A stretch of DNA of 64,000 nucleotides from contig NZ_CP122539.1 in the NCBI RefSeq assembly GCF_029853675.1, positions 2,127,001-2,191,000 on the forward strand. Direction: 5' to 3'. The notes below the pieces were generated by a model that was given only the letters and a program-made list of their open reading frames with translations, ran no database searches and had not been told where the DNA came from. This DNA comes from Tenacibaculum tangerinum. Its GTDB lineage: Bacteria; Bacteroidota; Bacteroidia; Flavobacteriales; Flavobacteriaceae. A program made the position numbers and the translations under genes. Numbering within the stretch: the stretch's first letter is position 1; each line of letters starts with the position of its first letter. Below are positions 1 through 64,000 of the stretch, one piece after another.

Positions 1-1
1 T

Positions 2-655
2 GTTGACTTGTCTTCATTTACAAATGCTGATCTCGGCAAGATTTTTGACTTTGATGACAGAGGTATCAATAATTTTGGATTAAAGTTTTCAAATTATGCC
101 ATGTCGCTAATCTTAGAAATAGAACACGGAGATAACGAATATGGTTGGGATTTGTTTCTAGATCCTTCAAAGATGGAAATACTACACTCCATTGCTGACG
201 GAAATACTGTAACTTTTGAAGATATTGATATTTTTAAACCATGCAGAAGTTCATTTAGTTTTAACCAACTTGGTACTACTGGCTCTTATGAAGCTACTTT
301 AAATAATGTAAATGTAGATGTAAATGCATTTTGGACACAAGGACCGGGTCAAACAGTTTATTCCGTTGGTGAGATGATTATACCAAAAATTTACGTGTTT
401 TTTACAAGTTTTTCTGGAAGTATGGTAACTAATTCTGTTGAAATTTTTAATAACGCTGAAGATGATTTGGACAGATTTTTTGAAATATATATGCAAACAA
501 ATTTTCATGAACCAACCAATGTAGAGATGGAAAATGCTTTCTTAGGTTTTTTAAATACTAGGTTAGCGTCTTATGGTGGTTTAGCAAAAAGACAACCTTC
601 AATTGGAAATAATTCTGCTGGTAAATTGTATAGTCATTGTTTATTTGGTTTTTAA
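2..655 (+). CDS. 3' end of an unrecognised protein (5' end outside window)
   Basis: The reading frame is open to the left edge of the window, and its first apparent start (TTG at 8) is not convincing, so this is probably the C-terminal ~217 residues of a longer protein. I recognise no domain. It is rich in N, D, F and T with alternating hydrophobic stretches that suggest beta structure, and ends in a short polar tail with one Cys. The next gene starts 1 base after the stop codon, so the two are probably translationally coupled. That layout (large protein tail, then a small cytoplasmic protein) also fits an effector/immunity pair, but nothing in the sequence proves it. Confidence 0.5.
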   Translation, partial: VDLSSFTNADLGKIFDFDDRGINNFGLKFSNYAMSLILEIEHGDNEYGWDLFLDPSKMEILHSIADGNTVTFEDIDIFKPCRSSFSFNQLGTTGSYEATLNNVNVDVNAFWTQGPGQTVYSVGEMIIPKIYVFFTSFSGSMVTNSVEIFNNAEDDLDRFFEIYMQTNFHEPTNVEMENAFLGFLNTRLASYGGLAKRQPSIGNNSAGKLYSHCLFGF

Positions 656-656
656 G

Positions 657-1313
657 ATGAATAAAGAAAACATTATTTCTGAAATTAAAAAGTATTATCC
701 AGAGTATGATAAAGTAAGCAGTTTATCTTTATTGGACTATTATAATACACCTGAGATAAAAGAGTTAAAAGTTTTAATGAATAAAAAATATAATCATAAT
801 GAATATTTTTTAAATGTTCCTAAATGGTTTGTTTTAAAAAAATGGCCCAAACCTATATTTACAAGACAAGCAAATATTCCAGATGTTATGTGGCCTTATT
901 TCTCCATATGGATTCATGATTTTGTAAATGGAGATCATTATACAATCACGGCTAGTCATATTATCCCTTTTTTTTTAATTTTTAGGTGGAAAAATAAAAA
1001 TATTTCTCCTCAAGGGTTTGATTATTTTGCTGAAGCTGTAGACAGAAAGCAATATTTTAGCAACCTAACATTTGAGGAATATAACCCTACACATGTTGTT
1101 GGTATAACTGTAGAGGAAATAGAAGAAATTTATCAAAAATACCTGGGAAGTAAATTGTTTAAAAACATTAAAATTTTGGATGAAATAGTATCTGGTATAT
1201 ATTTTGAAAATAATACAGAAAATAAATTTTTGATTAGGAGTTTATTTGATGGGGCTTCTAAACATAAGCTAAATAAACCATTTTTGGATGAATTAGGATC
1301 AGGATTGATTTAA
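657..1313 (+). CDS. Hypothetical cytoplasmic protein, 218 aa
   Basis: The start chosen is ATG 657, directly after the TAA of the upstream gene (653-655); an upstream TTG at 603 would overlap that gene and add an unlikely hydrophobic leader. There is no signal peptide or membrane segment. The protein is rich in K, E, Y and aromatic residues and I recognise no family. Tight coupling to the preceding gene suggests a linked function. It could be an immunity or chaperone partner of the upstream protein, but this rests on gene order only. Confidence 0.55.
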   Translation: MNKENIISEIKKYYPEYDKVSSLSLLDYYNTPEIKELKVLMNKKYNHNEYFLNVPKWFVLKKWPKPIFTRQANIPDVMWPYFSIWIHDFVNGDHYTITASHIIPFFLIFRWKNKNISPQGFDYFAEAVDRKQYFSNLTFEEYNPTHVVGITVEEIEEIYQKYLGSKLFKNIKILDEIVSGIYFENNTENKFLIRSLFDGASKHKLNKPFLDELGSGLI

Positions 1314-1455
1314 TCATCACAAGAGATGTTTTTTTTATGTATGAATAAAGTAATCTATTTATTTAGGAAGACTTATATGACATTTACAATATTTATTTTA
1401 AATTGTAGCTTACAACAACCGTCCTTTTATTCTAAATTTATTCAATCCTCTAAAA

Positions 1456-1761
1456 CTAAAATTTTATATTTAATTTTTTATGTGTTTTAAAAAAAATTAT
1501 TGTAAAAAATAGTTGAATAAAAATTGTAATAACCACACCTGTTTCCACAATAAGATTTACTTCACTAAACAGCAATTGAGTGAATAAGTTTGGAAAAGCA
1601 ACCAAAATAATACCTAGAGAAGTTAATAAAATATGGACAATAATAATCCAACGATGAATTTTGAGATTTAACTTATTGATTGTAAAATACATGATGCCAA
1701 TTATTAATAACAAAAATATAATTGGATAAGCTAAGTTAAAATGAGATACATTTGATGTCAT
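1456..1761 (-). CDS. Small membrane protein, 101 aa
   Basis: A short protein with about three to four predicted transmembrane segments (roughly residues 10-28, 37-55 and 70-92) and a basic C-terminus, so an inner-membrane location is likely. No family is recognised. It stands alone, with A/T-rich non-coding DNA on both sides, and runs opposite to the pair upstream. Confidence 0.55.
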   Translation of the reverse strand: MTSNVSHFNLAYPIIFLLLIIGIMYFTINKLNLKIHRWIIIVHILLTSLGIILVAFPNLFTQLLFSEVNLIVETGVVITIFIQLFFTIIFFKTHKKLNIKF

Positions 1762-2122
1762 AACTTTTTTGAAGATGCTTTATTTTTAATATTTATACCT
1801 AATAAGGATATTACAAAGAGTAAGCTTAATAAGCGTCCTATACAAAAATACATTTTTTTACAATAAACAAAAACCTCTATAAACAAAAAAGGATAAGGAT
1901 TTTTTTGATACCTTTTACAACTTCTTTTGAAAAGTAGCTAGCTTTAAAGCATCTTTAATCAGTTTACCAAATCTAAAATTATGCGAACACTTTTTATGTT
2001 GCTCGCATTTACCTTGTTGAGAGTTTCGATTCCCCTTTGCTTACCACAAAATAAGCAACTGATTATCATTGAAATAAACAAAACAGCACCATGCTAACAA
2101 CTTATAATATTTTATGTGTAAG

Positions 2123-2206
2123 AAAACATAGTAGTGTTTTTGCAAAAACGTAGTAATGATTTTAGTAAAACGTAGTAGTGTTTTGGATAAAACATACCTA
2201 TGTTTT
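2123..2206. repeat. Four 18-bp dyads spaced exactly 22 bp apart
   Basis: Units begin at 2123, 2145, 2167 and 2189. Each starts AAAAC(A/G)TA and ends TG(T/A)TTTT, so each 18-bp unit is itself an imperfect inverted repeat (for example AAAACGTAGTAGTGTTTT), followed by a 4-base spacer. The 22-bp period places every unit on about the same helical face. This is the layout of a cooperative regulator-binding array or of iterons. The binding protein and the controlled gene are unknown. Confidence 0.7.
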
Positions 2207-2414
2207 TATAACCTAATAAGTTAATTACTATTTCTGTAACATATTTCAGAATAAAATACCGTATTAAAAAACTAAAAATAAACTACCCCAATGCAAGCAT
2301 ACCGAGTATTTAAAAGAATTATGTAAGAATTTCGAGGTAAACCTCACAGAATTTAACTCTTCGCCATCATCCTTGAATTAAAAACGATGTCTACTATTAT
2401 AATAGTATTCCTAA

Positions 2415-2445
2415 TTGCTCAATTAAACCCAAAAAAGTATCTTTG
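2415..2445 (+). promoter_or_regulatory. Candidate asnS promoter (TTG-N20-TATCTTTG)
   Basis: TTG at 2415-2417 and TATCTTTG at 2438-2445 with a 20-base spacer match the Bacteroidota sigma-A consensus. The predicted leader of roughly 110 bases contains a 7-bp hairpin (ATTGAGG/CCTCAAT, 2455-2475). Confidence 0.45.
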
Positions 2446-2560
2446 CTTGATTTTATTGAGGATATAAACCTCAATGAAGTACATATCTATATAAAAATAG
2501 TAGAACAATTAAGTTTTAAAGTTTTACTTTACAAATTACAAATGATCATATTTTAAGCAG

Positions 2561-3994
2561 ATGGAAAGAAGTAGCGTTAAAGAATTATTACAGTCTGATA
2601 AATTTTTACAAGAAGTATACGTAAAAGGTTGGGTAAGAACTTTTAGAAGCAATCGTTTTATTGCTTTAAATGACGGATCAACCATTCATAATATTCAGTG
2701 TGTTGTAGATTTTGAGAATACCGATGAAACGTTATTAAAGAGAATTAATACGGGCGCTGCTGTGAGTATTCAAGGTACGTTGGTAGAAAGTCAAGGTAAA
2801 GGACAAACTGTAGAAATTCAGGTAAGTCAGTTAGAAATTTTAGGAGACTCGAACCCAGAAGAATACCCTATACAGCCTAAAAAACATAGTTTTGAGTTTT
2901 TACGCGAAAATGCACACTTGCGTGTTCGTACCAATACCTTTAGTGCGGTTATGCGTTTGCGCTCTGCATTGTCGTTTGCTGTGCATCAGTATTTTCAGCT
3001 AAACGGATTTTATTATGTAAACACTCCGATTATTACGGGTTCTGATGCTGAAGGAGCAGGAGAAATGTTTAAAGTTACCAATTTCGAAGCCAATAAAGCT
3101 CCTGTAAATGAAGAGGGTGAAATTGATTATTCTCAAGATTTCTTCGGAAAAGAAACCAACCTCACCGTTTCTGGTCAGTTAGAAGCTGAAACATACGCTA
3201 TGGCATTGGGTAAAGTATATACTTTCGGTCCTACTTTTAGAGCAGAAAACTCAAATACAACCCGCCATTTGGCAGAATTTTGGATGATTGAGCCCGAAGT
3301 TGCCTTTAATGATTTAGATGCGAATATGGACTTGTCGGAAGATTTTATCAAATACGTATTACAATACGTTTTAGATAATTGTTATGACGATTTAGAATTT
3401 CTAGACAACCGTTTGGCGCAAGAAGAAAAAGCAAAGCCACAAGCACAACGTAGCGAAATGGGCTTGCTTGAAAGGTTAAAATTCGTTGTAGAGAACAACT
3501 TCAAACGTGTAAGTTATACCGAGGCAATTGAAATTTTACGCAACTCTAAACCCAATAAAAAGAAAAAATTCCAATTCCCTGTGAACGAATGGGGGGTTGA
3601 TTTACAGTCTGAACACGAACGTTACTTAGTTGAAAAACACTTTAAATGTCCTGTAATATTGTTTGACTATCCTGCAAACATCAAGGCATTTTACATGCGT
3701 TTAAATGAAGATGGTAAAACCGTTCGCGCTATGGATGTGTTATTCCCAGGAATTGGTGAAATGGTCGGAGGTTCGCAAAGAGAAGAACGTTTAGAAGTAC
3801 TTAAAGAAAAAATGGCAGAACTAAATATTCCAGAAGAAGAATTATGGTGGTATTTAGATACTCGTAAATTTGGTACTGCAGTACATTCAGGTTTTGGTTT
3901 AGGCTTTGAACGCTTGGTATTATTTACTACAGGAATGAGTAATATTCGTGATGTAATTCCTTTTCCAAGAACCCCGCAAAATGCCGAGTTTTAA
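2561..3994 (+). CDS. asnS: Asparaginyl-tRNA synthetase
   Basis: Charges tRNA-Asn with asparagine in the cytoplasm. At 477 aa it is close to the usual ~465. An N-terminal OB-fold anticodon-binding domain (about residues 15-110) is followed by a class II catalytic core with motif 2 around FGPTFRAE (near residue 222) and motif 3 GFGLGFERL (near 443). The insert at about 160-210 is as seen in bacterial AsnRS. The AsnRS rather than AspRS assignment rests on overall similarity. A strong hairpin terminator follows (4020-4053), so it is transcribed separately from rpoN. Confidence 0.97.
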
Positions 3995-4019
3995 AAAAGT
4001 AAAAAAAATCATAAATATC

Positions 4020-4053
4020 AATCGTCATTCTTCAAGGAATGACGATTTTTTTT
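4020..4053 (+). terminator. Rho-independent terminator of asnS
   Basis: An 11-bp perfect stem (AATCGTCATTC / GAATGACGATT) with a 6-base loop, followed by an eight-T run. Confidence 0.85.
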
Positions 4054-4064
4054 GTCCTATTTCA

Positions 4065-4072
4065 TATCTTTG
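4065..4072 (+). promoter_or_regulatory. Candidate rpoN -7 box TATCTTTG
   Basis: TATCTTTG lies five bases before the rpoN ATG, implying a leaderless or nearly leaderless mRNA. No good -33 TTG is found at the expected distance, so this is tentative. Confidence 0.35.
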
Positions 4073-4077
4073 TAACT

Positions 4078-5541
4078 ATGCTAAAACAAAGTTTACATCA
4101 AAAATTATTGCAGAAGTTATCTCCTCAACAAATTCAGTTGATGAAGTTAATTCAATTACCTACGCAAGCTTTTGAAGAGCGCTTGAAACAAGAAATTGAA
4201 GAAAATCCTGCGTTAGATACTGGTAAAGAAGAGCCTGAAAACTTTGAAGATACGCTAGCGAACGATACAGATTATGATGATTCTGGAAACGAAAAAATTG
4301 AAGCTGAAGACATTAATATCGATGAATACTTGAGCGATGATGAATACCCTAGCTATAAAACACAAACCAACAACTATTCATCTGACGATGAAGACAAGCA
4401 AATTCCTTATGCTGCTGGTACCAGTTTTCATCAATCGTTAAAAAACCAATTAAACACCTTTAGAATTAACGAAGAAGAGCGTGCTATTGCCGAATTTTTA
4501 GTAGGTAGTATTGATGATAGCGGGTATATTCGTAGAGATATTATTGATTTAGTGGACGATTTAGCTTTTACTCAAAATGTTTTTACTACTGAAGAAAAGG
4601 TGCAAGATGTTTTAGTAAATGTAGTTCAAAAATTAGACCCTACAGGTGTTGGTGCTTTAAACCTAAAAGAATGCTTAATCATTCAGTTAAAAGCGAAGTC
4701 AGAAAATGAAACAAGGGCCTTGGCTATTAAAATTCTTGAAGATGCTTTTGACCACTTTGTGAAAAAACACTACAAAAAGCTTCTTGAAAAATTTAATATT
4801 TCTGAAGAACAGCTAAAAAATGCGATTGCTGAAATAAGTAAATTAAACCCTAAACCCGGTAGCTCTTACGCAGGAAACAATAAAATTGCAGAACAAATAG
4901 TACCCGATTTTTCTATCAGAATTATTGATGGAAACTTAGATTTGACGTTAAACTCTCGCAACGCCCCTGAGCTTCATGTATCTAGAGAGTATAACAACAT
5001 GTTAAAGGGATATCAAAATTCAAAAGAAAAAACCAAATCGCAGAAAGATGCAGTGCTATTTATCAAACAGAAATTAGACGCTGCCAAATGGTTTATCGAT
5101 GCGATAAAGCAACGCCAACAAACACTATTGGTAACCATGAATGCAATTATGCATCGACAAGAAGAATATTTTTTAACAGGTGATGAGCGCAAGTTAAAAC
5201 CGATGATTTTAAAAGATATTGCCGATGAGATAAACATGGACGTCTCGACAGTTTCTAGAGTAGCTAGCAGCAAATATGTGTCTACACCTTATGGTACAAA
5301 ACTAATCAAAGAATTCTTTTCTGAATCAATGAAAAACGACCAAGGGGAAGATGTTTCTACGAAAGAAATAAAAAAGATTTTAGAAACTGTGATTCTGGAG
5401 GAGAATAAACAAAAACCTCTTACAGATGAAAAATTGTCAAAAATTTTGAAAGAAAAAGGGTATCCAATTGCAAGGAGAACAGTTGCTAAGTATCGTGAAC
5501 AGCTAGACATTCCGGTAGCTAGATTACGTAAAGAAATTTAA
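4078..5541 (+). CDS. rpoN: RNA polymerase sigma-54 factor
   Basis: Alternative sigma factor that directs RNA polymerase to -24/-12 promoters and needs an AAA+ activator. The start at ATG 4078 (487 aa) is preferred over 4039, because the protein then begins with the classic Gln/Leu-rich activator-interaction region I (QKLSPQQIQLMKLIQLP, residues ~10-27). An acidic linker (about 50-110), the core-binding domain, the helix-turn-helix and the RpoN box ARRTVAKYRE (about residues 465-474) follow. Its stop overlaps the start of the next gene (TAATG). No sigma-54 activator is encoded in this window. Confidence 0.95.
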   Translation: MLKQSLHQKLLQKLSPQQIQLMKLIQLPTQAFEERLKQEIEENPALDTGKEEPENFEDTLANDTDYDDSGNEKIEAEDINIDEYLSDDEYPSYKTQTNNYSSDDEDKQIPYAAGTSFHQSLKNQLNTFRINEEERAIAEFLVGSIDDSGYIRRDIIDLVDDLAFTQNVFTTEEKVQDVLVNVVQKLDPTGVGALNLKECLIIQLKAKSENETRALAIKILEDAFDHFVKKHYKKLLEKFNISEEQLKNAIAEISKLNPKPGSSYAGNNKIAEQIVPDFSIRIIDGNLDLTLNSRNAPELHVSREYNNMLKGYQNSKEKTKSQKDAVLFIKQKLDAAKWFIDAIKQRQQTLLVTMNAIMHRQEEYFLTGDERKLKPMILKDIADEINMDVSTVSRVASSKYVSTPYGTKLIKEFFSESMKNDQGEDVSTKEIKKILETVILEENKQKPLTDEKLSKILKEKGYPIARRTVAKYREQLDIPVARLRKEI

Positions 5542-6140
5542 TGCGCTGGCATCAATTTATATCTACCATTTTACATCCAATTGTAATGCCAACGATAGGT
5601 GTTATTTTGTATCTAATATTTTCTCCTATTTACTTAAACCAACGACAACAATACTCTATTTTGGCGATTGTTTTTACTGCTACTTATCTTATTCCATTAC
5701 TATTACTCGTGTTTTTAAAATCTGTTGGCTATGTAAAATCCTTTCGTGTACATAGTATTAACGAGCGAAAATTTCCTATTTTCTTTATGATAACTTTGTT
5801 TATGATTTTGGGAAGATTGTTTACAAGTATGAGTTTGATAAGAGATCTTAGTTATTTATTTTATGGAACTGTGTTTGGATTGGCCATTATTTACCTATTG
5901 TTTTCTTTTAAAATTAAAGCAAGCTTACATCTATTATCAATGGGAGTAGCAGTTGGATACTTTTTGTTATTTGGGCAAATACAGGGGGTTTATGTACTTC
6001 CTGCGGTTATAGTATTTGTTTTTTTATCCGGACTTTTAGCAAGTGCTAGATTACACCTAAAAGCGCATACAGTAACAGAGGTGTACCTTGGTTTTTTTAT
6101 TGGCTTTGTTGGCCCTTTTATAACCTATTACATTTTATAG
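5541..6140 (+). CDS. Multi-pass membrane protein, PAP2-like
   Basis: A 199-aa integral membrane protein with about six transmembrane helices. The C-terminal segment (SARLHLKAHTVTEVYLGF) resembles the third motif region of PAP2-type phosphatases, with His in a plausible place, but the full KX6RP and SGH motifs are not visible, so catalysis is uncertain. It is translationally coupled to rpoN (TAATG). It overlaps the convergent porT gene by 6 bases. Confidence 0.7.
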   Translation: MRWHQFISTILHPIVMPTIGVILYLIFSPIYLNQRQQYSILAIVFTATYLIPLLLLVFLKSVGYVKSFRVHSINERKFPIFFMITLFMILGRLFTSMSLIRDLSYLFYGTVFGLAIIYLLFSFKIKASLHLLSMGVAVGYFLLFGQIQGVYVLPAVIVFVFLSGLLASARLHLKAHTVTEVYLGFFIGFVGPFITYYIL

Positions 6141-6800
6141 AAGGTAAAAACTTAACCCAAGTTTAACGATGTTACTATCTATTGAAGCTCCGTTTAGCGT
6201 TGCATCTTTAAACATAGGTGAAAGTGCGTAATACGCATAAAAATTAAAGGTTCCATAACCTGCAGATATGCTTAAACCTGTTTGCCAATCATTGTATTTT
6301 TCGATATTCGATAGGTTAACCTTACCAGTAGGTAACTTGTAACTAAAGCTATTGCTTAAATTATAGGTAATTTTAAATCCTGCATAAAAACGCCAAAAGG
6401 AATAGGTATTGGCATCGGAAGATCGCCACCGAAACTGTATGGGCATTTCTATATTATGAAGCTTAATGGTATTTGAGGTAATATTTGGATCTATTTCATA
6501 CTCGCTACCTCCCTCACTTACTTTTAATCTGTGGTTAAATGAATCGTAGCTATATCCTAAACCAATGGCAAAAGCTGTTCTTCCGCTTTTATGAAAAGGT
6601 ATGTCTTTCATATAACCAGCCGCTATACCATAGGAAAAACCTGTTTTCGCTACCTCATCTGGTTGATTTTGTAATAAATTATACGTAATATCAATATATA
6701 ACTGATCTTCCCAATAAGAGTCTCCTATCTGTAATGAGTCCTTTTGAGAGTATATACTCAATGATGTAAAAAAGAACAAAAAAAGTACAACGTATTTCAT
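6135..6800 (-). CDS. porT: PorT family outer-membrane barrel (type IX secretion)
   Basis: A 221-aa protein with a signal peptide (MKYVVLFLFFFTSLSIYSQ, cut near residue 19) and alternating amphipathic strands ending in an aromatic/hydrophobic C-terminus (GLSFYLL), as in PorT, an outer-membrane protein needed for type IX secretion and gliding in Bacteroidota. Family length is about 220-245 aa. Its position next to rpoN and downstream of an exbB/exbD block is, from memory, typical of flavobacterial porT. A terminator (6971-7000) lies between it and the exbD genes, so it probably has its own promoter. Confidence 0.8.
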   Translation of the reverse strand: MKYVVLFLFFFTSLSIYSQKDSLQIGDSYWEDQLYIDITYNLLQNQPDEVAKTGFSYGIAAGYMKDIPFHKSGRTAFAIGLGYSYDSFNHRLKVSEGGSEYEIDPNITSNTIKLHNIEMPIQFRWRSSDANTYSFWRFYAGFKITYNLSNSFSYKLPTGKVNLSNIEKYNDWQTGLSISAGYGTFNFYAYYALSPMFKDATLNGASIDSNIVKLGLSFYLL

Positions 6801-6970
6801 AATAGTTACTTAATACTATTTTACGACCAAATTACGTATGTGAAAATACAATTCATTAAACATAAGTTTAAATACGTCACCCCGAACTCAGCTTATTTAG
6901 TTACAAAAACTAACAATTTGAAATTCACAATTCATAATTGTATAACGGTAAAGATAGCTTTTTTGTATAA

Positions 6971-7000
6971 AAAAAGAGCAATCTAATGATTGCTCTTTTT
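6971..7000 (-). terminator. Terminator after the exbB-exbD operon
   Basis: A 13-bp perfect stem (AAAAAGAGCAATC / GATTGCTCTTTTT) with a 4-base loop, just downstream of the second exbD stop on the minus strand. The T-run is usable in either direction. Confidence 0.8.
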
Positions 7001-7018
7001 GTTTATATTTAAAAGTAA

Positions 7019-7489
7019 TTACTTTCTTATAGAACTTCCTTTGTTAACAGATAAACTAAGCTTAAGAGCGTTTACGTCTCTTAATTTTTCTCGAATATCG
7101 GCTAAGGTACCTACACTCGATTCTCTATCTGCTTTAATAGAAGTGGTCATAAAAGGTACTTCAGCTTCAGATACATTGTCTCTTTCAAGATATATAAACG
7201 ATGGAATGTCCTCTGGTGTGGCAATCTTATCGTTTAACTGAATTCTGTTATATCCAGTACCATACTTAGCATCTTTTGCTTTACCTACATAAATCGTACT
7301 TACCAAACTTTTACGTTCTAACTTTTTTACTTCGTTTGCACTAGGTAAACGAGGAGAATCAATTAATAAATCTGTCTCTCTCATCGTAGTAGTTACCATA
7401 AAAAAGAATAATAACATAAAAACAATATCTGGTAAGGAAGCCGTAGATAAAGCGGGCAATCCTGTTTTCTTCTTTTTAAATTTAGACAT
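7019..7489 (-). CDS. exbD: ExbD/TolR-family transport protein (second copy)
   Basis: A 156-aa single-pass inner-membrane protein of a TonB- or Tol-type proton-driven motor. A short basic N-terminus is followed by one transmembrane helix (about residues 20-37, LPDIVFMLLFFFMVTTTM) carrying the key membrane Asp, then a periplasmic domain. It lies 15 bases downstream of another exbD; two ExbD paralogs beside one ExbB are common in Bacteroidota and may form mixed motors. Confidence 0.9.
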   Translation of the reverse strand: MSKFKKKKTGLPALSTASLPDIVFMLLFFFMVTTTMRETDLLIDSPRLPSANEVKKLERKSLVSTIYVGKAKDAKYGTGYNRIQLNDKIATPEDIPSFIYLERDNVSEAEVPFMTTSIKADRESSVGTLADIREKLRDVNALKLSLSVNKGSSIRK

Positions 7490-7504
7490 AAGTTATTGTT
7501 TTTA

Positions 7505-8137
7505 TTATTGAACGTTTGTTGGGTCGGTATCTGATATAATTTGTGGATAGCTATCCTTTATATCTTCTACTTTCTTTCTTAATGACTCATCTTTTCTTGC
7601 GCTATCAATAAAAGCCTTTTCAAGTTCATCGTAACTCATCCCGTATTTTTCCTGAGATAGTCTGTTACGTAACTCTGTATAAGCTCTTAACAATTCATTC
7701 TGTACAGCGACATACGTACCATATTCAGTACCTCGATCACTCTCTACAGATATGATTGCTTTATTTGGATGGTCTGAAGACGCAGGATCTCTTTCACCCT
7801 TACAGTAATCGCAAGTAGTTCCTACTTCCTTTCCTGGCATTGGGTTACCAGTTCCTCCACCATTATCTATAAATTTCTTAGCAGCATCTTTTAAGTCTTT
7901 CAACTCCATAAACCGATCTTCTACCAAAAGCTGATTGTTACGGTTAATGCTTACTTGAAAAATATTCTTCTCTTTTATTAATGGTTTCTCCTGATTCTCT
8001 GGTTGCTTTTCAGCTAATTTTTTAGGAATACCTGAGTCTACATCCATTGTTGTTGTTACAAGGAAAAAGATAAGTAGCAAGAAGGCAATATCTGCCATCG
8101 AACCTGCATTAATTTCTGGGTTTTCTCTTCTTGCCAT
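7505..8137 (-). CDS. exbD: ExbD/TolR-family transport protein with CxxC insert
   Basis: A 210-aa ExbD paralog, about 60-70 residues longer than the family norm. The transmembrane helix at about residues 14-31 (SMADIAFLLLIFFLVTTTM) has the conserved Asp. The periplasmic part carries an insert with a CxxC pair (C109/C112, CDYC), which could form a disulfide or bind metal. It sits 15 bases before the shorter exbD and 6 bases after the 146-aa membrane gene. Confidence 0.88.
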   Translation of the reverse strand: MARRENPEINAGSMADIAFLLLIFFLVTTTMDVDSGIPKKLAEKQPENQEKPLIKEKNIFQVSINRNNQLLVEDRFMELKDLKDAAKKFIDNGGGTGNPMPGKEVGTTCDYCKGERDPASSDHPNKAIISVESDRGTEYGTYVAVQNELLRAYTELRNRLSQEKYGMSYDELEKAFIDSARKDESLRKKVEDIKDSYPQIISDTDPTNVQ

Positions 8138-8143
8138 AATACA

Positions 8144-8584
8144 CTACGATTTAACTAATCCTTTTAATAAATCCCACACGAAGAAACCTCCTGCGATCAC
8201 TATTAATATAATACTTAACCATATACCTGTACCAGTATTTTTTGATACACTACTTCCTGCTGTTGCTACAATTTCACTGTTAGCACCAACTACTTGTCCA
8301 TCTCCTGCAAGCATGTAAGATATTACAAATAGCACTCCCAGTCCTAGTAATCCTAATAATGACTTTTTTAAAGCCGCTGGGTTTTTTAGCAAGCTAAAAA
8401 GCGAAGCTAATATGGTTACCGCTACGGCTAATCCGAGTAAAATTAACGAATAAGTTACCAAAGGTGACACCGCATCTGACATTCCTGCAACATCTTCTTT
8501 CTCTATACCCAAAGTTCTCACAAAAAGAACTATACCGATAAGAGACAGCAATGCTACAATAATTGTTAAAAATTTATTTTTCAT
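8144..8584 (-). CDS. Membrane protein between exbB and exbD, 146 aa
   Basis: About four predicted transmembrane segments (roughly residues 5-23, 42-65, 74-92 and 120-140). It lies 7 bases after exbB and 6 bases before exbD, so it is co-transcribed and probably an accessory subunit of the same energising complex. I do not recognise a named family. Confidence 0.75.
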   Translation of the reverse strand: MKNKFLTIIVALLSLIGIVLFVRTLGIEKEDVAGMSDAVSPLVTYSLILLGLAVAVTILASLFSLLKNPAALKKSLLGLLGLGVLFVISYMLAGDGQVVGANSEIVATAGSSVSKNTGTGIWLSIILIVIAGGFFVWDLLKGLVKS

Positions 8585-8591
8585 ACCTTAA

Positions 8592-9320
8592 TTATTTTTT
8601 ATACTTCGCTAATAAGTCGATTAAAGAGATAGATGCATCTTCCATGTTGTTAACGATACTATCTACTTTAGAAATAATGTAGTTATAAAAAATTTGTAAG
8701 ATAATTGCTACTACTAAACCAAATACAGTTGTTAAAAGTGCTACTTTAATACCACCTGCTACTACCGCTGGAGAGATATCGTTTGCTACTGCAATCGCAT
8801 CAAATGCTCCAATCATACCAATTACCGTTCCCATGAACCCTAACATCGGTGCTAAAGCGATGAATAATGAAATCCAAGAAATGTTTTTCTCTAATAATCC
8901 CATTTGTACACCACCATAACCTATAACAGCTTTTTCAGCAGCATCTAATCCTTCATCTGCTCTTTCTAAACCTTGGTAAAAAATAGAAGCAACAGGACCT
9001 TTTGTATTTCTACAAACTTCTTTAGCAGCTTCTACACCACCAGAACTTAACGCCTCATCTACATTTGCTACTAATTTTTTAGTATTGGTCGTAGCCATGT
9101 TTAAATAAATAATTCTTTCAATAGCTATGGCTAAACCTAATATTAAAGCTACCAATACAATTCCCATAAAACCAGGACCTCCTTCAATAAAGTATCTCTT
9201 TAAAATTTGATGGAAAGTTTCTGATTCTCCTGTCGCTGCTGCGTCTTGAGCATACGTTGATTGAATAGCTCCTAAAAACATAAATCCTGCAATCGTTAGG
9301 ATATTTACTACTTTTTTCAT
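8592..9320 (-). CDS. exbB: ExbB/TolQ/MotA-family proton channel protein
   Basis: A 242-aa motor subunit. The N-terminal signal-like segment (residues 1-24, ending in YAQ) is typical of the Bacteroidota branch. Membrane helices lie near residues 50-72, 145-170 and 185-210; the last two (MLGFMGTVIGMIGAF, VALLTTVFGLVVAIILQ) are the conserved TolQ/ExbB pore helices. It is first in an operon with the 146-aa protein and two exbD genes. It may energise TonB-dependent uptake. Its closeness to porT is suggestive, but the type IX motor is a different complex (GldL/GldM). Confidence 0.92.
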   Translation of the reverse strand: MKKVVNILTIAGFMFLGAIQSTYAQDAAATGESETFHQILKRYFIEGGPGFMGIVLVALILGLAIAIERIIYLNMATTNTKKLVANVDEALSSGGVEAAKEVCRNTKGPVASIFYQGLERADEGLDAAEKAVIGYGGVQMGLLEKNISWISLFIALAPMLGFMGTVIGMIGAFDAIAVANDISPAVVAGGIKVALLTTVFGLVVAIILQIFYNYIISKVDSIVNNMEDASISLIDLLAKYKK

Positions 9321-9573
9321 TTTATTATAATTAATTTTAAATAGTTAACGGGTTAAAAATACAAATTTTACTACTAAAAACTTAATTTTTTATTAATTAA
9401 GTAATTATTCATTTGCACTTACTACGCTTTTTGATTTTACAGACTGGCAAGTAACAAAAAAATGTTGGTACATTAAAAAAAATCTCTAGGATTTATATTA
9501 ACAACACTTTTTTAACTCTTTACGCTGGAATTTCAAGCAGTTATGGCGGTAAATTTAACGATTTATTTACAAA

Positions 9574-10605
9574 CTAATTCATTTCTCCTCTGAGTGAAGT
9601 TTCAAAATAACGCATAAATTCTTCTTTCGAAAGCTTTTCTGCTAGCAAATACATCATTTTTGCTACTGCTGTTTCGGTGGTAATATCACTACCATTAATA
9701 ATACCTATACGTTTTAATTCTGAGCTCGTTTCGTAATGTCCTAACAGAACACTTCCTCCTTTACATTGCGTTACATTCACAATATAAATTCCTTTCTTTA
9801 CCGATTCTTCTAGTAAATTAACAAACCATTTTTCTGTAGGTGCATTTCCTGAACCATAGGTTTCTAAAATAATTCCTTTTAAATTAGGAATATTTACAAA
9901 ACTTTTAACTACAGATTCTGTAATTCCAGGAAATAGTTTTAATATGGCTACATTATTATCTAACTTTTTTCTTACAACTAAACTATTTTTCTTTTCTGTT
10001 GATTTTAACAATAATGGATAGTTAAAATTCAAATGCACCCCACTTTCAGCGAGAGGAGGGTAATTCATCGAAGCAAATGCTTCAAACTGTTCGGCATTTA
10101 TTTTGGTGGTTCTATTTGCTCTGTACAGCTTATATTCAAAGTACAATCCTACTTCTTGAATTACTGGTCTTCCATTTTCATAGGCTGAAGCAACTTGTAT
10201 AGAGGTAATTAAATTTTCTTTAGCATCTGTTCGTAAATCACCGATGGGTAACTGTGACCCTGTAAAAATTACAGGTTTTTGTAAGTTTTCAAACATAAAA
10301 CTTATTGCTGAAGATGTATACGACATCGTATCTGAGCCTGTTAATACTACAAATCCATCAAATTTATCATAATTTTCAGCAATTATTTCTGCTATTTTAA
10401 TGTAATACTCAACATTCATATTTGAGGAATCGATGGGTATATCGAATGAAATAGTCTCTATTTCACAATTTAGCTGCTGCAATTCTGGTATTTTGCTTGA
10501 TATTTGACTAAAGTCAAATGCTTTTAATGCACCCGTGTCATAGTCTTTAATCATACCTATAGTTCCCCCTGTATAGACTATTAAAATTTTAGGTTGATTT
10601 GTCAT
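9574..10605 (-). CDS. ansA: Type I L-asparaginase
   Basis: Hydrolyses L-asparagine to aspartate and ammonia. At 343 aa and without a signal peptide it matches the cytoplasmic type I enzyme (about 335-345). The N-terminal nucleophile motif is YTGGTIGM (Thr near residue 14) and the second active-site motif is LTGSDTMSYTSSA (near 87-99). It stands alone, divergent from the zinc protease gene with a 95-base spacer. Confidence 0.93.
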   Translation of the reverse strand: MTNQPKILIVYTGGTIGMIKDYDTGALKAFDFSQISSKIPELQQLNCEIETISFDIPIDSSNMNVEYYIKIAEIIAENYDKFDGFVVLTGSDTMSYTSSAISFMFENLQKPVIFTGSQLPIGDLRTDAKENLITSIQVASAYENGRPVIQEVGLYFEYKLYRANRTTKINAEQFEAFASMNYPPLAESGVHLNFNYPLLLKSTEKKNSLVVRKKLDNNVAILKLFPGITESVVKSFVNIPNLKGIILETYGSGNAPTEKWFVNLLEESVKKGIYIVNVTQCKGGSVLLGHYETSSELKRIGIINGSDITTETAVAKMMYLLAEKLSKEEFMRYFETSLRGEMN

Positions 10606-10700
10606 TTTGACATTTTTTTGTACCGTTATTAATATTGGAATAATTTATGTTGTAAATTTATCCAACAAAAATGATACAAAATTTTAAAACTATATAGATT

Positions 10701-11399
10701 ATGATAGGATTTTATGTTCTAATTGGTATTATATCGTTATTCAGCTGGATAGTAAGCAATACCTTGCAACGCAAGTTTAAAAAATACTCTAAAGTTCACT
10801 TAAGAAACGGAATGAGTGGTGCAGAAATTGCCGAAAAAATGCTAGCCGATCATGGTATTTACGATGTAAAAGTAATTTCTACACCTGGTAGGCTAACCGA
10901 CCATTACAACCCACAAAACAAAACTGTAAATTTAAGTGAAGCGGTATACAACCAACGAAATGCTGCGGCTGCAGCTGTTGCTGCACACGAGGTTGGTCAT
11001 GCCGTACAACATGCAAAAGCGTATGAATATTTGCAGATGCGCTCTAAACTAGTACCTATGGTTAGTATTACCTCTCGTTTTTCGCAGTGGATGGTAATTG
11101 GTGGTATTGCTTTTGGTGCCGCTTCTGGCAGTACTGGTATTGGATTTTACATCGCACTAGCTGGTTTGGCTTTTATGGCACTGGGAACTATTTTTAGTTT
11201 TATCACCTTACCCGTTGAATACGATGCAAGTAACAGAGCCTTAGCTTGGTTAGAAAATAAGCACATGGTAACTCGTGAAGAATTAGCTGGTTCTAAAGAT
11301 GCCTTAAAGTGGGCTGCAAGAACCTATTTAGTAGCTGCTTTAGGTTCGTTAGCTATGCTATTGTACTGGGCTTTACAAGTTTTGGGCAGTAGAGATTAA
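10701..11399 (+). CDS. Membrane zinc metallopeptidase (YugP-type)
   Basis: A 232-aa integral membrane protease. An N-terminal transmembrane helix, the zinc site AAHEVGHAVQHA (HEVGH near residues 97-101) and two or three further membrane helices in the C-terminal half match the neutral zinc metallopeptidase family typified by YugP. Substrates are unknown. The downstream spacer contains a 7-bp tandem repeat and then a terminator shared with lepA. Confidence 0.9.
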   Translation: MIGFYVLIGIISLFSWIVSNTLQRKFKKYSKVHLRNGMSGAEIAEKMLADHGIYDVKVISTPGRLTDHYNPQNKTVNLSEAVYNQRNAAAAAVAAHEVGHAVQHAKAYEYLQMRSKLVPMVSITSRFSQWMVIGGIAFGAASGSTGIGFYIALAGLAFMALGTIFSFITLPVEYDASNRALAWLENKHMVTREELAGSKDALKWAARTYLVAALGSLAMLLYWALQVLGSRD

Positions 11400-11402
11400 T
11401 AC

Positions 11403-11437
11403 ATTATGAATTATGAATTATGAATTATGAATTATGA
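11403..11437 (+). repeat. Five tandem copies of ATTATGA
   Basis: Five perfect 7-bp units directly after the protease gene's stop. This type of microsatellite changes copy number by slippage. It lies outside coding sequence. Confidence 0.9.
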
Positions 11438-11504
11438 ATGTAAAACTATTCGTTTACTGTAAATAACTAAGTTTCATTCTAAATTTTTATTCGTAAATAA
11501 TATA

Positions 11505-11539
11505 AAAATCCCGTTTTGAATACATCAAAACGGGATTTT
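11505..11539. terminator. Bidirectional terminator between zinc protease and lepA
   Basis: A 15-bp perfect stem (AAAATCCCGTTTTGA / TCAAAACGGGATTTT) with a 5-base loop, flanked by A- and T-rich runs, between two convergent genes. Confidence 0.88.
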
Positions 11540-11572
11540 ATATACTATTTTCTTTGTTATTTGTGTATAAAA

Positions 11573-13369
11573 CTAGTCATTCAACTTCAATACTGCCATA
11601 AATGCTTGTTGCGGAATTTCTACATTACCAACTTGACGCATACGTTTTTTACCTTTTTTCTGTTTTTCTAACAGTTTACGTTTACGAGAAATATCACCTC
11701 CATAACATTTGGCAGTTACATCTTTACGCAATGCCTTCACCGTTTCACGAGCAATAATTTTTGCTCCAATAGCTGCTTGGATAGGAATGTCAAATTGTTG
11801 TCGCGGAATCAGTTCTTTTAACTTCTCACAGATACGTTTTCCTATTGAATATGCATTACTATCGTGCAATAAAGCTGAAAGTGCATCAACGATTTGTCCA
11901 TTAAGTAACATATCTACACGAACTAATTTCGATTTTTGCATTCCTATTGGATTGTAATCGAACGAAGCATAGCCTTTTGATACCGTTTTTAATCTGTCAT
12001 AGAAATCAAAGACAATTTCTGCCAAAGGCATATTAAAAATTAACTCTACACGCTCGGGAGTTAAGTACGTTTGATTTACAATTTGCCCACGTTTTTCTAT
12101 ACAAAGCGACATTACCTGTCCTACAAAGTCAGCTTTTGTAATAATCGAGGCTTTGATAAAAGGTTCTTCTACCCGATCTAATTTTGACGGGTCAGGTAAA
12201 TCTGACGGATTATTTACGATGACAATTTCATCAGGATTTTTCTTGGTAAACGCGTGGTAGCTTACGTTAGGAACCGTAGTAATTACCGTCATATCAAATT
12301 CACGCTCTAGACGTTCTTGAATAATTTCCATGTGCAACATTCCCAAGAACCCACAACGGAAGCCAAACCCTAATGCCGCAGAGCTTTCTGGTTGAAATAC
12401 TAACGACGCATCGTTTAGCTGTAATTTTTCCATTGAAGAGCGAAGTTCTTCATAATCTTCGGTGTCTACAGGGTAGATTCCTGCAAAAACCATGGGTTTT
12501 ACATCTTCGAACCCTTCAATTCTATCGGTTGTTGGATTTGCAAAATCGGTAATTGTATCTCCTACTTTTACTTCTTTCGCTGCTTTAATTCCTGTGATTA
12601 AATACCCTACGTCTCCTGTTTTAATTTCGTCTTTTACAACTTGGGTTAGCTTCAACGTACCTACCTCATCGGCACCGTATTGCTTTCCTGTTGCCATGAA
12701 TTTTATTTGTTGGTTCTTTTTAATCGAACCGTCAATCACTCTAAAATAGGTTTCGATTCCACGATACGAATTGTATACCGAATCGAAAATCAACGCTTTT
12801 AAGGGTGCGTCAGGATTTCCACTAGGAGCAGGTATTTTATCTATAATTGCTTTTAAAACGTCCCCTACTCCAAAGCCAGTTTTTCCACTTGCATGTATCA
12901 CATCTTCTGGCTCACACCCTAATAAGTCAACAATATCATCGGTTACTTCTTCTGGATTTGCCGAGGGTAAGTCTACTTTATTCAATACTGGAATAATTTC
13001 CAAATCATTTTCTAAAGCTAAGTATAGATTCGAAATGGTTTGTGCTTGTATACTTTGTGCTGCATCTACAATTAACAACGCTCCTTCACAAGCTGCAATT
13101 GAGCGAGAAACTTCGTACGAAAAATCTACGTGACCAGGAGTATCGATTAGGTTTAATATGTAGTTTTCTCCTTCGTAAACATAGTCCATTTGAATGGCGT
13201 GTGACTTGATGGTAATTCCACGTTCACGCTCTAAATCCATGTTATCAAGTAACTGATTTTGTTTTTCACGCTCAGTAACCGACCCCGTGAAGTCTAACAG
13301 CCTATCGGCAAGGGTACTTTTACCATGGTCTATATGTGCAATAATGCAAAAGTTTCTAATATTCTTCAT
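11573..13369 (-). CDS. lepA: Elongation factor 4 (LepA) GTPase
   Basis: Ribosome-associated translational GTPase. The start at [19 protein letters not shown] (13369, 598 aa) matches the usual ~599-aa length; the six residues before it in the longest frame are unlikely. G1 (AHIDHGKST), G3 (DTPGHVDF), G4 (NKVDLP), the EF-G-like domains and the LepA-specific C-terminal domain ([17 protein letters not shown]) are all present. A good promoter lies upstream. Confidence 0.97.
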
Positions 13370-13487
13370 CAATATAAAGTTTCTCAAACCATAACAAGCA
13401 TACAGAAAACCGCTTTTATAAAACTGTGTTTTTACGAACTACTCGTTATGGGTTTCATTCATCGTAATTCTAACTACTTGTAATCTG

Positions 13488-13518
13488 CAAAGATACTTTA
13501 TTTGCAGGCTACTGCAAA
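13488..13518 (-). promoter_or_regulatory. lepA promoter (TTTG-N19-TATCTTTG)
   Basis: Read on the minus strand, TTTG (13518-13515) and TATCTTTG (13495-13488) are separated by 19 bases, a full match to the Bacteroidota consensus. The predicted leader is about 115 bases. Confidence 0.65.
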
Positions 13519-13558
13519 CAAAATAAATAGTGAAAATTCATCTTACTTTTTAACTTGT

Positions 13559-13756
13559 TTAACCTACCATACTACCACATACACCTAGCCCGATGACTAG
13601 ATACACAACAGCTAGTATGTACATTATTTCTGAGGCTTTTTTGTTTTTATTTTTGATAGCTGCACCAATTATAGCCAATATTACTGGTGGACCAAACATA
13701 ATTAAAAGAACAGCGATAAATATCCCTGTAAGATTACCTAATTCTAAAAATATCAT
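13559..13756 (-). CDS. Small two-TM membrane protein, 65 aa
   Basis: Two hydrophobic helices (about residues 9-33 and 44-62) separated by a basic loop (KNKNKK). It lies 11 bases downstream of the radical SAM gene on the same strand, so it probably belongs to the same operon. No family is recognised. An opposite-strand frame covering the same bases is judged a shadow. Confidence 0.6.
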   Translation of the reverse strand: MIFLELGNLTGIFIAVLLIMFGPPVILAIIGAAIKNKNKKASEIMYILAVVYLVIGLGVCGSMVG

Positions 13757-13767
13757 CTCTTTAACTC

Positions 13768-15159
13768 TTATATTTCTTGCCTTAACTTTTCTAAATATTC
13801 CTTTTTATCATCTCTATAAAAGAGATTCATGGTTTCAAATGGAATAATTTTATTGTCTTTATTTACAATGTGTACACATGATTTTTTGATGGCTCTTACA
13901 TCAAAATTGTAAGCATCTATAAACTGCATAATAATTACTCTAAACAAATTATCATACCCTAATTCTGGGGCATCAATATTTGGCAAACAGCACATTATTG
14001 ATTTTAAATTTTCTTCTGCTACCTCAACAGAATTCCCTGTACTAAACAACGCTATCATTTTTCCATGTAGTGCTTCATCTTGCTCATAAATAATGGTGTT
14101 TTTGCTAGTGTCTAGCAAATCGTTAGGGTTGATATACCTAGTTAACGGAAACACTTCTCCATTCAACTTAAGAGCATATCCCATAACCAAAGCATCAGGG
14201 TTACAAGGTACTGGAATTAAATCGTTTGCATTAAAAACGTCAGTTTGCTCCATTATTTTTCTTCTTACTTCAGTAAGCGTCATTCTATCAGTTTCAGGAT
14301 TAAAACTTTCTAATCTTCCTGCTATTTGTGTTGGCTGAAAAGTAACTCCTCTCACACATTTTTGTCGCAAGGCATAATCGATTACTTTACCGATTTCATG
14401 GTCGTTTAATCCTTTTTGAAGCGTAACCACCAAGGTTGTAGACAGATTTACCTTATTCAAGTTATCTAGTGCTTGTTTGCGGATTTCACTTAAATCTGCT
14501 CCTCTCAGCTCTCTCAACACGTTGTCTTCAAAAGAATCGAATTGTAAATAAATCTCAAAATCTGGCGTGTAGCCTTTCAATCTTTCAGTAAAAGCAATGT
14601 CTTTTGCTATTTTAATTCCGTTCGTATTCAACATTAAGTGTCGGATAGGAAGTGATTTTGCATAGTCTAAAATTTCCCAAAACTGTGGATGAATGGTTGG
14701 CTCTCCTCCACTGATTTGTACCACATCAGGTTCTTTTTCATTTTTTACCACGGCATCTAACATCGCTTTTACTTCGTCTAAGGTTCGATGACGTCCGTAG
14801 GTAGGTGATGAACCGGCATAACAGGTAGGACACGTTAAGTTACATCTATCGGTAACCTCAACAACGGTTAAACATGAATGTTGCTCATGATCTGGACATA
14901 ATCCACAATCGTACGGACACCCATAATCTGTTTTTGTATTGAACGTATAAGGCATCTCGCTAGGTTTGTTGTAGTTTCTGATACTTTTATAAAATTCAAT
15001 ATCGTCTGCTATTAGCACTCTTGAATTTCCATGTTCTCTACAACGTTTGAGCATGTAGACCTTATCATCTTCAAAAACAATTTTAGCATCTACTCTTTTC
15101 AAACACTCAGGGCATAAACTCAATGTAAAGTCATAGTAGTTATATTTTCTTTCTGGCAT
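13768..15159 (-). CDS. Radical SAM protein, Tes (tetraether synthase)-like
   Basis: A 463-aa iron-sulfur enzyme. A Cys-rich N-terminal region holds a CPEC...CREHG ribbon (residues ~16-60) and GCPYDCGLCPDHEQHSC (~96-112). The radical SAM cluster motif RCNLTCPTC (CX3CX2C, ~122-130) and the SAM-binding GGE motif (SGGEPT) follow. This order and spacing match the archaeal MJ0619/Tes family, which joins lipid alkyl chains by C-C coupling. That function is known for archaeal members only; here it is inferred. Its 5' end overlaps the Lgt-like gene by 20 bases, so the two are tightly coupled. Confidence 0.85.
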   Translation of the reverse strand: MPERKYNYYDFTLSLCPECLKRVDAKIVFEDDKVYMLKRCREHGNSRVLIADDIEFYKSIRNYNKPSEMPYTFNTKTDYGCPYDCGLCPDHEQHSCLTVVEVTDRCNLTCPTCYAGSSPTYGRHRTLDEVKAMLDAVVKNEKEPDVVQISGGEPTIHPQFWEILDYAKSLPIRHLMLNTNGIKIAKDIAFTERLKGYTPDFEIYLQFDSFEDNVLRELRGADLSEIRKQALDNLNKVNLSTTLVVTLQKGLNDHEIGKVIDYALRQKCVRGVTFQPTQIAGRLESFNPETDRMTLTEVRRKIMEQTDVFNANDLIPVPCNPDALVMGYALKLNGEVFPLTRYINPNDLLDTSKNTIIYEQDEALHGKMIALFSTGNSVEVAEENLKSIMCCLPNIDAPELGYDNLFRVIIMQFIDAYNFDVRAIKKSCVHIVNKDNKIIPFETMNLFYRDDKKEYLEKLRQEI

Positions 15160-15913
15160 TTTTTATTTTTTGAGTTATAAATTTCGTGTAATATACATAA
15201 CAAACTATACATAGTATTTGAATAGTACTTAACCCTAATACAAAAAAGGTATTGGGTTTTAAAAATTCTATACAAAAGCGAAAACCAAAGTAGGCTAACA
15301 TAAAAAGCTTAAATAGTTCTCCTGATTGTAAAACATATTCTTTCTGTAGGTGTTTTAGACTGATGAATAACATTACTAAAAACACCAATTCATACAAAGC
15401 TATTGGGTGTCTTAAAACATCATCACCTAAATCCATTCCTAAAAAAGAGGTAGTTTCTACTCCGTAGGTAAACTCATTGATTCCTGAAAGAAAACACCCT
15501 ATCCTACCTATAAAAATTCCCAGAATGATCGGAAACACGAACAAATCGCCAGACGATTTTGTTTCTCCAATCATCTTTTTTGCTATTTCTACTCCTAACA
15601 TACCTCCAAACAAACCTCCCATAATGGTCTTGGTATTCAATAGTTGAATTATGTTTTCTGCGGAAAGAGTTGTCGAAGGATTTTCTAAAACTCCTATTAA
15701 TCGAGAACCAATTAAAGCTCCGATTGCAGCCCCTAAAATAATTGACAACCTATGATTTGAAGAAATAGCATCTTTATTTTTCTTACGTAAGAAAACATAA
15801 TAACGAAAGGCTAAAAAGAATGCTAAATATTCTAAAACAAGATGAATATTAACCGTATAACCAAATAAAACAGGCTCAAAAGGTAGTTCCAATAAAAAAG
15901 TTTGTGAGTTCAA
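15140..15913 (-). CDS. Divergent prolipoprotein diacylglyceryl transferase (Lgt)-fold membrane protein
   Basis: A 257-aa protein with about seven transmembrane helices. Lgt hallmarks are partly kept: a GGLFGGMLGVEIA segment, GRIGCFLSG, RHPIALYE, and an FRFCIEFLKPN segment with its Arg. However, the essential His of the family HGG motif is replaced (FGG) and the Asn of the GRxGN signature is Cys. It is therefore probably not the housekeeping lipoprotein transferase but a paralog with altered chemistry or substrate. It is first in the operon with the Tes-like radical SAM gene, which supports a lipid-related role. Confidence 0.8.
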   Translation of the reverse strand: MNSQTFLLELPFEPVLFGYTVNIHLVLEYLAFFLAFRYYVFLRKKNKDAISSNHRLSIILGAAIGALIGSRLIGVLENPSTTLSAENIIQLLNTKTIMGGLFGGMLGVEIAKKMIGETKSSGDLFVFPIILGIFIGRIGCFLSGINEFTYGVETTSFLGMDLGDDVLRHPIALYELVFLVMLFISLKHLQKEYVLQSGELFKLFMLAYFGFRFCIEFLKPNTFFVLGLSTIQILCIVCYVYYTKFITQKIKNARKKI

Positions 15914-16150
15914 AAGCGAAATATACGTAATTACTCAATAAAAAATAAAAAGTGACTTTGACGCATGATAAAAATAGATGCTATCGAACTTTCTGATTTC
16001 TCGCTATTGTTAGCACTAAAATCTCTTTATAAATTGTGCATGAAACATCGATGAATACAGTTTTGTTTTATCTATTTCTGATATTCATATTAAAAAAAAT
16101 ACGCCTTAAAAAATTAAACACCAACAAGTTAATTATTTTAATTATATTTA

Positions 16151-16182
16151 TTGAAGTTATTTTTAATCCCTAAAAACTTCAA
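16151..16182 (+). other. Leader hairpin before the haem lipoprotein gene
   Basis: An 8-bp inverted repeat (TTGAAGTT / AACTTCAA) with a 16-base loop ends 6 bases before the ATG at 16189. It could affect translation initiation or mRNA stability. There is no U-run, so it is not a terminator. Confidence 0.35.
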
Positions 16183-16188
16183 CCTATT

Positions 16189-16560
16189 ATGAAAACTAAC
16201 TTATTGTTTGTACTAAGTATTAGTATCTTTGTTTCTTTAGCCAGCTGTTCTTCTGACGACGACGCTACTCCAACAGACCCTGTTGACCCTGACCCTACTC
16301 CTGTTACCAAAACGACTTACGACAAAGACGTTAAAACGGCAATCAACAACAGTTGTGCTACTAGTAATTGCCACGATGCTACTGCTCCCACTGGTGGACT
16401 TCCATTAACCAATTACACACAGGTTAAAAATGCGGCTCAAAATGGTAATTTAATAACTCGTATAAATAGCAATACCAACCCCATGCCTCCAACAGGTAAG
16501 GATCAATCAATCATTAACCTTATTAACAACTGGAAAAATGACGGGTATCTCGAAAATTAA
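16189..16560 (+). CDS. Haem-binding (cytochrome c-like) lipoprotein
   Basis: A 123-aa lipoprotein with a lipobox at LASC (Cys near residue 20), an acidic and Pro-rich linker (SSDDDATPTDPVDPDPTP), then a small domain with a CX4CH haem-attachment motif (CATSNCH) and a candidate axial Met in NPMPP. It is probably an outer-membrane-anchored electron carrier or redox sensor. It begins an operon with a YceI protein, an OB-fold protein and a DUF5777 barrel. Confidence 0.8.
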   Translation: MKTNLLFVLSISIFVSLASCSSDDDATPTDPVDPDPTPVTKTTYDKDVKTAINNSCATSNCHDATAPTGGLPLTNYTQVKNAAQNGNLITRINSNTNPMPPTGKDQSIINLINNWKNDGYLEN

Positions 16561-16573
16561 AAGTTTTCATCCT

Positions 16574-17110
16574 ATGAGAGTTTTTGTACTATTTCTATTC
16601 GTTACTCAAGCTATTTTTAGCCAACAATATTTTACCAGAACGGGTACTACAGAATTTAAGGCATCGGTTGATACTTTTGAACCTGTTGAAGCAAAAAACA
16701 ATAGTACTACTGTTGTTTTAGACACTAATGATGGTGCAATAGCCTCGTTATTGTTAGTTAAAGGGTTTCGGTTTAGAGTAGCTTTAATGCAAGAGCATTT
16801 TAATGAAAACTACATGGATTCAAATGAATATCCTAAAGCTACTTTTAAAGGGAAAATTCATGATTTTAATGTAACAGAACTTTCTAGTACTAAGGAATAT
16901 AAAATTAGCGGAACGCTTACAATTAAAGGGAAATCAAAACTCATAAGCACGAAAGCTACCCTACAAAAATCTGGAAATATGATAATTTTAAAATCTAGTT
17001 TTTCTGTTACCCCACAAGATTTTAATATTAAAATTCCCAGTATCGTACGAAAAAAAATAGCGGAACGTATACACATAAGTATTCACTATGAGCTTTCTCA
17101 AAAAAAATAA
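16574..17110 (+). CDS. YceI-family periplasmic protein
   Basis: 178 aa starting at MRVFVLFLF; an ATG at 16538 inside the upstream gene is possible but hides the signal peptide. After a signal peptide (residues 1-17, ending IFSQ), the body matches the YceI lipocalin-like barrel, whose members bind long polyisoprenoid or amide lipids (SNEYPKATFKGKI and GTLTIKGKSK segments). The exact ligand is unknown. The next gene overlaps its 3' end by 23 bases. Confidence 0.85.
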   Translation: MRVFVLFLFVTQAIFSQQYFTRTGTTEFKASVDTFEPVEAKNNSTTVVLDTNDGAIASLLLVKGFRFRVALMQEHFNENYMDSNEYPKATFKGKIHDFNVTELSSTKEYKISGTLTIKGKSKLISTKATLQKSGNMIILKSSFSVTPQDFNIKIPSIVRKKIAERIHISIHYELSQKK

Positions 17111-17498
17111 AAAAGCAGTATTTTACAGTTTCGTTTTGCTCTTGTTAGGGTTTTACCTAATTTTTAAGTACGTGGTTTATAAGCCACATGAAACTATTGA
17201 TGAAGTAACATCAGCATACGTTGGTAGTGCTCCTGATTTTTTAATTACTTTAAAAAACGATGGTACAACGCTTTGGTTAAACAAAACGGTTACTCTAAAA
17301 GGAAAAGTCACTTCTAAAGATGACTTTGGTATAGTACTTAACAATGCCATATACTGCCAATTAAAAAAACAATCTGACAATCAGACAATAAACATAGAAG
17401 AAGCTGTTTCTCTAAAAGGACAGATTATAGGCTATGACGATTTGTTAGAAGAATTAAAACTCACTAATTGTATCATAAAAAATACTCATAATGACTAA
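17088..17498 (+). CDS. Membrane-anchored OB-fold (tRNA_anti-like) protein
   Basis: A 136-aa protein with one N-terminal transmembrane helix (about residues 10-28) and a periplasmic domain that looks like the tRNA_anti-like OB fold (VTLKGKVTSKD, SLKGQIIGYDD). It overlaps both neighbours (23 bases upstream, 8 downstream), showing tight translational coupling in the YceI operon. Its function is not known. Confidence 0.7.
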   Translation: MSFLKKNKKAVFYSFVLLLLGFYLIFKYVVYKPHETIDEVTSAYVGSAPDFLITLKNDGTTLWLNKTVTLKGKVTSKDDFGIVLNNAIYCQLKKQSDNQTINIEEAVSLKGQIIGYDDLLEELKLTNCIIKNTHND

Positions 17499-18357
17499 AC
17501 AAAAACTACTAACTCTACTATTTCTTTTTACTATCAGTTATTCATTTTCGCAAGATGATTTACTAGAAGAACTACAAAAAGAAGTAAAGAATGATTTAAG
17601 CTATGAATTACCCGCTTTTAAAGCGATGCAGGTCGGAAACTTACAATCGACCAAAATAGCAAGTAAAGGAGATTTTTATTTAATTGTTGCGCATCGATTT
17701 GCCCCATTATCTTTAGGAATTGATGAGTTTTTTGGTTTAGATGGAGCCAATACAAAAATTCAATTGGTTTATAGTTTTTGGGACGGAATTCAATTTGGTT
17801 TAAGTAGAGATTCATTTGAAAAAACCTATTCAGGTACCACAAAAATCAGCATTAAAAAACAAAGCAATAACTTTCCTTTAAACATTGTTGGTTACGGAGC
17901 ATTAGATATTGAATCTGCTTCAAGAACAGCTGTTTTTCCTTCTTTAGAGTTTAATGATCGTGTAAGTGTTACTGCACAGATTTTAGCCTCGAGAAGAATT
18001 AATAAAAACCTCTCACTACTTATTGCGCCTACTTTTGTACGTCAAAATAACCTTCAGCAGTTTAAACAAACAGGCGATGATAACCTTAACCAATTTATAC
18101 TTGGGTTTGGCAGTAGGTTAAAAATAAGTAAACGAATAAGTATTAATGCAGATTATGCTCTAAACTTTAGCAGACATAGTAATTCCATATATAAAGATCC
18201 TTTTACGCTGGGCTTAGACATTGAAACTGGAGGACATGTATTTCAACTAGTTTTTACAAATGCTTCTGGTAGTAACGATTCAGGTTTTTTAACTAGAACC
18301 GAAGGAGCATGGTTTAATGATGTTTCTTTTGGTTTTAATATCGTTAGAGTTTTTTAA
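17491..18357 (+). CDS. DUF5777-family outer-membrane beta-barrel
   Basis: 288 aa. A signal peptide (residues 1-20, ending SFSQ) is followed by a Bacteroidota barrel protein of the DUF5777 type, with alternating strands and a C-terminal aromatic/hydrophobic end (VRVF). It is the last gene of the haem-lipoprotein/YceI operon and is followed by a strong terminator. The barrel may be the outer-membrane partner of the haem lipoprotein; this is inference. Confidence 0.78.
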   Translation: MTKQKLLTLLFLFTISYSFSQDDLLEELQKEVKNDLSYELPAFKAMQVGNLQSTKIASKGDFYLIVAHRFAPLSLGIDEFFGLDGANTKIQLVYSFWDGIQFGLSRDSFEKTYSGTTKISIKKQSNNFPLNIVGYGALDIESASRTAVFPSLEFNDRVSVTAQILASRRINKNLSLLIAPTFVRQNNLQQFKQTGDDNLNQFILGFGSRLKISKRISINADYALNFSRHSNSIYKDPFTLGLDIETGGHVFQLVFTNASGSNDSGFLTRTEGAWFNDVSFGFNIVRVF

Positions 18358-18386
18358 CTCTACCCAAACATTCAATCTCATATACA

Positions 18387-18420
18387 AGGTTCTTTTATCT
18401 CTAAAAGAACCTCTTTTTTT
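18387..18420 (+). terminator. Terminator of the haem-lipoprotein/YceI operon
   Basis: An 11-bp perfect stem (AGGTTCTTTTA / TAAAAGAACCT), 4-base loop, then C and at least seven T. Confidence 0.88.
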
Positions 18421-18436
18421 CTATTGAAAATAAAAC

Positions 18437-18444
18437 TAACTTTG
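18437..18444 (+). promoter_or_regulatory. Candidate dus -7 box TAACTTTG
   Basis: TAACTTTG sits 17 bases before the dus ATG. The -33 region is only T-rich, without a clear TTG at the right distance. Confidence 0.4.
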
Positions 18445-18461
18445 CACCGAGTTTAAGAATT

Positions 18462-19463
18462 ATGGTAAAGATAGATAACATAGAACTTCCTGATTTTCCG
18501 CTATTGTTAGCACCTATGGAAGATGTAAGTGACCCACCGTTTAGAGCTTTATGTAAAGAAAATGGTGCTGATGTGGTGTATACTGAATTTATTTCTTCGG
18601 AAGGATTGATTCGCGACGCAGCAAAGAGCGTAATGAAGCTAGATATATACGAAAAAGAACGCCCTGTGGGTATTCAAATTTTTGGCGCGAATCTAGACTC
18701 TATGTTACGCTCGGTTGAAATTGTTGAAAAAACAAATCCAGATATTATTGATATTAATTTTGGCTGCCCTGTAAAAAAAGTAGTTTCAAAAGGGGCAGGT
18801 GCAGGAATTTTAAAAGATATCGATCTAATGGTAAAACTTACCGAAGCGATGGTAAAACACACCAACTTACCTATTACCGTAAAAACGCGGCTGGGCTGGG
18901 ACCATGATTCTATTCGTATCGTAGAGGTTGCCGAACGTTTGCAAGATGTAGGTTGTAAAGCTATTTCTATTCACGGCCGTACACGTGCTCAGATGTACAA
19001 AGGAAATGCCGATTGGGCTCCAATTGCTGAAGTAAAAAACAACCCGAGAATGCATATTCCTGTGTTTGGAAATGGCGATGTTGATTCTCCTGAAAAAGCC
19101 ATGGAAATGCGTGATACATACGGATTAGATGGCTGTATGATTGGTCGTGCTTCTATTGGATACCCTTGGTTTTTTAATGAAGTGAAGCATTATTTTAACA
19201 CTGGTAAGCATTTATCGAAACCAACAATTTCTGAAAGGGTTGAGATGGCTCGTCGCCATTTAGAAATGGCTATCGACTGGAAAGGAGAACATTTAGGTGT
19301 TGTAGAAACAAGAAGACACTACACTAATTATTTTAAGGGTATTCCTCATTTTAAAGAACACCGAATGAAAATGGTTACTTCTGATGACCCTAAAGATGTT
19401 TTTGCTGCTTTTGACGAGGTACAAGCCAAATTTGGAAATGCAACTATTCCTGAAGTAGGATAA
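18462..19463 (+). CDS. dusB: tRNA dihydrouridine synthase (DusB-type)
   Basis: A flavoenzyme that reduces uridine in the tRNA D-loop. At 333 aa it has the FMN TIM barrel with PLLLAPMEDVSD at the N-terminus, the catalytic Cys in INFGCPVKKV (C102) and the phosphate-binding HGRTRAQMY and GRASIG motifs. Single-copy Bacteroidota enzymes of this type are usually called DusB. It ends 8 bases from the convergent permease gene. Confidence 0.93.
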   Translation: MVKIDNIELPDFPLLLAPMEDVSDPPFRALCKENGADVVYTEFISSEGLIRDAAKSVMKLDIYEKERPVGIQIFGANLDSMLRSVEIVEKTNPDIIDINFGCPVKKVVSKGAGAGILKDIDLMVKLTEAMVKHTNLPITVKTRLGWDHDSIRIVEVAERLQDVGCKAISIHGRTRAQMYKGNADWAPIAEVKNNPRMHIPVFGNGDVDSPEKAMEMRDTYGLDGCMIGRASIGYPWFFNEVKHYFNTGKHLSKPTISERVEMARRHLEMAIDWKGEHLGVVETRRHYTNYFKGIPHFKEHRMKMVTSDDPKDVFAAFDEVQAKFGNATIPEVG

Positions 19464-19471
19464 CTAAAGCC

Positions 19472-20674
19472 TTATCGTTCAATAAAACTTTTAGAAATTC
19501 TACTACTTGCAATTTTAGAAGCTATATATCCTAAAATTGAAATTGTTAAAAGTACTATCCATAAATTCATCCACCTAAACTCTACTGGATACGCTAAATT
19601 TTGCGTAATCATCAACAGTTCAAAACGTTGTTGCACCAGTACAAGTACTATTCCTAAAACCAATCCTATACACATTCCTACTATGGTGAGTAAAAATCCT
19701 TGCAGTACAAATATCTTTTTGATATCTTGAATACTACTTCCTAAATTGAAAAGAGTTTTTAAGTTTTGACGCTTATCAATAATCATCATGATGATGGACC
19801 CGATGACATTAAACAACGCAATAGCAACAATGAGCGTAAAAATTAAGTAAGAAATAAAGTTTTCGGTATTTATAACTTTATAATACATGGCATTTAGCTG
19901 TGCTCTTGTTTGCACCTTTAACTCATCTCCTAAAATGTTCTGTAAATCCTCCTGAAACTCATCAATGTTTGCATCATTTTTTAAACGAAGTTCAACTCCT
20001 GTAATTTGGTTCTTCTCATACCCTAGTAATTCTTGGGCAAGGTAAATCTCGGTAAATACATATTTATTTTGAAATTCTTCTGAGCCTGTATATACGCCAA
20101 CTATTTGTGTAGAGACTGACCGAAAAGCATTGCTCGCATTGATAAAACCTTTTCCTGGCTTCGGTACTAAAATTTGAAGCGCTTCTCCAAAATTAAAAAT
20201 ACCTAATGATAGTTTGTAAGACAAACCGTACCCAACTACTGCGGTATTCTGATAGGTTTCATCAATCCAAGTTCCTACAGTTAGCAGGGAATCTGTAGAG
20301 ATAATTTTAGCATAATTAGCATCGACTCCTTTAATTTGTGCGATGTGTTCTTTGTTTTTATACTTTAAAAAAACACGCTCTTCTACTACTTTTGAAGCAG
20401 CTTCTATCGTTTTATTTTGTTGTAAAACACTGGCTATTTTTTGTGAATATTGAAAGGTTTTTCCTTTGCTTGCCGTAATCTTTATATCGGGATCTGATGC
20501 ATTTAACAATGTATCACTAAACGTTTGCAATCCTGAAAAGCCCGATAAAACAACGAATAGTGCCATGGTACCCACGACAACACCAAAAACAGCAATTGCT
20601 GTAATAATGTTAATGGCATTGGTGCTTGTTTTTGAAAACAGGTATCGTTTTGCTATGTATAAAGAAAAGTTCAA
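19472..20674 (-). CDS. FtsX-like ABC permease (LolC/LolE-type)
   Basis: A 400-aa inner-membrane protein with an N-terminal transmembrane helix (about residues 22-45), a large MacB-type periplasmic domain (about 46-260) and three C-terminal helices of the FtsX domain. It resembles lipoprotein-releasing permeases, which extract lipoproteins for transfer to the outer membrane. The ATPase partner is not next to it. It lies downstream of rbfA on the same strand. Confidence 0.85.
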   Translation of the reverse strand: MNFSLYIAKRYLFSKTSTNAINIITAIAVFGVVVGTMALFVVLSGFSGLQTFSDTLLNASDPDIKITASKGKTFQYSQKIASVLQQNKTIEAASKVVEERVFLKYKNKEHIAQIKGVDANYAKIISTDSLLTVGTWIDETYQNTAVVGYGLSYKLSLGIFNFGEALQILVPKPGKGFINASNAFRSVSTQIVGVYTGSEEFQNKYVFTEIYLAQELLGYEKNQITGVELRLKNDANIDEFQEDLQNILGDELKVQTRAQLNAMYYKVINTENFISYLIFTLIVAIALFNVIGSIIMMIIDKRQNLKTLFNLGSSIQDIKKIFVLQGFLLTIVGMCIGLVLGIVLVLVQQRFELLMITQNLAYPVEFRWMNLWIVLLTISILGYIASKIASSRISKSFIER

Positions 20675-20712
20675 ACATTAATAAGTTTAGCTAGCCAAAG
20701 TAACAAAAATTA

Positions 20713-21108
20713 TTAACGCTTTTGACGACGTGGCAGTATATCTGGATTTTTAATCGGGTTGACATCATCTCCTTTTAAAGATTTGTCTATATCTTCAATA
20801 TAATCTAAACTATCATCTCCAAAGAATAACAACTCTGGCATTCTTCGTAGTTGATTTTTTGTGCGTTTTGCTAATTCATAACGAATTGAAGAGGTGTTCG
20901 ATATTACTCCTTTAATAATTTCATCTCTTTTTTCAGAAGGAAAAACACTTAAATATACTTTCGCCACTCCTAAATCGGCTGTAACCGTAACTTTAGAAAC
21001 CGATATAATTACCCCTTTCATTCCGTCTTGAGCAGCACGCTGTAATACGTCTACCAAATCTTGTTGCAATACTCCTGCAATTTTTCGCTGTCTGTTTGTT
21101 TCTTCCAT
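20713..21108 (-). CDS. rbfA: Ribosome-binding factor A
   Basis: A 131-aa 30S maturation factor of family length, with the KH-like fold typical of RbfA (RQRKIAGVLQQDLVDVL at the N-terminus, KVYLSVFP, and ELAKRTKNQLRRMPELLFFGDDSL). It lies 38 bases upstream of the permease gene, probably co-transcribed. A TAAATTTG -7-like box (21120-21113) lies just before its start. Confidence 0.93.
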   Translation of the reverse strand: MEETNRQRKIAGVLQQDLVDVLQRAAQDGMKGVIISVSKVTVTADLGVAKVYLSVFPSEKRDEIIKGVISNTSSIRYELAKRTKNQLRRMPELLFFGDDSLDYIEDIDKSLKGDDVNPIKNPDILPRRQKR

Positions 21109-21129
21109 GGTGCAAATTTAAGCATAAAA

Positions 21130-21774
21130 TTACGGAGTATAAATTTTATTTTTTATCGCATACATCACCAATCCTACTCTGTTTCTTACATTTAGTTTTG
21201 TAAACAAATTATCTCGATAGCCATCAATGGTTTTCGGACTAAGAAACATTTTATCGGCAATTTCTTTATACGTTAACTCAGAACAAGCCAATTTCATAAA
21301 GGTAATTTCATTCTCTTTAAACGAATGGTTATTTCTTGCGTTTTTACCTGAAACGGAATCTAGCAGTAGCGTAGTTACATTTCTAGTATGGTAAAATCCG
21401 TTATCCATCATTTCTAACAGTGCCTTCTCTAAGATTTCTTTTTTAGTATCTTTTAGTAAATACCCTACAGCACCTGCCTTTAACATTTTTAAAATCGTGC
21501 TATCGGCATCTTCAACAGATAGCGCCATGACATGAACGTTAGGGTAATTACTTACAATCCATTCTGTAGTTTCTATACCATTCATCACTGGCATATTTAC
21601 GTCTACCAACACTACATCTGGCACATTTTTAGGAGAAGCTAAAAACTTCTCTACTACTTCTTTACCATTCTTACAAGTGTAAAGTACTTTAAATTTATCG
21701 AAGGTATTCACCATGCCTTCTATCGCTTGTGACAATAAAGTATGGTCGTCTACAACAACAACTGAATATTTCAT
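21130..21774 (-). CDS. NarL/LuxR-family response regulator
   Basis: 214 aa. The receiver domain has the acidic pair DD at residues 9-10, the phospho-acceptor Asp at 58 (VLVDVNMP) and a conserved Lys near 108. The C-terminal LuxR-type helix-turn-helix is ELTYKEIADKMFLSPKTIDG. It is encoded 56 bases downstream of the histidine kinase, its likely partner. No target sites could be assigned. Confidence 0.93.
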   Translation of the reverse strand: MKYSVVVVDDHTLLSQAIEGMVNTFDKFKVLYTCKNGKEVVEKFLASPKNVPDVVLVDVNMPVMNGIETTEWIVSNYPNVHVMALSVEDADSTILKMLKAGAVGYLLKDTKKEILEKALLEMMDNGFYHTRNVTTLLLDSVSGKNARNNHSFKENEITFMKLACSELTYKEIADKMFLSPKTIDGYRDNLFTKLNVRNRVGLVMYAIKNKIYTP

Positions 21775-21830
21775 AATTTAATAAGGTTTGGTTAGTACTA
21801 GTTGTTGGGAAAAATACACTAATAGTTACT

Positions 21831-22580
21831 CTAAATATAATAATTTATAATTAAACTTGTTCCTTTTTGAGGCTCAGACACAAATTTTGCTTCTGCATTA
21901 ATCAACTTAGCTCTGGCTTTTATATTATGCAATCCCAACCCTTTTAATCGAGCCTTTTCCATATCAAATCCAACTCCATTATCTTGTGCTTTTACTTGTA
22001 TTAAATTCTCTTTATAGGTTAAAAATACTTCTAACTTCGAGCCTTTTGAATGTTTTATCGTGTTCGAGAAAAACTCTTGAAGAATTCTAAAAATAACGAT
22101 CCCATGTTTTTGATTAACTTCCTTTTCTTCTCCAGTAATAGTTAATTCGGCATCGATATAGTTTAATCTGTTAAAGCGTTCTATTTCTAAGTTTAATGCC
22201 TCTTTTAATTTTATATTATTAATAAAATCGGGGTTAATTATTTTCGATAAGGCCCTCACTTCTGATAGGCTTTTCGCTATAATTTCAGAGACTTCTTCCA
22301 TGCTTTCTGGCGTAGCATGCTGTAATTGTATTTTAGCCAATGTTAGGAGTTGCCCTATATTATCGTGCAACTCCCAACTAATATTTCGTAATGTTTCTTC
22401 TCGTATTTCTATTTGTGTTTCTGCAATCTCACGTTCGTATCTTTTTTTGTTTTCCGCACGCTCTTGTAATAATTTGTTTTTACGACGTTGAAAAACGGTA
22501 AATAAAATCACTAAAAAAGCTATAATAATAACAATTATTAACGTGGCGACAATTAGTATTTCTCCTCCTTCTTGCTGCAT
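21831..22580 (-). CDS. Sensor histidine kinase (HisKA_3 type)
   Basis: 249 aa: one N-terminal transmembrane helix (about residues 8-30), a coiled-coil linker, the dimerisation/phosphoacceptor motif ISWELHDNIGQ (H72) and an HATPase domain with N box NTIKHSKGSK and G box DNGVGFD. It has no sensory domain of its own. Its start overlaps the end of the six-TM gene by 28 bases, so the two products may work as a split sensor. Confidence 0.92.
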   Translation of the reverse strand: MQQEGGEILIVATLIIVIIIAFLVILFTVFQRRKNKLLQERAENKKRYEREIAETQIEIREETLRNISWELHDNIGQLLTLAKIQLQHATPESMEEVSEIIAKSLSEVRALSKIINPDFINNIKLKEALNLEIERFNRLNYIDAELTITGEEKEVNQKHGIVIFRILQEFFSNTIKHSKGSKLEVFLTYKENLIQVKAQDNGVGFDMEKARLKGLGLHNIKARAKLINAEAKFVSEPQKGTSLIINYYI

Positions 22581-23155
22581 ATTAACCCATAAATAATTAT
22601 CAAATTCATTAAAATTATTAAAATATTTAAAACAAAAAACAAATCTCTTGTTTGCATAGTATTTAACATTTGAAAGAAAGGAATTGATGGTAAATAAAAC
22701 AACAAAAAACCTACAGTGATCCAGAATGGTAAAAGCTGCTTGTAATTAAGGATTTTATCAGACAATAAAAATTCTCTCAGATACAGTAGAGATAAAATTG
22801 AAATACTGAAATAACTTAATACTATTGTGCTTTTCATTTGTGATCGGTAGTTAAAAAAATAAAGCCATCCCACAAAAAAAATAATAAACAATATATAAGT
22901 GGGGGTTGTATTTTTCAATAACACCCTAAACATTAATACTATAACCAGATTTTGAAATAATATAAAAAAGTAAGTTAAATGATAACTATCTAAGTCTGTT
23001 TTTAACGTAAGCGAACCAACACTCTCTATTAAAGCTGTTACAACTACTAATACTACAAAGAAATTATAAAATTTTTCGTGTTTATATTTCTTATATAAAA
23101 TAATGGAACTAATAGCAGTAACGATTTGCAAAAACAATGAAATGTGTTGAAACAT
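22553..23155 (-). CDS. Six-TM membrane protein coupled to the kinase
   Basis: A 200-aa integral membrane protein with about six transmembrane helices and few charged residues. It lies immediately upstream of, and overlaps, the kinase gene. Because the kinase lacks a sensor domain, this protein may provide membrane sensing. That role is inferred from context; no named family is recognised. Confidence 0.7.
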   Translation of the reverse strand: MFQHISLFLQIVTAISSIILYKKYKHEKFYNFFVVLVVVTALIESVGSLTLKTDLDSYHLTYFFILFQNLVIVLMFRVLLKNTTPTYILFIIFFVGWLYFFNYRSQMKSTIVLSYFSISILSLLYLREFLLSDKILNYKQLLPFWITVGFLLFYLPSIPFFQMLNTMQTRDLFFVLNILIILMNLIIIYGLICSKKEEKY

Positions 23156-23172
23156 ATAGAATTATAGTATAA

Positions 23173-23748
23173 TTAAGCTTTGGGTGGTTTAATATGACTT
23201 AAATTTCCAACACCACTTAAATCGTCGGTATTTTCTGTAAGTACCATTGCTTTAAACGCTTGTTTTTGTACTTGTTTTTGCAACTCTTCTTTTGAATCAT
23301 AAGTCCACTCATAACCGTGCTTCTCTAGTATTTCCTGAAGAGTTACTATGTGATTACTAGTAGATTTTAAAATATCAATAGGCACCTCTTTTCCATTTAC
23401 TATAGCTGTTGGTGTGTATAATAAATTTTCATAATTAACAAATCGGGTATCATGCGCTGTTTCTTCATTATATACTCCTTTAATAAAGCTAATTCCTTTT
23501 AATTTAATACCTTTTTCATTTGCCACCTTTTCTGTGTACAGCATGTAATTTTTAAACTCTTCAAAATCAAAAATATTCATTCTTGTATCTTCAAACCCTA
23601 AGCTTTCAACTATAAGTTTACGTCTTCTATTATCATACTCTCTAAGCATATTTATTATTTTAGTGTACGTAAGCAGTGTTTTTGGTTGCGTAGGGTCTTC
23701 AGGTTTTGGACATACAAATGCAAAAAATCTTTGTAGTAGTTTTTTCAT
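23173..23748 (-). CDS. Unknown protein, paralog of the lipoprotein at 24026
   Basis: 191 aa. It aligns along most of its length with the gene at 24026-24649: LLTYTKIINMLREYDNRR against LLMYKEMVAMLEHYDETR, GFEDTRMN against GYEDTRIN, EKGIKLKGI against EKGIKLTGI, and GYEWTYDSKE against GYNWIYDSKE. Unlike its paralog it has no lipobox and only a weak N-terminal hydrophobic stretch, so it may be cytoplasmic or periplasmic. It lies 17 bases upstream of the six-TM gene and is probably co-transcribed with the sensor genes. Confidence 0.7.
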   Translation of the reverse strand: MKKLLQRFFAFVCPKPEDPTQPKTLLTYTKIINMLREYDNRRRKLIVESLGFEDTRMNIFDFEEFKNYMLYTEKVANEKGIKLKGISFIKGVYNEETAHDTRFVNYENLLYTPTAIVNGKEVPIDILKSTSNHIVTLQEILEKHGYEWTYDSKEELQKQVQKQAFKAMVLTENTDDLSGVGNLSHIKPPKA

Positions 23749-24025
23749 GGTTGGTAAGTTTTATTTCATTGATAACAGCCCAAAAATACCTACATTTTTT
23801 TTAAAAAAACAAGCTTTTTTCTTTCTATACCTAGAAATCAGGTGGTTGATGTTATAAATACAGGAAAAACACCTAAGCTTTTCAATGTTTTAACTCTTCT
23901 TTTTTCATGGCATATACTCTTGCTTTTTTCTTATAAAAAAAGTTCAACACCTACCACATAATAATATTTTATATAGTAGATGTTTTCTTTTTCTTATCCT
24001 ATCTGAAACTAAATCTTTAATTTAG

Positions 24026-24649
24026 TTAATGAGGTGGTGTCAGTTGCCCCAAATTTCCAGACATACTTTCTTCATCCACTTTTTCTCCTCTTTTTAAAAG
24101 ATTTTGTTTTAAACTTTTAGGAAAATTATTTCTATTCTCATAATCCTCTTTGCTATCATATATCCAATTGTACCCATAACTTCCAAGCATTTCTTTCATT
24201 GTTACGATTTTGTTTTCTGTAGAAACTTCAGGTGAAAAGGCTATATTTCTGCCATCAATTTCAGTCGTTGGCATAAACATAACCGTTTGGTAATCTGGTG
24301 TACCACGTTCCATTGTTTTAGGATATGATGCTGATACTATATTAATACCTGTTAACTTTATTCCTTTTTCTTCAGATACTTTTTTCATATACTCTAAATA
24401 TGTTTCTAGAGTTTCAATAGTGTAAAAGTTAATACGAGTATCTTCATACCCCAATGCTTTCTCTAAAACAGGTTTTCGAGTTTCATCATAATGCTCTAAC
24501 ATAGCCACCATTTCTTTATACATAAGTAAATTTTTTGGTTTCGCAGTTTTTACTGTTTTTTCTACCAATACGTCTTCTGTTTTATCTTGGCTACAAGATA
24601 CTAGGCATAAAATTGCACCTGCCATCAATGGCAAAACATAATTTTTCAT
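24026..24649 (-). CDS. Unknown lipoprotein, paralog of the protein at 23173
   Basis: 207 aa with a signal peptide and lipobox (LVSC, Cys near residue 19), followed by the same ~160-residue domain as the downstream paralog. Shared blocks include YEDTRIN, EEKGIKLTGI and YNWIYDSKED. The domain is not recognised. A 277-base spacer separates it from the paralog, so it may have its own promoter. A tandem duplication with one secreted lipidated copy and one unlipidated copy next to a sensor kinase suggests a signalling pair. Confidence 0.7.
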   Translation of the reverse strand: MKNYVLPLMAGAILCLVSCSQDKTEDVLVEKTVKTAKPKNLLMYKEMVAMLEHYDETRKPVLEKALGYEDTRINFYTIETLETYLEYMKKVSEEKGIKLTGINIVSASYPKTMERGTPDYQTVMFMPTTEIDGRNIAFSPEVSTENKIVTMKEMLGSYGYNWIYDSKEDYENRNNFPKSLKQNLLKRGEKVDEESMSGNLGQLTPPH

Positions 24650-25005
24650 TTTTATAAATTTTTAAATTAAACTTTTTTGTGCTACTTGAACTTTGACAAA
24701 AACCGGAGTACCTTCGGAAATACAAAAATAACCTACAATTAAAGGCTATAGAAAAGTGACTTTTATTAAATTTTTCATAGCATTTCAAATATAATAATTA
24801 TTACATAAGATAAAAATTTTATTTCCTAAAATCTACAGGAGAAAAATCTCCTTTAAAGTCTAGGACTATTACAATACTTTTACAGTTGTCCTCCTCGAAA
24901 CTCTGCTCTAAATTTCATTCAATTTTGCTTCCAGTTATTTCGAAATACTAGGCGATAACCGAAAAGCCTCATACTAAACAGAGTAGGTACACAAAATAAA
25001 AAAAT
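24650..25005. other. 356-base divergent intergenic region
   Basis: No gene seen. It contains a perfect small hairpin (AGGAGA-AAAA-TCTCCT, 24837-24852). It must carry promoters for the divergent lipoprotein and DUF2589 genes, but no good TAnnTTTG box was found. Confidence 0.4.
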
Positions 25006-25626
25006 ATGCCAAATTTAGTTCCAGAATTGAACAGTTTAGATTTCAACGTATATGTTGGAGGACCTTTACAGGCCGCGATACAAGCACAAACAGCAGCTTC
25101 AATGGCTACTGTAAACTTTATTAAAGAAGTAGGATTTGAAAAAGACAATGATCCAGCTACTCCAGATGAATTGCGTTATGTAGATTTTAATTACAAAAAA
25201 TCGGTTCCTAACCCTCATCTTGGAAAAACATCACAGCAATTAAGTGACGAAGGACTACCACCAAGCACAGATGTAAGTAGCAATTTTATTGAAAGTGAAA
25301 TCGAAATTAAAGTTCCTTTTTTAACAATGCTTACCATTCCATCAATACGTATTGATGAAGTGAATATCGATTTTAATGCACGTTTAACTTCTACTGAAAC
25401 CAGAAATGTATCTTCTGAGTTTGCAGCTAGTGCAGAGCTGGGTATCAATTACAAAATTGTAAACTTTAAAGCATCTGCCTCATACAAAAGAAACTCATCT
25501 CAAGGGGTAAAAATAGAAAAAACATATAATCTGGGCGTAAAAGTTCGCGCTGTAAATGATGAATTACCTGAAGGATTAAGTAGAATCTTAAATATGCTAG
25601 AAGACAGTATTGCTGCTGTAGCTTAA
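25006..25626 (+). CDS. DUF2589-domain protein
   Basis: 206 aa with no signal peptide, so probably cytoplasmic. The central part (VPFLTMLTIPSIRIDEVNIDFNARL, about residues 104-128) is the hallmark of DUF2589, followed by beta-rich segments (YKIVNFKASASYKR) and a short helical C-terminus. Function is unknown. It is first in a three-gene cluster, separated from the next gene by an internal terminator hairpin, which suggests this product is made in excess of the other two. Confidence 0.82.
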   Translation: MPNLVPELNSLDFNVYVGGPLQAAIQAQTAASMATVNFIKEVGFEKDNDPATPDELRYVDFNYKKSVPNPHLGKTSQQLSDEGLPPSTDVSSNFIESEIEIKVPFLTMLTIPSIRIDEVNIDFNARLTSTETRNVSSEFAASAELGINYKIVNFKASASYKRNSSQGVKIEKTYNLGVKVRAVNDELPEGLSRILNMLEDSIAAVA

Positions 25627-25636
25627 CACTTATAAC

Positions 25637-25671
25637 GAGGTTGTATCGTACCAAACCATACAACCTCTTTT
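25637..25671 (+). terminator. Internal terminator/attenuator in the DUF2589 cluster
   Basis: A 10-bp perfect stem (GAGGTTGTAT / ATACAACCTC), 11-base loop and a short T run, between the first and second genes. It would allow partial readthrough to genes two and three. Confidence 0.65.
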
Positions 25672-25684
25672 AAAAACTTTTATT

Positions 25685-26356
25685 ATGGTAAACTTAAATG
25701 AATATTTAGGTGGCATTGCCACCAGCATCGCTGAAGCCCGTTTAATGTCTGATTTGAAATCTTTAGAAATTGCCGAAAAATTTGCAAGACATGATCTCTT
25801 AAAACATTTTTCTATTCCTCGTTTTAGGGCACAAAACATAGAACTTACAATACCTGTTGCTATTGGAGAGTTACAAGAGACTTATGAAACCGATTACGAG
25901 CCTATCGATAATATTGCTTTCAATTCACAAACCTATTCAATTTTAAAAGATGCTTCGAAAATTACTTCTTTTGATAGAAAAACATCTACTACACTTCGTT
26001 CAATAATAGCTCAAAGAACAGATGAGCTGGAAAAAAACATAAAAGCAACTGAAGAAATTGACCCTGTATTAGTAAAGTTTTCACAACAATTATCTGAACA
26101 ATTTATGTCAATTTCGAACGAAAAAGTAAACTATGACTTGTTGGTTAATAAACTTAACTCAGAATTAAGACCTTCTATTAAAAGTAGACAAATCACACAA
26201 AAAAACACAAAAGTTATTGTAGAAGCCCACAAACTTAATGAGATTAAGCCTGAAAATATTATTCAAATTAAAATGACATTGAATGAAGAAGGCATGGAAT
26301 GGTATACTTCAGAAAATGAAAACGGCGTAAAAGAAACCAAACTATTACCAGAATAG
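25685..26356 (+). CDS. DUF2589-cluster protein 2, unknown
   Basis: 223 aa, no signal peptide. Helical N-terminus (GGIATSIAEARLMSDLKSLEIAEKFARHDLL), a beta segment with NIELTIPVAIGEL that recalls the DUF2589 core, then a helical region and a C-terminal beta segment (ENIIQIKMTLNEEGMEWY). I would treat it as a partner of the first protein, possibly a diverged relative. It ends 2 bases before the third gene. Confidence 0.65.
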   Translation: MVNLNEYLGGIATSIAEARLMSDLKSLEIAEKFARHDLLKHFSIPRFRAQNIELTIPVAIGELQETYETDYEPIDNIAFNSQTYSILKDASKITSFDRKTSTTLRSIIAQRTDELEKNIKATEEIDPVLVKFSQQLSEQFMSISNEKVNYDLLVNKLNSELRPSIKSRQITQKNTKVIVEAHKLNEIKPENIIQIKMTLNEEGMEWYTSENENGVKETKLLPE

Positions 26357-26358
26357 TC

Positions 26359-26901
26359 ATGAGAAAATCAATTACAAAAATAACCAGTCAACTAAAAACT
26401 CAATTGAATGAAATACATGAATTGGTAAATCAAATTGAGAAAAAGAATACGCAAAGCACTAAAAACATTCGTAATTGGTTGTTAACCACAGAAGAGGTTT
26501 TAAAATCACTTAACTTACCTGAATCTTCAAAGTTTGCTGTAAAAAGAGCTACGCTAAGTTCATTTATACCTAGTAGTAGAAATAAGAAAAAAGAAGTTTT
26601 ACAATTAGCTGCATCTACATTAACAGAGGCTCAACACGATTTATGGGAAATATACACTCCATACGCCACTGCTTTAGAAAACTCAACAAAATTAATTGAA
26701 CAACTTTTAGTAGTTATTTATCAAACCAAACAGTTTAAATACGATGCGAATCAAGATTTTACAAAATTTTTAGAACAAATTTGGAGTTTTTGTTGTAATC
26801 ATGAACAACTCAAAGGAATTAGTATACAAATACTCTCTATGGTAAACCAATCAGATGTATTTATAATTATGGGCGAAAAAATAGCTATTGAAAGTTTATA
26901 A
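26359..26901 (+). CDS. DUF2589-cluster protein 3, helical, unknown
   Basis: 180 aa, almost entirely helical by composition. N-terminal heptad-like segments (ITKITSQLKTQLNEIHELVNQIEKK) suggest a coiled coil. No signal peptide or membrane segment. Its start is 2 bases after the previous stop, so translation is coupled. No family recognised. Confidence 0.62.
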   Translation: MRKSITKITSQLKTQLNEIHELVNQIEKKNTQSTKNIRNWLLTTEEVLKSLNLPESSKFAVKRATLSSFIPSSRNKKKEVLQLAASTLTEAQHDLWEIYTPYATALENSTKLIEQLLVVIYQTKQFKYDANQDFTKFLEQIWSFCCNHEQLKGISIQILSMVNQSDVFIIMGEKIAIESL

Positions 26902-26932
26902 ACAGTGTCTCATTATTCATTACTTTTACCTT

Positions 26933-27401
<469 letters not shown>

Positions 27402-27448
27402 ATAATTGATTTTAGTATCTTGCAGCACCTAAAAATTAATATTGAACG

Positions 27449-28327
27449 ATGACCACCTCTTTTGATTCTTTTCAAAAACGCCGTTTACAATCTTCGTATG
27501 TATCAGTAGTGGTTAGCATTGCGCTCGTACTTTTTATGATTGGTATTTTAGGATTGGTGTTATTAAAGTCGACCAAAGTTGCAAATCATTTTAAGGAAAA
27601 AATAGTAATGACGCTTTTCTTAAAAGATGAAGTTGCTGAAAAAAATATCGAATCGCTTAAAGAATCTATTCAAAAAGAAGTGTTTGTAAACAAAGTAGTT
27701 TACATTTCTAAAGAAGATGCTGCTGAAGAATATAAAAAAGACTTAGGGGAGGATTTTTTACAATTTTTAGGAGACAATCCTTTAAAAAACGGCATAGATA
27801 TTTACCTAAAAGCCGATTATGTAACTCCTGAAAAAATGGAAAAACTTGAAAAAAAATTTACAAAAAACGCATTCATAGCAGAAGTTAATTACGACAAACC
27901 TTTAGTAAAATTACTTACCCAAAACATTCAACGTATTAGTTTTTGGTTATTGGTACTGAGTGGTTTTTTTGGGTTAGTAGCCATTATTTTAATTAACAGT
28001 TCTATCCGATTGTCTATTTACTCAAAACGATTCAACATAAAAACCATGCAAATGGTAGGTGCTACTAAAAGTTTTATTCGTAAACCTTTTATTTGGCAAA
28101 GCATCAAACTAGGATTGCTGGGAGCCTTTATTGCAATAATTGGGTTGTTTATTTTGGTGTATTATGTAGATAGATATATTCCAACCTTAGAACTACTTAC
28201 CGATTATGCGGCATTAGGGTATGTTGCTGGAGGGGTTATACTCGTTGCTTTCTTTATTACATGGATTAGCACTTTCTTTGCAACACAACGATTCTTAAAC
28301 TTACAAACCAACGATTTGTATTACTAA
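27449..28327 (+). CDS. ftsX: Cell-division protein FtsX
   Basis: 292 aa with the FtsX layout: cytoplasmic N-terminus, a transmembrane helix (about residues 21-43), a periplasmic extracellular loop domain (about 50-165), then three C-terminal helices. With FtsE it forms an ABC-type complex that activates peptidoglycan hydrolases at the septum; ftsE is not in this window. Placement before uppP makes a cell-wall cluster. Confidence 0.92.
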   Translation: MTTSFDSFQKRRLQSSYVSVVVSIALVLFMIGILGLVLLKSTKVANHFKEKIVMTLFLKDEVAEKNIESLKESIQKEVFVNKVVYISKEDAAEEYKKDLGEDFLQFLGDNPLKNGIDIYLKADYVTPEKMEKLEKKFTKNAFIAEVNYDKPLVKLLTQNIQRISFWLLVLSGFFGLVAIILINSSIRLSIYSKRFNIKTMQMVGATKSFIRKPFIWQSIKLGLLGAFIAIIGLFILVYYVDRYIPTLELLTDYAALGYVAGGVILVAFFITWISTFFATQRFLNLQTNDLYY

Positions 28328-28331
28328 ACTT

Positions 28332-29372
28332 ATGAAAAAAGACAATTCACCTAAAAAAGAGTTTCTATTCGGTAAACGAAATTATGCCATTATGCTTATT
28401 GGCATTGCTGTAATTGCATTAGGTTTTATTTTAATGGCAGGAGGCGGTAGTGACGACCCTAACGTATTCAATCCCGAAATATATGGTTGGCGCAGAATTC
28501 GTTTAGCCCCTACCTTGGTAATTATTGGCTTGGGTATAGAAATTTATGCTATTTTTGCCAATCCTAAAAAAGTAAGCATGAATATATTAGAAGCAATTAT
28601 CCTTGGAATTATTCAAGGACTTACCGAGTTTTTACCCGTTTCTTCGAGTGGTCATTTAGAGTTGGCAAAAGCCTTGTTTGGAGATACTTCTGTACCTCAA
28701 GAAAGCTTAATGTTTACGGTAGTATTACATGCTGCAACAGCGTTGAGTACTATCGTGGTATTTAGAAAAGAGATTGCCGAAATTCTTAGAGGGCTGTTGC
28801 AATTTCAATGGAATGAAGAAATGCAGTTTTCATTAAAAATTATCCTTTCTATGATTCCTGCTGTGGTAATCGGTTTGGCTTTTGAAAAAGAATTGGAAAA
28901 CTTTTTTGGAGGAAAAGTATTATTAGTCGGTTGTATGCTTTTGGTCACCGCTGCGTTACTTTTATTGGCAGACAAAGCCAAGAACACTAACAAAAGTGTT
29001 TCTTTTAAAAATGCGCTCATTATAGGAATCTCTCAAGCAATCGCCATGTTACCCGGAATTTCACGTTCAGGAGCTACGATTTCAACCTCAGTTTTATTAG
29101 GAGTAGATCGTACCAAAGCAGCACGTTTTTCATTTTTAATGGTGGTACCTTTAATTTTAGGAAAAGTAGCTAAAGACATGTTAAGTGGAGACATTAATTT
29201 TCAAAGCTCAGAAATTGTTCCTTTATCGGCAGGCTTTTTTGCCGCTTTTATCTCAGGATTATTGGCTTGTACTTGGATGATTTCCCTAGTTAAAAAGAGT
29301 AAACTATCGTACTTTTCTGTATACTGCGCTATCGTAGGACTTATTGCTATTGGCTATTCTTTATTTTTTTAG
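28332..29372 (+). CDS. uppP: DUF3098 fused to undecaprenyl-diphosphatase UppP
   Basis: 346 aa. Residues 1-82 look like a complete DUF3098 protein (two helices; ends IYAIFANPKK). From M83 (ATG 28578) a full UppP follows with GLTEFLPVSSSGHLE and GISRSGATIS, which recycles undecaprenyl diphosphate for wall synthesis. UppP alone would be 264 aa, the usual size. The junction is a six-A run (28566-28571): with five A the first protein would end NPKK-stop and uppP would start 2 bases later. The fusion is therefore either a real one-base event or a sequence error. truB starts right after the stop. Confidence 0.9.
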   Translation: MKKDNSPKKEFLFGKRNYAIMLIGIAVIALGFILMAGGGSDDPNVFNPEIYGWRRIRLAPTLVIIGLGIEIYAIFANPKKVSMNILEAIILGIIQGLTEFLPVSSSGHLELAKALFGDTSVPQESLMFTVVLHAATALSTIVVFRKEIAEILRGLLQFQWNEEMQFSLKIILSMIPAVVIGLAFEKELENFFGGKVLLVGCMLLVTAALLLLADKAKNTNKSVSFKNALIIGISQAIAMLPGISRSGATISTSVLLGVDRTKAARFSFLMVVPLILGKVAKDMLSGDINFQSSEIVPLSAGFFAAFISGLLACTWMISLVKKSKLSYFSVYCAIVGLIAIGYSLFF

Positions 29373-30065
29373 ATGACTGCGGAAGATTACAAAAACGGAC
29401 AGGTTTTATTGATTGATAAACCTTTGGAATGGACTTCTTTTCAGGTAGTAAATAAGCTGCGTTGGCATATTCGTAAACGTTTCAATATCAAAAAAATTAA
29501 GGTGGGTCATGCAGGGACACTCGACCCTTTAGCTACGGGTTTGTTGATTATTTGTACAGGAAAACAGACTAAAAACATTAACGAGTACCAAGGGCAAGTA
29601 AAAGAATATACGGGTACGTTTGTAATTGGTGCTACAACACCTAGTTACGATTTAGAAACAAACATTAACGAAACCTTTCCTACAGAACATATCACAGAAG
29701 CGTTACTACACAAAACCACCGAGCAATTTATAGGAAAAATTCAGCAAAAACCACCTATTTTTTCAGCCATTAAAAAAGACGGAAAACGTTTATACGAATT
29801 GGCTCGCAAGGGTGAAACTACCGAAATTAAGGCTCGCGAAGTAACAATTAACGAATTTGAAATTACCAATATTGAGTTGCCCAATGTGGAGTTTCGAATT
29901 GTATGCAGCAAAGGCACCTATATTCGCTCGATTGCCAACGATTATGGAGAAGCTTTAAACTCTGGAGCACATTTATCAGTATTACGAAGAACAAAAATTG
30001 GTGATTTTTCAGTAGAAGATGCGTTGAGTGTTGACGAGTTTATAGAAAAAATTACCTCTGCCTAG
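29373..30065 (+). CDS. truB: tRNA pseudouridine(55) synthase
   Basis: Makes pseudouridine 55 in the tRNA T-loop. At 230 aa it is shorter than enterobacterial TruB, which carries extra C-terminal sequence, as is usual in Bacteroidota. It has KVGHAGTLDPLATGLL with the catalytic Asp (near residue 52) and CSKGTYIRSIANDYG. It starts at the base after the uppP stop and overlaps the convergent small gene by 14 bases. Confidence 0.94.
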   Translation: MTAEDYKNGQVLLIDKPLEWTSFQVVNKLRWHIRKRFNIKKIKVGHAGTLDPLATGLLIICTGKQTKNINEYQGQVKEYTGTFVIGATTPSYDLETNINETFPTEHITEALLHKTTEQFIGKIQQKPPIFSAIKKDGKRLYELARKGETTEIKAREVTINEFEITNIELPNVEFRIVCSKGTYIRSIANDYGEALNSGAHLSVLRRTKIGDFSVEDALSVDEFIEKITSA

Positions 30066-30360
30066 AAAACAGTGTAAAATCTATTGAGAAGTCTTTAAAT
30101 AAATAATACAAGAGGGAAACAACCAATATAGCAGAAAAAAGCATGATAAGGTTGAATCTTTTTTTATCTCTCTTTGCCTTAACTCTGATTTTTCCTTTTA
30201 CTTCTTCAAGTTTTTCTTTAGAAATTTTTTCAAACTTTAAGCCAGTGGTAGTGTCTTTATAAACCTGTTTGTTTTTAAACAGTCTTTTTCTATCCAGTAA
30301 GTCCTTCTTGTTTTTCTGTAACGTTGAGTTAACGTGATTCATGTGTCCTTCTCCTGCCAT
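30052..30360 (-). CDS. Small single-TM protein, 102 aa
   Basis: Begins MAGEGHM, has a long basic cytoplasmic part (about residues 12-68) and one transmembrane helix near residues 69-88. No function can be assigned. It converges on truB with a 14-base overlap. Confidence 0.65.
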   Translation of the reverse strand: MAGEGHMNHVNSTLQKNKKDLLDRKRLFKNKQVYKDTTTGLKFEKISKEKLEEVKGKIRVKAKRDKKRFNLIMLFSAILVVSLLYYLFKDFSIDFTLFSRQR

Positions 30361-30401
30361 AGTTTATCGTTTACTATATAGGACGAAGAAAAATAAAAAT
30401 G

Positions 30402-30881
30402 TTACAAAAACCGACTGTACCAACTTTCGGTAATGGGTACTTCCCAGTAATTTTCTAATTCTCCTTTGGTTTGTACTAAATTATCAAAAACAATGGTTTT
30501 TGCCGATACGGACTTGTTTTTAAGTAGTTTTTTAAATTCTTTAACGTCTTTGTACTGAATGAATGCTCCTTGCTTAAAACACACATTCATTTTGTCTAAC
30601 AATTCGACTTCGTATTCTTGTTGTAGTTGTAAAATAAAAGCGACTTGTGTTTCAATATCTGCATTCGTTAAATCCGAACCTTCTTCCGCAGAAAAAATAA
30701 TAAAACGCTCGTATTTCAGCTCGAAAGAAGCTTTGAAATCGGCGTCATCAGCCTTCCATTCTTCAACAAAAAGGTGTAGTTTTTTTTGGAGCCCATCTAT
30801 TTCTTGCGGATAAAATTTTCGACTTGATGGATAGATCCAAATTTTGGCTTCTTCTGACAAACTAGGAAATGCTACAAACAT
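30402..30881 (-). CDS. Conserved protein of unknown function, 159 aa
   Basis: A cytoplasmic protein with a conserved-looking start (FPSLSEEAKIWIYPSSRKFYPQEI). As I recall, similar flavobacterial proteins are sometimes labelled ABC transporter ATPase, but there is no Walker A, Walker B or signature motif, so that label is not supported. A TATCTTTG box (30907-30900, minus strand) lies 19 bases upstream. Confidence 0.6.
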   Translation of the reverse strand: MFVAFPSLSEEAKIWIYPSSRKFYPQEIDGLQKKLHLFVEEWKADDADFKASFELKYERFIIFSAEEGSDLTNADIETQVAFILQLQQEYEVELLDKMNVCFKQGAFIQYKDVKEFKKLLKNKSVSAKTIVFDNLVQTKGELENYWEVPITESWYSRFL

Positions 30882-30899
30882 ATTGAGGTATTATGAGCG

Positions 30900-30907
30900 C
30901 AAAGATA
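30900..30907 (-). promoter_or_regulatory. Candidate -7 box TATCTTTG for the 159-aa gene
   Basis: A perfect TAnnTTTG match followed by C, just upstream of the start. No clear -33 TTG. Confidence 0.4.
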
Positions 30908-30971
30908 CTGAAAACAATTCCCCTTCTTGAAAAAAATCAAAAAGAGGAATCGTTGTATTTTAGGTGTTTTA

Positions 30972-31562
30972 CTACTCAAGCATCGATAGGATATCTTCTT
31001 GCATATTTTCTCCTTTATTTTTGTTGTACCACACCTGTAAATCGGTTTTAAAATCGGCGTCTAAACTTCCGTGCTTTTCTTTATAATCAGCCACCATTTG
31101 AGTTGCTGTGGTAGGTCTTGGTCCCCAAGTGTTCAAAACTTCGTTCTCTTTGTTTAAGGTAATGAGTTTCGGAATCGACCTACTTCCATTGGTTAAAAAT
31201 TCATCCATCAACGCTAGGTTTTCATCTCGTAGCACTAATTTTAAATGAATGTTCGGGTTTTCTGCTGCTATTTTATTCAATACGGGTAGGTTTTGTGCGG
31301 CATCACCACACCACCCTTCAGTAATTACCAACCAAGTTTGCGGTTCTTTCACCTCTTTAATTTTAGCAAGAGTTTCTTCGGTAAGTTGCAAGGTTTTATC
31401 CAACCGTTTCATCCGTTTATCGTTCAACTTACTATAATGCAACAAATCGTCTGATTGGTTAGGTCCGGTAGATTTTCCTTCAGCCAATAAACTACTTACC
31501 AAATTTTTATATTCGTTATATGAAAGTGCTTTTTCTAAACTGTTTTGAATCGTATTTTTCAT
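30972..31562 (-). CDS. Thioredoxin-fold family protein
   Basis: 196 aa from MKNTIQNSLEKAL; the longer frame adds 11 unlikely residues. The segment WLVITEGWCGDAAQNLPVLN is a thioredoxin-like active-site loop in which only the first Cys is kept (CGDA instead of CxxC), so ordinary dithiol chemistry is doubtful. There is no signal peptide; cytoplasmic. Its physiological role is unknown. A TACTTTTG box (31589-31582) lies upstream. Confidence 0.8.
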   Translation of the reverse strand: MKNTIQNSLEKALSYNEYKNLVSSLLAEGKSTGPNQSDDLLHYSKLNDKRMKRLDKTLQLTEETLAKIKEVKEPQTWLVITEGWCGDAAQNLPVLNKIAAENPNIHLKLVLRDENLALMDEFLTNGSRSIPKLITLNKENEVLNTWGPRPTTATQMVADYKEKHGSLDADFKTDLQVWYNKNKGENMQEDILSMLE

Positions 31563-31581
31563 CGTACTTATCTTGTTATTA

Positions 31582-31589
31582 CAAAAGTA
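31582..31589 (-). promoter_or_regulatory. Candidate -7 box TACTTTTG for the thioredoxin-like gene
   Basis: Matches TAnnTTTG on the minus strand, 20 bases upstream of the chosen start. The -33 element is unclear. Confidence 0.35.
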
Positions 31590-31673
31590 TTTCACTTACA
31601 GTAAATATTGGGTAACCTAAGTTACAGTTTGCTGTAAAATTGAAATAATGTAGACGAAAAAATAAAGGTAGCC

Positions 31674-32639
31674 TTACACTTCTGCCGACTCTCGTGCCTT
31701 TGCTTGTAAATTGGTAAGAATGTCTTTGGTCATAGAAGCTAAATCGAACTGATGCCTCCAGCCCCAATCTTTTCTTGCCGCAGCATCGTCAATCACTTGG
31801 GGCCAGCTATCGGCAATAGCCTGTCTAAAATCTGGATTGTAAGTGATGGTAAATTCTGGAATGTATTTTTGTATTTCAGTAGCAATTTCTTTCGGCGTAA
31901 AACTAATGGCAGCTAAATTGTATGAGGTTCGTATTTTAATACTTTCTTCAGGTGCTTGCATTAATTGGATTGTTGCATTAATTGCATCGTCCATATACAT
32001 CATTGGCAAACGTGTGTTTTCTGATAAAAAGCACTCAAAAGTTCCTTTTTTTAAGGCATCAAAATAAATATCTACCGCATAATCGGTAGTTCCTCCGCCT
32101 GGTAAGGTTTTCCAGCTTATAATTCCAGGATAACGAATACTTCGCACATCTACTCCATACCTATCATGGTAATACTTACACCAGTGTTCTCCTGCTACTT
32201 TGCTAATGCCATACACCGTAGAAGGTTCCATAATAGTTTGTTGCGGTGTGTTCATTTTTGGCGATGCGGGTCCGAAAGCTGCCATTGAACTAGGCCAGTA
32301 TACTTTTTGAATGTGTTTTTCTTTGGCTAACTCCAATACCGCTAATAACGAGGTCATGTTTAAATTCCAACCTTTTAACGGATACTTTTCAGCAGTTGCC
32401 GACAACATGGCAGCCATTAAGTATACTTGGGTTACATTGTATTTTTGAACGACTTTTAAAATTTGCTCTTGATTGGTAGCATCGACAATTTCAAAAGGTC
32501 CGGCACTCATCATAGCTGCATTTCCTTCTCTAATATCAGAAGCAATCACGCCATCTGCTCCGTAAATAGTACGTAATTTTTGGGTTAATTCTGTTCCTAT
32601 TTGCCCGCAAGCACCTAAAACTAATATTGTATCACTCAT
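31674..32639 (-). CDS. NAD-dependent epimerase-type L-threonine dehydrogenase
   Basis: 321 aa from MSDTILVLGACGQIGTEL. An extended short-chain dehydrogenase with NAD motif GACGQIGTELT and catalytic YGISKVAGEHW (YxxxK). The size and motifs resemble the epimerase-like threonine 3-dehydrogenases of flavobacteria, which convert threonine to 2-amino-3-ketobutyrate; a sugar-nucleotide epimerase cannot be fully excluded. A TAACTTTG box lies upstream. Confidence 0.85.
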   Translation of the reverse strand: MSDTILVLGACGQIGTELTQKLRTIYGADGVIASDIREGNAAMMSAGPFEIVDATNQEQILKVVQKYNVTQVYLMAAMLSATAEKYPLKGWNLNMTSLLAVLELAKEKHIQKVYWPSSMAAFGPASPKMNTPQQTIMEPSTVYGISKVAGEHWCKYYHDRYGVDVRSIRYPGIISWKTLPGGGTTDYAVDIYFDALKKGTFECFLSENTRLPMMYMDDAINATIQLMQAPEESIKIRTSYNLAAISFTPKEIATEIQKYIPEFTITYNPDFRQAIADSWPQVIDDAAARKDWGWRHQFDLASMTKDILTNLQAKARESAEV

Positions 32640-32666
32640 TTTCAATAATTCAAAAATACCTATTTG

Positions 32667-32674
32667 CAAAGTTA
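32667..32674 (-). promoter_or_regulatory. Candidate -7 box TAACTTTG for the threonine dehydrogenase-like gene
   Basis: A perfect TAnnTTTG match followed by C on the minus strand, 28 bases from the start. The -33 region is only T-rich. Confidence 0.42.
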
Positions 32675-32820
32675 TCAAATTTAAGATTTCGTAAAAAGTA
32701 TTTGTTCTTTTTAACTATCTATAAAATAGAATGCTAATCTACTGATTTCAAACTTCTAATTCAATTCCATAAATTATACCAAGTAAAATATGTATTTTTA
32801 TGCCTTAATTTTTTCGTGGA

Positions 32821-33345
32821 ATGAGTCGTTTTTTATGTATTGTTGCTGCTTTGTTTTTTTTAGTGATTTCTTGTAAAAAGGAAGACGAGCAGAAACAGGA
32901 ATTGCCTACTGCAACTGAAATGAATATTTCGGTGAAGCATACCGATTATGCTAAAATAGATGAAAAATATATTGATGAAATTAAATCTTGGAAAGAATAC
33001 TTTGTTGTGGAAGATTTTTTACAAGAGTTACAAAACACCACCCCTACCGAAGCTTTAAACAATGCGTTAGAGCTCAAAACACTTACCAAACAACTGAAGG
33101 ACAGTTTAAATGTAGAAACGCTGAAAACACCTGCTTTTAAAGCTCGTATTCGTGTTTTTGAGAACGAAACCTTACGCTTGGCAGATATGACTTTTATTCC
33201 GTCTATCTCTGCACAACAAGTAAACAGTCAGGTTGAAAAAATTATGTTGCTTTTTAGCAGTGTGAACGATAAAATTAATACCGTTTACACGAAGAAACAA
33301 TTTGACAGCGAAATAAACCTTGATAGCTTGTTTAAGAATCAGTAG
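32821..33345 (+). CDS. Hypothetical lipoprotein, 174 aa
   Basis: Signal peptide with lipobox ending VISC (Cys near residue 18), then a soluble helical domain rich in Thr, Glu and Leu. No family recognised. It overlaps the convergent recX gene by 14 bases. Confidence 0.68.
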   Translation: MSRFLCIVAALFFLVISCKKEDEQKQELPTATEMNISVKHTDYAKIDEKYIDEIKSWKEYFVVEDFLQELQNTTPTEALNNALELKTLTKQLKDSLNVETLKTPAFKARIRVFENETLRLADMTFIPSISAQQVNSQVEKIMLLFSSVNDKINTVYTKKQFDSEINLDSLFKNQ

Positions 33346-33802
33346 TTTTTAAAGCTTCGTATATCAAATTACTTTCAAAACCTCTGTATAACAAATAGTC
33401 GGCAATTTTCTTTTTTCGTTTGAAAGGGTTTGTTTCCGAAACAGTTGCCTTCTTTTTCGCTACCAACTCATAAAGGGTTTTCATGTATTCTTCTTCATCA
33501 ATCTCTTTTAAAGCAGATTGGATGTTATAAACAGAAATATCTCTGAACTTCAATTCTCTTACAATTCGTTCTTTTCCCCATTTTTTTATTCTGAATTTTC
33601 CCCTGGCAAAACTTTTGGCAAAGCGTTCTTCATTTAAAAAGTTGTGTTCTAACAGGTGTAGTAAAATATATTCTTTTGCTTCTGGAATTAAATTATAGTC
33701 TTGTAACTTTTGTGCTACTTCTTTATGACATCGATCTTGATATACACAATACTGCTCAAGTTTCCTTTTTATTTCTTCAACTGTAAAAACGGGTTTGTTC
33801 AT
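33332..33802 (-). CDS. recX: Regulatory protein RecX
   Basis: Modulates RecA filaments. 156 aa from MNKPVFTVEEIKRKLEQYC, family length. It shows three-helix repeats typical of RecX (RFAKSFARGKFRIKKWGKERIVRELK; then KIADYLLYRGFESNLIYEAL). recA is not nearby, which is common in this phylum. Confidence 0.88.
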   Translation of the reverse strand: MNKPVFTVEEIKRKLEQYCVYQDRCHKEVAQKLQDYNLIPEAKEYILLHLLEHNFLNEERFAKSFARGKFRIKKWGKERIVRELKFRDISVYNIQSALKEIDEEEYMKTLYELVAKKKATVSETNPFKRKKKIADYLLYRGFESNLIYEALKTTDS

Positions 33803-33816
33803 ACTACGAAAATATA

Positions 33817-33853
33817 AAAAAGGGTTCAAAGCTAGTAGCTTTGAACCCTTTTT
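33817..33853 (-). terminator. Terminator of the RND efflux operon
   Basis: A long perfect inverted repeat (AAAAAGGGTTCAAAGC / GCTTTGAACCCTTTTT) with a short loop, between the RND gene stop and recX. Confidence 0.88.
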
Positions 33854-33871
33854 ACAGTTAACAAAAATTAA

Positions 33872-36800
33872 TTATAAAACGCTACGCAACCACATTTTAA
33901 ATCGAGTGATTAGGTAGAATAATATCGGTACTACAACTAAGGTTAAGAAGGTTGCAATGAGCAATCCGTAAATTACTGTCCATGCTAACGGACCCCAGAA
34001 AATTACATTGTCTCCTCCAAAATAAATATTAGGATCAAAATCACTAAATAAGGTAAAAAAGTTAATGTTCAAGCCTATTGCTAAAGGAATTAACCCTAAA
34101 ATGGTGGTTATAGCAGTTAACAAAACAGGACGTAAACGTGCTTTTCCTGCTTTTACCACGCTGTTGAATAGATCTTTAGTAGGCACATATTCGTCTTCTT
34201 GCAACTGCAATTCTTCTTTTCTTCTATCAATCAAAAGCTGTGTATAATCTAAAAGTACCACCCCATTGTTTACCACGATTCCTGCCAGTGAAATAATTCC
34301 CATCATGGTCATCATAATTACAAACGAACTTCCTGTGATCACGATTCCGCCAAAAACACCAATAAAACTCAAAAAGATGGCAATCATAATAATGGTAGGT
34401 TTAGAGATGGAGTTAAACTGAAAAATCAAAATGAAAAATATCAATGCCAACCCTTTCAAAAAGGCACCTCCTAAAAACGCTTGTTGTTTGTTTTGTTCTT
34501 CAATTTGTCCTGTATAATCGATATGAATATCACTGGCTATTCCATCAAAGCCCTTCATTTCTTCTTTTATCTGATTTACAACGGCAGCAGCATCTACAAA
34601 ACCTGGAGCCAACTGTGAATATACGGTTACCACTCGCTTGGTATCTCTGTGTTTAATAGCACTAAAACCAGAACTGTTGGTATATGTAGCTACTGCCGAA
34701 ACGGGAATCGCTTTTATTTGCCCCGATGCCATATCTCTAAACGTTATGGTTTGATCAAAAAGAGCGCTCTTATTATAGCGTGTTGCTTCGTTAAAACGAA
34801 CATTGATATCGTAATCGTCACCATCTTCTTTATATATTCCTGCTTTGGCACCGAAAAGTGCGTTACGTAATTGTTGCCCTACTTGCCCTGTAGAAACGCC
34901 TAATTCTCCTGCCTTTTTTCTATCGACAACCACACGCATCGAGGGCTTGTCTTTATTTACATCTATTTTCAATTCGTCAATTCCGCCTATATTTTTCGTA
35001 TTGATATAGCTACGCATTTTTTCGGCTGCGACGATTAATTCTTCATAATCATCTCCTTCCAATTCAATATTAATTGGAGCACCAGCTGGTGGTCCGTTTG
35101 CATCCTTCTCTACCGAAATTAAAACTCCTGGATAAACTCCTGTTAATGCTTCTTGTACTTTTTGACGCAGTTCTTCACTGTCTTTTCCTCTACGGTATTT
35201 ATACTGGCGCATAGAAGCCGTAATTTTCCCTTTGTGGGGCATTTCAGCAGCCGACCCTCCGTCTGTTTGCGGATTTCCTGCTCCTTCTCCTACCTGAGAA
35301 ACAGCGCTTTCTACCATAAAATTTTTATCGCCATCCATGTACATGTCTTCATTCAAAATACTGTACACTTTTTGCTCTATTATTTTGGTAATTTTGTTGG
35401 TTTCTTCGATATCGGTTCCTTGCGGATATTCGATATAGACTACTACTTGGTTTGGTTTGTTATCTGGAAAAAACTCAATTTTTGTTCGTTGTTCCCCTAC
35501 CGACCATCCGAAGCCTGCAAAAGCAAGAAATAGCAATACAAAAGTTCCTATGGTTATAAAAACGGGATTCCATCCTTTTAAAGCTGCTCTTAATGTTTTC
35601 TCATATAAATTTTCTAGGACAACCAAAGTGTGCTTTTGAAAGTGATTGGCTGCTTTTCTTAACACCAAACGATACACCCATAATATAATGGCAGTAAATA
35701 CCATAACGCTCCCTAAACCTCGGTATTCCCCTCCGAAAATAATGATTAGCAAACCGATGACTCCTACAATTGATGAGATGTAAATAATGCGTTTTAACGG
35801 CATGTTTTTGTCTTCGGTAGTCATGAATTGAGATACCAATACAGAGTTAAAGAAAATTGCTACAAAAAGTGAAGAGCCTAGTACTACTGAGAGGGTGATT
35901 GGAAAATAAATCATAAACTGCCCAAACAGTCCTGGCCATAAACCTAAAGGAACAAAAGCTGCGACGGTGGTTAAGGTAGAAATGATAATTGGAAAGGCAA
36001 TTTCACCAATTCCTTTTTTTGCTGCTTCCAAACGTGAAAGTCCCTCTTCATCCATTAATCGATACACATTCTCTACTACTACAATTCCGTTGTCTACCAA
36101 CATTCCTAACCCCATAATGAGTCCGAATAAAATCATGGTATTCATGGTGTAGCCCATGGCTTCTAAAATCATGAGCGACATGAACATCGACATTGGAATG
36201 GCAAAACCAACGAATAAGGCGTTTTTAAAGCCCAAAAAGAACATCAATACGGTTACTACTAAAATGATTCCGAAAATAATGTTGTTTACCAAATCGTCTA
36301 CCTGACCTATGGTTTTGTCAGATAAATCGTTGGTTATCGAGACTTCTAAATTTTTTGGAAAGTATTCTTTGACTGCCTTATCAACAATTTTTTTTATTTG
36401 ATCGGCTGCCGCAATCATGTTTTTACCTGCTCGCTTTTTAACATCTAGCATCACCACACTTTTCCCGTCTTTTCTGGCAAAGGTTGTTTTGTCTTTTTCT
36501 TTAAAGCTGATGGTAGCAACATCTCTTAAATAAATAGGATTTCCACGTTCCGATTTAATAACAAAGTTTTGTAAATCGGATGGTTCTTCAATCTCTCCCA
36601 ATATTCGAATGGTTCTTCGCTGCCCGCTCGCAATTAAGTTTCCTGCTGAAGAGGTAACATTTCCTCGTTGAATGGCCGAAATAATATCGTCGAAACTTAC
36701 TTCCATTGCCATCATCTTGTAAATATCAACTGCAACTTCTACTTCTTTGTCTTGTACCCCTCTGATATCGGCTTGTTTTACCTCGATTAGATCTTCAATA

Positions 36801-37339
36801 TCATCTTGCAAATATTCTGCATAGTCTTTGAGTTTTTGAATGGGATAATCTCCAGAAATATTGATGTTTAGAAACGGAATTTCTTCCGACATGCTCAAGT
36901 CGAATACATTCGGATCTACTTTTGCACCGTTAAACGTAGGCCAATCTTCAGACGCTTTTTCGGTATCTATTTTATCCTTTACGAGTTGTTTGGCAACCTC
37001 AACCTCCATATCATCGTCAAACTCTACGATAATCATCGAATAATCTTCCTGAGAAGTGGATACAATCTCTATGACACCACTCAATCCTTTTAGTTTATCT
37101 TCTAGGGGGTCGGTAATGAGTTTTTCAATATCTTCTGCTGTATTCCCCGGATACAAAGAGCTAATGTATATTTTGGTTTCTTTTATTTCAGGAAAATCTT
37201 CTCTTGGCATGGTAAAATAAGCCGATATTCCCAATCCTAGAATTAAGACTATTAAAACATACATCGTCGTTTTATTAGCAATTGCCCATGAAGACAATTT
37301 AAACTCTTTATCTGTTTTCTTTTGTTTTTTATCAGTCAT
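33872..37339 (-). CDS. RND efflux transporter (AcrB/CzcA superfamily)
   Basis: 1155 aa with twelve transmembrane helices and two large periplasmic loops. It contains the N-terminal RND pattern (MPREDFPEIKETKIYISSLYPG), a central GLIMGLGMLVDNGIVVVENVYRL segment with the proton-relay Asp, and the matching repeat in the second half (GIISLAGIVVNNGVVLLDYTQLL). It exports drugs, metals or lipids; the substrate cannot be told. It is about 100 residues longer than AcrB, with an inserted hydrophobic pair near residues 515-560. It is the last gene of the tetR-OMF-MFP-RND operon. Confidence 0.95.
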   Translation of the reverse strand: MTDKKQKKTDKEFKLSSWAIANKTTMYVLIVLILGLGISAYFTMPREDFPEIKETKIYISSLYPGNTAEDIEKLITDPLEDKLKGLSGVIEIVSTSQEDYSMIIVEFDDDMEVEVAKQLVKDKIDTEKASEDWPTFNGAKVDPNVFDLSMSEEIPFLNINISGDYPIQKLKDYAEYLQDDIEDLIEVKQADIRGVQDKEVEVAVDIYKMMAMEVSFDDIISAIQRGNVTSSAGNLIASGQRRTIRILGEIEEPSDLQNFVIKSERGNPIYLRDVATISFKEKDKTTFARKDGKSVVMLDVKKRAGKNMIAAADQIKKIVDKAVKEYFPKNLEVSITNDLSDKTIGQVDDLVNNIIFGIILVVTVLMFFLGFKNALFVGFAIPMSMFMSLMILEAMGYTMNTMILFGLIMGLGMLVDNGIVVVENVYRLMDEEGLSRLEAAKKGIGEIAFPIIISTLTTVAAFVPLGLWPGLFGQFMIYFPITLSVVLGSSLFVAIFFNSVLVSQFMTTEDKNMPLKRIIYISSIVGVIGLLIIIFGGEYRGLGSVMVFTAIILWVYRLVLRKAANHFQKHTLVVLENLYEKTLRAALKGWNPVFITIGTFVLLFLAFAGFGWSVGEQRTKIEFFPDNKPNQVVVYIEYPQGTDIEETNKITKIIEQKVYSILNEDMYMDGDKNFMVESAVSQVGEGAGNPQTDGGSAAEMPHKGKITASMRQYKYRRGKDSEELRQKVQEALTGVYPGVLISVEKDANGPPAGAPINIELEGDDYEELIVAAEKMRSYINTKNIGGIDELKIDVNKDKPSMRVVVDRKKAGELGVSTGQVGQQLRNALFGAKAGIYKEDGDDYDINVRFNEATRYNKSALFDQTITFRDMASGQIKAIPVSAVATYTNSSGFSAIKHRDTKRVVTVYSQLAPGFVDAAAVVNQIKEEMKGFDGIASDIHIDYTGQIEEQNKQQAFLGGAFLKGLALIFFILIFQFNSISKPTIIMIAIFLSFIGVFGGIVITGSSFVIMMTMMGIISLAGIVVNNGVVLLDYTQLLIDRRKEELQLQEDEYVPTKDLFNSVVKAGKARLRPVLLTAITTILGLIPLAIGLNINFFTLFSDFDPNIYFGGDNVIFWGPLAWTVIYGLLIATFLTLVVVPILFYLITRFKMWLRSVL

Positions 37340-37477
37340 CAGACTTTAATTTTTAGTGTTTTTAAGGTGTTTTTGAAGACTATTTATCAACTTTGATAGT
37401 GCTTCCAATTTTTTCTCAAATCGTATTCTTCATCTTAGAAATTAACTATAATTTCTTGTATGCTACCGACTAAAAAA

Positions 37478-38653
37478 CTATTGACTAACGTCTAATATTT
37501 TTACTTTTTGTCCTTCTTTTACACTTCTTGCACCTGCTTTAATTAGCTGGTCTCCCACAGAAACTCCTTCTAAAACTTCGATAATATCTCCTTGTGTTTT
37601 TCCTGTTTTAATAAATACCTGTTTTGCGATTCCTTCTTCATCTTTTATGTCGTCTACTACATATACGTATTGCGTACCTTCTGCATTCTCTGAAATGATG
37701 CTTTGTGGAATTAAAATTGCGTTCTCATTCGTATAGTCGTTAATTTTTAGCCTCGCTATTAAATTGGGTTTGATTTCTCTATCTTGATTGGGCACCTCTA
37801 CTTCTACTTTAAAGGTTCTGTTGGAAGGATTGATGAAGTTTCCTGCTTGACGTACTGCAGAATTGATTTTCTTATTTAATACTGGGAAATTAACTTCTAC
37901 TTTTTTACCTTTTTTTACGGTTGTTATATAACTTTCTGAAACTTCGGTCTCGATATACATGTTACCTAAATTGATAATTCTGAAAATTTCAGATCCAGGA
38001 CCGGGAGCAATTACTGTTCCTTGCTCTTTTATTACGTCGTCTATAACTCCAGTAAATGGGGCTCTTATAGTAAACTTAGCTATATTTTTCTTTAAATTAT
38101 CTACGGCATTTTTTTGCGCCTCGTAGTTTGTTTTTGTTTGTAAAAATTGAATTTCCGAGCCTATTTTCTGTTCCCATAAACGTTTTTGTCGTTCGTAGGT
38201 AGTTTTTGCCAACGTTGCATTTGCTTCTAATTGTGCTAATTGGTTAGACATTCCTCCATCGTCCAATTTTGCCAAGGCTTGCCCTTTCACTACTTTTTGT
38301 CCTTCTTTTACATAAATATTTATAAGTTGCCCTGGTACTTCTGGGTACACCAAAACATTCTTTTTGGTTTGTACACTTCCTTGCAACTCTAGGTAATGCA
38401 TAAAAAGCTCTTCTTTAGCAGTAAGTGTTGTAATTAGTGAAACTTTTTCATCAGTATCTAATTCAGAGATTTTAGTGTTTAACGCTTTTATTTCTTCTGA
38501 TAGCTTTTGTAGTTGGGTATCTAACGATGCTTTTTTCTCACGGATTTTAGTTAAATCGTTCGAAGCAATTACATCTTGTACCGATTGTTCTTTATTACCC
38601 CCGCATGAGGCTAAAAGAAATGTAATTACGAATAGTGAATATATTTTTCTCAT
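37478..38653 (-). CDS. RND membrane fusion protein (HlyD/AcrA type)
   Basis: 391 aa with a lipoprotein signal (LLASC, Cys near residue 17). A long coiled coil (about residues 29-80) precedes the biotinyl-lipoyl domain (YVKEGQKVVKGQALAKLDDGG) and the beta-barrel domains. It links the inner-membrane pump to the outer-membrane channel. It lies 12 bases downstream of the TolC-like gene. Confidence 0.93.
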   Translation of the reverse strand: MRKIYSLFVITFLLASCGGNKEQSVQDVIASNDLTKIREKKASLDTQLQKLSEEIKALNTKISELDTDEKVSLITTLTAKEELFMHYLELQGSVQTKKNVLVYPEVPGQLINIYVKEGQKVVKGQALAKLDDGGMSNQLAQLEANATLAKTTYERQKRLWEQKIGSEIQFLQTKTNYEAQKNAVDNLKKNIAKFTIRAPFTGVIDDVIKEQGTVIAPGPGSEIFRIINLGNMYIETEVSESYITTVKKGKKVEVNFPVLNKKINSAVRQAGNFINPSNRTFKVEVEVPNQDREIKPNLIARLKINDYTNENAILIPQSIISENAEGTQYVYVVDDIKDEEGIAKQVFIKTGKTQGDIIEVLEGVSVGDQLIKAGARSVKEGQKVKILDVSQ

Positions 38654-38665
38654 TGATAGTTGATT

Positions 38666-40009
38666 TTATTTTAGTGGTATGTTTAATGCGTTTTCTAATT
38701 GCACTTTTTTAGCAATTACGTTTAACATAGATTGTACGTAATTGTTTTGCTGTGTGTATAGCTGATTTTGTGCTTGTAGTAAATCGAAGCTTGAAGAAAT
38801 TCCTTCAAAAAACTTTATTTCTTGCTTTTTTTCTATTCGTTCGGCGAGTGCTAAATTTTTCTTAGCTGTTTCGTAGTTTTCGATTCCTAACTGATATTCA
38901 CTCTTCGCTCTTTGTACTTGCAAGTTTAGTTTTTGCTTTGCTTCTTCTAATCGTATATCAGCGTTTTCTAATGCTATTTTTGCTTGTGCCGTTCTAGAAC
39001 TTCTACCAAAGCTGCTAAAAATGGGTACATTTAAACTTACACCTAGTAGTGAGTAGTCGAACCATCTGTGATTGGCATTAAAAAAGCTAAACGTATCTGA
39101 ATTGGTATTGGCACCATAATTTACAAATGCCGATAGACTGGGTAAAAATTTACTTTGCTCTAATTTCATTAACAAACGTTTGCTTTCTCTATCGTTTTGC
39201 GCAATTTTAAAATCGATGTGATTATCAATAGTAAATGGGGCTGCTAACAAACTTAAATCGGTATTTTCAACTACCAAATTTTCTAAGTTAGACGTTAAAT
39301 TTAATCGGGTTTCAATTGGGTTTCCTAAAGAAACATTTAACATTTGATAAGCTATTTCTTTTAATCGTTCTGTATTTCTCAAAGTATTTTCAATATTCCC
39401 CAACGTAATTTGCAGCTGTTCAACGTTTTCTAACTCTGTTAATCCGTTATCATAAATTTTCTGAGTTTCGTTTAAATTTTTCTCTAGTACTTTCTTATTG
39501 TTTTTTAAAATCTCAATAGCTTCTTCGGTAACGAGCACATTTCCATAGGCATTTACCACTGCTTCACGAGTTGCTAATTCTGTTTTTTCCTTCGCCTGTT
39601 CAGAAATTTTCAAATAGGTTTTTGCAGACTGTAATCCTACCAAATACGAACCGTCAAAAAGCAATTGTGTTAAGGTTACCGATGCATTCATCGTTTGTTC
39701 AGGAACGAATCTTACGGGAGTAAATGTTCCAGGTTCTCCTCCTGTAAATTCGGCAGGTAAAAATGAAACTTGCTGTTTCAGCCAATTTTGATAATCAACC
39801 TTTCCATTGATTTGCGGTAATCCTATCGTCGTAGTCTCCCATTTTTTCTTTTTTGCTGCTTCTATGTCGTTTAAAGATACCTTGTTGTCGTAACTGTTTT
39901 TTATTGCATATTCAATTGCTTCTTGCATTGATAAACTCATTTCTTTTTCTTGAGCAATGATGTACCCCGTAAAAAAGAGCACAAATACACTGTACATGTA
40001 CTTCCTCAT
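38666..40009 (-). CDS. TolC-family outer-membrane efflux channel
   Basis: 447 aa: signal peptide (residues 1-19, ending YIIAQ), then two OEP repeats with long helices (for example EYQLGIENYETAKKNLALAE) forming the trans-periplasmic tunnel. It is co-transcribed with the regulator (6 bases downstream of it) and the fusion protein, making a complete tripartite system. Confidence 0.93.
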   Translation of the reverse strand: MRKYMYSVFVLFFTGYIIAQEKEMSLSMQEAIEYAIKNSYDNKVSLNDIEAAKKKKWETTTIGLPQINGKVDYQNWLKQQVSFLPAEFTGGEPGTFTPVRFVPEQTMNASVTLTQLLFDGSYLVGLQSAKTYLKISEQAKEKTELATREAVVNAYGNVLVTEEAIEILKNNKKVLEKNLNETQKIYDNGLTELENVEQLQITLGNIENTLRNTERLKEIAYQMLNVSLGNPIETRLNLTSNLENLVVENTDLSLLAAPFTIDNHIDFKIAQNDRESKRLLMKLEQSKFLPSLSAFVNYGANTNSDTFSFFNANHRWFDYSLLGVSLNVPIFSSFGRSSRTAQAKIALENADIRLEEAKQKLNLQVQRAKSEYQLGIENYETAKKNLALAERIEKKQEIKFFEGISSSFDLLQAQNQLYTQQNNYVQSMLNVIAKKVQLENALNIPLK

Positions 40010-40015
40010 TATTTT

Positions 40016-40624
40016 TTAATTTTGATTTATGTTTTGTAATTGTTTTTCTAACTCTTCCAATCCTGCTGCTGTTGCTATTGCTCGAATATGATATTCTAAA
40101 ATCTCATATTCTATTTGCATTACTTCTTGCATATCGTTACTATACAACTCACTTTCAAATACTCCAAAAACAAGTGTAAAGTAAAAACTTACTAAAAGCT
40201 CTTTCTTAATATTTGACCTGTACAAACCTTCCACTATCCCTTTATTCAAGTTATCCATGTTATAATCTCTGAACATACATACTTCTCTTTCTACTAATTT
40301 TTTATAGGTTTCTGGATAGTATTTTTTTAGTTGATACATCGGCGAGGTTTTGGCATTTTTAAACATTTCTTTAAAAATTGCTTTTACTGCAAATTCTTCT
40401 TCTACCGCATTGTAATTTTTATTTTTAACCTTATTAATTTCTTCACTAATAGAGTTATGAACCGCTTCTGTACTGGCATCGACCAAAGCCGATTTGTTTG
40501 AAAAGTACTTGTATACTGTTTTTTTAGACATGCCTAGTTCTTTTGCAATATCGTCCATCGTTGTGCTCTTAAACCCTAAGGTTAAAAATAGTTCTCCTGC
40601 TTTATGAATTATTTTATCTCTCAT
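40016..40624 (-). CDS. TetR-family repressor of the efflux operon
   Basis: 202 aa with an N-terminal helix-turn-helix (TMDDIAKELGMSKKTVYKYFSNKSALV, about residues 22-46) and a variable ligand-binding C-terminus. It is the first gene of its own operon, and a large inverted repeat overlaps the promoter directly upstream. It therefore probably represses itself and the pump genes until a ligand binds. Confidence 0.93.
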   Translation of the reverse strand: MRDKIIHKAGELFLTLGFKSTTMDDIAKELGMSKKTVYKYFSNKSALVDASTEAVHNSISEEINKVKNKNYNAVEEEFAVKAIFKEMFKNAKTSPMYQLKKYYPETYKKLVEREVCMFRDYNMDNLNKGIVEGLYRSNIKKELLVSFYFTLVFGVFESELYSNDMQEVMQIEYEILEYHIRAIATAAGLEELEKQLQNINQN

Positions 40625-40633
40625 AATTGCTTA

Positions 40634-40664
40634 CAAATGTACAATAGGAAACTTTAGAAACAAA
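40634..40664 (-). promoter_or_regulatory. Efflux operon promoter (TTTG-N19-TACATTTG)
   Basis: On the minus strand, TTTG (40664-40661) and TACATTTG (40641-40634) are separated by 19 bases, a full consensus match. The leader before tetR is only a few bases. Confidence 0.65.
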
Positions 40665-40676
40665 AAAAGTTTCCTA
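40645..40676. promoter_or_regulatory. TetR-type operator, 11-bp inverted repeat
   Basis: Perfect arms TAGGAAACTTT (40645-40655) and AAAGTTTCCTA (40666-40676) with a 10-base centre. The arms bracket the -33 element: one lies in the -33/-7 spacer, the other just upstream. Binding would block RNA polymerase. Confidence 0.75.
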
Positions 40677-40717
40677 AGTTTTAACCTTTTTTTAATGTTC
40701 TATTATAATTTAATTTT

Positions 40718-41722
40718 ATGTTTACCGTATTTTTACAAAAATTTTCAGATTTGGACATATTATCATATCAATCAGACTTTTTAACGTATTTACAATCTCA
40801 AAAGATTTCTAGAGAGCCTAAAAACTTATACGAACCTATTGAATACATACTACAATTAGGAGGCAAAAGAATTCGACCCATACTAACATTAATCGCTGCA
40901 GATATTTTTTCAAACGATTATGAAAAAGCACTCCCTGCCGCATTGTCTGTAGAGGTTTTCCATAATTTTACACTGGTGCACGATGACATTATGGACGATG
41001 CTCCTTTAAGGAGAGGTAAGAAAACAGTACATGAGAAATGGGACATCAATACAGGGATATTGTCGGGTGATGCGATGTTGATTTTAGCGTATCAATACTT
41101 TGAAAATTATGAACCTGCTATTTTTCAAAAGCTGGCTCAGCTATTCAGTAAAACTGCTTTAGAAGTTTGTGATGGTCAGCAATTAGATGTAGATTTTGAA
41201 ACCAGAAATGATGTAACGATTGAAGAATATATTCAAATGATTACCTTAAAAACATCTGTTTTGGTGGCTGCTGCTTTAAAAATGGGGGCAATCGTTGCGA
41301 ACGCTGATGAAGAACAAGCAGACCATTTGTATAATTATGGATTGAACTTAGGAATTGCCTTCCAGTTACAGGATGATTACTTAGATACCTTTGGCGATCC
41401 CGAATCTTTTGGCAAACAAGTGGGTGGTGATATTATTGAAAACAAAAAAACATATTTGTATTTGAAAGCTTTAGAGGTAGCAGATGAAAGTGATAAAGAA
41501 AAATTAGTACATCTTTATAGTGAAAAACAAAAAAATAATACAGATAAAGTAACGACTGTTTCTACCATTTTTAAAGCAAACAACATCCCAGAAGAAACAC
41601 AGAAACTCATTGAGTACTACACCAATAAGTCATTTGAAAGTATCGAACACCTTACTATTGACGATGCTCATAAGCACGGCTTACGTGTTTTCGGTGAAAA
41701 TTTAATGAATAGAAAAGTGTAA
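40718..41722 (+). CDS. Polyprenyl (isoprenyl) diphosphate synthase
   Basis: 334 aa, an all-trans prenyltransferase. The first Asp-rich motif is LVHDDIMDDAPLRRG (about residues 89-103) and the second is QLQDDYLDTFGD. The residues before the first motif (EVFHNFTLVHDD) contain aromatic groups that limit chain length, but the product (C15-C40) cannot be set from sequence alone. It supplies quinone side chains or other isoprenoids. The tRNA gene follows 53 bases later. Confidence 0.93.
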   Translation: MFTVFLQKFSDLDILSYQSDFLTYLQSQKISREPKNLYEPIEYILQLGGKRIRPILTLIAADIFSNDYEKALPAALSVEVFHNFTLVHDDIMDDAPLRRGKKTVHEKWDINTGILSGDAMLILAYQYFENYEPAIFQKLAQLFSKTALEVCDGQQLDVDFETRNDVTIEEYIQMITLKTSVLVAAALKMGAIVANADEEQADHLYNYGLNLGIAFQLQDDYLDTFGDPESFGKQVGGDIIENKKTYLYLKALEVADESDKEKLVHLYSEKQKNNTDKVTTVSTIFKANNIPEETQKLIEYYTNKSFESIEHLTIDDAHKHGLRVFGENLMNRKV

Positions 41723-41775
41723 AAAAATAGCGTATTATTTAAAAAAAATTTTATTTTTGCAATCCAAATTTAACG

Positions 41776-41849
41776 GGTCCTATAGCTCAGTTGGTTAGAG
41801 CACCTGACTCATAATCAGGGGGTCCATGGTTCGAGCCCATGTGGGACCA
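41776..41849 (+). tRNA. tRNA-Met (anticodon CAU)
   Basis: A full cloverleaf: acceptor GGTCCTA / TGGGACC, D stem GCTC/GAGC, anticodon stem CCTGA/TCAGG with loop CTCATAA (CAU), T stem CATGG/CCATG with TTCGAGC loop, discriminator A. CCA is not fully encoded. It resembles elongator tRNA-Met; an Ile2 tRNA with lysidine-modified CAU is the alternative and cannot be ruled out by eye. Confidence 0.9.
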
Positions 41850-41975
41850 CCTTTAAATTCAAGCACTTACATATTATTTGTAGGTGCTTTTTTTGTAGAA
41901 AGAAAACAATATGAACTGGGCGAGAAGTTTATACTGAGCGAAGCCGAAGTAAGCCCATGTGGGACCACCTTTAAA
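41834..41975 (+). repeat. Duplicated tRNA 3' end (direct repeat, 24 bp)
   Basis: The last part of the tRNA plus CCTTTAAA (41834-41857) is repeated exactly at 41952-41975, 118 bases away. A second pair (GAGAAGTTT-TA-TGAGCGAA near 41922 and 42042) keeps the same offset, so a whole ~120-bp block (tRNA end, terminator, spacer) seems duplicated. Direct repeats of a tRNA 3' end are typical attachment-site scars, though no integrase is present. Confidence 0.8.
41861..41894 (+). terminator. Terminator after the tRNA
   Basis: Stem AAGCACTTACA / TGTAGGTGCTT (one G-T pair) with a 7-base loop and a seven-T run. Confidence 0.8.
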
Positions 41976-42015
41976 GAGGTCGCCTAAAAATTACTTTCTA
42001 GACGACCTCTTTTTT
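41973..42015 (+). terminator. Second terminator-like hairpin in the duplicated block
   Basis: Stem AAAGAGGTCG / CGACCTCTTT around a 20-base loop, followed by T's. It corresponds in position to the terminator of the first block. Confidence 0.65.
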
Positions 42016-42166
42016 GTTTGTAAGAGGAAAAATGATTCGGAGGAGAAGTTTGTATTGAGCGAAAATCCGCAGTATCCTGGGTGTAACTAATCGTATCGCC
42101 CGCTAGCGTTACGCTTACTGGTAAAATTTAAATGATTGTACGTAATACTGCTAATGCCTTTATTTT

Positions 42167-42365
42167 CATAGCACTTGATTTTTTTTCAGGTGCCAATTTA
42201 GGACATTAACCAATACAAAACCTAGATTTTACAAGCCTGACAAATTTTTATAATGTCAATGAACATAATATACTGCTCTTTTTGAGCAGTATATTTTATT
42301 TAACTTATTGATTTTTAAAGCTTAAATTTATATGAAAATAGTAAGTGCCAGTTTAGGACACTACC
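42167..42365 (-). mobile_element. Truncated IS1-family left end, copy A
   Basis: On the minus strand it begins with the tip GGTAGTGTCCTAAACTGGCAC (42365-42345), contains a 10-bp hairpin with GCTC-loop-GAGC, and has an internal diverged copy of the tip (42211-42190). It matches copy C at 45172-45360 up to the transposase start region, after which homology is lost. No transposase remains. Confidence 0.7.
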
Positions 42366-42501
42366 CAACATCTCTGCTGTGATTTCTTCTTTATCTATTT
42401 TAAAATTTAAGTTCTAATTGCTTACTCTTGCTCGACACGGATTGCAAATCCGCGCTATCGGATTTAGTTAGGCTGAAAAGATTTTGTTGAAATAATTGAA
42501 T

Positions 42502-42532
42502 AAAAAATGATTCCTAAATGGAGTCATTTTTT
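42502..42532 (-). terminator. Terminator of the 142-aa gene
   Basis: Stem AAAAAATGATTCC / GGAGTCATTTTTT (one G-T pair), 5-base loop, just past the stop on the minus strand. Confidence 0.8.
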
Positions 42533-42537
42533 GTTTT

Positions 42538-42966
42538 TTACTCTTTTCGATTAATTAATCTTAATGGTTTTTCTTCATTCGTTTTTAAAACTAAACTGTC
42601 TTTCGATAACTTCAAAACTAAACTTTCTGATAAAATCTTATTATCTAAATATCTTATAGTAAGTTTATTTTTTTTGATAAAAACTAGATAAGGAGTATCA
42701 TAATATTCCACATATCTTAGAGTATCGTCCTTAATTTCAAACAAAGCGTTATCTTCTTCATTTTCTGCGCATACACCATTTAATAATCCACTGTCAAAAC
42801 AATTTTGTGCTTTTTTTACTATTGCTGTTGTTCTGGAGCCTTGAAAAATCTCATTTTTTTCTACATCCAGTTTAACTCCAGTAGCAAAAGAATATAAATA
42901 AAGAAGTAATAATGATAGTACTATTAATATAAAAACTAAGATGTATGTTATTTTCTTGTTTTTCAT
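42538..42966 (-). CDS. Membrane-anchored hypothetical protein, 142 aa
   Basis: One N-terminal transmembrane helix (about residues 7-27) and a beta-rich outside domain with two Cys (about 56 and 66). It starts 5 bases after the stop of a severed gene tail (42972-43100), the layout expected for an immunity-type gene behind a toxin gene. No family recognised. Confidence 0.6.
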   Translation of the reverse strand: MKNKKITYILVFILIVLSLLLLYLYSFATGVKLDVEKNEIFQGSRTTAIVKKAQNCFDSGLLNGVCAENEEDNALFEIKDDTLRYVEYYDTPYLVFIKKNKLTIRYLDNKILSESLVLKLSKDSLVLKTNEEKPLRLINRKE

Positions 42967-42971
42967 AAAGT

Positions 42972-43100
42972 TTATAGTTTATTCCAATTTGGATATTTAT
43001 AGTTAGTTTTCTTCTTTTTAGACTTATTTCTTGTAGATTTTGTGCTGTTTATTCTACTAGCATTCTTTTTAAGCCTATCAAAATAACTATTAGGAACAGG
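42972..43100 (-). pseudogene. Severed C-terminal tail of a larger protein (tail 1)
   Basis: An open frame reads PVPNSYFDRLKKNASRIN..., then a very basic stretch (KKKKTNYKYPNWNKL) and a stop. There is no start: the frame is cut at 43100/43102 by an IS1-family end. The basic tail and the small membrane gene right behind it suggest the end of a polymorphic toxin, but the catalytic part is missing. Confidence 0.5.
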
Positions 43101-43101
43101 G

Positions 43102-43155
43102 TTTTTAAAGTTTAAATTTATGTAAAAATAGTAAGTGCCAGTTTAGGACACTACC
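43102..43155 (-). mobile_element. Truncated IS1-family left end, copy B
   Basis: Only the terminal ~54 bases are present, with the same tip (43155-43135) as copies A and C, then an abrupt switch to the gene tail at 43100. Confidence 0.7.
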
Positions 43156-43199
43156 TTATTAGTAGAGTTATTTTTCTATTTTTCATCATTCTTTAAAAT

Positions 43200-43540
43200 T
43201 TAAAAAAAGAAGAAAACTTTCTTATCCTTATCAAAGAAAATATCTTCTTCACTTGAATATAAAATTTCCAACTTTTCTCCCACATTAACTTCATTGCACT
43301 TAGAGTTCGTCACAAAAACAAAATATTTTTTTTGTTATATATAAATTCTAACGAACTACTGTGTCCAAAAGTACTTGCTTTACATTTCTTTTTACTGATA
43401 GTAACTGTAATATTTTTTGAATTATTCTTAATCTCATATTTTTCGTATATTTTGTAAAATGACCAAAATAAAAATATGACTAAAAAAAGAATCTTAATAA
43501 AATTACTAATTCTACTTTGTTTCATCCTTTTGAATTTCAT
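43200..43540 (-). pseudogene. Frameshifted small membrane-anchored protein
   Basis: The first 76 codons (43540-43310) give an N-terminal transmembrane helix (about residues 13-29) and stop early. One extra base in the eight-T run (43326-43333) would extend the frame to a stop at 43200-43202, adding about 37 residues (VTNSKCNEVNVGEKLEIL...). The full product would resemble its neighbours in layout: a single anchor and a small outer domain. Confidence 0.55.
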
Positions 43541-43604
43541 CTTTTAACAGACCCTGACCTTTATTTAAAGCTGTTTTAACACGTTTATTGGTCTCAAAAA
43601 TAGT

Positions 43605-44155
43605 TAAAACTATGTACTTTAGTGCATTTCGCTTTAGCTTCTATAAATACATGCCTTTGTTTTTATGTCAGAACAAATGGTAAATGGACACGCGGTTTCT
43701 CGTTTAACCGTTCACATAGTTTGGAGCACGAAATACCGTTATTCAGTTTTACGAGGAGATATTCAGAAGGATTGTCGAAAAATTTTGATACAGATTTGCG
43801 ATTTAGAAGGAATTAATATATTGAAAGGTGTTGTTAGCAAAGACCCTGTTCATATACACATAGAGTATCGCCCTTCCCAAAACATCAGCACTATAGTAAA
43901 AAAGTTAAAGGGGCATAGTTCACGAAAGCTTCAGGAAAAATTTCCAGAATTAAGGAATCGTTATTGGGGCAGGCATTTTTGGGCAATAGTTTTTAGATGT
44001 TGGAGTATAGGTAATATCACCGATAAAATGGTAAATGAATATTTGGAGCATCATCGAAAATCTACAAATGATAATGACAATTTCATATTAGAGTGATTGC
44101 GTACAACTGACTTTAGTCGGGAAAAAACCTATGGCACTTTAGTACATAGTGTTTA
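43605..44155 (+). mobile_element. IS200/IS605-family insertion sequence
   Basis: About 550 bp bounded by imperfect inverted repeats (TAAAACTATGTACTTTAGTGCAT at 43605-43627, complementary to 44131-44155) and holding only a Y1 transposase. It is inserted among the small membrane genes. The precise cut sites cannot be fixed by eye. Confidence 0.75.
43665..44096 (+). CDS. tnpA: IS200-type Y1 transposase
   Basis: A 143-aa HUH single-strand transposase. The HUH motif is HIHIEY (about residues 64-69), and the nucleophile Tyr is in NEYLEHH near residue 124. Signature segments VWSTKYRY, LKGHSSRKLQE and YWGRHFWA are all present, so it appears intact. Confidence 0.93.
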   Translation: MSEQMVNGHAVSRLTVHIVWSTKYRYSVLRGDIQKDCRKILIQICDLEGINILKGVVSKDPVHIHIEYRPSQNISTIVKKLKGHSSRKLQEKFPELRNRYWGRHFWAIVFRCWSIGNITDKMVNEYLEHHRKSTNDNDNFILE

Positions 44156-44217
44156 GTTAATTGATTATCAGTGTAAAATTCATTCACCTTATAAAAGCAC
44201 CTTTTTACTACACTACC

Positions 44218-44886
44218 CTAATTCACTAATTTTTTTAGAATCATATTTTCATTCATGCTTTCACTAAAAGGTTTTAGATATACAAAGTATATAAAGTTAT
44301 TATTTTTTATAATCATTAATTCATTAAACTCTTTCACATTGGGAGTGCTTGGGTTACACTGCAAATGCATAGTGCTAGAATCATTATACGACATACCAAA
44401 AGTGTTTTCTAATGGAAATGAAAGATATAATCTTTCTTCTGTTTTGTTTTTTATATACTCACTTTTAAACCCTTCTATATAAATGTTCAATTTATGAACA
44501 TTGTTTTTCTCTCCGTATAGATAATTTAACTCATTTAAAGAAAGAAAATTTGTGTAAAATTTAACCAAATCCTTTTTTGATTCCTTATCATAAAAAAATG
44601 AAGATTCTGTTAAACTTTTTATACCTTCTGCCTTTCTTTTAAAAAGAATTAAAGCATATTTTGATTTATCATAGGTATAAACAGAAATAGGAAAATTTGA
44701 ATCCATTGATAGAGTATATTTATATGATAAATTGGGGTAATCTTTTTTTAAAACTTCTCTATAATCTATTGGTTCATTTACGAATTTCTTTGAGAAAGAC
44801 TTTCTAACCCCAGAAAACATTGAAATAATATAATAGGAAAAAATTCCTGTTATAACAAAAATTAATAATATTTTAGTTTTATTCAT
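44218..44886 (-). CDS. Membrane-anchored hypothetical protein, 222 aa
   Basis: One N-terminal transmembrane helix (about residues 5-26) and a soluble outer domain of mixed helix/strand. No family recognised. Its ATG overlaps the stop of a severed upstream tail (44879-44881) by 8 bases, again the order expected for an immunity gene behind a toxin gene. Confidence 0.6.
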   Translation of the reverse strand: MNKTKILLIFVITGIFSYYIISMFSGVRKSFSKKFVNEPIDYREVLKKDYPNLSYKYTLSMDSNFPISVYTYDKSKYALILFKRKAEGIKSLTESSFFYDKESKKDLVKFYTNFLSLNELNYLYGEKNNVHKLNIYIEGFKSEYIKNKTEERLYLSFPLENTFGMSYNDSSTMHLQCNPSTPNVKEFNELMIIKNNNFIYFVYLKPFSESMNENMILKKLVN

Positions 44887-44985
44887 AATTTATGAATTTA
44901 ATTGAGTACAATCCAAAAGCAACAGGTATTGCCGAAGCAGATGTTTCTCCAGATAATACAGTATATATAATAGCCCCAACGGCGA
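44879..44985 (-). pseudogene. Severed C-terminal tail of a larger protein (tail 2)
   Basis: An open frame reads GNFAVGAIIYTVLSGETSAS..., then PVAFGLYSIKFINYE and a stop overlapping the next gene's start. It has no start codon and is joined upstream to a truncated IS1 transposase. The tail differs from tail 1, so it came from a different gene or a different variable end. Confidence 0.45.
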
Positions 44986-45171
44986 AATTCCCCTGACACT
45001 ACAACTCTCTTTTAGTAAACTAACAATTAAATCATTTGTTGAAGATTTTTAGGCTTGATAAATATATTCTAGCTGAAAATATTTCTTGCAATCTTTACAG
45101 TAAAATCGCGGCTTACTATTTTGTCTCCCTTTTCTAATAACATCAAAAGAAATACACTTAATATATTTCAT
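44980..45171 (-). pseudogene. Truncated IS1-family transposase (InsA-like N-terminus)
   Basis: From ATG 45171 it encodes a zinc-ribbon and helix region: KCISF, then KGRQNSKPRFYCKDCKKYFQLEY, a nonsense TAA at 45049-45051, and in the same frame SSTNDLIVSLLKESCSVRGIS. This matches the InsA pattern of IS1 (YLCxxCxxxxQLxFxY followed by the first helix-turn-helix). It then fuses abruptly to tail 2. One ribbon Cys is lost as well. Confidence 0.65.
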
Positions 45172-45360
45172 AGCATTTTTTAGGTGCTAATTTAATACAC
45201 CAAGCAATATCAAACCCTTATTTTATAACTTCTAAAAAATTTTTATGATGTTTAGGAACTAAATATACTGCTCGAAAAGAGCAGCATATTTAAGTTAATT
45301 TATTGATTTTTAAAGTTTAAATTTATGCAAAAATAGCAAGTGCCAGTTTAGGACACTACC
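45172..45360 (-). mobile_element. IS1-family left end, copy C
   Basis: Tip GGTAGTGTCCTAAACTGGCAC at 45360-45340 (minus strand), followed by a ~170-base leader with a hairpin (ACTGCTC/GAGCAGC) and then the transposase start. This copy shows what the two shorter fragments belong to. Confidence 0.7.
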
Positions 45361-45401
45361 AAACACGCCTTTTTTTGACTAAAAACAGAAAATCCCTAAT
45401 T

Positions 45402-45824
45402 TTAATTCGGTAACTTCTTACTTAACAAACCGTAAATAAAAGTGCCCAATAGCGCTCCTAAAAGCACCACAATCATAGGCAGTATACCTTGTCCAATCAA
45501 CACAAAAATAGGTGCAGGGCATGCGCCAGCCAATGCCCAACCTAAACCGAAGATGATGCCACCTGCCAAAGTCCTAACGAAACCTTTTTCCTTCTCTTTG
45601 ATATTGATTTGATTGCCTGAGTAATCTTTAATTTTTCCAATTTTAAAGAAATACATAAATATAGCAGAAATAGCTACAGCAGAACCGATAATACCATACA
45701 TGTGAAAGGATTGAAATTTAAACATCTCATAAATGCGATACCAAGAAACTGCTTCTGATTTTGATAAAACAATTCCGAAAACTATACCAATAATTAAAAA
45801 TCTTAAATTCTTCATATTAGCCAA
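45402..45824 (-). CDS. YeeE/YedE-family transporter half (C-terminal type, DUF6691)
   Basis: A 140-aa membrane protein with about four helices and the sulfur-transport motif GACPAPIFVLIGQG (Cys near residue 107). It pairs with the upstream 186-aa protein to make a thiosulfate/sulfur-compound transporter of the YeeE type. The two genes overlap by 8 bases. Confidence 0.85.
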   Translation of the reverse strand: MANMKNLRFLIIGIVFGIVLSKSEAVSWYRIYEMFKFQSFHMYGIIGSAVAISAIFMYFFKIGKIKDYSGNQINIKEKEKGFVRTLAGGIIFGLGWALAGACPAPIFVLIGQGILPMIVVLLGALLGTFIYGLLSKKLPN

Positions 45825-46377
45825 AAATTAAAGGAAACAATATCCAAGTCATCACCAAACCTCCTATAAAAAAACCGATTACTGCAATTAAAGAGGGTAA
45901 CTGAAAGCTACTCAACCCTGTAATAGCATGTCCAGAAGTGCAGCCATCAGCATAACGTGTTCCAAAACCTATTAAAATTCCAGCAATTAGTAAAATTGCG
46001 AAACCTTTTAAGGTTTGCATATTTTCAATACTAAAAATTTCATTTGGTACGTATGTTTTTCCAGCGTCAGCAAAACCTAAATCGGCTAACTCATTAACCG
46101 TTATTGGGTTCAAATCAATTTCTGTTGTAACCGATAAATAGTTAACAGCGATATAACCACCTATGGTTAAACCCACTAAAAAGACAATTGCCCAGTCACG
46201 CTCTTTCCAGTCTTTTTTAAAATAATCAGATACTTTACCAGCACCAGCCATGGTACATATAGTTTCTAAATTGGCTGAAACACCAAAATTTTTTCCGAAA
46301 TGAAAAAATAGAAAAAGTATTATCGCTATAAGTGGCCCTGACACAAACCAAGGCCAAGGTTGTAGTATAAAATCCAT
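45817..46377 (-). CDS. YeeE/YedE-family transporter half (N-terminal type)
   Basis: 186 aa, about five helices, with the conserved Cys motif DGCTSGHAITGLSSF near residue 146. Split YeeE/YedE transporters like this move sulfur compounds and often sit with sulfurtransferases or MBL-fold dioxygenases; none is next to it here. Confidence 0.87.
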   Translation of the reverse strand: MDFILQPWPWFVSGPLIAIILFLFFHFGKNFGVSANLETICTMAGAGKVSDYFKKDWKERDWAIVFLVGLTIGGYIAVNYLSVTTEIDLNPITVNELADLGFADAGKTYVPNEIFSIENMQTLKGFAILLIAGILIGFGTRYADGCTSGHAITGLSSFQLPSLIAVIGFFIGGLVMTWILFPLIFG

Positions 46378-46402
46378 TCTAAATATTTTTTTTGCACTAA
46401 AA

Positions 46403-47650
46403 CTAACAATTAGCCACTATGTTTTTTAAATAATCTAAAATTAATGAAGTAGCCCCAATATTGTTTTCAATATATAGGAAGTTAGTTGTTCCCATTTTTT
46501 CTCTTAGGTTTGGGTTAGATTGTAAATTCGCAAAGGTAGTATAAAAATCTTTTTTAGTGCCTATAGCAATAGCGCCTTCTAATTTTAACAAATCAACAGC
46601 TTCTTGAAATTTTTTGTATTTCTTATTTCCAAATACTATGGGTATTCCGTAAACAGCGGGTTCTAAAATATTATGAAGATTTGTTTTTAAGCCCCCACCC
46701 ACACAAGCAACATCTGCATACGAGTAAATTTTGGTAAGCAATCCAATGGTGTCAATTATAAAAACTTGATAATCATAAAGTGCTTTTCCCTCTTTTTCAG
46801 AATAAAGAATAGTTTTTTTGTTAATACAATCTTGTAATTCTTTAATTTGTTTTTGGTGAATGTTATGCGGAGCAATGATAAATTTTTCGTTTTCAGAGGC
46901 ATGATTATTGATGTAGTCTACAAGGAGTTCTTCATCGTCTTTCCAAGTACTTCCTGCCACAACAGTATAGTGATTGTTTTTAAATGCTGAAATAAAATCT
47001 AACGAATTGTCTTGTTGTAAAATGTCATATACACGGTCAAATCGCGTATCGCCAGCTATAGTTACATTATGAAATTCAATAGAATTTAATAAGTTTTTTG
47101 AAGTTTCGTTTTGTACAAAAAAATGATTGAAAGCCGTTAGTTTTTCACGCATAAAACTTCCGTACCATTTAAAAAAGGATTGGTTTTCTCTAAAAATTCC
47201 TGAGATTAAAACGGTGGGGATTTGTTGTCTTTTTAATCCTGACAATAGGTTGGGCCAAAATTCATATTTAATCATAATAGCAATTGTTGGATGTACTTGT
47301 TTGAGGAATTTCTTCACATTCGATTTGGTGTCTAAGGGTACATAACAAATTACGTCGGCTAACGGGTAGTTTTTTCGTATTTCATATCCTGAAGGAGAAA
47401 AAAAGGTAACGACTATTTTATAATCTGAACAGCGTTGTTTTAACTCTTCAATAATAGGTCTTCCTTGTTCAAATTCTCCTAAAGAAGCAGCATGAAACCA
47501 AATTACTTTATCGGTTTTAGAGACGCTGTTAAGTTTAGAAAACGTTTCTTTTCTTCCTTTATAAAACAGTTGTATTTTTTTGTTGAATAAAGCTACCATT
47601 GGAAGCAGAAGAGCCACTATAGAAAGCAGTAAATTGTATAAAAAGTTCAT
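46403..47650 (-). CDS. waaA: 3-deoxy-D-manno-octulosonic acid (Kdo) transferase
   Basis: 415 aa, GT30 family. Adds Kdo to lipid A precursor at the inner face of the membrane. It has an N-terminal membrane anchor, the catalytic Glu in HAASLGEFEQGRP (near residue 60), MIKYEFWPN, and the C-terminal donor-binding GGGLKTNLHNILEP. It lies downstream of accC but after a terminator. Confidence 0.93.
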   Translation of the reverse strand: MNFLYNLLLSIVALLLPMVALFNKKIQLFYKGRKETFSKLNSVSKTDKVIWFHAASLGEFEQGRPIIEELKQRCSDYKIVVTFFSPSGYEIRKNYPLADVICYVPLDTKSNVKKFLKQVHPTIAIMIKYEFWPNLLSGLKRQQIPTVLISGIFRENQSFFKWYGSFMREKLTAFNHFFVQNETSKNLLNSIEFHNVTIAGDTRFDRVYDILQQDNSLDFISAFKNNHYTVVAGSTWKDDEELLVDYINNHASENEKFIIAPHNIHQKQIKELQDCINKKTILYSEKEGKALYDYQVFIIDTIGLLTKIYSYADVACVGGGLKTNLHNILEPAVYGIPIVFGNKKYKKFQEAVDLLKLEGAIAIGTKKDFYTTFANLQSNPNLREKMGTTNFLYIENNIGATSLILDYLKNIVANC

Positions 47651-47670
47651 GATGCGAATTTATGAAATAA

Positions 47671-47701
47671 AAAAATCAGTGAAGTTACTCACTGATTTTT
47701 T
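47671..47701 (-). terminator. Terminator of the fabH-accB-accC operon
   Basis: 12-bp perfect stem (AAAAATCAGTGA / TCACTGATTTTT), 6-base loop, T-rich ends. Confidence 0.85.
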
Positions 47702-47719
47702 ATTCTATATTGAAATATG

Positions 47720-49060
47720 TTAGGCTTCCATTTCAAAATCTTCCATAAACTTAGTAGTATAATTACCCGCTACGTAATCTGGATGATCCATTAATTGTCT
47801 GTGAAAAGGAATGGTTGTTTTTATACCTTCGATAACATATTCGTCTAAGGCACGTTTCATTTTGTTAATAGCTTCTTCACGTGTTTGTGCAGTAACGATT
47901 AACTTAGAAATCATTGAATCGTAGTTTGGCGGAATCATATATCCGGCATATACATGCGTGTCGATACGAACACCATGACCACCTGGCGCATGATAAGAGG
48001 TTATTTTTCCTGGAGAAGGTCTAAATCCGTTATACGGATCTTCCGCATTAATTCTACATTCTATTGAGTGTAATTGAGGTTTGTAGTTTTTACCAGAAAT
48101 TGGCACACCTGCTGCCACTAAAATTTGCTCACGAATTAAATCGTAATCAACTACTTCTTCGGTAATTGGGTGCTCTACCTGAATACGCGTATTCATTTCC
48201 ATAAAGTAGAAGTTACGGTGCTTATCTACTAAGAATTCAACTGTTCCAGCACCTTCATACTTAATGTACTCGGCAGCTTTTACAGCAGCAGCTCCCATGG
48301 CATCACGCAATTCTTCTGTCATGAATGGAGAGGGCGTTTCTTCGGTTAATTTTTGGTGACGGCGTTGCACGGAACAATCTCTTTCTGATAAGTGACACGC
48401 TTTACCATAAGCATCACCTACTATTTGAATTTCGATATGGCGAGGTTCTTCAATTAACTTCTCCATATACATATCGTCGTTTCCAAAAGCAGCTTTCGAT
48501 TCTTGTCTTGCAGAATCCCAAGCACCTTTTAAATCTTCAGCTTTCCAAACAGCACGCATTCCTTTACCACCACCACCAGCAGAAGCTTTTAACATTACAG
48601 GATATCCTGTTTCTAAGGCGACTTTTTCACACTCTTCAAAAGTAGTAATTACACCGTCACTACCTGGTACACAAGGAACCCCAGCAGCTTTCATGGTAGC
48701 TTTCGCATTTGCTTTATCCCCCATGCGGTCAATCATCTCAGGAGAAGCGCCAATAAATTTAATTTCGTGCTCTTCGCATAGTTTTGAAAACTTAGCATTT
48801 TCAGATAAGAAACCATATCCTGGATGAATTCCATCAGCATTGGTAATTTCAGCAGCAGCAATAATGCGATCCATTTTTAAATACGATTCGCTACTTGGTG
48901 CAGGCCCTATACAAACCGCTTCGTCAGCAAATCGCACGTGTAAACTTTCAGCATCTGCTTTAGAGTAAACAGCTACTGTTTTAATACCCATCTCTTTACA
49001 GGTTCTAATTACACGTAGCGCAATTTCGCCTCTATTGGCAATTAATATCTTTTTAAACAT
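47720..49060 (-). CDS. accC: Acetyl-CoA carboxylase, biotin carboxylase subunit
   Basis: 446 aa. Carboxylates biotin on AccB using ATP and bicarbonate. It has the ATP-grasp fold with [14 protein letters not shown] (glycine-rich loop near residue 160), [16 protein letters not shown] and the N-terminal [15 protein letters not shown]. The partner accB is 89 bases upstream on the same strand. Confidence 0.96.
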
Positions 49061-49100
49061 GTCTTTTAGTTTATGAGTTTATTGGGTTTAGTTGTTTAAG

Positions 49101-49121
49101 AGTTTGGCACTTAGCCAAACT
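49101..49121 (-). other. Hairpin between accB and accC
   Basis: Perfect 8-bp stem AGTTTGGC / GCCAAACT with a 5-base loop and no U-run. It may set mRNA processing or the AccB:AccC ratio. Confidence 0.4.
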
Positions 49122-49149
49122 TCTAAACTTAAAACTTCTAAACCAAAAA

Positions 49150-49632
49150 TTATGATGGGTCTACTAAAAATAATGGTTGATCAAATTCTACAGGAGAAGA
49201 GTCGTCCACTAATACTTTAACAATTTTACCAGATACTTCTGATTCGATTTCGTTAAATAATTTCATCGCTTCGATAATACAAACGGTATCGCCCACTTTT
49301 ACTTCAGTTCCTACTTCAGCAAAATTAGGTTTGTCTGGTGAAGGTCTTCTATAAAACGTACCAATGATAGGTGACTTTATAGTTACATATTTTGAGTCGT
49401 CTGAAGTTTCAGCGGGTGATGGAGTAGCGGCTGGAGTAGCTGGTTGTGCAGCAGGAGCTGCTACCATTTGCGGAGCTGCTGCTACTGGTGCAGGAGCTTG
49501 AATAATGGTAGTTTCAGGAGCTTCACTTCCTGTTTTAATGGTGATTTTGATATCTTCCATTTCTAGTTTTACCTCACTTGCACCTGACTTGGCTACAAAC
49601 TTTATAAGACTTTGAATTTCTTTGATGTCCAT
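49150..49632 (-). CDS. accB: Biotin carboxyl carrier protein
   Basis: 160 aa. C-terminal biotinyl domain with [10 protein letters not shown], the biotinylated residue being K124; N-terminal helical domain and an Ala/Pro-rich flexible linker (about residues 45-75). Co-transcribed with fabH and accC. Confidence 0.95.
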
Positions 49633-49655
49633 TTTCCTAAATTTTAGTTGTTTAG

Positions 49656-50651
49656 TTATGAGTTATATGCCCATTTTAAGTAAATGGCTCCCCATGTGAA
49701 ACCACCACCAAATGCAGCAAAAATTAAATTATCTCCTTTTTTCAACTCTTTTTCATAGTCGTTAAGTAATAGTGGTAAGGTAGCAGAAGTTGTATTTCCA
49801 TACTTGTGAATATTCATCATCACTTTATCTTCTTCTAAACCTATTCTATTAGCTGTAGCTTCAATAATTCTCTTATTGGCTTGATGTGGTACTAACCACT
49901 GAATATCGTTTTTTGTTAAATTGTTTCTAGTTAACATTTTTTCAGAAACATCTGCCATGTTAGAAACAGCAAATTTAAACACCGTTCTTCCTTCTTGATG
50001 CACAAAGTGTTGCTTGTTTTTAACAGTTTCTTCTGATGGAGGTAAAATGGAACCTCCTGCATCTATTTTTAAGAATTCACGACCAACACCGTCGCTTCGT
50101 AAATACTCGTCTTGTAAGCCTAAGCCGTCATTATTAGGTTCAAATAAAACAGCACCTGCTCCGTCACCAAAAATAATACAGGTAGCTCTGTCGGTATAAT
50201 CTATAATTGATGACATTTTATCGGCACCAACTAACAAAACTTTTTTATAGCGTCCGCTTTCAATGTAACTTGATGCAGTTGACATACCGTATAAAAAACT
50301 AGAACAAGCCGCCTGTAAATCATAAGAAAAGGCGTTTACAGCTCCTATTTTAGAAGCGGTGTAGGCAGCTGTTGAGGCAACAGGCATATCTGGTGTAGCA
50401 GTAGCTACAATTACCATGTCGATATCTTCAGGGTTTGTGTTTGATTTTTGAAGTAAGTCTTCTGCAGCTTTAATTGCCATGAAAGAAGTTCCAAGGCCTT
50501 CTCCCTTTAAAATTCTCCTTTCTTTAATTCCCGTTCTAGTAGTAATCCATTCATCGTTGGTGTCTACCATGGTTTCTAGCTCTTTATTGGTTAGAGCATA
50601 TTCTGGAACATATTTTCCTACTGCTGTTATAGCTGCAGTTATTTTAGTCAT
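49656..50651 (-). CDS. fabH: 3-oxoacyl-ACP synthase III
   Basis: 331 aa. Condenses acyl-CoA primers with malonyl-ACP to start fatty acid synthesis; flavobacterial enzymes commonly use branched primers. Catalytic Cys in [11 protein letters not shown] (near residue 116), His in VPHQANKRI and Asn in HKYGNTTSA complete the triad. It opens the fabH-accB-accC operon. Confidence 0.96.
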
Positions 50652-50721
50652 AGTTGTTTGTTTTGTAATAAAAACGAGTTTTCAAAGTAATGAAAATTAT
50701 TTTACTTTTTTATAGTAAAAA

Positions 50722-50747
50722 ACATCAAAAAAATCATTTTTTGATGT
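50722..50747. promoter_or_regulatory. Near-perfect palindrome upstream of fabH
   Basis: ACATCAAAAAA...TTTTTTGATGT, 26 bp with almost complete dyad symmetry, about 70 bases before fabH and just before the rpmF terminator. It could be an operator for fatty-acid control or a second stem of the termination region. Confidence 0.4.
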
Positions 50748-50756
50748 AAAAACATA

Positions 50757-50784
50757 AAAAAACCCTCAAAATAGAGGGTTTTTT
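50757..50784 (-). terminator. Terminator after rpmF
   Basis: 11-bp perfect stem (AAAAAACCCTC / GAGGGTTTTTT), 6-base loop. Confidence 0.87.
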
Positions 50785-50801
50785 AATTTTTTAAATAGTT
50801 T

Positions 50802-50996
50802 TTAAGCCTCAGCTGCAGCACTTTCTAATACTACCTGACCTCTGTAATACAATTTTCCTTCATGCCAGTGCGCTCTGTGGTATAAATGAGCTTCTCCAGT
50901 TGTAGGATCAACGGCTATTTGAGGTACAGAAGCTTTATAATGAGTTCTTCTTTTATCTCTTCTAGTTTTAGATATTTTTCTCTTTGGATGTGCCAT
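50802..50996 (-). CDS. rpmF: 50S ribosomal protein L32
   Basis: 64 aa, basic, beginning [20 protein letters not shown] as in L32. The zinc-ribbon Cys residues found in many L32 proteins are absent, the Cys-less form. It lies 8 bases downstream of its usual DUF177 partner. Confidence 0.95.
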
Positions 50997-51004
50997 TTTA
51001 TGTT

Positions 51005-51541
51005 TTATTTATCTGTTAGTAAATCCTTTAATTTATCCCATCTAGGGTCTGTTGCTGTTTTTTCAACAGTTTTTTCTTCGTTTATTTTTAATTCTTCTAA
51101 TTTTTTTAAAGCATCCGATTGCATCGTACCATCAATAACATTTGGATGTATTCTCTTGCTTGGTACCGATAACACAATTAACTCATATATATATTGAGCT
51201 ACATTTACTTGATAGGCTTCGTGTGGAAGTATCAAAATTTCATCGTGTTCATCATTAAACTCAGGTCCGAACTTAACAACCAAATCTAACTTACCATTAA
51301 TTGGTAAGTCGAATAACTCATTGGTAATGTCACAAGGAACAGTAACTGTTCCGTTTATGTTAAAAGCAAGCTCTAATAAAGTGCTTTTTTTAACCAATGT
51401 AATGTTAACTTTTACGTTAGCGTTATCAAATTCGTCGAACTGAAATGCTTCAAAGAACGTTTTGTCAATTTGATATTCAAACAAATGACTTCCTTCTTTT
51501 AAACCTACAAAAGGTATGTTGAATTTTTTTAAGTCTTTCAT
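51005..51541 (-). CDS. DUF177 (YceD-like) protein
   Basis: 178 aa. The central part ([23 protein letters not shown]) corresponds to the DUF177 core with one Cys remaining. YceD-like proteins are nearly always encoded before rpmF and are thought to act in 23S rRNA or ribosome maturation. A TATCTTTG box (51572-51565) gives a likely promoter. Confidence 0.88.
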
Positions 51542-51564
51542 CTACAACTATCAATTTGAGCGTG

Positions 51565-51572
51565 CAAAGATA
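51565..51572 (-). promoter_or_regulatory. Candidate -7 box TATCTTTG for DUF177-rpmF
   Basis: Perfect TAnnTTTG match followed by C, 24 bases before the start on the minus strand. No clear -33 TTG. Confidence 0.42.
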
Positions 51573-51615
51573 TAAAAAATGTTTTTACTTTTATGTTTTG
51601 ATTAAAAAAAATAAA

Positions 51616-52650
51616 CTATTTTGCCTTTAATGCGTTTTTTGTAAGTTCTTGATACTCTTTTCGGTTCTTAAATATTTGTAATGAGGTAAATAAGGCTTCT
51701 TTAAATGAGGTAAAGTTGGCTTTATTTTTGCCAGCAATATCAAAACCTGTTCCGTGGTCTGGAGAAGTTCTTACGATGCTTAAACCAGCGGTGAAGTTCA
51801 CACCGTTTCCAAACGATAAAGCTTTAAAAGGGGCTAACCCTTGGTCGTGATACATCGCCAAAACTCCGTCAAATTGTTTATAAGTTTTAGAACCAAAAAA
51901 ACCATCGGCAGCATACGGACCAAAAACTAATTTACCTGATTCTTTAATTTCTTCGATTGTTGGGCGAATAATTTCGTCATCTTCAGTACCTATTATACCA
52001 TTATCGCCACAATGTGGATTTAAACCTAGCACCGCTATTTTCGGCTTATTAATATTAAAATCTTGTTGCAATGAAGTGTGCATTATTTCAACTTTAGATT
52101 TTATAAGTTCTGGAGTAATGGTTTCTGCGACTTTAGAAATTGGAATATGACCAGTTATCAATCCGATACGTAATTCATCCGTCATCAAAATCATCAAACT
52201 TTTTCCATCGAAGTTATCTTCTAAATATTCGGTGTGACCAGGAAATTTGAATTCTTCTGATTGAATATTTTCTTTGTTAATTGGTGCAGTAAGAACGAGG
52301 TCTATTTGTTTTTTTTGTAAAGCGTTAACTGCTTCTTGTAACGATTTCAAGGCAAATTTTCCGCCATCTTCAGTAGTTTTGCCTAAATCAATTTTTACCT
52401 CCTCTGTCCAGCTATTTAATAAATTAACTTTACCATGTATGAGTTTATCTATAGAAGTAATTCCATGAATACTTGTATTAACTTTCAAAGCTTTTTTATG
52501 AAAGGAAATTAACTTGTTAGAGGCAAATAAAACAGGCGTACAAAACTCCAGCATTCGTTTGTCTTGAAATGTTTTTAAAATAATTTCAATACCAATTCCG
52601 TTAATATCTCCAACAGAAATTCCAACAATAATTTTGTTTGCTTTGTCCAT
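51616..52650 (-). CDS. pdxA: 4-hydroxythreonine-4-phosphate dehydrogenase
   Basis: 344 aa. An NAD-dependent step of pyridoxal phosphate synthesis. Segments VGISVGDINGIGIEI, FPGHTEYL (metal-site His), GLNPHCGDNG and YHDQGLAPFKAL are typical. It is divergent from ribE with a 62-base spacer, so the two cofactor genes may share control. Confidence 0.95.
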   Translation of the reverse strand: MDKANKIIVGISVGDINGIGIEIILKTFQDKRMLEFCTPVLFASNKLISFHKKALKVNTSIHGITSIDKLIHGKVNLLNSWTEEVKIDLGKTTEDGGKFALKSLQEAVNALQKKQIDLVLTAPINKENIQSEEFKFPGHTEYLEDNFDGKSLMILMTDELRIGLITGHIPISKVAETITPELIKSKVEIMHTSLQQDFNINKPKIAVLGLNPHCGDNGIIGTEDDEIIRPTIEEIKESGKLVFGPYAADGFFGSKTYKQFDGVLAMYHDQGLAPFKALSFGNGVNFTAGLSIVRTSPDHGTGFDIAGKNKANFTSFKEALFTSLQIFKNRKEYQELTKNALKAK

Positions 52651-52712
52651 AGTTCACTTTCGTAAGTAAAGTTGTATTTTTGATGCTAACAAAAGTAACT
52701 AAATTTTATAGA

Positions 52713-53303
52713 ATGTTTACTGGAATTATAGAAACTCTTGGAGTAGTTGTTAAAATTGAGCGAGAAAAGGAGAATGTACACCTTACAATTAAAAGCACTA
52801 TAACAAATGAGTTAAAGATAGATCAAAGCGTAGCGCACAATGGGGTATGCTTAACCGTTGTGGCACTTGATAAAGATGAATATACTGTTACGGCTATTAA
52901 AGAAACTCTTGATAAAACCAATATAGGGGAGTTACAAGTAGGCGACGAAGTGAATTTAGAAAGAGCCATGAAGTTAGGGGCTCGATTAGATGGACATATT
53001 GTACAAGGGCATGTAGATAGAACGGCTGTATGTACCAACGTTGAAGGTGCTGAAGGTAGTACGGTATTTACATTTTCGTACGATTTTGACGGAAGTAATG
53101 TAACGATTGAAAAAGGCTCGATAACAGTGAATGGAGTGAGTTTAACCGTAGTCAACTCTAAAAAAGATGCGTTTAGTGTAGCGATTATTCCCTATACTTT
53201 TATGCATACGAACTTTAAGAATTTGCATACAGGTTGTAAAGTAAACCTAGAGTTTGATGTAATTGGTAAATATATAGCCAGACTTTATGGGTTAAAAGAA
53301 TAA
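52713..53303 (+). CDS. ribE: Riboflavin synthase, alpha subunit
   Basis: 196 aa from MFTGIIETLG, the invariant N-terminus; the longer frame from 52680 is rejected. Two tandem lumazine-binding barrels (about residues 1-95 and 96-190; the second includes GHIVQGHVD and GVSLTVV). It makes riboflavin from two lumazines. A TATTTTTG box lies at 52675-52682. Confidence 0.95.
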   Translation: MFTGIIETLGVVVKIEREKENVHLTIKSTITNELKIDQSVAHNGVCLTVVALDKDEYTVTAIKETLDKTNIGELQVGDEVNLERAMKLGARLDGHIVQGHVDRTAVCTNVEGAEGSTVFTFSYDFDGSNVTIEKGSITVNGVSLTVVNSKKDAFSVAIIPYTFMHTNFKNLHTGCKVNLEFDVIGKYIARLYGLKE

Positions 53304-53324
53304 AAAGTAAAAGTTGTATACAAC

Positions 53325-54869
53325 ATGAAAGAGTTGAAGTCCATCGCTTTGTGCTTTTCTGGAGGGGGATATAGAGCTGCTTGTTTTTCTCTAGGAACGT
53401 TGTCTTTACTAGAGAAAGTAGGTCTTTTAGAAAATGTTAAAACGATTTCTACTGTGTCTGGAGGAACTATTACAGGAGTTAAGTATGCACAGTCGCAAAT
53501 TCAACAAAAAGATTTTCAACTATTTTTTAGTGAATATTATGAGTGGTTGGTTAAAGATGAGCTAACAAGCAATGCTCTAAACCATTTAAGGTGGCCGTTA
53601 ATTTGGAATAAGCCAGAAAACAAACACAAACGAAAAAATCCAATAAATGCCTTTGCTATAGAATATAATAACTTTACAGAACACGAAACTTTGGGAGAAG
53701 TACAAGATGCCATTAGTGAAGGAAAAACACACTTAGAGCGAGTCATTTTTAATGCGACTGATTTTGATAGTACACATCAATTTAGATTTCAGAATATTAA
53801 AGGCAATCAAAAAAGATTTGGAAACGGAAGAGCTCATAGCAAGTATAAAGAAGTGATTAACGATATAAAGCTAGGAGATATCATAGCCGCTTCAACAGCC
53901 TTTCCTGGTGGATTTGAACCTATCGGGTTTTCGCAGGACTTTACCCCAAAATACAAGCATTTAGACTAAATTGGGTTGATGGATGGTGGTATTGTTGATA
54001 ATCAAGGAGCTTCTGTTTTTGTTTCTGAAGCAAACAATGAGAGCGGAGATACACGTAACAATCATAGTTTGTATTTTTTATGTGATGTTTCTTCACCTCA
54101 CTCAGGAGAAGGATTCAAATTTGCTTCTGATACCTTGTTTAGCTACTACGCTTCTTACATTTCTAGTGCATTTAGCTTGTTATTTGTATTAATGATAACA
54201 GTGTTTTTTGGAATTCAAAAAATGTGGGTATGGTACACCATAAGTGTTGTTGTGTTGACGTTTTTAACGTTTGTACAATTTTTATTTTTCCTGCTTTCTA
54301 GATTGATGCAAAAAGAAACAGGAGTAGATCAAAAACTCTATTTACCACCAAGAAGAGTTGGTTTTTATATATTGAATAGAGCCAAATCTTTGATTCGTAT
54401 GGCAAGCGTAGTTTTTCTTAAAAATGATAGGAGACAACATGCAAATGCGATTTACAGTGCTTTTCCGAATAAGGTAATTACTTCAACAGTGTACCAATTG
54501 AGATGCAAAGATACTTCTGGAAAACCAACCAATCGACCAGAGCGTGAGAAACATTGGAAGGATATCGTGAAATATACAGGTAATATAGGGAATTCCATTA
54601 TTAAAAATTCTAATAAAAGTGCGTCCTTTGGTACTACGTTGTGGTTTACTAAAAAGGACAAAGCAGACGATATGTTACACAGCGTTATTGCCTGTGGCGA
54701 ATATACGACATGCTACAATTTGATAGCATATATTGTTTCTCAATACGGAGAAAAGGCTACCGATATTCCTCTTTTTAATACGCTATTGTCTTTTTGGGAA
54801 AAATTTCAAACAAATCCCCATTTTTTAATAGAAGAACGTTTAGAAAACTTAAAGACTTTGAACGAATAA
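53325..54869 (+). pseudogene. Patatin-like phospholipase interrupted by an in-frame stop
   Basis: Two stretches in the same frame (53325-53969 and 53970-54869) read as one ~514-aa protein. The first has the oxyanion loop SGGGYRAACFSLG and the Ser nucleophile in TVSGGT. Then TAA (53967-53969) interrupts, six bases before LMDGGIVDNQG, which carries the catalytic Asp. The single change AAA to TAA would explain it. The second half adds two transmembrane helices (about residues 270-325). As sequenced, Ser and Asp are on separate products, so the enzyme is probably inactive unless the stop is read through. Confidence 0.8.
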
Positions 54870-54888
54870 ATTTCAAGGTATTTGTTTT

Positions 54889-55218
54889 TTAAACTTTAAA
54901 AATGATTGCTTGAATGGTATTGATAATGGTACTAACAATATTATTTTTAAAATGACCTAAGCTTATTTTAGAGATGCCAGCAGCTTGTAAGGCTTTCATT
55001 TCAAATAAATCTTTCTGACTTTCTACCAACCATTCAAAATCTTGCAGGGTTAGCTTTCCTTCTGCTAAAAGTAAGGTCCACCTTTCTAGTTTTTCTTTAG
55101 AGGCGTTAAGAAAACGGTCGATATCTTTTTTTGATTCTTTTGAAAAATCATTGTATTTATCGTTAAAAAGTACAGTTAACGAGCTTCTTAATTCTTTAAA
55201 TATTTTTTCGAAATCCAT
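54889..55218 (-). CDS. Hypothetical protein, 109 aa
   Basis: Helical, mostly charged, with a hydrophobic C-terminus (IVSTIINTIQAIIFKV) that could contact the membrane. It is 6 bases downstream of the lipoprotein gene, so co-transcribed. Function unknown. Confidence 0.6.
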   Translation of the reverse strand: MDFEKIFKELRSSLTVLFNDKYNDFSKESKKDIDRFLNASKEKLERWTLLLAEGKLTLQDFEWLVESQKDLFEMKALQAAGISKISLGHFKNNIVSTIINTIQAIIFKV

Positions 55219-55224
55219 AACACA

Positions 55225-55686
55225 TTAATTTTTTGAAATAAGTTCTAACAAACTGTTTTTTGCAGCAGGTTCTTTTTTAGCTTCGTAGGTAAGTAGTAGG
55301 TCAAAAGCTTCGGTGATTTGACCTTTCGTTTCCGTAATAAAAAAAGGAGATAAGGTTTCTTTTTCCTCCCATCGCTTTAAAAAACCAGCAAGTAAATTTT
55401 TATCTTCATTGGCTAATAACAACCACATTTTATAAGTTATCTCGTTATTAGGTTTGAATTTTTCATACTCTACAATTTTAGCAATTTCATTTTTTAAATT
55501 GTTAATTTCAATGCTATTTTCTTGATACGGAGTTTCAGCTTTTTCCATAAGCTGACCAGCATCTATTTTTAGTTCAATCGTTTTTTGAAAAGAGTATTGA
55601 TCGTAGGGTGCTGTTCTAAGCGTACTACATGCGCTCATGAAAGCAGTGATACCCAGTAAAATCAGGAAGAATTTGTTGTTTTTCAT
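55225..55686 (-). CDS. Hypothetical lipoprotein, 153 aa
   Basis: Lipobox MSAC (Cys near residue 20), then a helical domain. It forms a two-gene unit with the 109-aa gene, convergent with the broken patatin gene. No family recognised. Confidence 0.62.
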   Translation of the reverse strand: MKNNKFFLILLGITAFMSACSTLRTAPYDQYSFQKTIELKIDAGQLMEKAETPYQENSIEINNLKNEIAKIVEYEKFKPNNEITYKMWLLLANEDKNLLAGFLKRWEEKETLSPFFITETKGQITEAFDLLLTYEAKKEPAAKNSLLELISKN

Positions 55687-56195
55687 TTTCTTTAGAGTTA
55701 TATTATTTTTTAAGTACGTAAATTTAATGATTTACAAGTAGAAGTAAAGGGAAAAAACACCCAGAATCACTAAGGGTTTTTCATATAATTTGACTATCTC
55801 TATTTAAGAACTATCGTATCAATTATAAATCGCAGTCGAATACCTCAACTAATCCTTATATTTTGAAGGGTTTCTTAAAATAAAAGTACTTCCTCCTTCA
55901 ATATAACCTTTTTCATTTTCTTTAATGATTGAAAATTTAGAATACGAGTTGGTTTCTTTGTAATTAAAACAAAGTATCTACAGAACCTTCATTAAAAGGT
56001 AATTTTCTGGTTAAAGAGTTTTTACCATAAGCTTTGATAAATGCATCTTTATTTATATTATTATTATAAATATACTCTATGAGTTCTTCAATTGAGTATT
56101 TTTTTATTTTTTCAATATCTAACATAGCTACCTGTATTAAACTAGCACTAAAAAAAATATCATAAAATGCCCCCGATCTACAGTAATTGTATCAG
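55687..56195. other. 509-base stretch holding a broken small gene
   Basis: Contains the frameshifted frame at 55849-56125 and otherwise no gene. Confidence 0.5.
55849..56125 (-). pseudogene. Frameshifted small protein (~91 aa when repaired)
   Basis: From ATG 56125 the frame gives 53 residues (MLDIEKIKKYSIEELIEYIY...) and stops after VDTLF. Removing one T from the TTTT run near 55974 restores a frame that continues NYKETNSYSKFSIIKENEKG... to a stop at 55851. Sequence on both sides of the break looks like real protein. Function unknown. Confidence 0.5.
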
Positions 56196-56797
56196 CTAAT
56201 CTTTAAACTCTAACGGTTCAATGATATCTGAACCCGTGTTATCTACCACTTTCCAATTGTAAATCTTAGAAAGCTGATATATCTTTGATAATTCTTCAAA
56301 TAAACGTGTTTTTGCGTCTTTTTGTAAGCGAGATACGGTTATGGTAGATTTTATCTTTTCGATGGCTTTAGCATTGAGTTTATTCAATTCTTGTTTAGAG
56401 AACGTATTGAACTGGCTCTGCTGTAAGTCGAAATACTTAATATCTGGAGATATAACGATTTCTTCTTCTGGAATTTTGTTTATAATTATTTGCTTGTTAA
56501 TGCTATCTACTTGAACATCTAATTTAGACAAGTCATACCCAACTTCTACCTTAGCATTTACAGAAAGCATTGCTTTTTTTTCGAAAGTAAAGTAGCCGTA
56601 AAAGTATTTTCTAGCGTCTGTAAAGCTATACATTTCAGAAAAATTCCCTTCAGAAACTACTAGTTTACTCAAATTTTTGATTCCGTTTAAAACAACTTTA
56701 ATTTCTTCTTGTTCATGTTTTTCTTCTTTTTTTCATACCAAAATCTTGCTATTAAAAATCCAAGAACAAAAACAGCTATATACTTTACTAAACGCAT
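56196..56797 (-). CDS. DUF4230 protein, needs a -1 frameshift
   Basis: Zero frame from ATG 56797 gives a membrane anchor (RLVKYIAVFVLGFLIARFWYEKK) and then stops at 56687. The -1 frame continues EEKHEQEEIKVVLNGIKNLSKLVVSEGNF and the DUF4230 domain to 56196, total about 200 aa. The shift falls exactly on A AAA AAG (minus strand; seven-T run 56727-56733), the classic slippery heptamer in the right phase. Either programmed frameshifting or a one-base loss is possible. DUF4230 proteins are membrane-anchored and of unknown role. Confidence 0.7.
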
Positions 56798-56840
56798 GAG
56801 TTTCTTTTGGTTTAAATATAGTAAAAGTATACCGCAAAAC

Positions 56841-57425
56841 CTATTTAGGTTCTTTTTCTTCCTTCGGAAATGCTTGTTTGTTAAAGATAAACAACAATGC
56901 AACTCCTATGGTAATCCAAGAATCTGCACCGTTAAAAATAGCATTGAAAAACGTAAAATTTTCTCCTTCATAAATAGGAAAATACAACATATCTACTACT
57001 TTTCCATAAAACAGCTCTCCATAAGGATTATCAGAAAAAAGAGTAGCTACATTATGGTACGAAGTATCGAAAATAACCCCGTAAAAAACAGAATCGATAA
57101 TATTACCTACTGCCCCTGCTAAAATTAATGATATCGCAATAATAACAGCTGTGTGTGCTTTTCGCTTGATCGATTGCCACAACCAATACACTATACCTGT
57201 AACTGCAACGACTCTAAATAAAGTTAAAAATAATTTACCTGCTTTACCCCCAAATTCAAATCCCCACGCCATTCCGTTGTTTTCAGTAAAATGAATTTTG
57301 AACCAATCGTGAAAAACAACAACTTCTTCTCCTAACTGAAAATGTGTCTTGACATATATTTTGCTAATTTGATCAATTAGTATTGCCAAAATTACGGTAA
57401 GTATTGCGATGTTTTTTTTAGACAT
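56841..57425 (-). CDS. lspA: Lipoprotein signal peptidase (SPase II)
   Basis: 194 aa, four transmembrane helices. Cleaves prolipoproteins before the lipidated Cys. Catalytic Asp residues lie in GNIIDSVFYG and FNGADSWITIG. There is a longer loop than in E. coli, as usual in Bacteroidota. It belongs to the wider lspA...ileS neighbourhood. Confidence 0.95.
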   Translation of the reverse strand: MSKKNIAILTVILAILIDQISKIYVKTHFQLGEEVVVFHDWFKIHFTENNGMAWGFEFGGKAGKLFLTLFRVVAVTGIVYWLWQSIKRKAHTAVIIAISLILAGAVGNIIDSVFYGVIFDTSYHNVATLFSDNPYGELFYGKVVDMLYFPIYEGENFTFFNAIFNGADSWITIGVALLFIFNKQAFPKEEKEPK

Positions 57426-57493
57426 TTTTTTTATTTAATGGAAACAAAAATAAGAAAACTATTCTTATGTTTTCTCTCTAGCTTATAGAAAGA

Positions 57494-57527
57494 AAAGACC
57501 AATAGATTTTTTATCATATTGGTCTTT
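57494..57527 (-). terminator. Terminator after the M61 peptidase gene
   Basis: 11-bp perfect stem AAAGACCAATA / TATTGGTCTTT with a 12-base loop and T-rich exit on the minus strand. Confidence 0.65.
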
Positions 57528-57550
57528 CATGTGTTTTTTTTTATAAGAAA

Positions 57551-59446
57551 TTACCCTTTTAACCAAGCCTTTCTTAGTTCTTCTTGTTTTTGTGTTGCGT
57601 TCGGGTTATTTTTTAAACTACTTCCTTTTGTATATGATTGAGTTAGTGTTGTGTTAAGAACTACCTCTTTACCGTCTCTCTCTAATTTTACCTCAACTTT
57701 GTTTCCAGGCTGCCACATAAACATTTTCGTGAAAATTTGTTGTGCAGTTTCTTTTGTTACCATTGTCCCATCTACTTCTTTGATTATATCGTTGGGCTGC
57801 GCTCCATTTTCAGCCCAAAAACTATTGTCGTTTACTGCTTCTGTAAATCGAATCGTTTGTGTAGCTAGGTCGGGTCGAACAATGAGTGTTCCATTATTTT
57901 GAATATAATTTGTTTTTACTTTTGATTCATTTAGCGCTAATCCTGCTTTAGCAAAAAAATCATTGTAATTAATGGGAGTTCCTTCTACTACGTGTGTGTT
58001 TAAAAACGCTCCAACCGATGGGTAGGTCATTTGTGTAATTTCTTCAATTAGTTTATCATCTTCAAAAGGTTTATTTTTTCCGTACTCTAATGAAAGTTCT
58101 TTCATTAATGACAATACCCCTCTATTTCCATTGCTTTCTTCACGCATTAAAATATCAATACACATACCTATTAAGGCCCCTTTTTGATACACATTATAGT
58201 ACTGAGAAGCATACGGTTCTTCTAACACATTTTCACTCATTTTAGTAAAACTCATCGTGTCGTTCATAGAAGATGCTGTTTTAATTTTACCCATAATTTT
58301 GCTGTAAAATTCATCTTCTGTTACCAAACCTTGGTTTACTTGAAATAAGGTAGCGAAGTATTCTGTAATTCCTTCATACATCCATAAGTGTTTCGAAAAT
58401 GTTGGCTGGTTGTAATCGAAGTAATGTACGTCTTCTGAGTGTACGCTTAACGGCGTTACGATATGAAAAAACTCGTGAGACACTACGTCTATCATACTTT
58501 TTGCCAATGCTTCATCTGGCATTGCTTCTGGTAATACTACCACAGTTGATGTATGGTGCTCTAGCGCTCCAAATCCTTTAGGTGATTTTTCAGTTCCTTC
58601 AGATAAATATAAATAAATATCGTAACGAGCAGTACTATTAATACTTCCTAAATATGCTTTTTGTGCTTGCATCATTTTCTCCATAACTTTTTTCAATTTT
58701 TCTGCTGAATGTCTTTTGTTTGGAGAGTATACACTTAATACAATTTTAATATCACCTACTTTAAATTCTTCAACATCTAATTCTCCATAAAACATAGGAT
58801 TGTCGGTAATGTCGAAATAACGTGGTGCGAAATAGCTTGAAGTTAGTGTTGAACCGTCGTCGCTTGTTTTTGTTCCTACTTCTTGCAGTGCAGAAGTTCT
58901 TTTAAAATTGGTAGGCGCAACTACATCTAACTTATATTGATTCTTTTTTAATGAATCAAAATAGCCTACAAATCCATGAAGATTTAACACGTAGTTAGTA
59001 GACTCAATATTTGTTCCTGCTGGTGAAAATGGAGTCTCTCCTCCAATTCCTCCAGTGGCTTCTATATCAAAAGTATCATTTACTAAATACGTTACCTTAT
59101 CTAATTTTTGAGCATTGGTGATTTCCCAAGTATTGGTATCAACTTTTGTCGCTTCTAATTCGTTTCCTTCATAGTCTAAAGCCTTAAAGCTATCGACATA
59201 TTTACCAAAATCGCTTACAGAATAGGTTCCTTGTACTACTCTCGGCAATCGGTATGTTACTTTTTCGACTGTAAACCTTCCTGGATTGATTGTTACCGGT
59301 ACTTTATCGCTATCAACTTTAGTTAAGTCTAACGTGGTTACAATTGGGGTTTGAACGGCTAAGTCGTTTGTTGTTTTTTTGGTAGCATTACAGCTTGATA
59401 ATAACAATGCTGCAATGGCTGCTGTGGTTAGTATACTTTTATTCAT
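57551..59446 (-). CDS. M61-family metallopeptidase lipoprotein with PDZ domain
   Basis: 631 aa. Lipobox LLSSC (Cys near residue 19). N-terminal beta domain, then zinc motif HEFFH (residues 324-328) with the third ligand Glu in MYEGITEY, and a C-terminal PDZ-like domain (about 510-600). This is the glycyl-aminopeptidase-type layout. It is probably surface- or periplasm-exposed and degrades peptides. Confidence 0.92.
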   Translation of the reverse strand: MNKSILTTAAIAALLLSSCNATKKTTNDLAVQTPIVTTLDLTKVDSDKVPVTINPGRFTVEKVTYRLPRVVQGTYSVSDFGKYVDSFKALDYEGNELEATKVDTNTWEITNAQKLDKVTYLVNDTFDIEATGGIGGETPFSPAGTNIESTNYVLNLHGFVGYFDSLKKNQYKLDVVAPTNFKRTSALQEVGTKTSDDGSTLTSSYFAPRYFDITDNPMFYGELDVEEFKVGDIKIVLSVYSPNKRHSAEKLKKVMEKMMQAQKAYLGSINSTARYDIYLYLSEGTEKSPKGFGALEHHTSTVVVLPEAMPDEALAKSMIDVVSHEFFHIVTPLSVHSEDVHYFDYNQPTFSKHLWMYEGITEYFATLFQVNQGLVTEDEFYSKIMGKIKTASSMNDTMSFTKMSENVLEEPYASQYYNVYQKGALIGMCIDILMREESNGNRGVLSLMKELSLEYGKNKPFEDDKLIEEITQMTYPSVGAFLNTHVVEGTPINYNDFFAKAGLALNESKVKTNYIQNNGTLIVRPDLATQTIRFTEAVNDNSFWAENGAQPNDIIKEVDGTMVTKETAQQIFTKMFMWQPGNKVEVKLERDGKEVVLNTTLTQSYTKGSSLKNNPNATQKQEELRKAWLKG

Positions 59447-59520
59447 TTTTTGCTTTTAAGTAACCATTAGACAAAATACTTCTTTTTTTGTTACGCCTAA
59501 GTTTTATAAATTTTTGTTAA

Positions 59521-60168
59521 TTATTTTAGTTGAATGTGAATGTTTGCGTGTATTGAGTTTATCGTAAGTGTTTCAGATGCATAGGGTTTTTCTTTTAAAA
59601 ACGGAGATATTTTTTTCTCTCCATTTATAAGAATAGTTCCGTTATTGGTTTTTAAATGTAACTTGCTTTTGGAGGTTGCTTGTGCAAAAACATTTCCTTG
59701 AAAAAGACTCACATGTAAGTTTCCTTCAACAGTATTTAACTCTATATTTCCTCTTTCAATATAAATACTTATATCTCCATGATAACTTTTTGAAGTTATC
59801 CCAATTGCTCTACCGTGAATGGTTACATGTTTATTTTTTGGAACTTTTATAACCGCCCTCGCTCTTTCTAATCTTTTTGTTATGTATTTTCTAAAAACCT
59901 TGTTTTGAAACGGCAAAGTCTCTAGCTCGAATGTTACTTTTAGAACCTTACCTTCTTGTGTTAAAAATATATTGTGCGTATGCGGGTTTTCATCAAGTAA
60001 AGCAACTTCTAGCTCATTACCTTCAGAATTTTCAATGACGATATCATCCAATCCGTAGGTAACGATTTGTAGTTCATTTGCTTCTATGTTTCTTTTTTGT
60101 ACTATTTTTTCTTGACAAAAAAGAAACGAACTACTGATTAAAAAGAATAAAAGCACTGCTTTTTTCAT
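59521..60168 (-). CDS. Exported beta-rich protein, 215 aa
   Basis: Signal peptide (residues 1-19, ending FLFCQ), then repeated short beta segments (VTIHGRAIGITSKSYHGDISIYIERGNIELNTVEGNLHVSLFQGN) typical of beta-helix adhesin-like domains. Location periplasmic or surface. Function unknown. Confidence 0.65.
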   Translation of the reverse strand: MKKAVLLFFLISSSFLFCQEKIVQKRNIEANELQIVTYGLDDIVIENSEGNELEVALLDENPHTHNIFLTQEGKVLKVTFELETLPFQNKVFRKYITKRLERARAVIKVPKNKHVTIHGRAIGITSKSYHGDISIYIERGNIELNTVEGNLHVSLFQGNVFAQATSKSKLHLKTNNGTILINGEKKISPFLKEKPYASETLTINSIHANIHIQLK

Positions 60169-60175
60169 ACAAAAA

Positions 60176-60194
60176 AAGCCTCTTTAAGAGGCTT
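60176..60194 (-). terminator. Terminator after the DksA-like gene
   Basis: 7-bp GC-rich stem AAGCCTC / GAGGCTT with a 5-base loop; a seven-U run follows on the minus strand. Confidence 0.8.
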
Positions 60195-60213
60195 CGTTTA
60201 TTTTGTTTGATAT

Positions 60214-60591
60214 TTACTGGTTTCGTTTTGCTTCGATACTTAACGTAGCATGAGGCACTAACTTTAAACGTTCTTTTTGTATTAATTTACCCGTAACTCT
60301 GCAAATACCGTATGTTTTATTTTCAATACGAATCAAAGCATTCTTTAAATCTCTGATAAACTTTTCTTGACGGATGGCTAATTGCATATTTGCTTCTTTT
60401 GCCATTGTATCAGACCCTTCTTCGAACGATTTGAATTGAGGAGAAGTATCGTCTGTTCCGTTATCTGAACCGTTTTTATACGATGCTTGTAACAGTTTTA
60501 AATCTTCTTCTGCCTTTTCTATCTTCTTTAAAATGATTCCTTTAAACTCTTGTAAATCACTATCTGAATATCTTATCTTAACATCATCCAT
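60214..60591 (-). CDS. TraR/DksA-family protein lacking zinc Cys
   Basis: 125 aa from MDDVKIRYSDSDLQEF; the longest frame (60609) would overlap ileS. A coiled coil (about residues 10-70) is followed by the DksA C-terminal region YGICRVTGKLIQKERLKLVPHATLS, in which only one of the four zinc-binding Cys is left. The coiled coil could still reach into the RNA polymerase secondary channel. It starts 4 bases after the ileS stop, so it is co-transcribed. Confidence 0.85.
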   Translation of the reverse strand: MDDVKIRYSDSDLQEFKGIILKKIEKAEEDLKLLQASYKNGSDNGTDDTSPQFKSFEEGSDTMAKEANMQLAIRQEKFIRDLKNALIRIENKTYGICRVTGKLIQKERLKLVPHATLSIEAKRNQ

Positions 60592-60595
60592 AACG

Positions 60596-63500
60596 CTATA
60601 TTTTTTCAATTAACATTCTACTTTTAATGGTGTCGAATTCAATCTCTGTACCATTTTTTAAATCATCAACAAAAACCAATTCATTTGTTAATGTTTCTGC
60701 TTTGATGTAGTTTTCATTTGCCAATACCGATTCTTTTAAATCATCAGCCTGTAAAATGGTTAATTTTATTTTATCGGTTACTTCTAAACCTGTGTCTTTT
60801 CGTGCGTTTTGAATTCTATTTACCAATTCTCTTGCCACACCTTCCTTGCGTAATTCGCTGTTTATGGTAACGTCTAAAGCTACAGTTAACCCTTCTGCAT
60901 TGGCTACTAACCATCCTTCGATATCTTTCGATGAAATCTCTACATCTGCGGTTTCTAAAATAATGATTTTATCGTTAATTTCAACAGAAATTTTACCTTC
61001 TTTTTCTATTTTGGCGATATCTTCTTGTGTAAATTCTTGTATCTTATTAGCTATCAACTTCATATCTTTACCAAACTTAGGTCCTAATGCTTTAAAGTTT
61101 GGTTTGATTTGTTTTACTAAAATTCCTGAAGCATCATCTAACAACGCAATTTCCTTCACATTAACCTCTGATTTTATTAAGTCTGCCACTGCTAAAATTT
61201 CTTCTTTTTGTGTCGCATCTAATACAGGAATCATAATTTTTTGTAATGGTTGACGCACTTTTATTTTTTCTTTGGCTCTTAGTGATAGTACTAAGGAAGA
61301 AATTGTTTGTGCATTTTCCATTTTACGCTCTAACGACTTGTCTACCAAATCAGCATTGTATTTAGGAAACGCTGCTATATGAACACTTTCAAAATTCTCT
61401 ACTCCTGTAGCGTTTACTAAGTCTTTATACAAACGATCCATAAAGAAAGGTGCTACCGGAGCTCCTAGTTTGGCAACTGTTAGCATACAGGTATATAAGG
61501 TTTGGTATGCAGAGATTTTATCTTTTGCATACTCTCCTTTCCAAAAGCGTCTTCTACATAAACGTACATACCAGTTACTTAAATGGTCTTGTACAAAATC
61601 AGAAATCGCTCTGGTGGCTTTGGTTGGTTCGTACTCAGCATAAAAAGTATCTACTTTTTGAGCTAATGTGTTTAATTCTGATAAAATCCAACGGTCAATT
61701 TCGGGTCGTTCATGAATCGGAATTTCAGCTTCGCTATAAGTAAAATTATCAATATTCGCATATAATGAGAAGAATGAATACGTATTGTATAAAGTTCCGA
61801 AGAATTTACGTTTCACTTCTTCTATTCCTGCAATGTCGAATTTTAAATTGTCCCAAGGATTCGCATTCGATATCATGTACCAACGGGTAGCATCAGGACC
61901 GAATTCTGACAAGGTTTTAAACGGGTCTACTGCGTTGCCTAAACGCTTCGACATTTTTTGTCCGTTTTTATCAAGTACCAATCCGTTAGATACGACGTTT
62001 TTATACGCTACTGAATCGAATACCATGGTTCCGATGGCATGTAAGGTATAAAACCATCCACGAGTTTGATCTACTCCTTCAGCAATAAAATTGGCTGGAT
62101 AGCTTTCTTTATTATCGATTAATTCTTTATTTTCAAACGGGTAGTGCCATTGTGCATAGGGCATCGAACCAGAATCGAACCAAACATCAATCAAGTCGCT
62201 TTCACGTTTCATGGGTTTTCCTGAAGCTGAAACTAAGATAATTTTATCGACTACATTTTTGTGTAAGTCAATTGTATCATAGTTTTCTTCAGACATGTTT
62301 CCTACTTCAAAATCAGCAAAAATATCTTCAGACATCACACCTGCTTCTACAGCTTTTGCCATTTCTGATTTCAATTCTGCTACAGAACCAATACAGATTT
62401 GTTCTGTTCCGTCTTCGGTACGCCAGATGGGTAATGGAATTCCCCAAAAACGAGAACGCGATAAGTTCCAGTCATTGGCATTTTTTAACCAGTTTCCAAA
62501 GCGTCCTTCTCCTGTCGATTTTGGTTTCCAGTTAATGGTTTCGTTCAAATCGAACATTTTATCTTTTACATCGGTTACTTTGATAAACCAAGAGTCTAAT
62601 GGGTAGTATAAAATAGGTTTGTCGGTACGCCAGCAGTTCGGATAACTGTGTACGTATTTTTCAACTTTGAAGGCTTTATTTTCTTCTTTTAATCGAATCG
62701 CTAGTTCTACGTCTACCGATTTTTCTGGTGCTTCGCCATCAGTATAGTACTCGTTTTTTACATACTTTCCTGCAAATTCTCCCATTTCTGGACGAAACTT
62801 CCCTTGTAGGTCTACTAACGGAGACAGGATTCTCGTTTTCATCTAACACCAACATAGGCGGTACTTCTGGTGTTGCTTGTTTGGCTACCAACGCATCGTC
62901 GGCACCAAAAGTAGGTGCGGTATGTACGATACCTGTACCATCTTCGGTAGTAACAAAATCTCCTGAAATGACTCTAAAGGCATTTTCTGAGTTTTGGTAT
63001 GGTACCGCAAATGGTAATAATTGTTCGTATTTAATACCTACTAAGTCTTTTCCTATAAACTCCTTTACAATCGTATATGGAATTTGCTTATCGCCTTTGG
63101 TATAGTTTGCTAGTTCGGCTGTATCTTCAACTTGGGTAAACTTCTTTCCTGCAAATTGTTTAGATACTAAATTTTTTGCCAATACTACTTGAATGGGTTC
63201 AAAGGTATATTGATTGAATGTTTTTACTAAAACATAGTCAATCTTAGGACCCACTGTTAATGCGGTGTTCGATGGAAGCGTCCAAGGAGTGGTAGTCCAT
63301 GCTAAAAAGTGCACCTCTCCTTCAACCTGTAAAAAGTCTGGTAAGGTTTCTTTGATGGTTTTAAACTGAGCTACTACGGTAGTATCGGTAACGTCTTGAT
63401 AGGTTCCTGGTTGGTTCAACTCGTGCGAGCTTAATCCTGTTCCTGCTTTTGGCGAATAGGGTTGAATGGTATATCCTTTATACAGCAACTCTTTATCATA

Positions 63501-64000
63501 AATTTGCTTTAGCAACCACCAAACCGATTCCATATACTTTGGTTTGTAGGTAATGTATGGGTCTTCCATATCTACCCAATAGCCCATTTTTTGGGTAAGA
63601 TCGTTCCAAATATCGGTGTAACGCATTACTGCTTTTTTACAGGCTTCGTTATATTCTTCAACCGTAATTTTAGTTCCGATATCTTCTTTGGTGATTCCTA
63701 GTTCTTTTTCAACGCCCAATTCTACAGGTAGTCCGTGAGTATCCCAACCTGCTTTTCGTTTAACTTGGTATCCTTTTTGAGTTTTATAACGACAAAAAAT
63801 ATCTTTTATGGCGCGTGCCATTACATGGTGAATTCCTGGCAACCCGTTTGCTGAAGGTGGTCCTTCAAAAAACACAAATGGTTCGTTTCCTTCACGTGTA
63901 GTAATACTTTTTTCAAAGATGTTGTTTGCTGACCAATAGTTTAATATTTCTTCGGCTACTTTTGGTAAATCCAATCCTTTGTATTCCGTAAATTGCTTAC
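60596..64000 (-). CDS. ileS: Isoleucyl-tRNA synthetase, frameshifted, 5' end cut by window
   Basis: Charges tRNA-Ile. The 5' part (to 62739) has EGPPSANGLPGIHHVMAR (HIGH-type motif) and the start of the editing domain; the frame is open to the window edge, so the true start lies just beyond 64000. The 3' part (62842-60596) has the KMSKR motif (GQKMSKRLGNAVDP) and the anticodon-binding region. The parts are in different frames, overlapping at 62739-62842. Deleting one T in CCTGTCTCCG gives ENPVPLVDLQGKFRPEMG, the expected sequence. An essential gene with a one-base break points to sequence error. Confidence 0.93.

Follow-up and report, generated by a model that had tools for sequence, protein, structure and literature searches.

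A radical SAM enzyme related to tetraether synthase forms an inherited unit with an Lgt paralog beside small membrane proteins carrying a C-terminal cysteine

Results

Three genes share a compact minus-strand locus

We analysed a window of 64,000 nucleotides from the genome of Tenacibaculum tangerinum (3.61 Mb, single contig), in which an Lgt-like open reading frame (ORF), a radical SAM (rSAM) ORF and an ORF for a 65-residue protein with two transmembrane (TM) segments follow one another in this order on the minus strand. As had been predicted from the DNA at the outset, the Lgt-like and rSAM genes overlap (by 20 nt), and 11 nt lie between the rSAM and two-TM ORFs. The features are as follows, with the basis of each assignment in brackets.

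15140..15913, minus strand: Lgt-fold paralog, 257 aa from the TTG at 15913 (ORF)
13768..15159, minus strand: radical SAM enzyme related to tetraether synthase (Tes), 463 aa (NCBIfam, PDB match, AlphaFold2 model)
13559..13756, minus strand: two-TM microprotein, 65 aa, ending GLGVCGSMVG, proposed substrate (family of 123, Cys in 121)
13577..13579, minus strand: codon (TGT) of Cys60, five residues from the C-terminus, proposed lipid acceptor (sequence, conserved column, pattern scan of 109 loci)

Translation of the Lgt paralog may start at the TTG at 15892 (250 aa) rather than at 15913; this is the probable start, since most of the listed homologs have 245–250 aa. The original prediction depended on a separate lgt gene, and the genome does carry a canonical one (C1:26580-27383), which scores 198.6 bits against PF01790 versus 88 bits for the window paralog.

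All three ORF types were present in each of the 80 loci kept for comparison, the best 80 of 311 relatives. The Lgt-like ORF ended at most 411 nt upstream of the rSAM ORF in 76 of these loci; it lay 1.3–1.7 kb from the rSAM ORF in L024, L042 and L076, and was split into two distant pieces in L078. Because conservation among 81 sequences reaches at least 98% at 328 rSAM and 69 Lgt positions, and because the three ORF types recur in every locus kept, the gene set is not a product of chance.

The radical SAM enzyme and the Lgt paralog form an old unit

We searched 395 genomes of the phylum for the rSAM (E ≤1e-40) and the Lgt paralog (E ≤1e-20), and found the former in 34 and the latter in 32, with both in 31, the rSAM only in 3, the paralog only in 1 and neither in 360 (Fisher's test, uncorrected for relatedness). 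The rSAM-only genomes are G066, G302 and G096, the last of which has a more divergent Lgt adjoining its rSAM; in G017, the sole genome with the paralog only, the search at E ≤1e-40 found no rSAM. G034 and G272 have both genes, each on its own contig.

Evolutionary distances of the rSAM and its partner Lgt were strongly correlated (r = 0.90; Mantel, 17 genomes), compared with r = 0.13 for the rSAM and the canonical Lgt and r = 0.25 for the two Lgts in the same genomes. In an Lgt tree of 51 rows, the 25 rSAM-linked Lgts formed one clade against 26 others (100/99). One of these 25 comes from G017, the genome in which the rSAM search came up empty, and L180 and L181 each lie on a contig separate from that of their rSAM. 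The clade takes in mycobacterial plasmid Lgts, and the same three subgroups appear in the Lgt and rSAM trees, namely the window type, the L122 type and an Actinomycetota type with L124. The pair is a real, old unit, and its conservation, a point on which the original prediction could have failed, is borne out by the 31 genomes with both genes, the correlated distances and the single Lgt clade.

The radical SAM enzyme is related to Tes

The rSAM contains a rubredoxin-like motif CX2CX20CX2H (C16, C19, C40, H43), an N-terminal cluster motif GCPYDCGLCPDH (C81, C85, C88, H91) and the radical SAM motif CX3CX2C (C106, C110, C113), along with C319 and C428 in its C-terminal part. The passage of PMC9433317 on the solved Tes/GDGT-MAS gives C9X2C12X20C33X2H36 and C73, C77, C80 plus a His, with the same spacing in the rubredoxin-like and N-cluster motifs. 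The Tes-like cysteine layout that had been predicted is thus present in full, in the radical SAM motif, the CX2CX20CX2H motif and the N-cluster CX3CX2C plus His.

Pfam assigned a radical SAM domain and an HMPTM zinc ribbon to the protein, and Tes (PDB 7tol) was by far its strongest solved sequence relative (E 3.5e-73, and 1.1e-105 with an rSAM profile of 57 sequences). An AlphaFold2 model (mean pLDDT 80.3; weak at residues 349–399 and at the end) matched 7tol/7tom over nearly the whole length with TM 0.80–0.81, the next structural matches being the peptide maturases SkfB and SuiB. Together with the Lgt fold of the paralog, this agrees with the lipid-related folds originally proposed for the two proteins.

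The best NCBIfam family was TrsS (NF045646), at 335.5 bits against a cut-off of 490 that no match in the 395 genomes reached; an assignment of the rSAM to TrsS was rejected on this score. The original prediction had placed the enzyme in the Tes family, an identification that we also had to reject. Its score against the Tes family NF045702 was 295.8 bits, below the cut-off of 450, and in an rSAM tree of 35 rows the window clade of 18 rows (100/100) stood apart from the Tes rows, of which there were only two, L125 alone being scored by NCBIfam; L164, the sole archaeal row, is not called Tes. A single clade of the window type and Tes was disfavoured (p-AU 0.035), with long branches flagged. Met439 and Tyr459, reported to be completely conserved in archaeal Tes homologs, correspond in a profile alignment to M411 and Ile431 of the rSAM (the chain numbering being shifted by 20, as judged from the C9 motif), each at least 98% conserved among the 81 close relatives. 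The only locus here to pass the Tes cut-off was L125 (493.8 bits against 450), which belongs to G066, a genome of the same phylum; neither an Lgt in the surrounding 15 kb nor a Cys-tail gene was found there. Judged by family score and tree position, the rSAM is a relative of Tes, not Tes.

The Lgt paralog retains a conserved set of Lgt residues

The paralog passes the PF01790 gathering cut-off and has the Lgt fold; against TIGR00544, the canonical prolipoprotein Lgt, it scores 45.9 bits, below the cut-off of 118.9. R143, G154, E202, Y235, R239 and E243 of E. coli Lgt are kept as R137, G151, E175, Y208, R212 and E216, while Y26, H103 and N146 are replaced by V26, F102 and C140. Of the six residues that the relevant passage of PMC13251419 lists as essential in E. 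coli Lgt (Y26, H103, R143, N146, G154, R239), R143, G154 and R239 are therefore kept and Y26, H103 and N146 replaced.

The replacements named in the original prediction, HGG to FGG (here LFGG) and GRxGN to GRIGC, are present in the sequence; their value as the mark of an altered Lgt is weakened. Cysteine also occupies the Asn146 position in 13 of 26 other Lgts (from 23 genomes, 20 of them with the pair), the sole Lgt match in G302 is of this kind, and HG[GA] was absent in 14 of the 26 by a rough regular expression, the Y26 and H103 columns being left out of this comparison as they were misaligned for the canonical rows. Other Lgts with Tyr, Trp or Phe at H103 and Cys at N146 appear in the part of a 2026 mBio study that treats these positions (PMC13251419). 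We therefore rejected the reading that loss of the His and Asn means loss of the Lgt reaction; going by these comparisons, the view that either His-to-Phe or Asn-to-Cys marks lost function is not supported.

A very unlikely alternative is that the paralog has no transferase activity and instead binds or flips lipid to supply the rSAM, the Cys being used for a disulfide or a metal. Three changed residues that are essential in E. coli Lgt would fit this, as would the conservation of C140 (81/81 relatives) and of a C235xxC238 pair (80/81). Against it, the equivalents of R143, G154, E202, Y235 and R239 are invariant in 26 of 26 partnered Lgts, and the cysteine at the Asn146 position recurs in the only Lgt match of G302.

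Small membrane proteins beside the pair end in a conserved cysteine

The window microprotein has a K-rich loop and a second helix predicted to run from inside to outside. In Bacteroidota and Actinomycetota, one to three small membrane proteins per locus adjoin the pair, and their last helix ends in a Cys 1–14 residues from the C-terminus; in the 80 loci, 41 had a single copy, 36 two and 3 three. The window's own family (n = 123, that is 122 related ORFs and the window's) has the Cys in 121 members and a Gly after this position in 121, the proteins without Cys, in L036 and L071, being extra copies beside an intact one. Only I, Y, G and C columns were invariant in 22 aligned family proteins, with one Tyr invariant besides the Cys. 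A profile of the family matched 14 of the 395 genomes, and 13 of these have both partners, with copies beside the rSAM (for G212, on a short contig together with the end of the rSAM); the remaining match, in G144 (E 9.8e-4), was dropped as a spurious stretch inside a 482-aa frame.

A pattern scan of 109 loci, asking for a Cys among the last 16 residues preceded by a hydrophobic stretch and by a net charge of at least +1, selected 166 of 873 ORFs near the pair on the rSAM's strand, in 107 loci. Of 2418 ORFs at greater distance, counted on both strands and including 560 with a predicted helix, it selected 23, in 17 loci. Removal by eye of 11 near hits from overlapping or unrelated ORFs left 155 tails in 105 loci. 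The four loci without a kept tail are L115, where the pair is split over contigs, the Tes rows L125 and L167, and L126, at a contig end, whose small genes sit on another contig. Since 80 of the 109 loci belong to one close family, we estimate the number of independent cases as nearer a dozen groups. No Cys-tail ORF was found by pattern beside either gene in G034, once one spurious hit had been dropped.

The mean net charge of the 155 tails was +4.2 before the last helix, where the scan demanded at least +1, and +0.08 after the Cys, where it was unconstrained; the same order, basic part before the helix and Cys after it, occurs in the family alignment, which was not selected by charge. From this distribution, the Cys should face outward, where Lgt works. 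Gly was found at position −2 in 139 of 162 tails and Ile or Val at −1 in 124 of 162 (counts before the last seven removals). Bacterial lipoproteins usually follow the lipobox pattern [LVI][ASTVI][GAS]C, which none of the 155 tails matched; G, A or S stood at −1 in 11 and another residue in 144, so cleavage by LspA would not be expected. Similarity between groups of small proteins was weak, and they may form one family or several; in both cases the element constant across them is the Cys. The original prediction had a two-TM protein completing the operon: the ORF is there, and rather than an operon extra it is probably the substrate, a small protein with a C-terminal Cys at which the system is aimed. 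Its tail resembles a lipoprotein signal moved to the C-terminus.

Small, duplicated and variable proteins beside a radical SAM enzyme also make a typical RiPP locus, and we considered whether the rSAM cross-links or otherwise alters the microprotein peptide, with the Lgt paralog anchoring the product. The invariant Tyr of the 22 aligned proteins could then be the modification site, and SkfB and SuiB, the structural matches next after Tes, are peptide maturases. We regard this as quite unlikely, since it is the lipid enzyme Tes that the rSAM resembles over nearly its whole length, the rubredoxin-like and N-cluster motifs being shared, and I, Y, G and C are the only columns that stay invariant in the putative precursor.

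Related gene sets occur in distant organisms

More distant rSAMs lie on ten plasmid records, six of which we examined. In the Mycobacterium avium, M. branderi and Nonomuraea records an Lgt-family gene, small membrane proteins and the rSAM are found together, and a Persicobacter record has all three gene types. The M. avium and M. branderi loci each encode two Cys-tail proteins, and in Nonomuraea the Cys tail closes a 368-aa frame; the tails of small proteins in distant loci read ...VGYSICSSMRFPH, ...IGLGACAVILANG, ...ISGYICGGL, ...LQGLCALGIFVN, ...IFGSCLSILFNPK and ...TVGVCTGLNPAMYTGA. On the records of M. vanbaalenii and a haloarchaeon, the rSAM adjoins a DVU_1556-like methyltransferase and no Lgt is annotated by it; the plasmid rSAMs beside this methyltransferase (L159, L164) fall below the TrsS cut-off and outside the window clade. 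Chemistry may differ between groups, because the Actinomycetota-type rSAMs lack the GCPxDCGLCP cluster motif.

In the distant operons L122 and L123, an ICMT-family gene lies between the rSAM and the Lgt, joined in L123, where it was tested, by a gene for a DUF4395 protein. ICMT enzymes methylate a C-terminal lipidated Cys in eukaryotes, and the gene would on this account fit a C-terminal modification, though a family of phospholipid methyltransferases also matches this stretch.

Discussion

What we observe is a co-inherited unit with an acceptor-like Cys and two lipid-enzyme folds. On this basis we propose, with about an even chance of being right, a three-part protein-lipidation system in which the Lgt paralog lipidates the C-terminal Cys and the rSAM remodels alkyl chains of the lipid or its donor; we infer all three reactions and their order. 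The microprotein would insert into the inner membrane so that its last helix starts on the cytoplasmic side and reaches the periplasm, which, judging by charge, would place the C-terminal Cys at the outer interface. The dedicated Lgt paralog, which keeps the equivalents of both Arg residues that hold phospholipid in E. coli Lgt, would then transfer a diacylglyceryl-type group to this Cys. Lipidation without cleavage is proposed because the basic stretch, helix and outer Cys repeat the layout of a lipoprotein signal beside a dedicated, co-evolving Lgt copy; the helix would stay on, and the protein would end in a lipidated tail. A special lipid and an acceptor at the C-terminus would account for the use of an Lgt other than the normal one. 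Taken alone, this step seems slightly better than an even bet.

The rSAM would modify the hydrocarbon chains of the lipid or of the phospholipid donor, abstracting hydrogen from an unreactive carbon and probably joining chain ends. This step, suggested by the relation of the enzyme to Tes, is more tentative, falling a little short of even. According to the corresponding passage of PMC9433317, a hydrophobic pocket of Tes binds the lipid, whose chain end is the site of reaction. With the Cys predicted to be periplasmic and the rSAM cytoplasmic, enzyme and acceptor would lie on opposite faces, so the target of the rSAM would have to be the chains, or a lipid that moves across; since chain ends lie in mid-membrane, a cytoplasmic rSAM could reach the lipid or its donor.

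We counted several observations against the lipidation model: the change of Y26, H103 and N146 to V, F and C in the Lgt paralog and the absence of the Tes Tyr459 from the rSAM; the Lgt paralog of G017 without an rSAM found, and G034 without a Cys-tail ORF by pattern; and a scan that itself required a hydrophobic stretch, a late Cys and charge, with 80 of its 109 loci from one family.

Alternatively, the product of the pair could be a membrane lipid that stays free, such as a phospholipid whose chains are coupled or macrocyclic, with the microprotein as scaffold or regulator and its Cys structural, an idea close to that of the original prediction. The relation of the rSAM to Tes, the binding of phospholipid by Lgt and the case of G034 would all be in line with it. 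The small proteins, however, vary strongly and are often in tandem (36 double and 3 triple among 80 loci), yet keep the Cys, whereas in a scaffold one would expect conservation beyond the tail; we hold this explanation to be unlikely.

Returning to lipidation of the C-terminal Cys, we regard the system as a new form of protein lipidation, with a real chance of being more. An improbable but wider reading is a general bacterial C-terminal lipidation of microproteins, in which a dedicated Lgt paralog, an uncleaved lipobox-like tail and Tes-type chain coupling would yield a covalently bound anchor that is macrocyclic or spans the membrane. A root on the Actinomycetota-type branch of the rSAM tree would place Tes-type enzymes among the Lgt-partnered ones, and they might then even have arisen from a protein-anchor system of this kind.

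Two lipid-building enzyme families are thus joined in one inherited unit with a probable protein target. Bacterial Tes homologs without a known product are mentioned in PMC8941075 and PMC9433317, in passages that name no gene neighbourhood, and the microproteins would provide a directly testable substrate for such relatives. The finding is also a warning that bacterial Tes-like matches should not be read as evidence of membrane-spanning lipids. In a literature search by title and the start of the abstract, with most subscription journals outside it, no paper joined Tes with Lgt, or an Lgt operon with a radical SAM gene, and TrsS appeared as one paper's table entry.

Compared with Tes/GDGT-MAS (MJ0619, PDB 7tol/7tom, NF045702), the window rSAM shares the fold over nearly the whole length, the three motifs and, as M411, Met439; unlike Tes, it scores below the family cut-off, falls in a separate clade, has Ile431 for Tyr459 and is coupled to genes for an Lgt paralog and Cys-tail proteins, which the L125 locus did not yield. 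The radical SAM (seleno)protein TrsS (NF045646) is its highest-scoring curated family, but the window ORF is open without read-through and misses the cut-off of 490. With canonical Lgt (E. coli, PDB 5azb) the paralog shares the fold and the equivalents of R143, R239, G154, E202, Y235 and E243; it differs as a second copy beside the canonical one, in a separate clade and with Y26, H103 and N146 replaced. Like lipobox lipoproteins, the microproteins combine a basic part, a hydrophobic helix and a Cys at the predicted outer face, but their signal is C-terminal rather than N-terminal and 0 of 155 match the lipobox pattern.

The nearest idea that we found in print is the lipidation of a Cys near the C-terminus of MYXO-CTERM proteins (PMC11980579): the passage concerned predicts that the invariant Cys of their C-terminal signal receives a lipid, perhaps through an Lgt-like enzyme, and mentions no radical SAM enzyme. 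Both systems thus have a C-terminal signal with a Cys that is a predicted lipid acceptor, and the topology is reversed: in the MYXO-CTERM/myxosortase system, as that passage presents it, the Cys is followed by a helix and a basic cytoplasmic tail, with a CPBP protease, an order that the microproteins do not follow, whereas in the present system the helix comes after the basic part and before the Cys, with a dedicated Lgt and an rSAM. The inherited unit with its probable protein target suggests that the C-terminus of membrane proteins is open to modification by Lgt paralogs; for MYXO-CTERM proteins such a step has been proposed and still awaits assignment.

Variation and exceptions among related loci

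The Actinomycetota-type radical SAM enzymes (rSAMs) of the same system (L161–L163 and L124) lack the GCPxDCGLCP cluster motif and retain the radical SAM motif together with several C-terminal Cys residues. Two further loci carry additional genes between the rSAM and the Lgt:

L122:7886-8494, ICMT-family methyltransferase (59 bits, cut-off 24)
L123:4784-5855, ICMT-family methyltransferase (50 bits, cut-off 24) and a DUF4395 protein

Exceptions were also seen on the Lgt side. The Lgt of L179 (genome G017) is a member of the rSAM-partnered clade, and no rSAM partner for it was found in that genome at E 1e-40. The Lgt-like ORF is in two pieces at L078, widely separated, and at L081, as overlapping frames, which appears to reflect decay or an assembly error.

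Elsewhere in the window, we noted one small ORF:

16189-16560 (+), small lipoprotein-like ORF containing a CATSNCH stretch

This stretch is possibly an unusual haem site; the PSCyt1 match of the ORF is weak (18.7 bits versus a cut-off of 22).

Relation to tetraether synthase

On plasmids of Mycolicibacterium vanbaalenii (L159, which also encodes CcdA and a disulfide oxidoreductase) and Halorarius (L164), a Tes-like rSAM adjoins a methyltransferase of the DVU_1556-like type, which scores 136 bits in L159 and 130 bits in L164, both below the cut-off of 155. No Lgt is annotated at either locus, and the arrangement looks like a separate Tes-related system. The bacterial rSAM of L125, whose host genome (G066) contains a single Lgt match, scores above the Tes cut-off (494 bits) and is a candidate for a true bacterial tetraether synthase.
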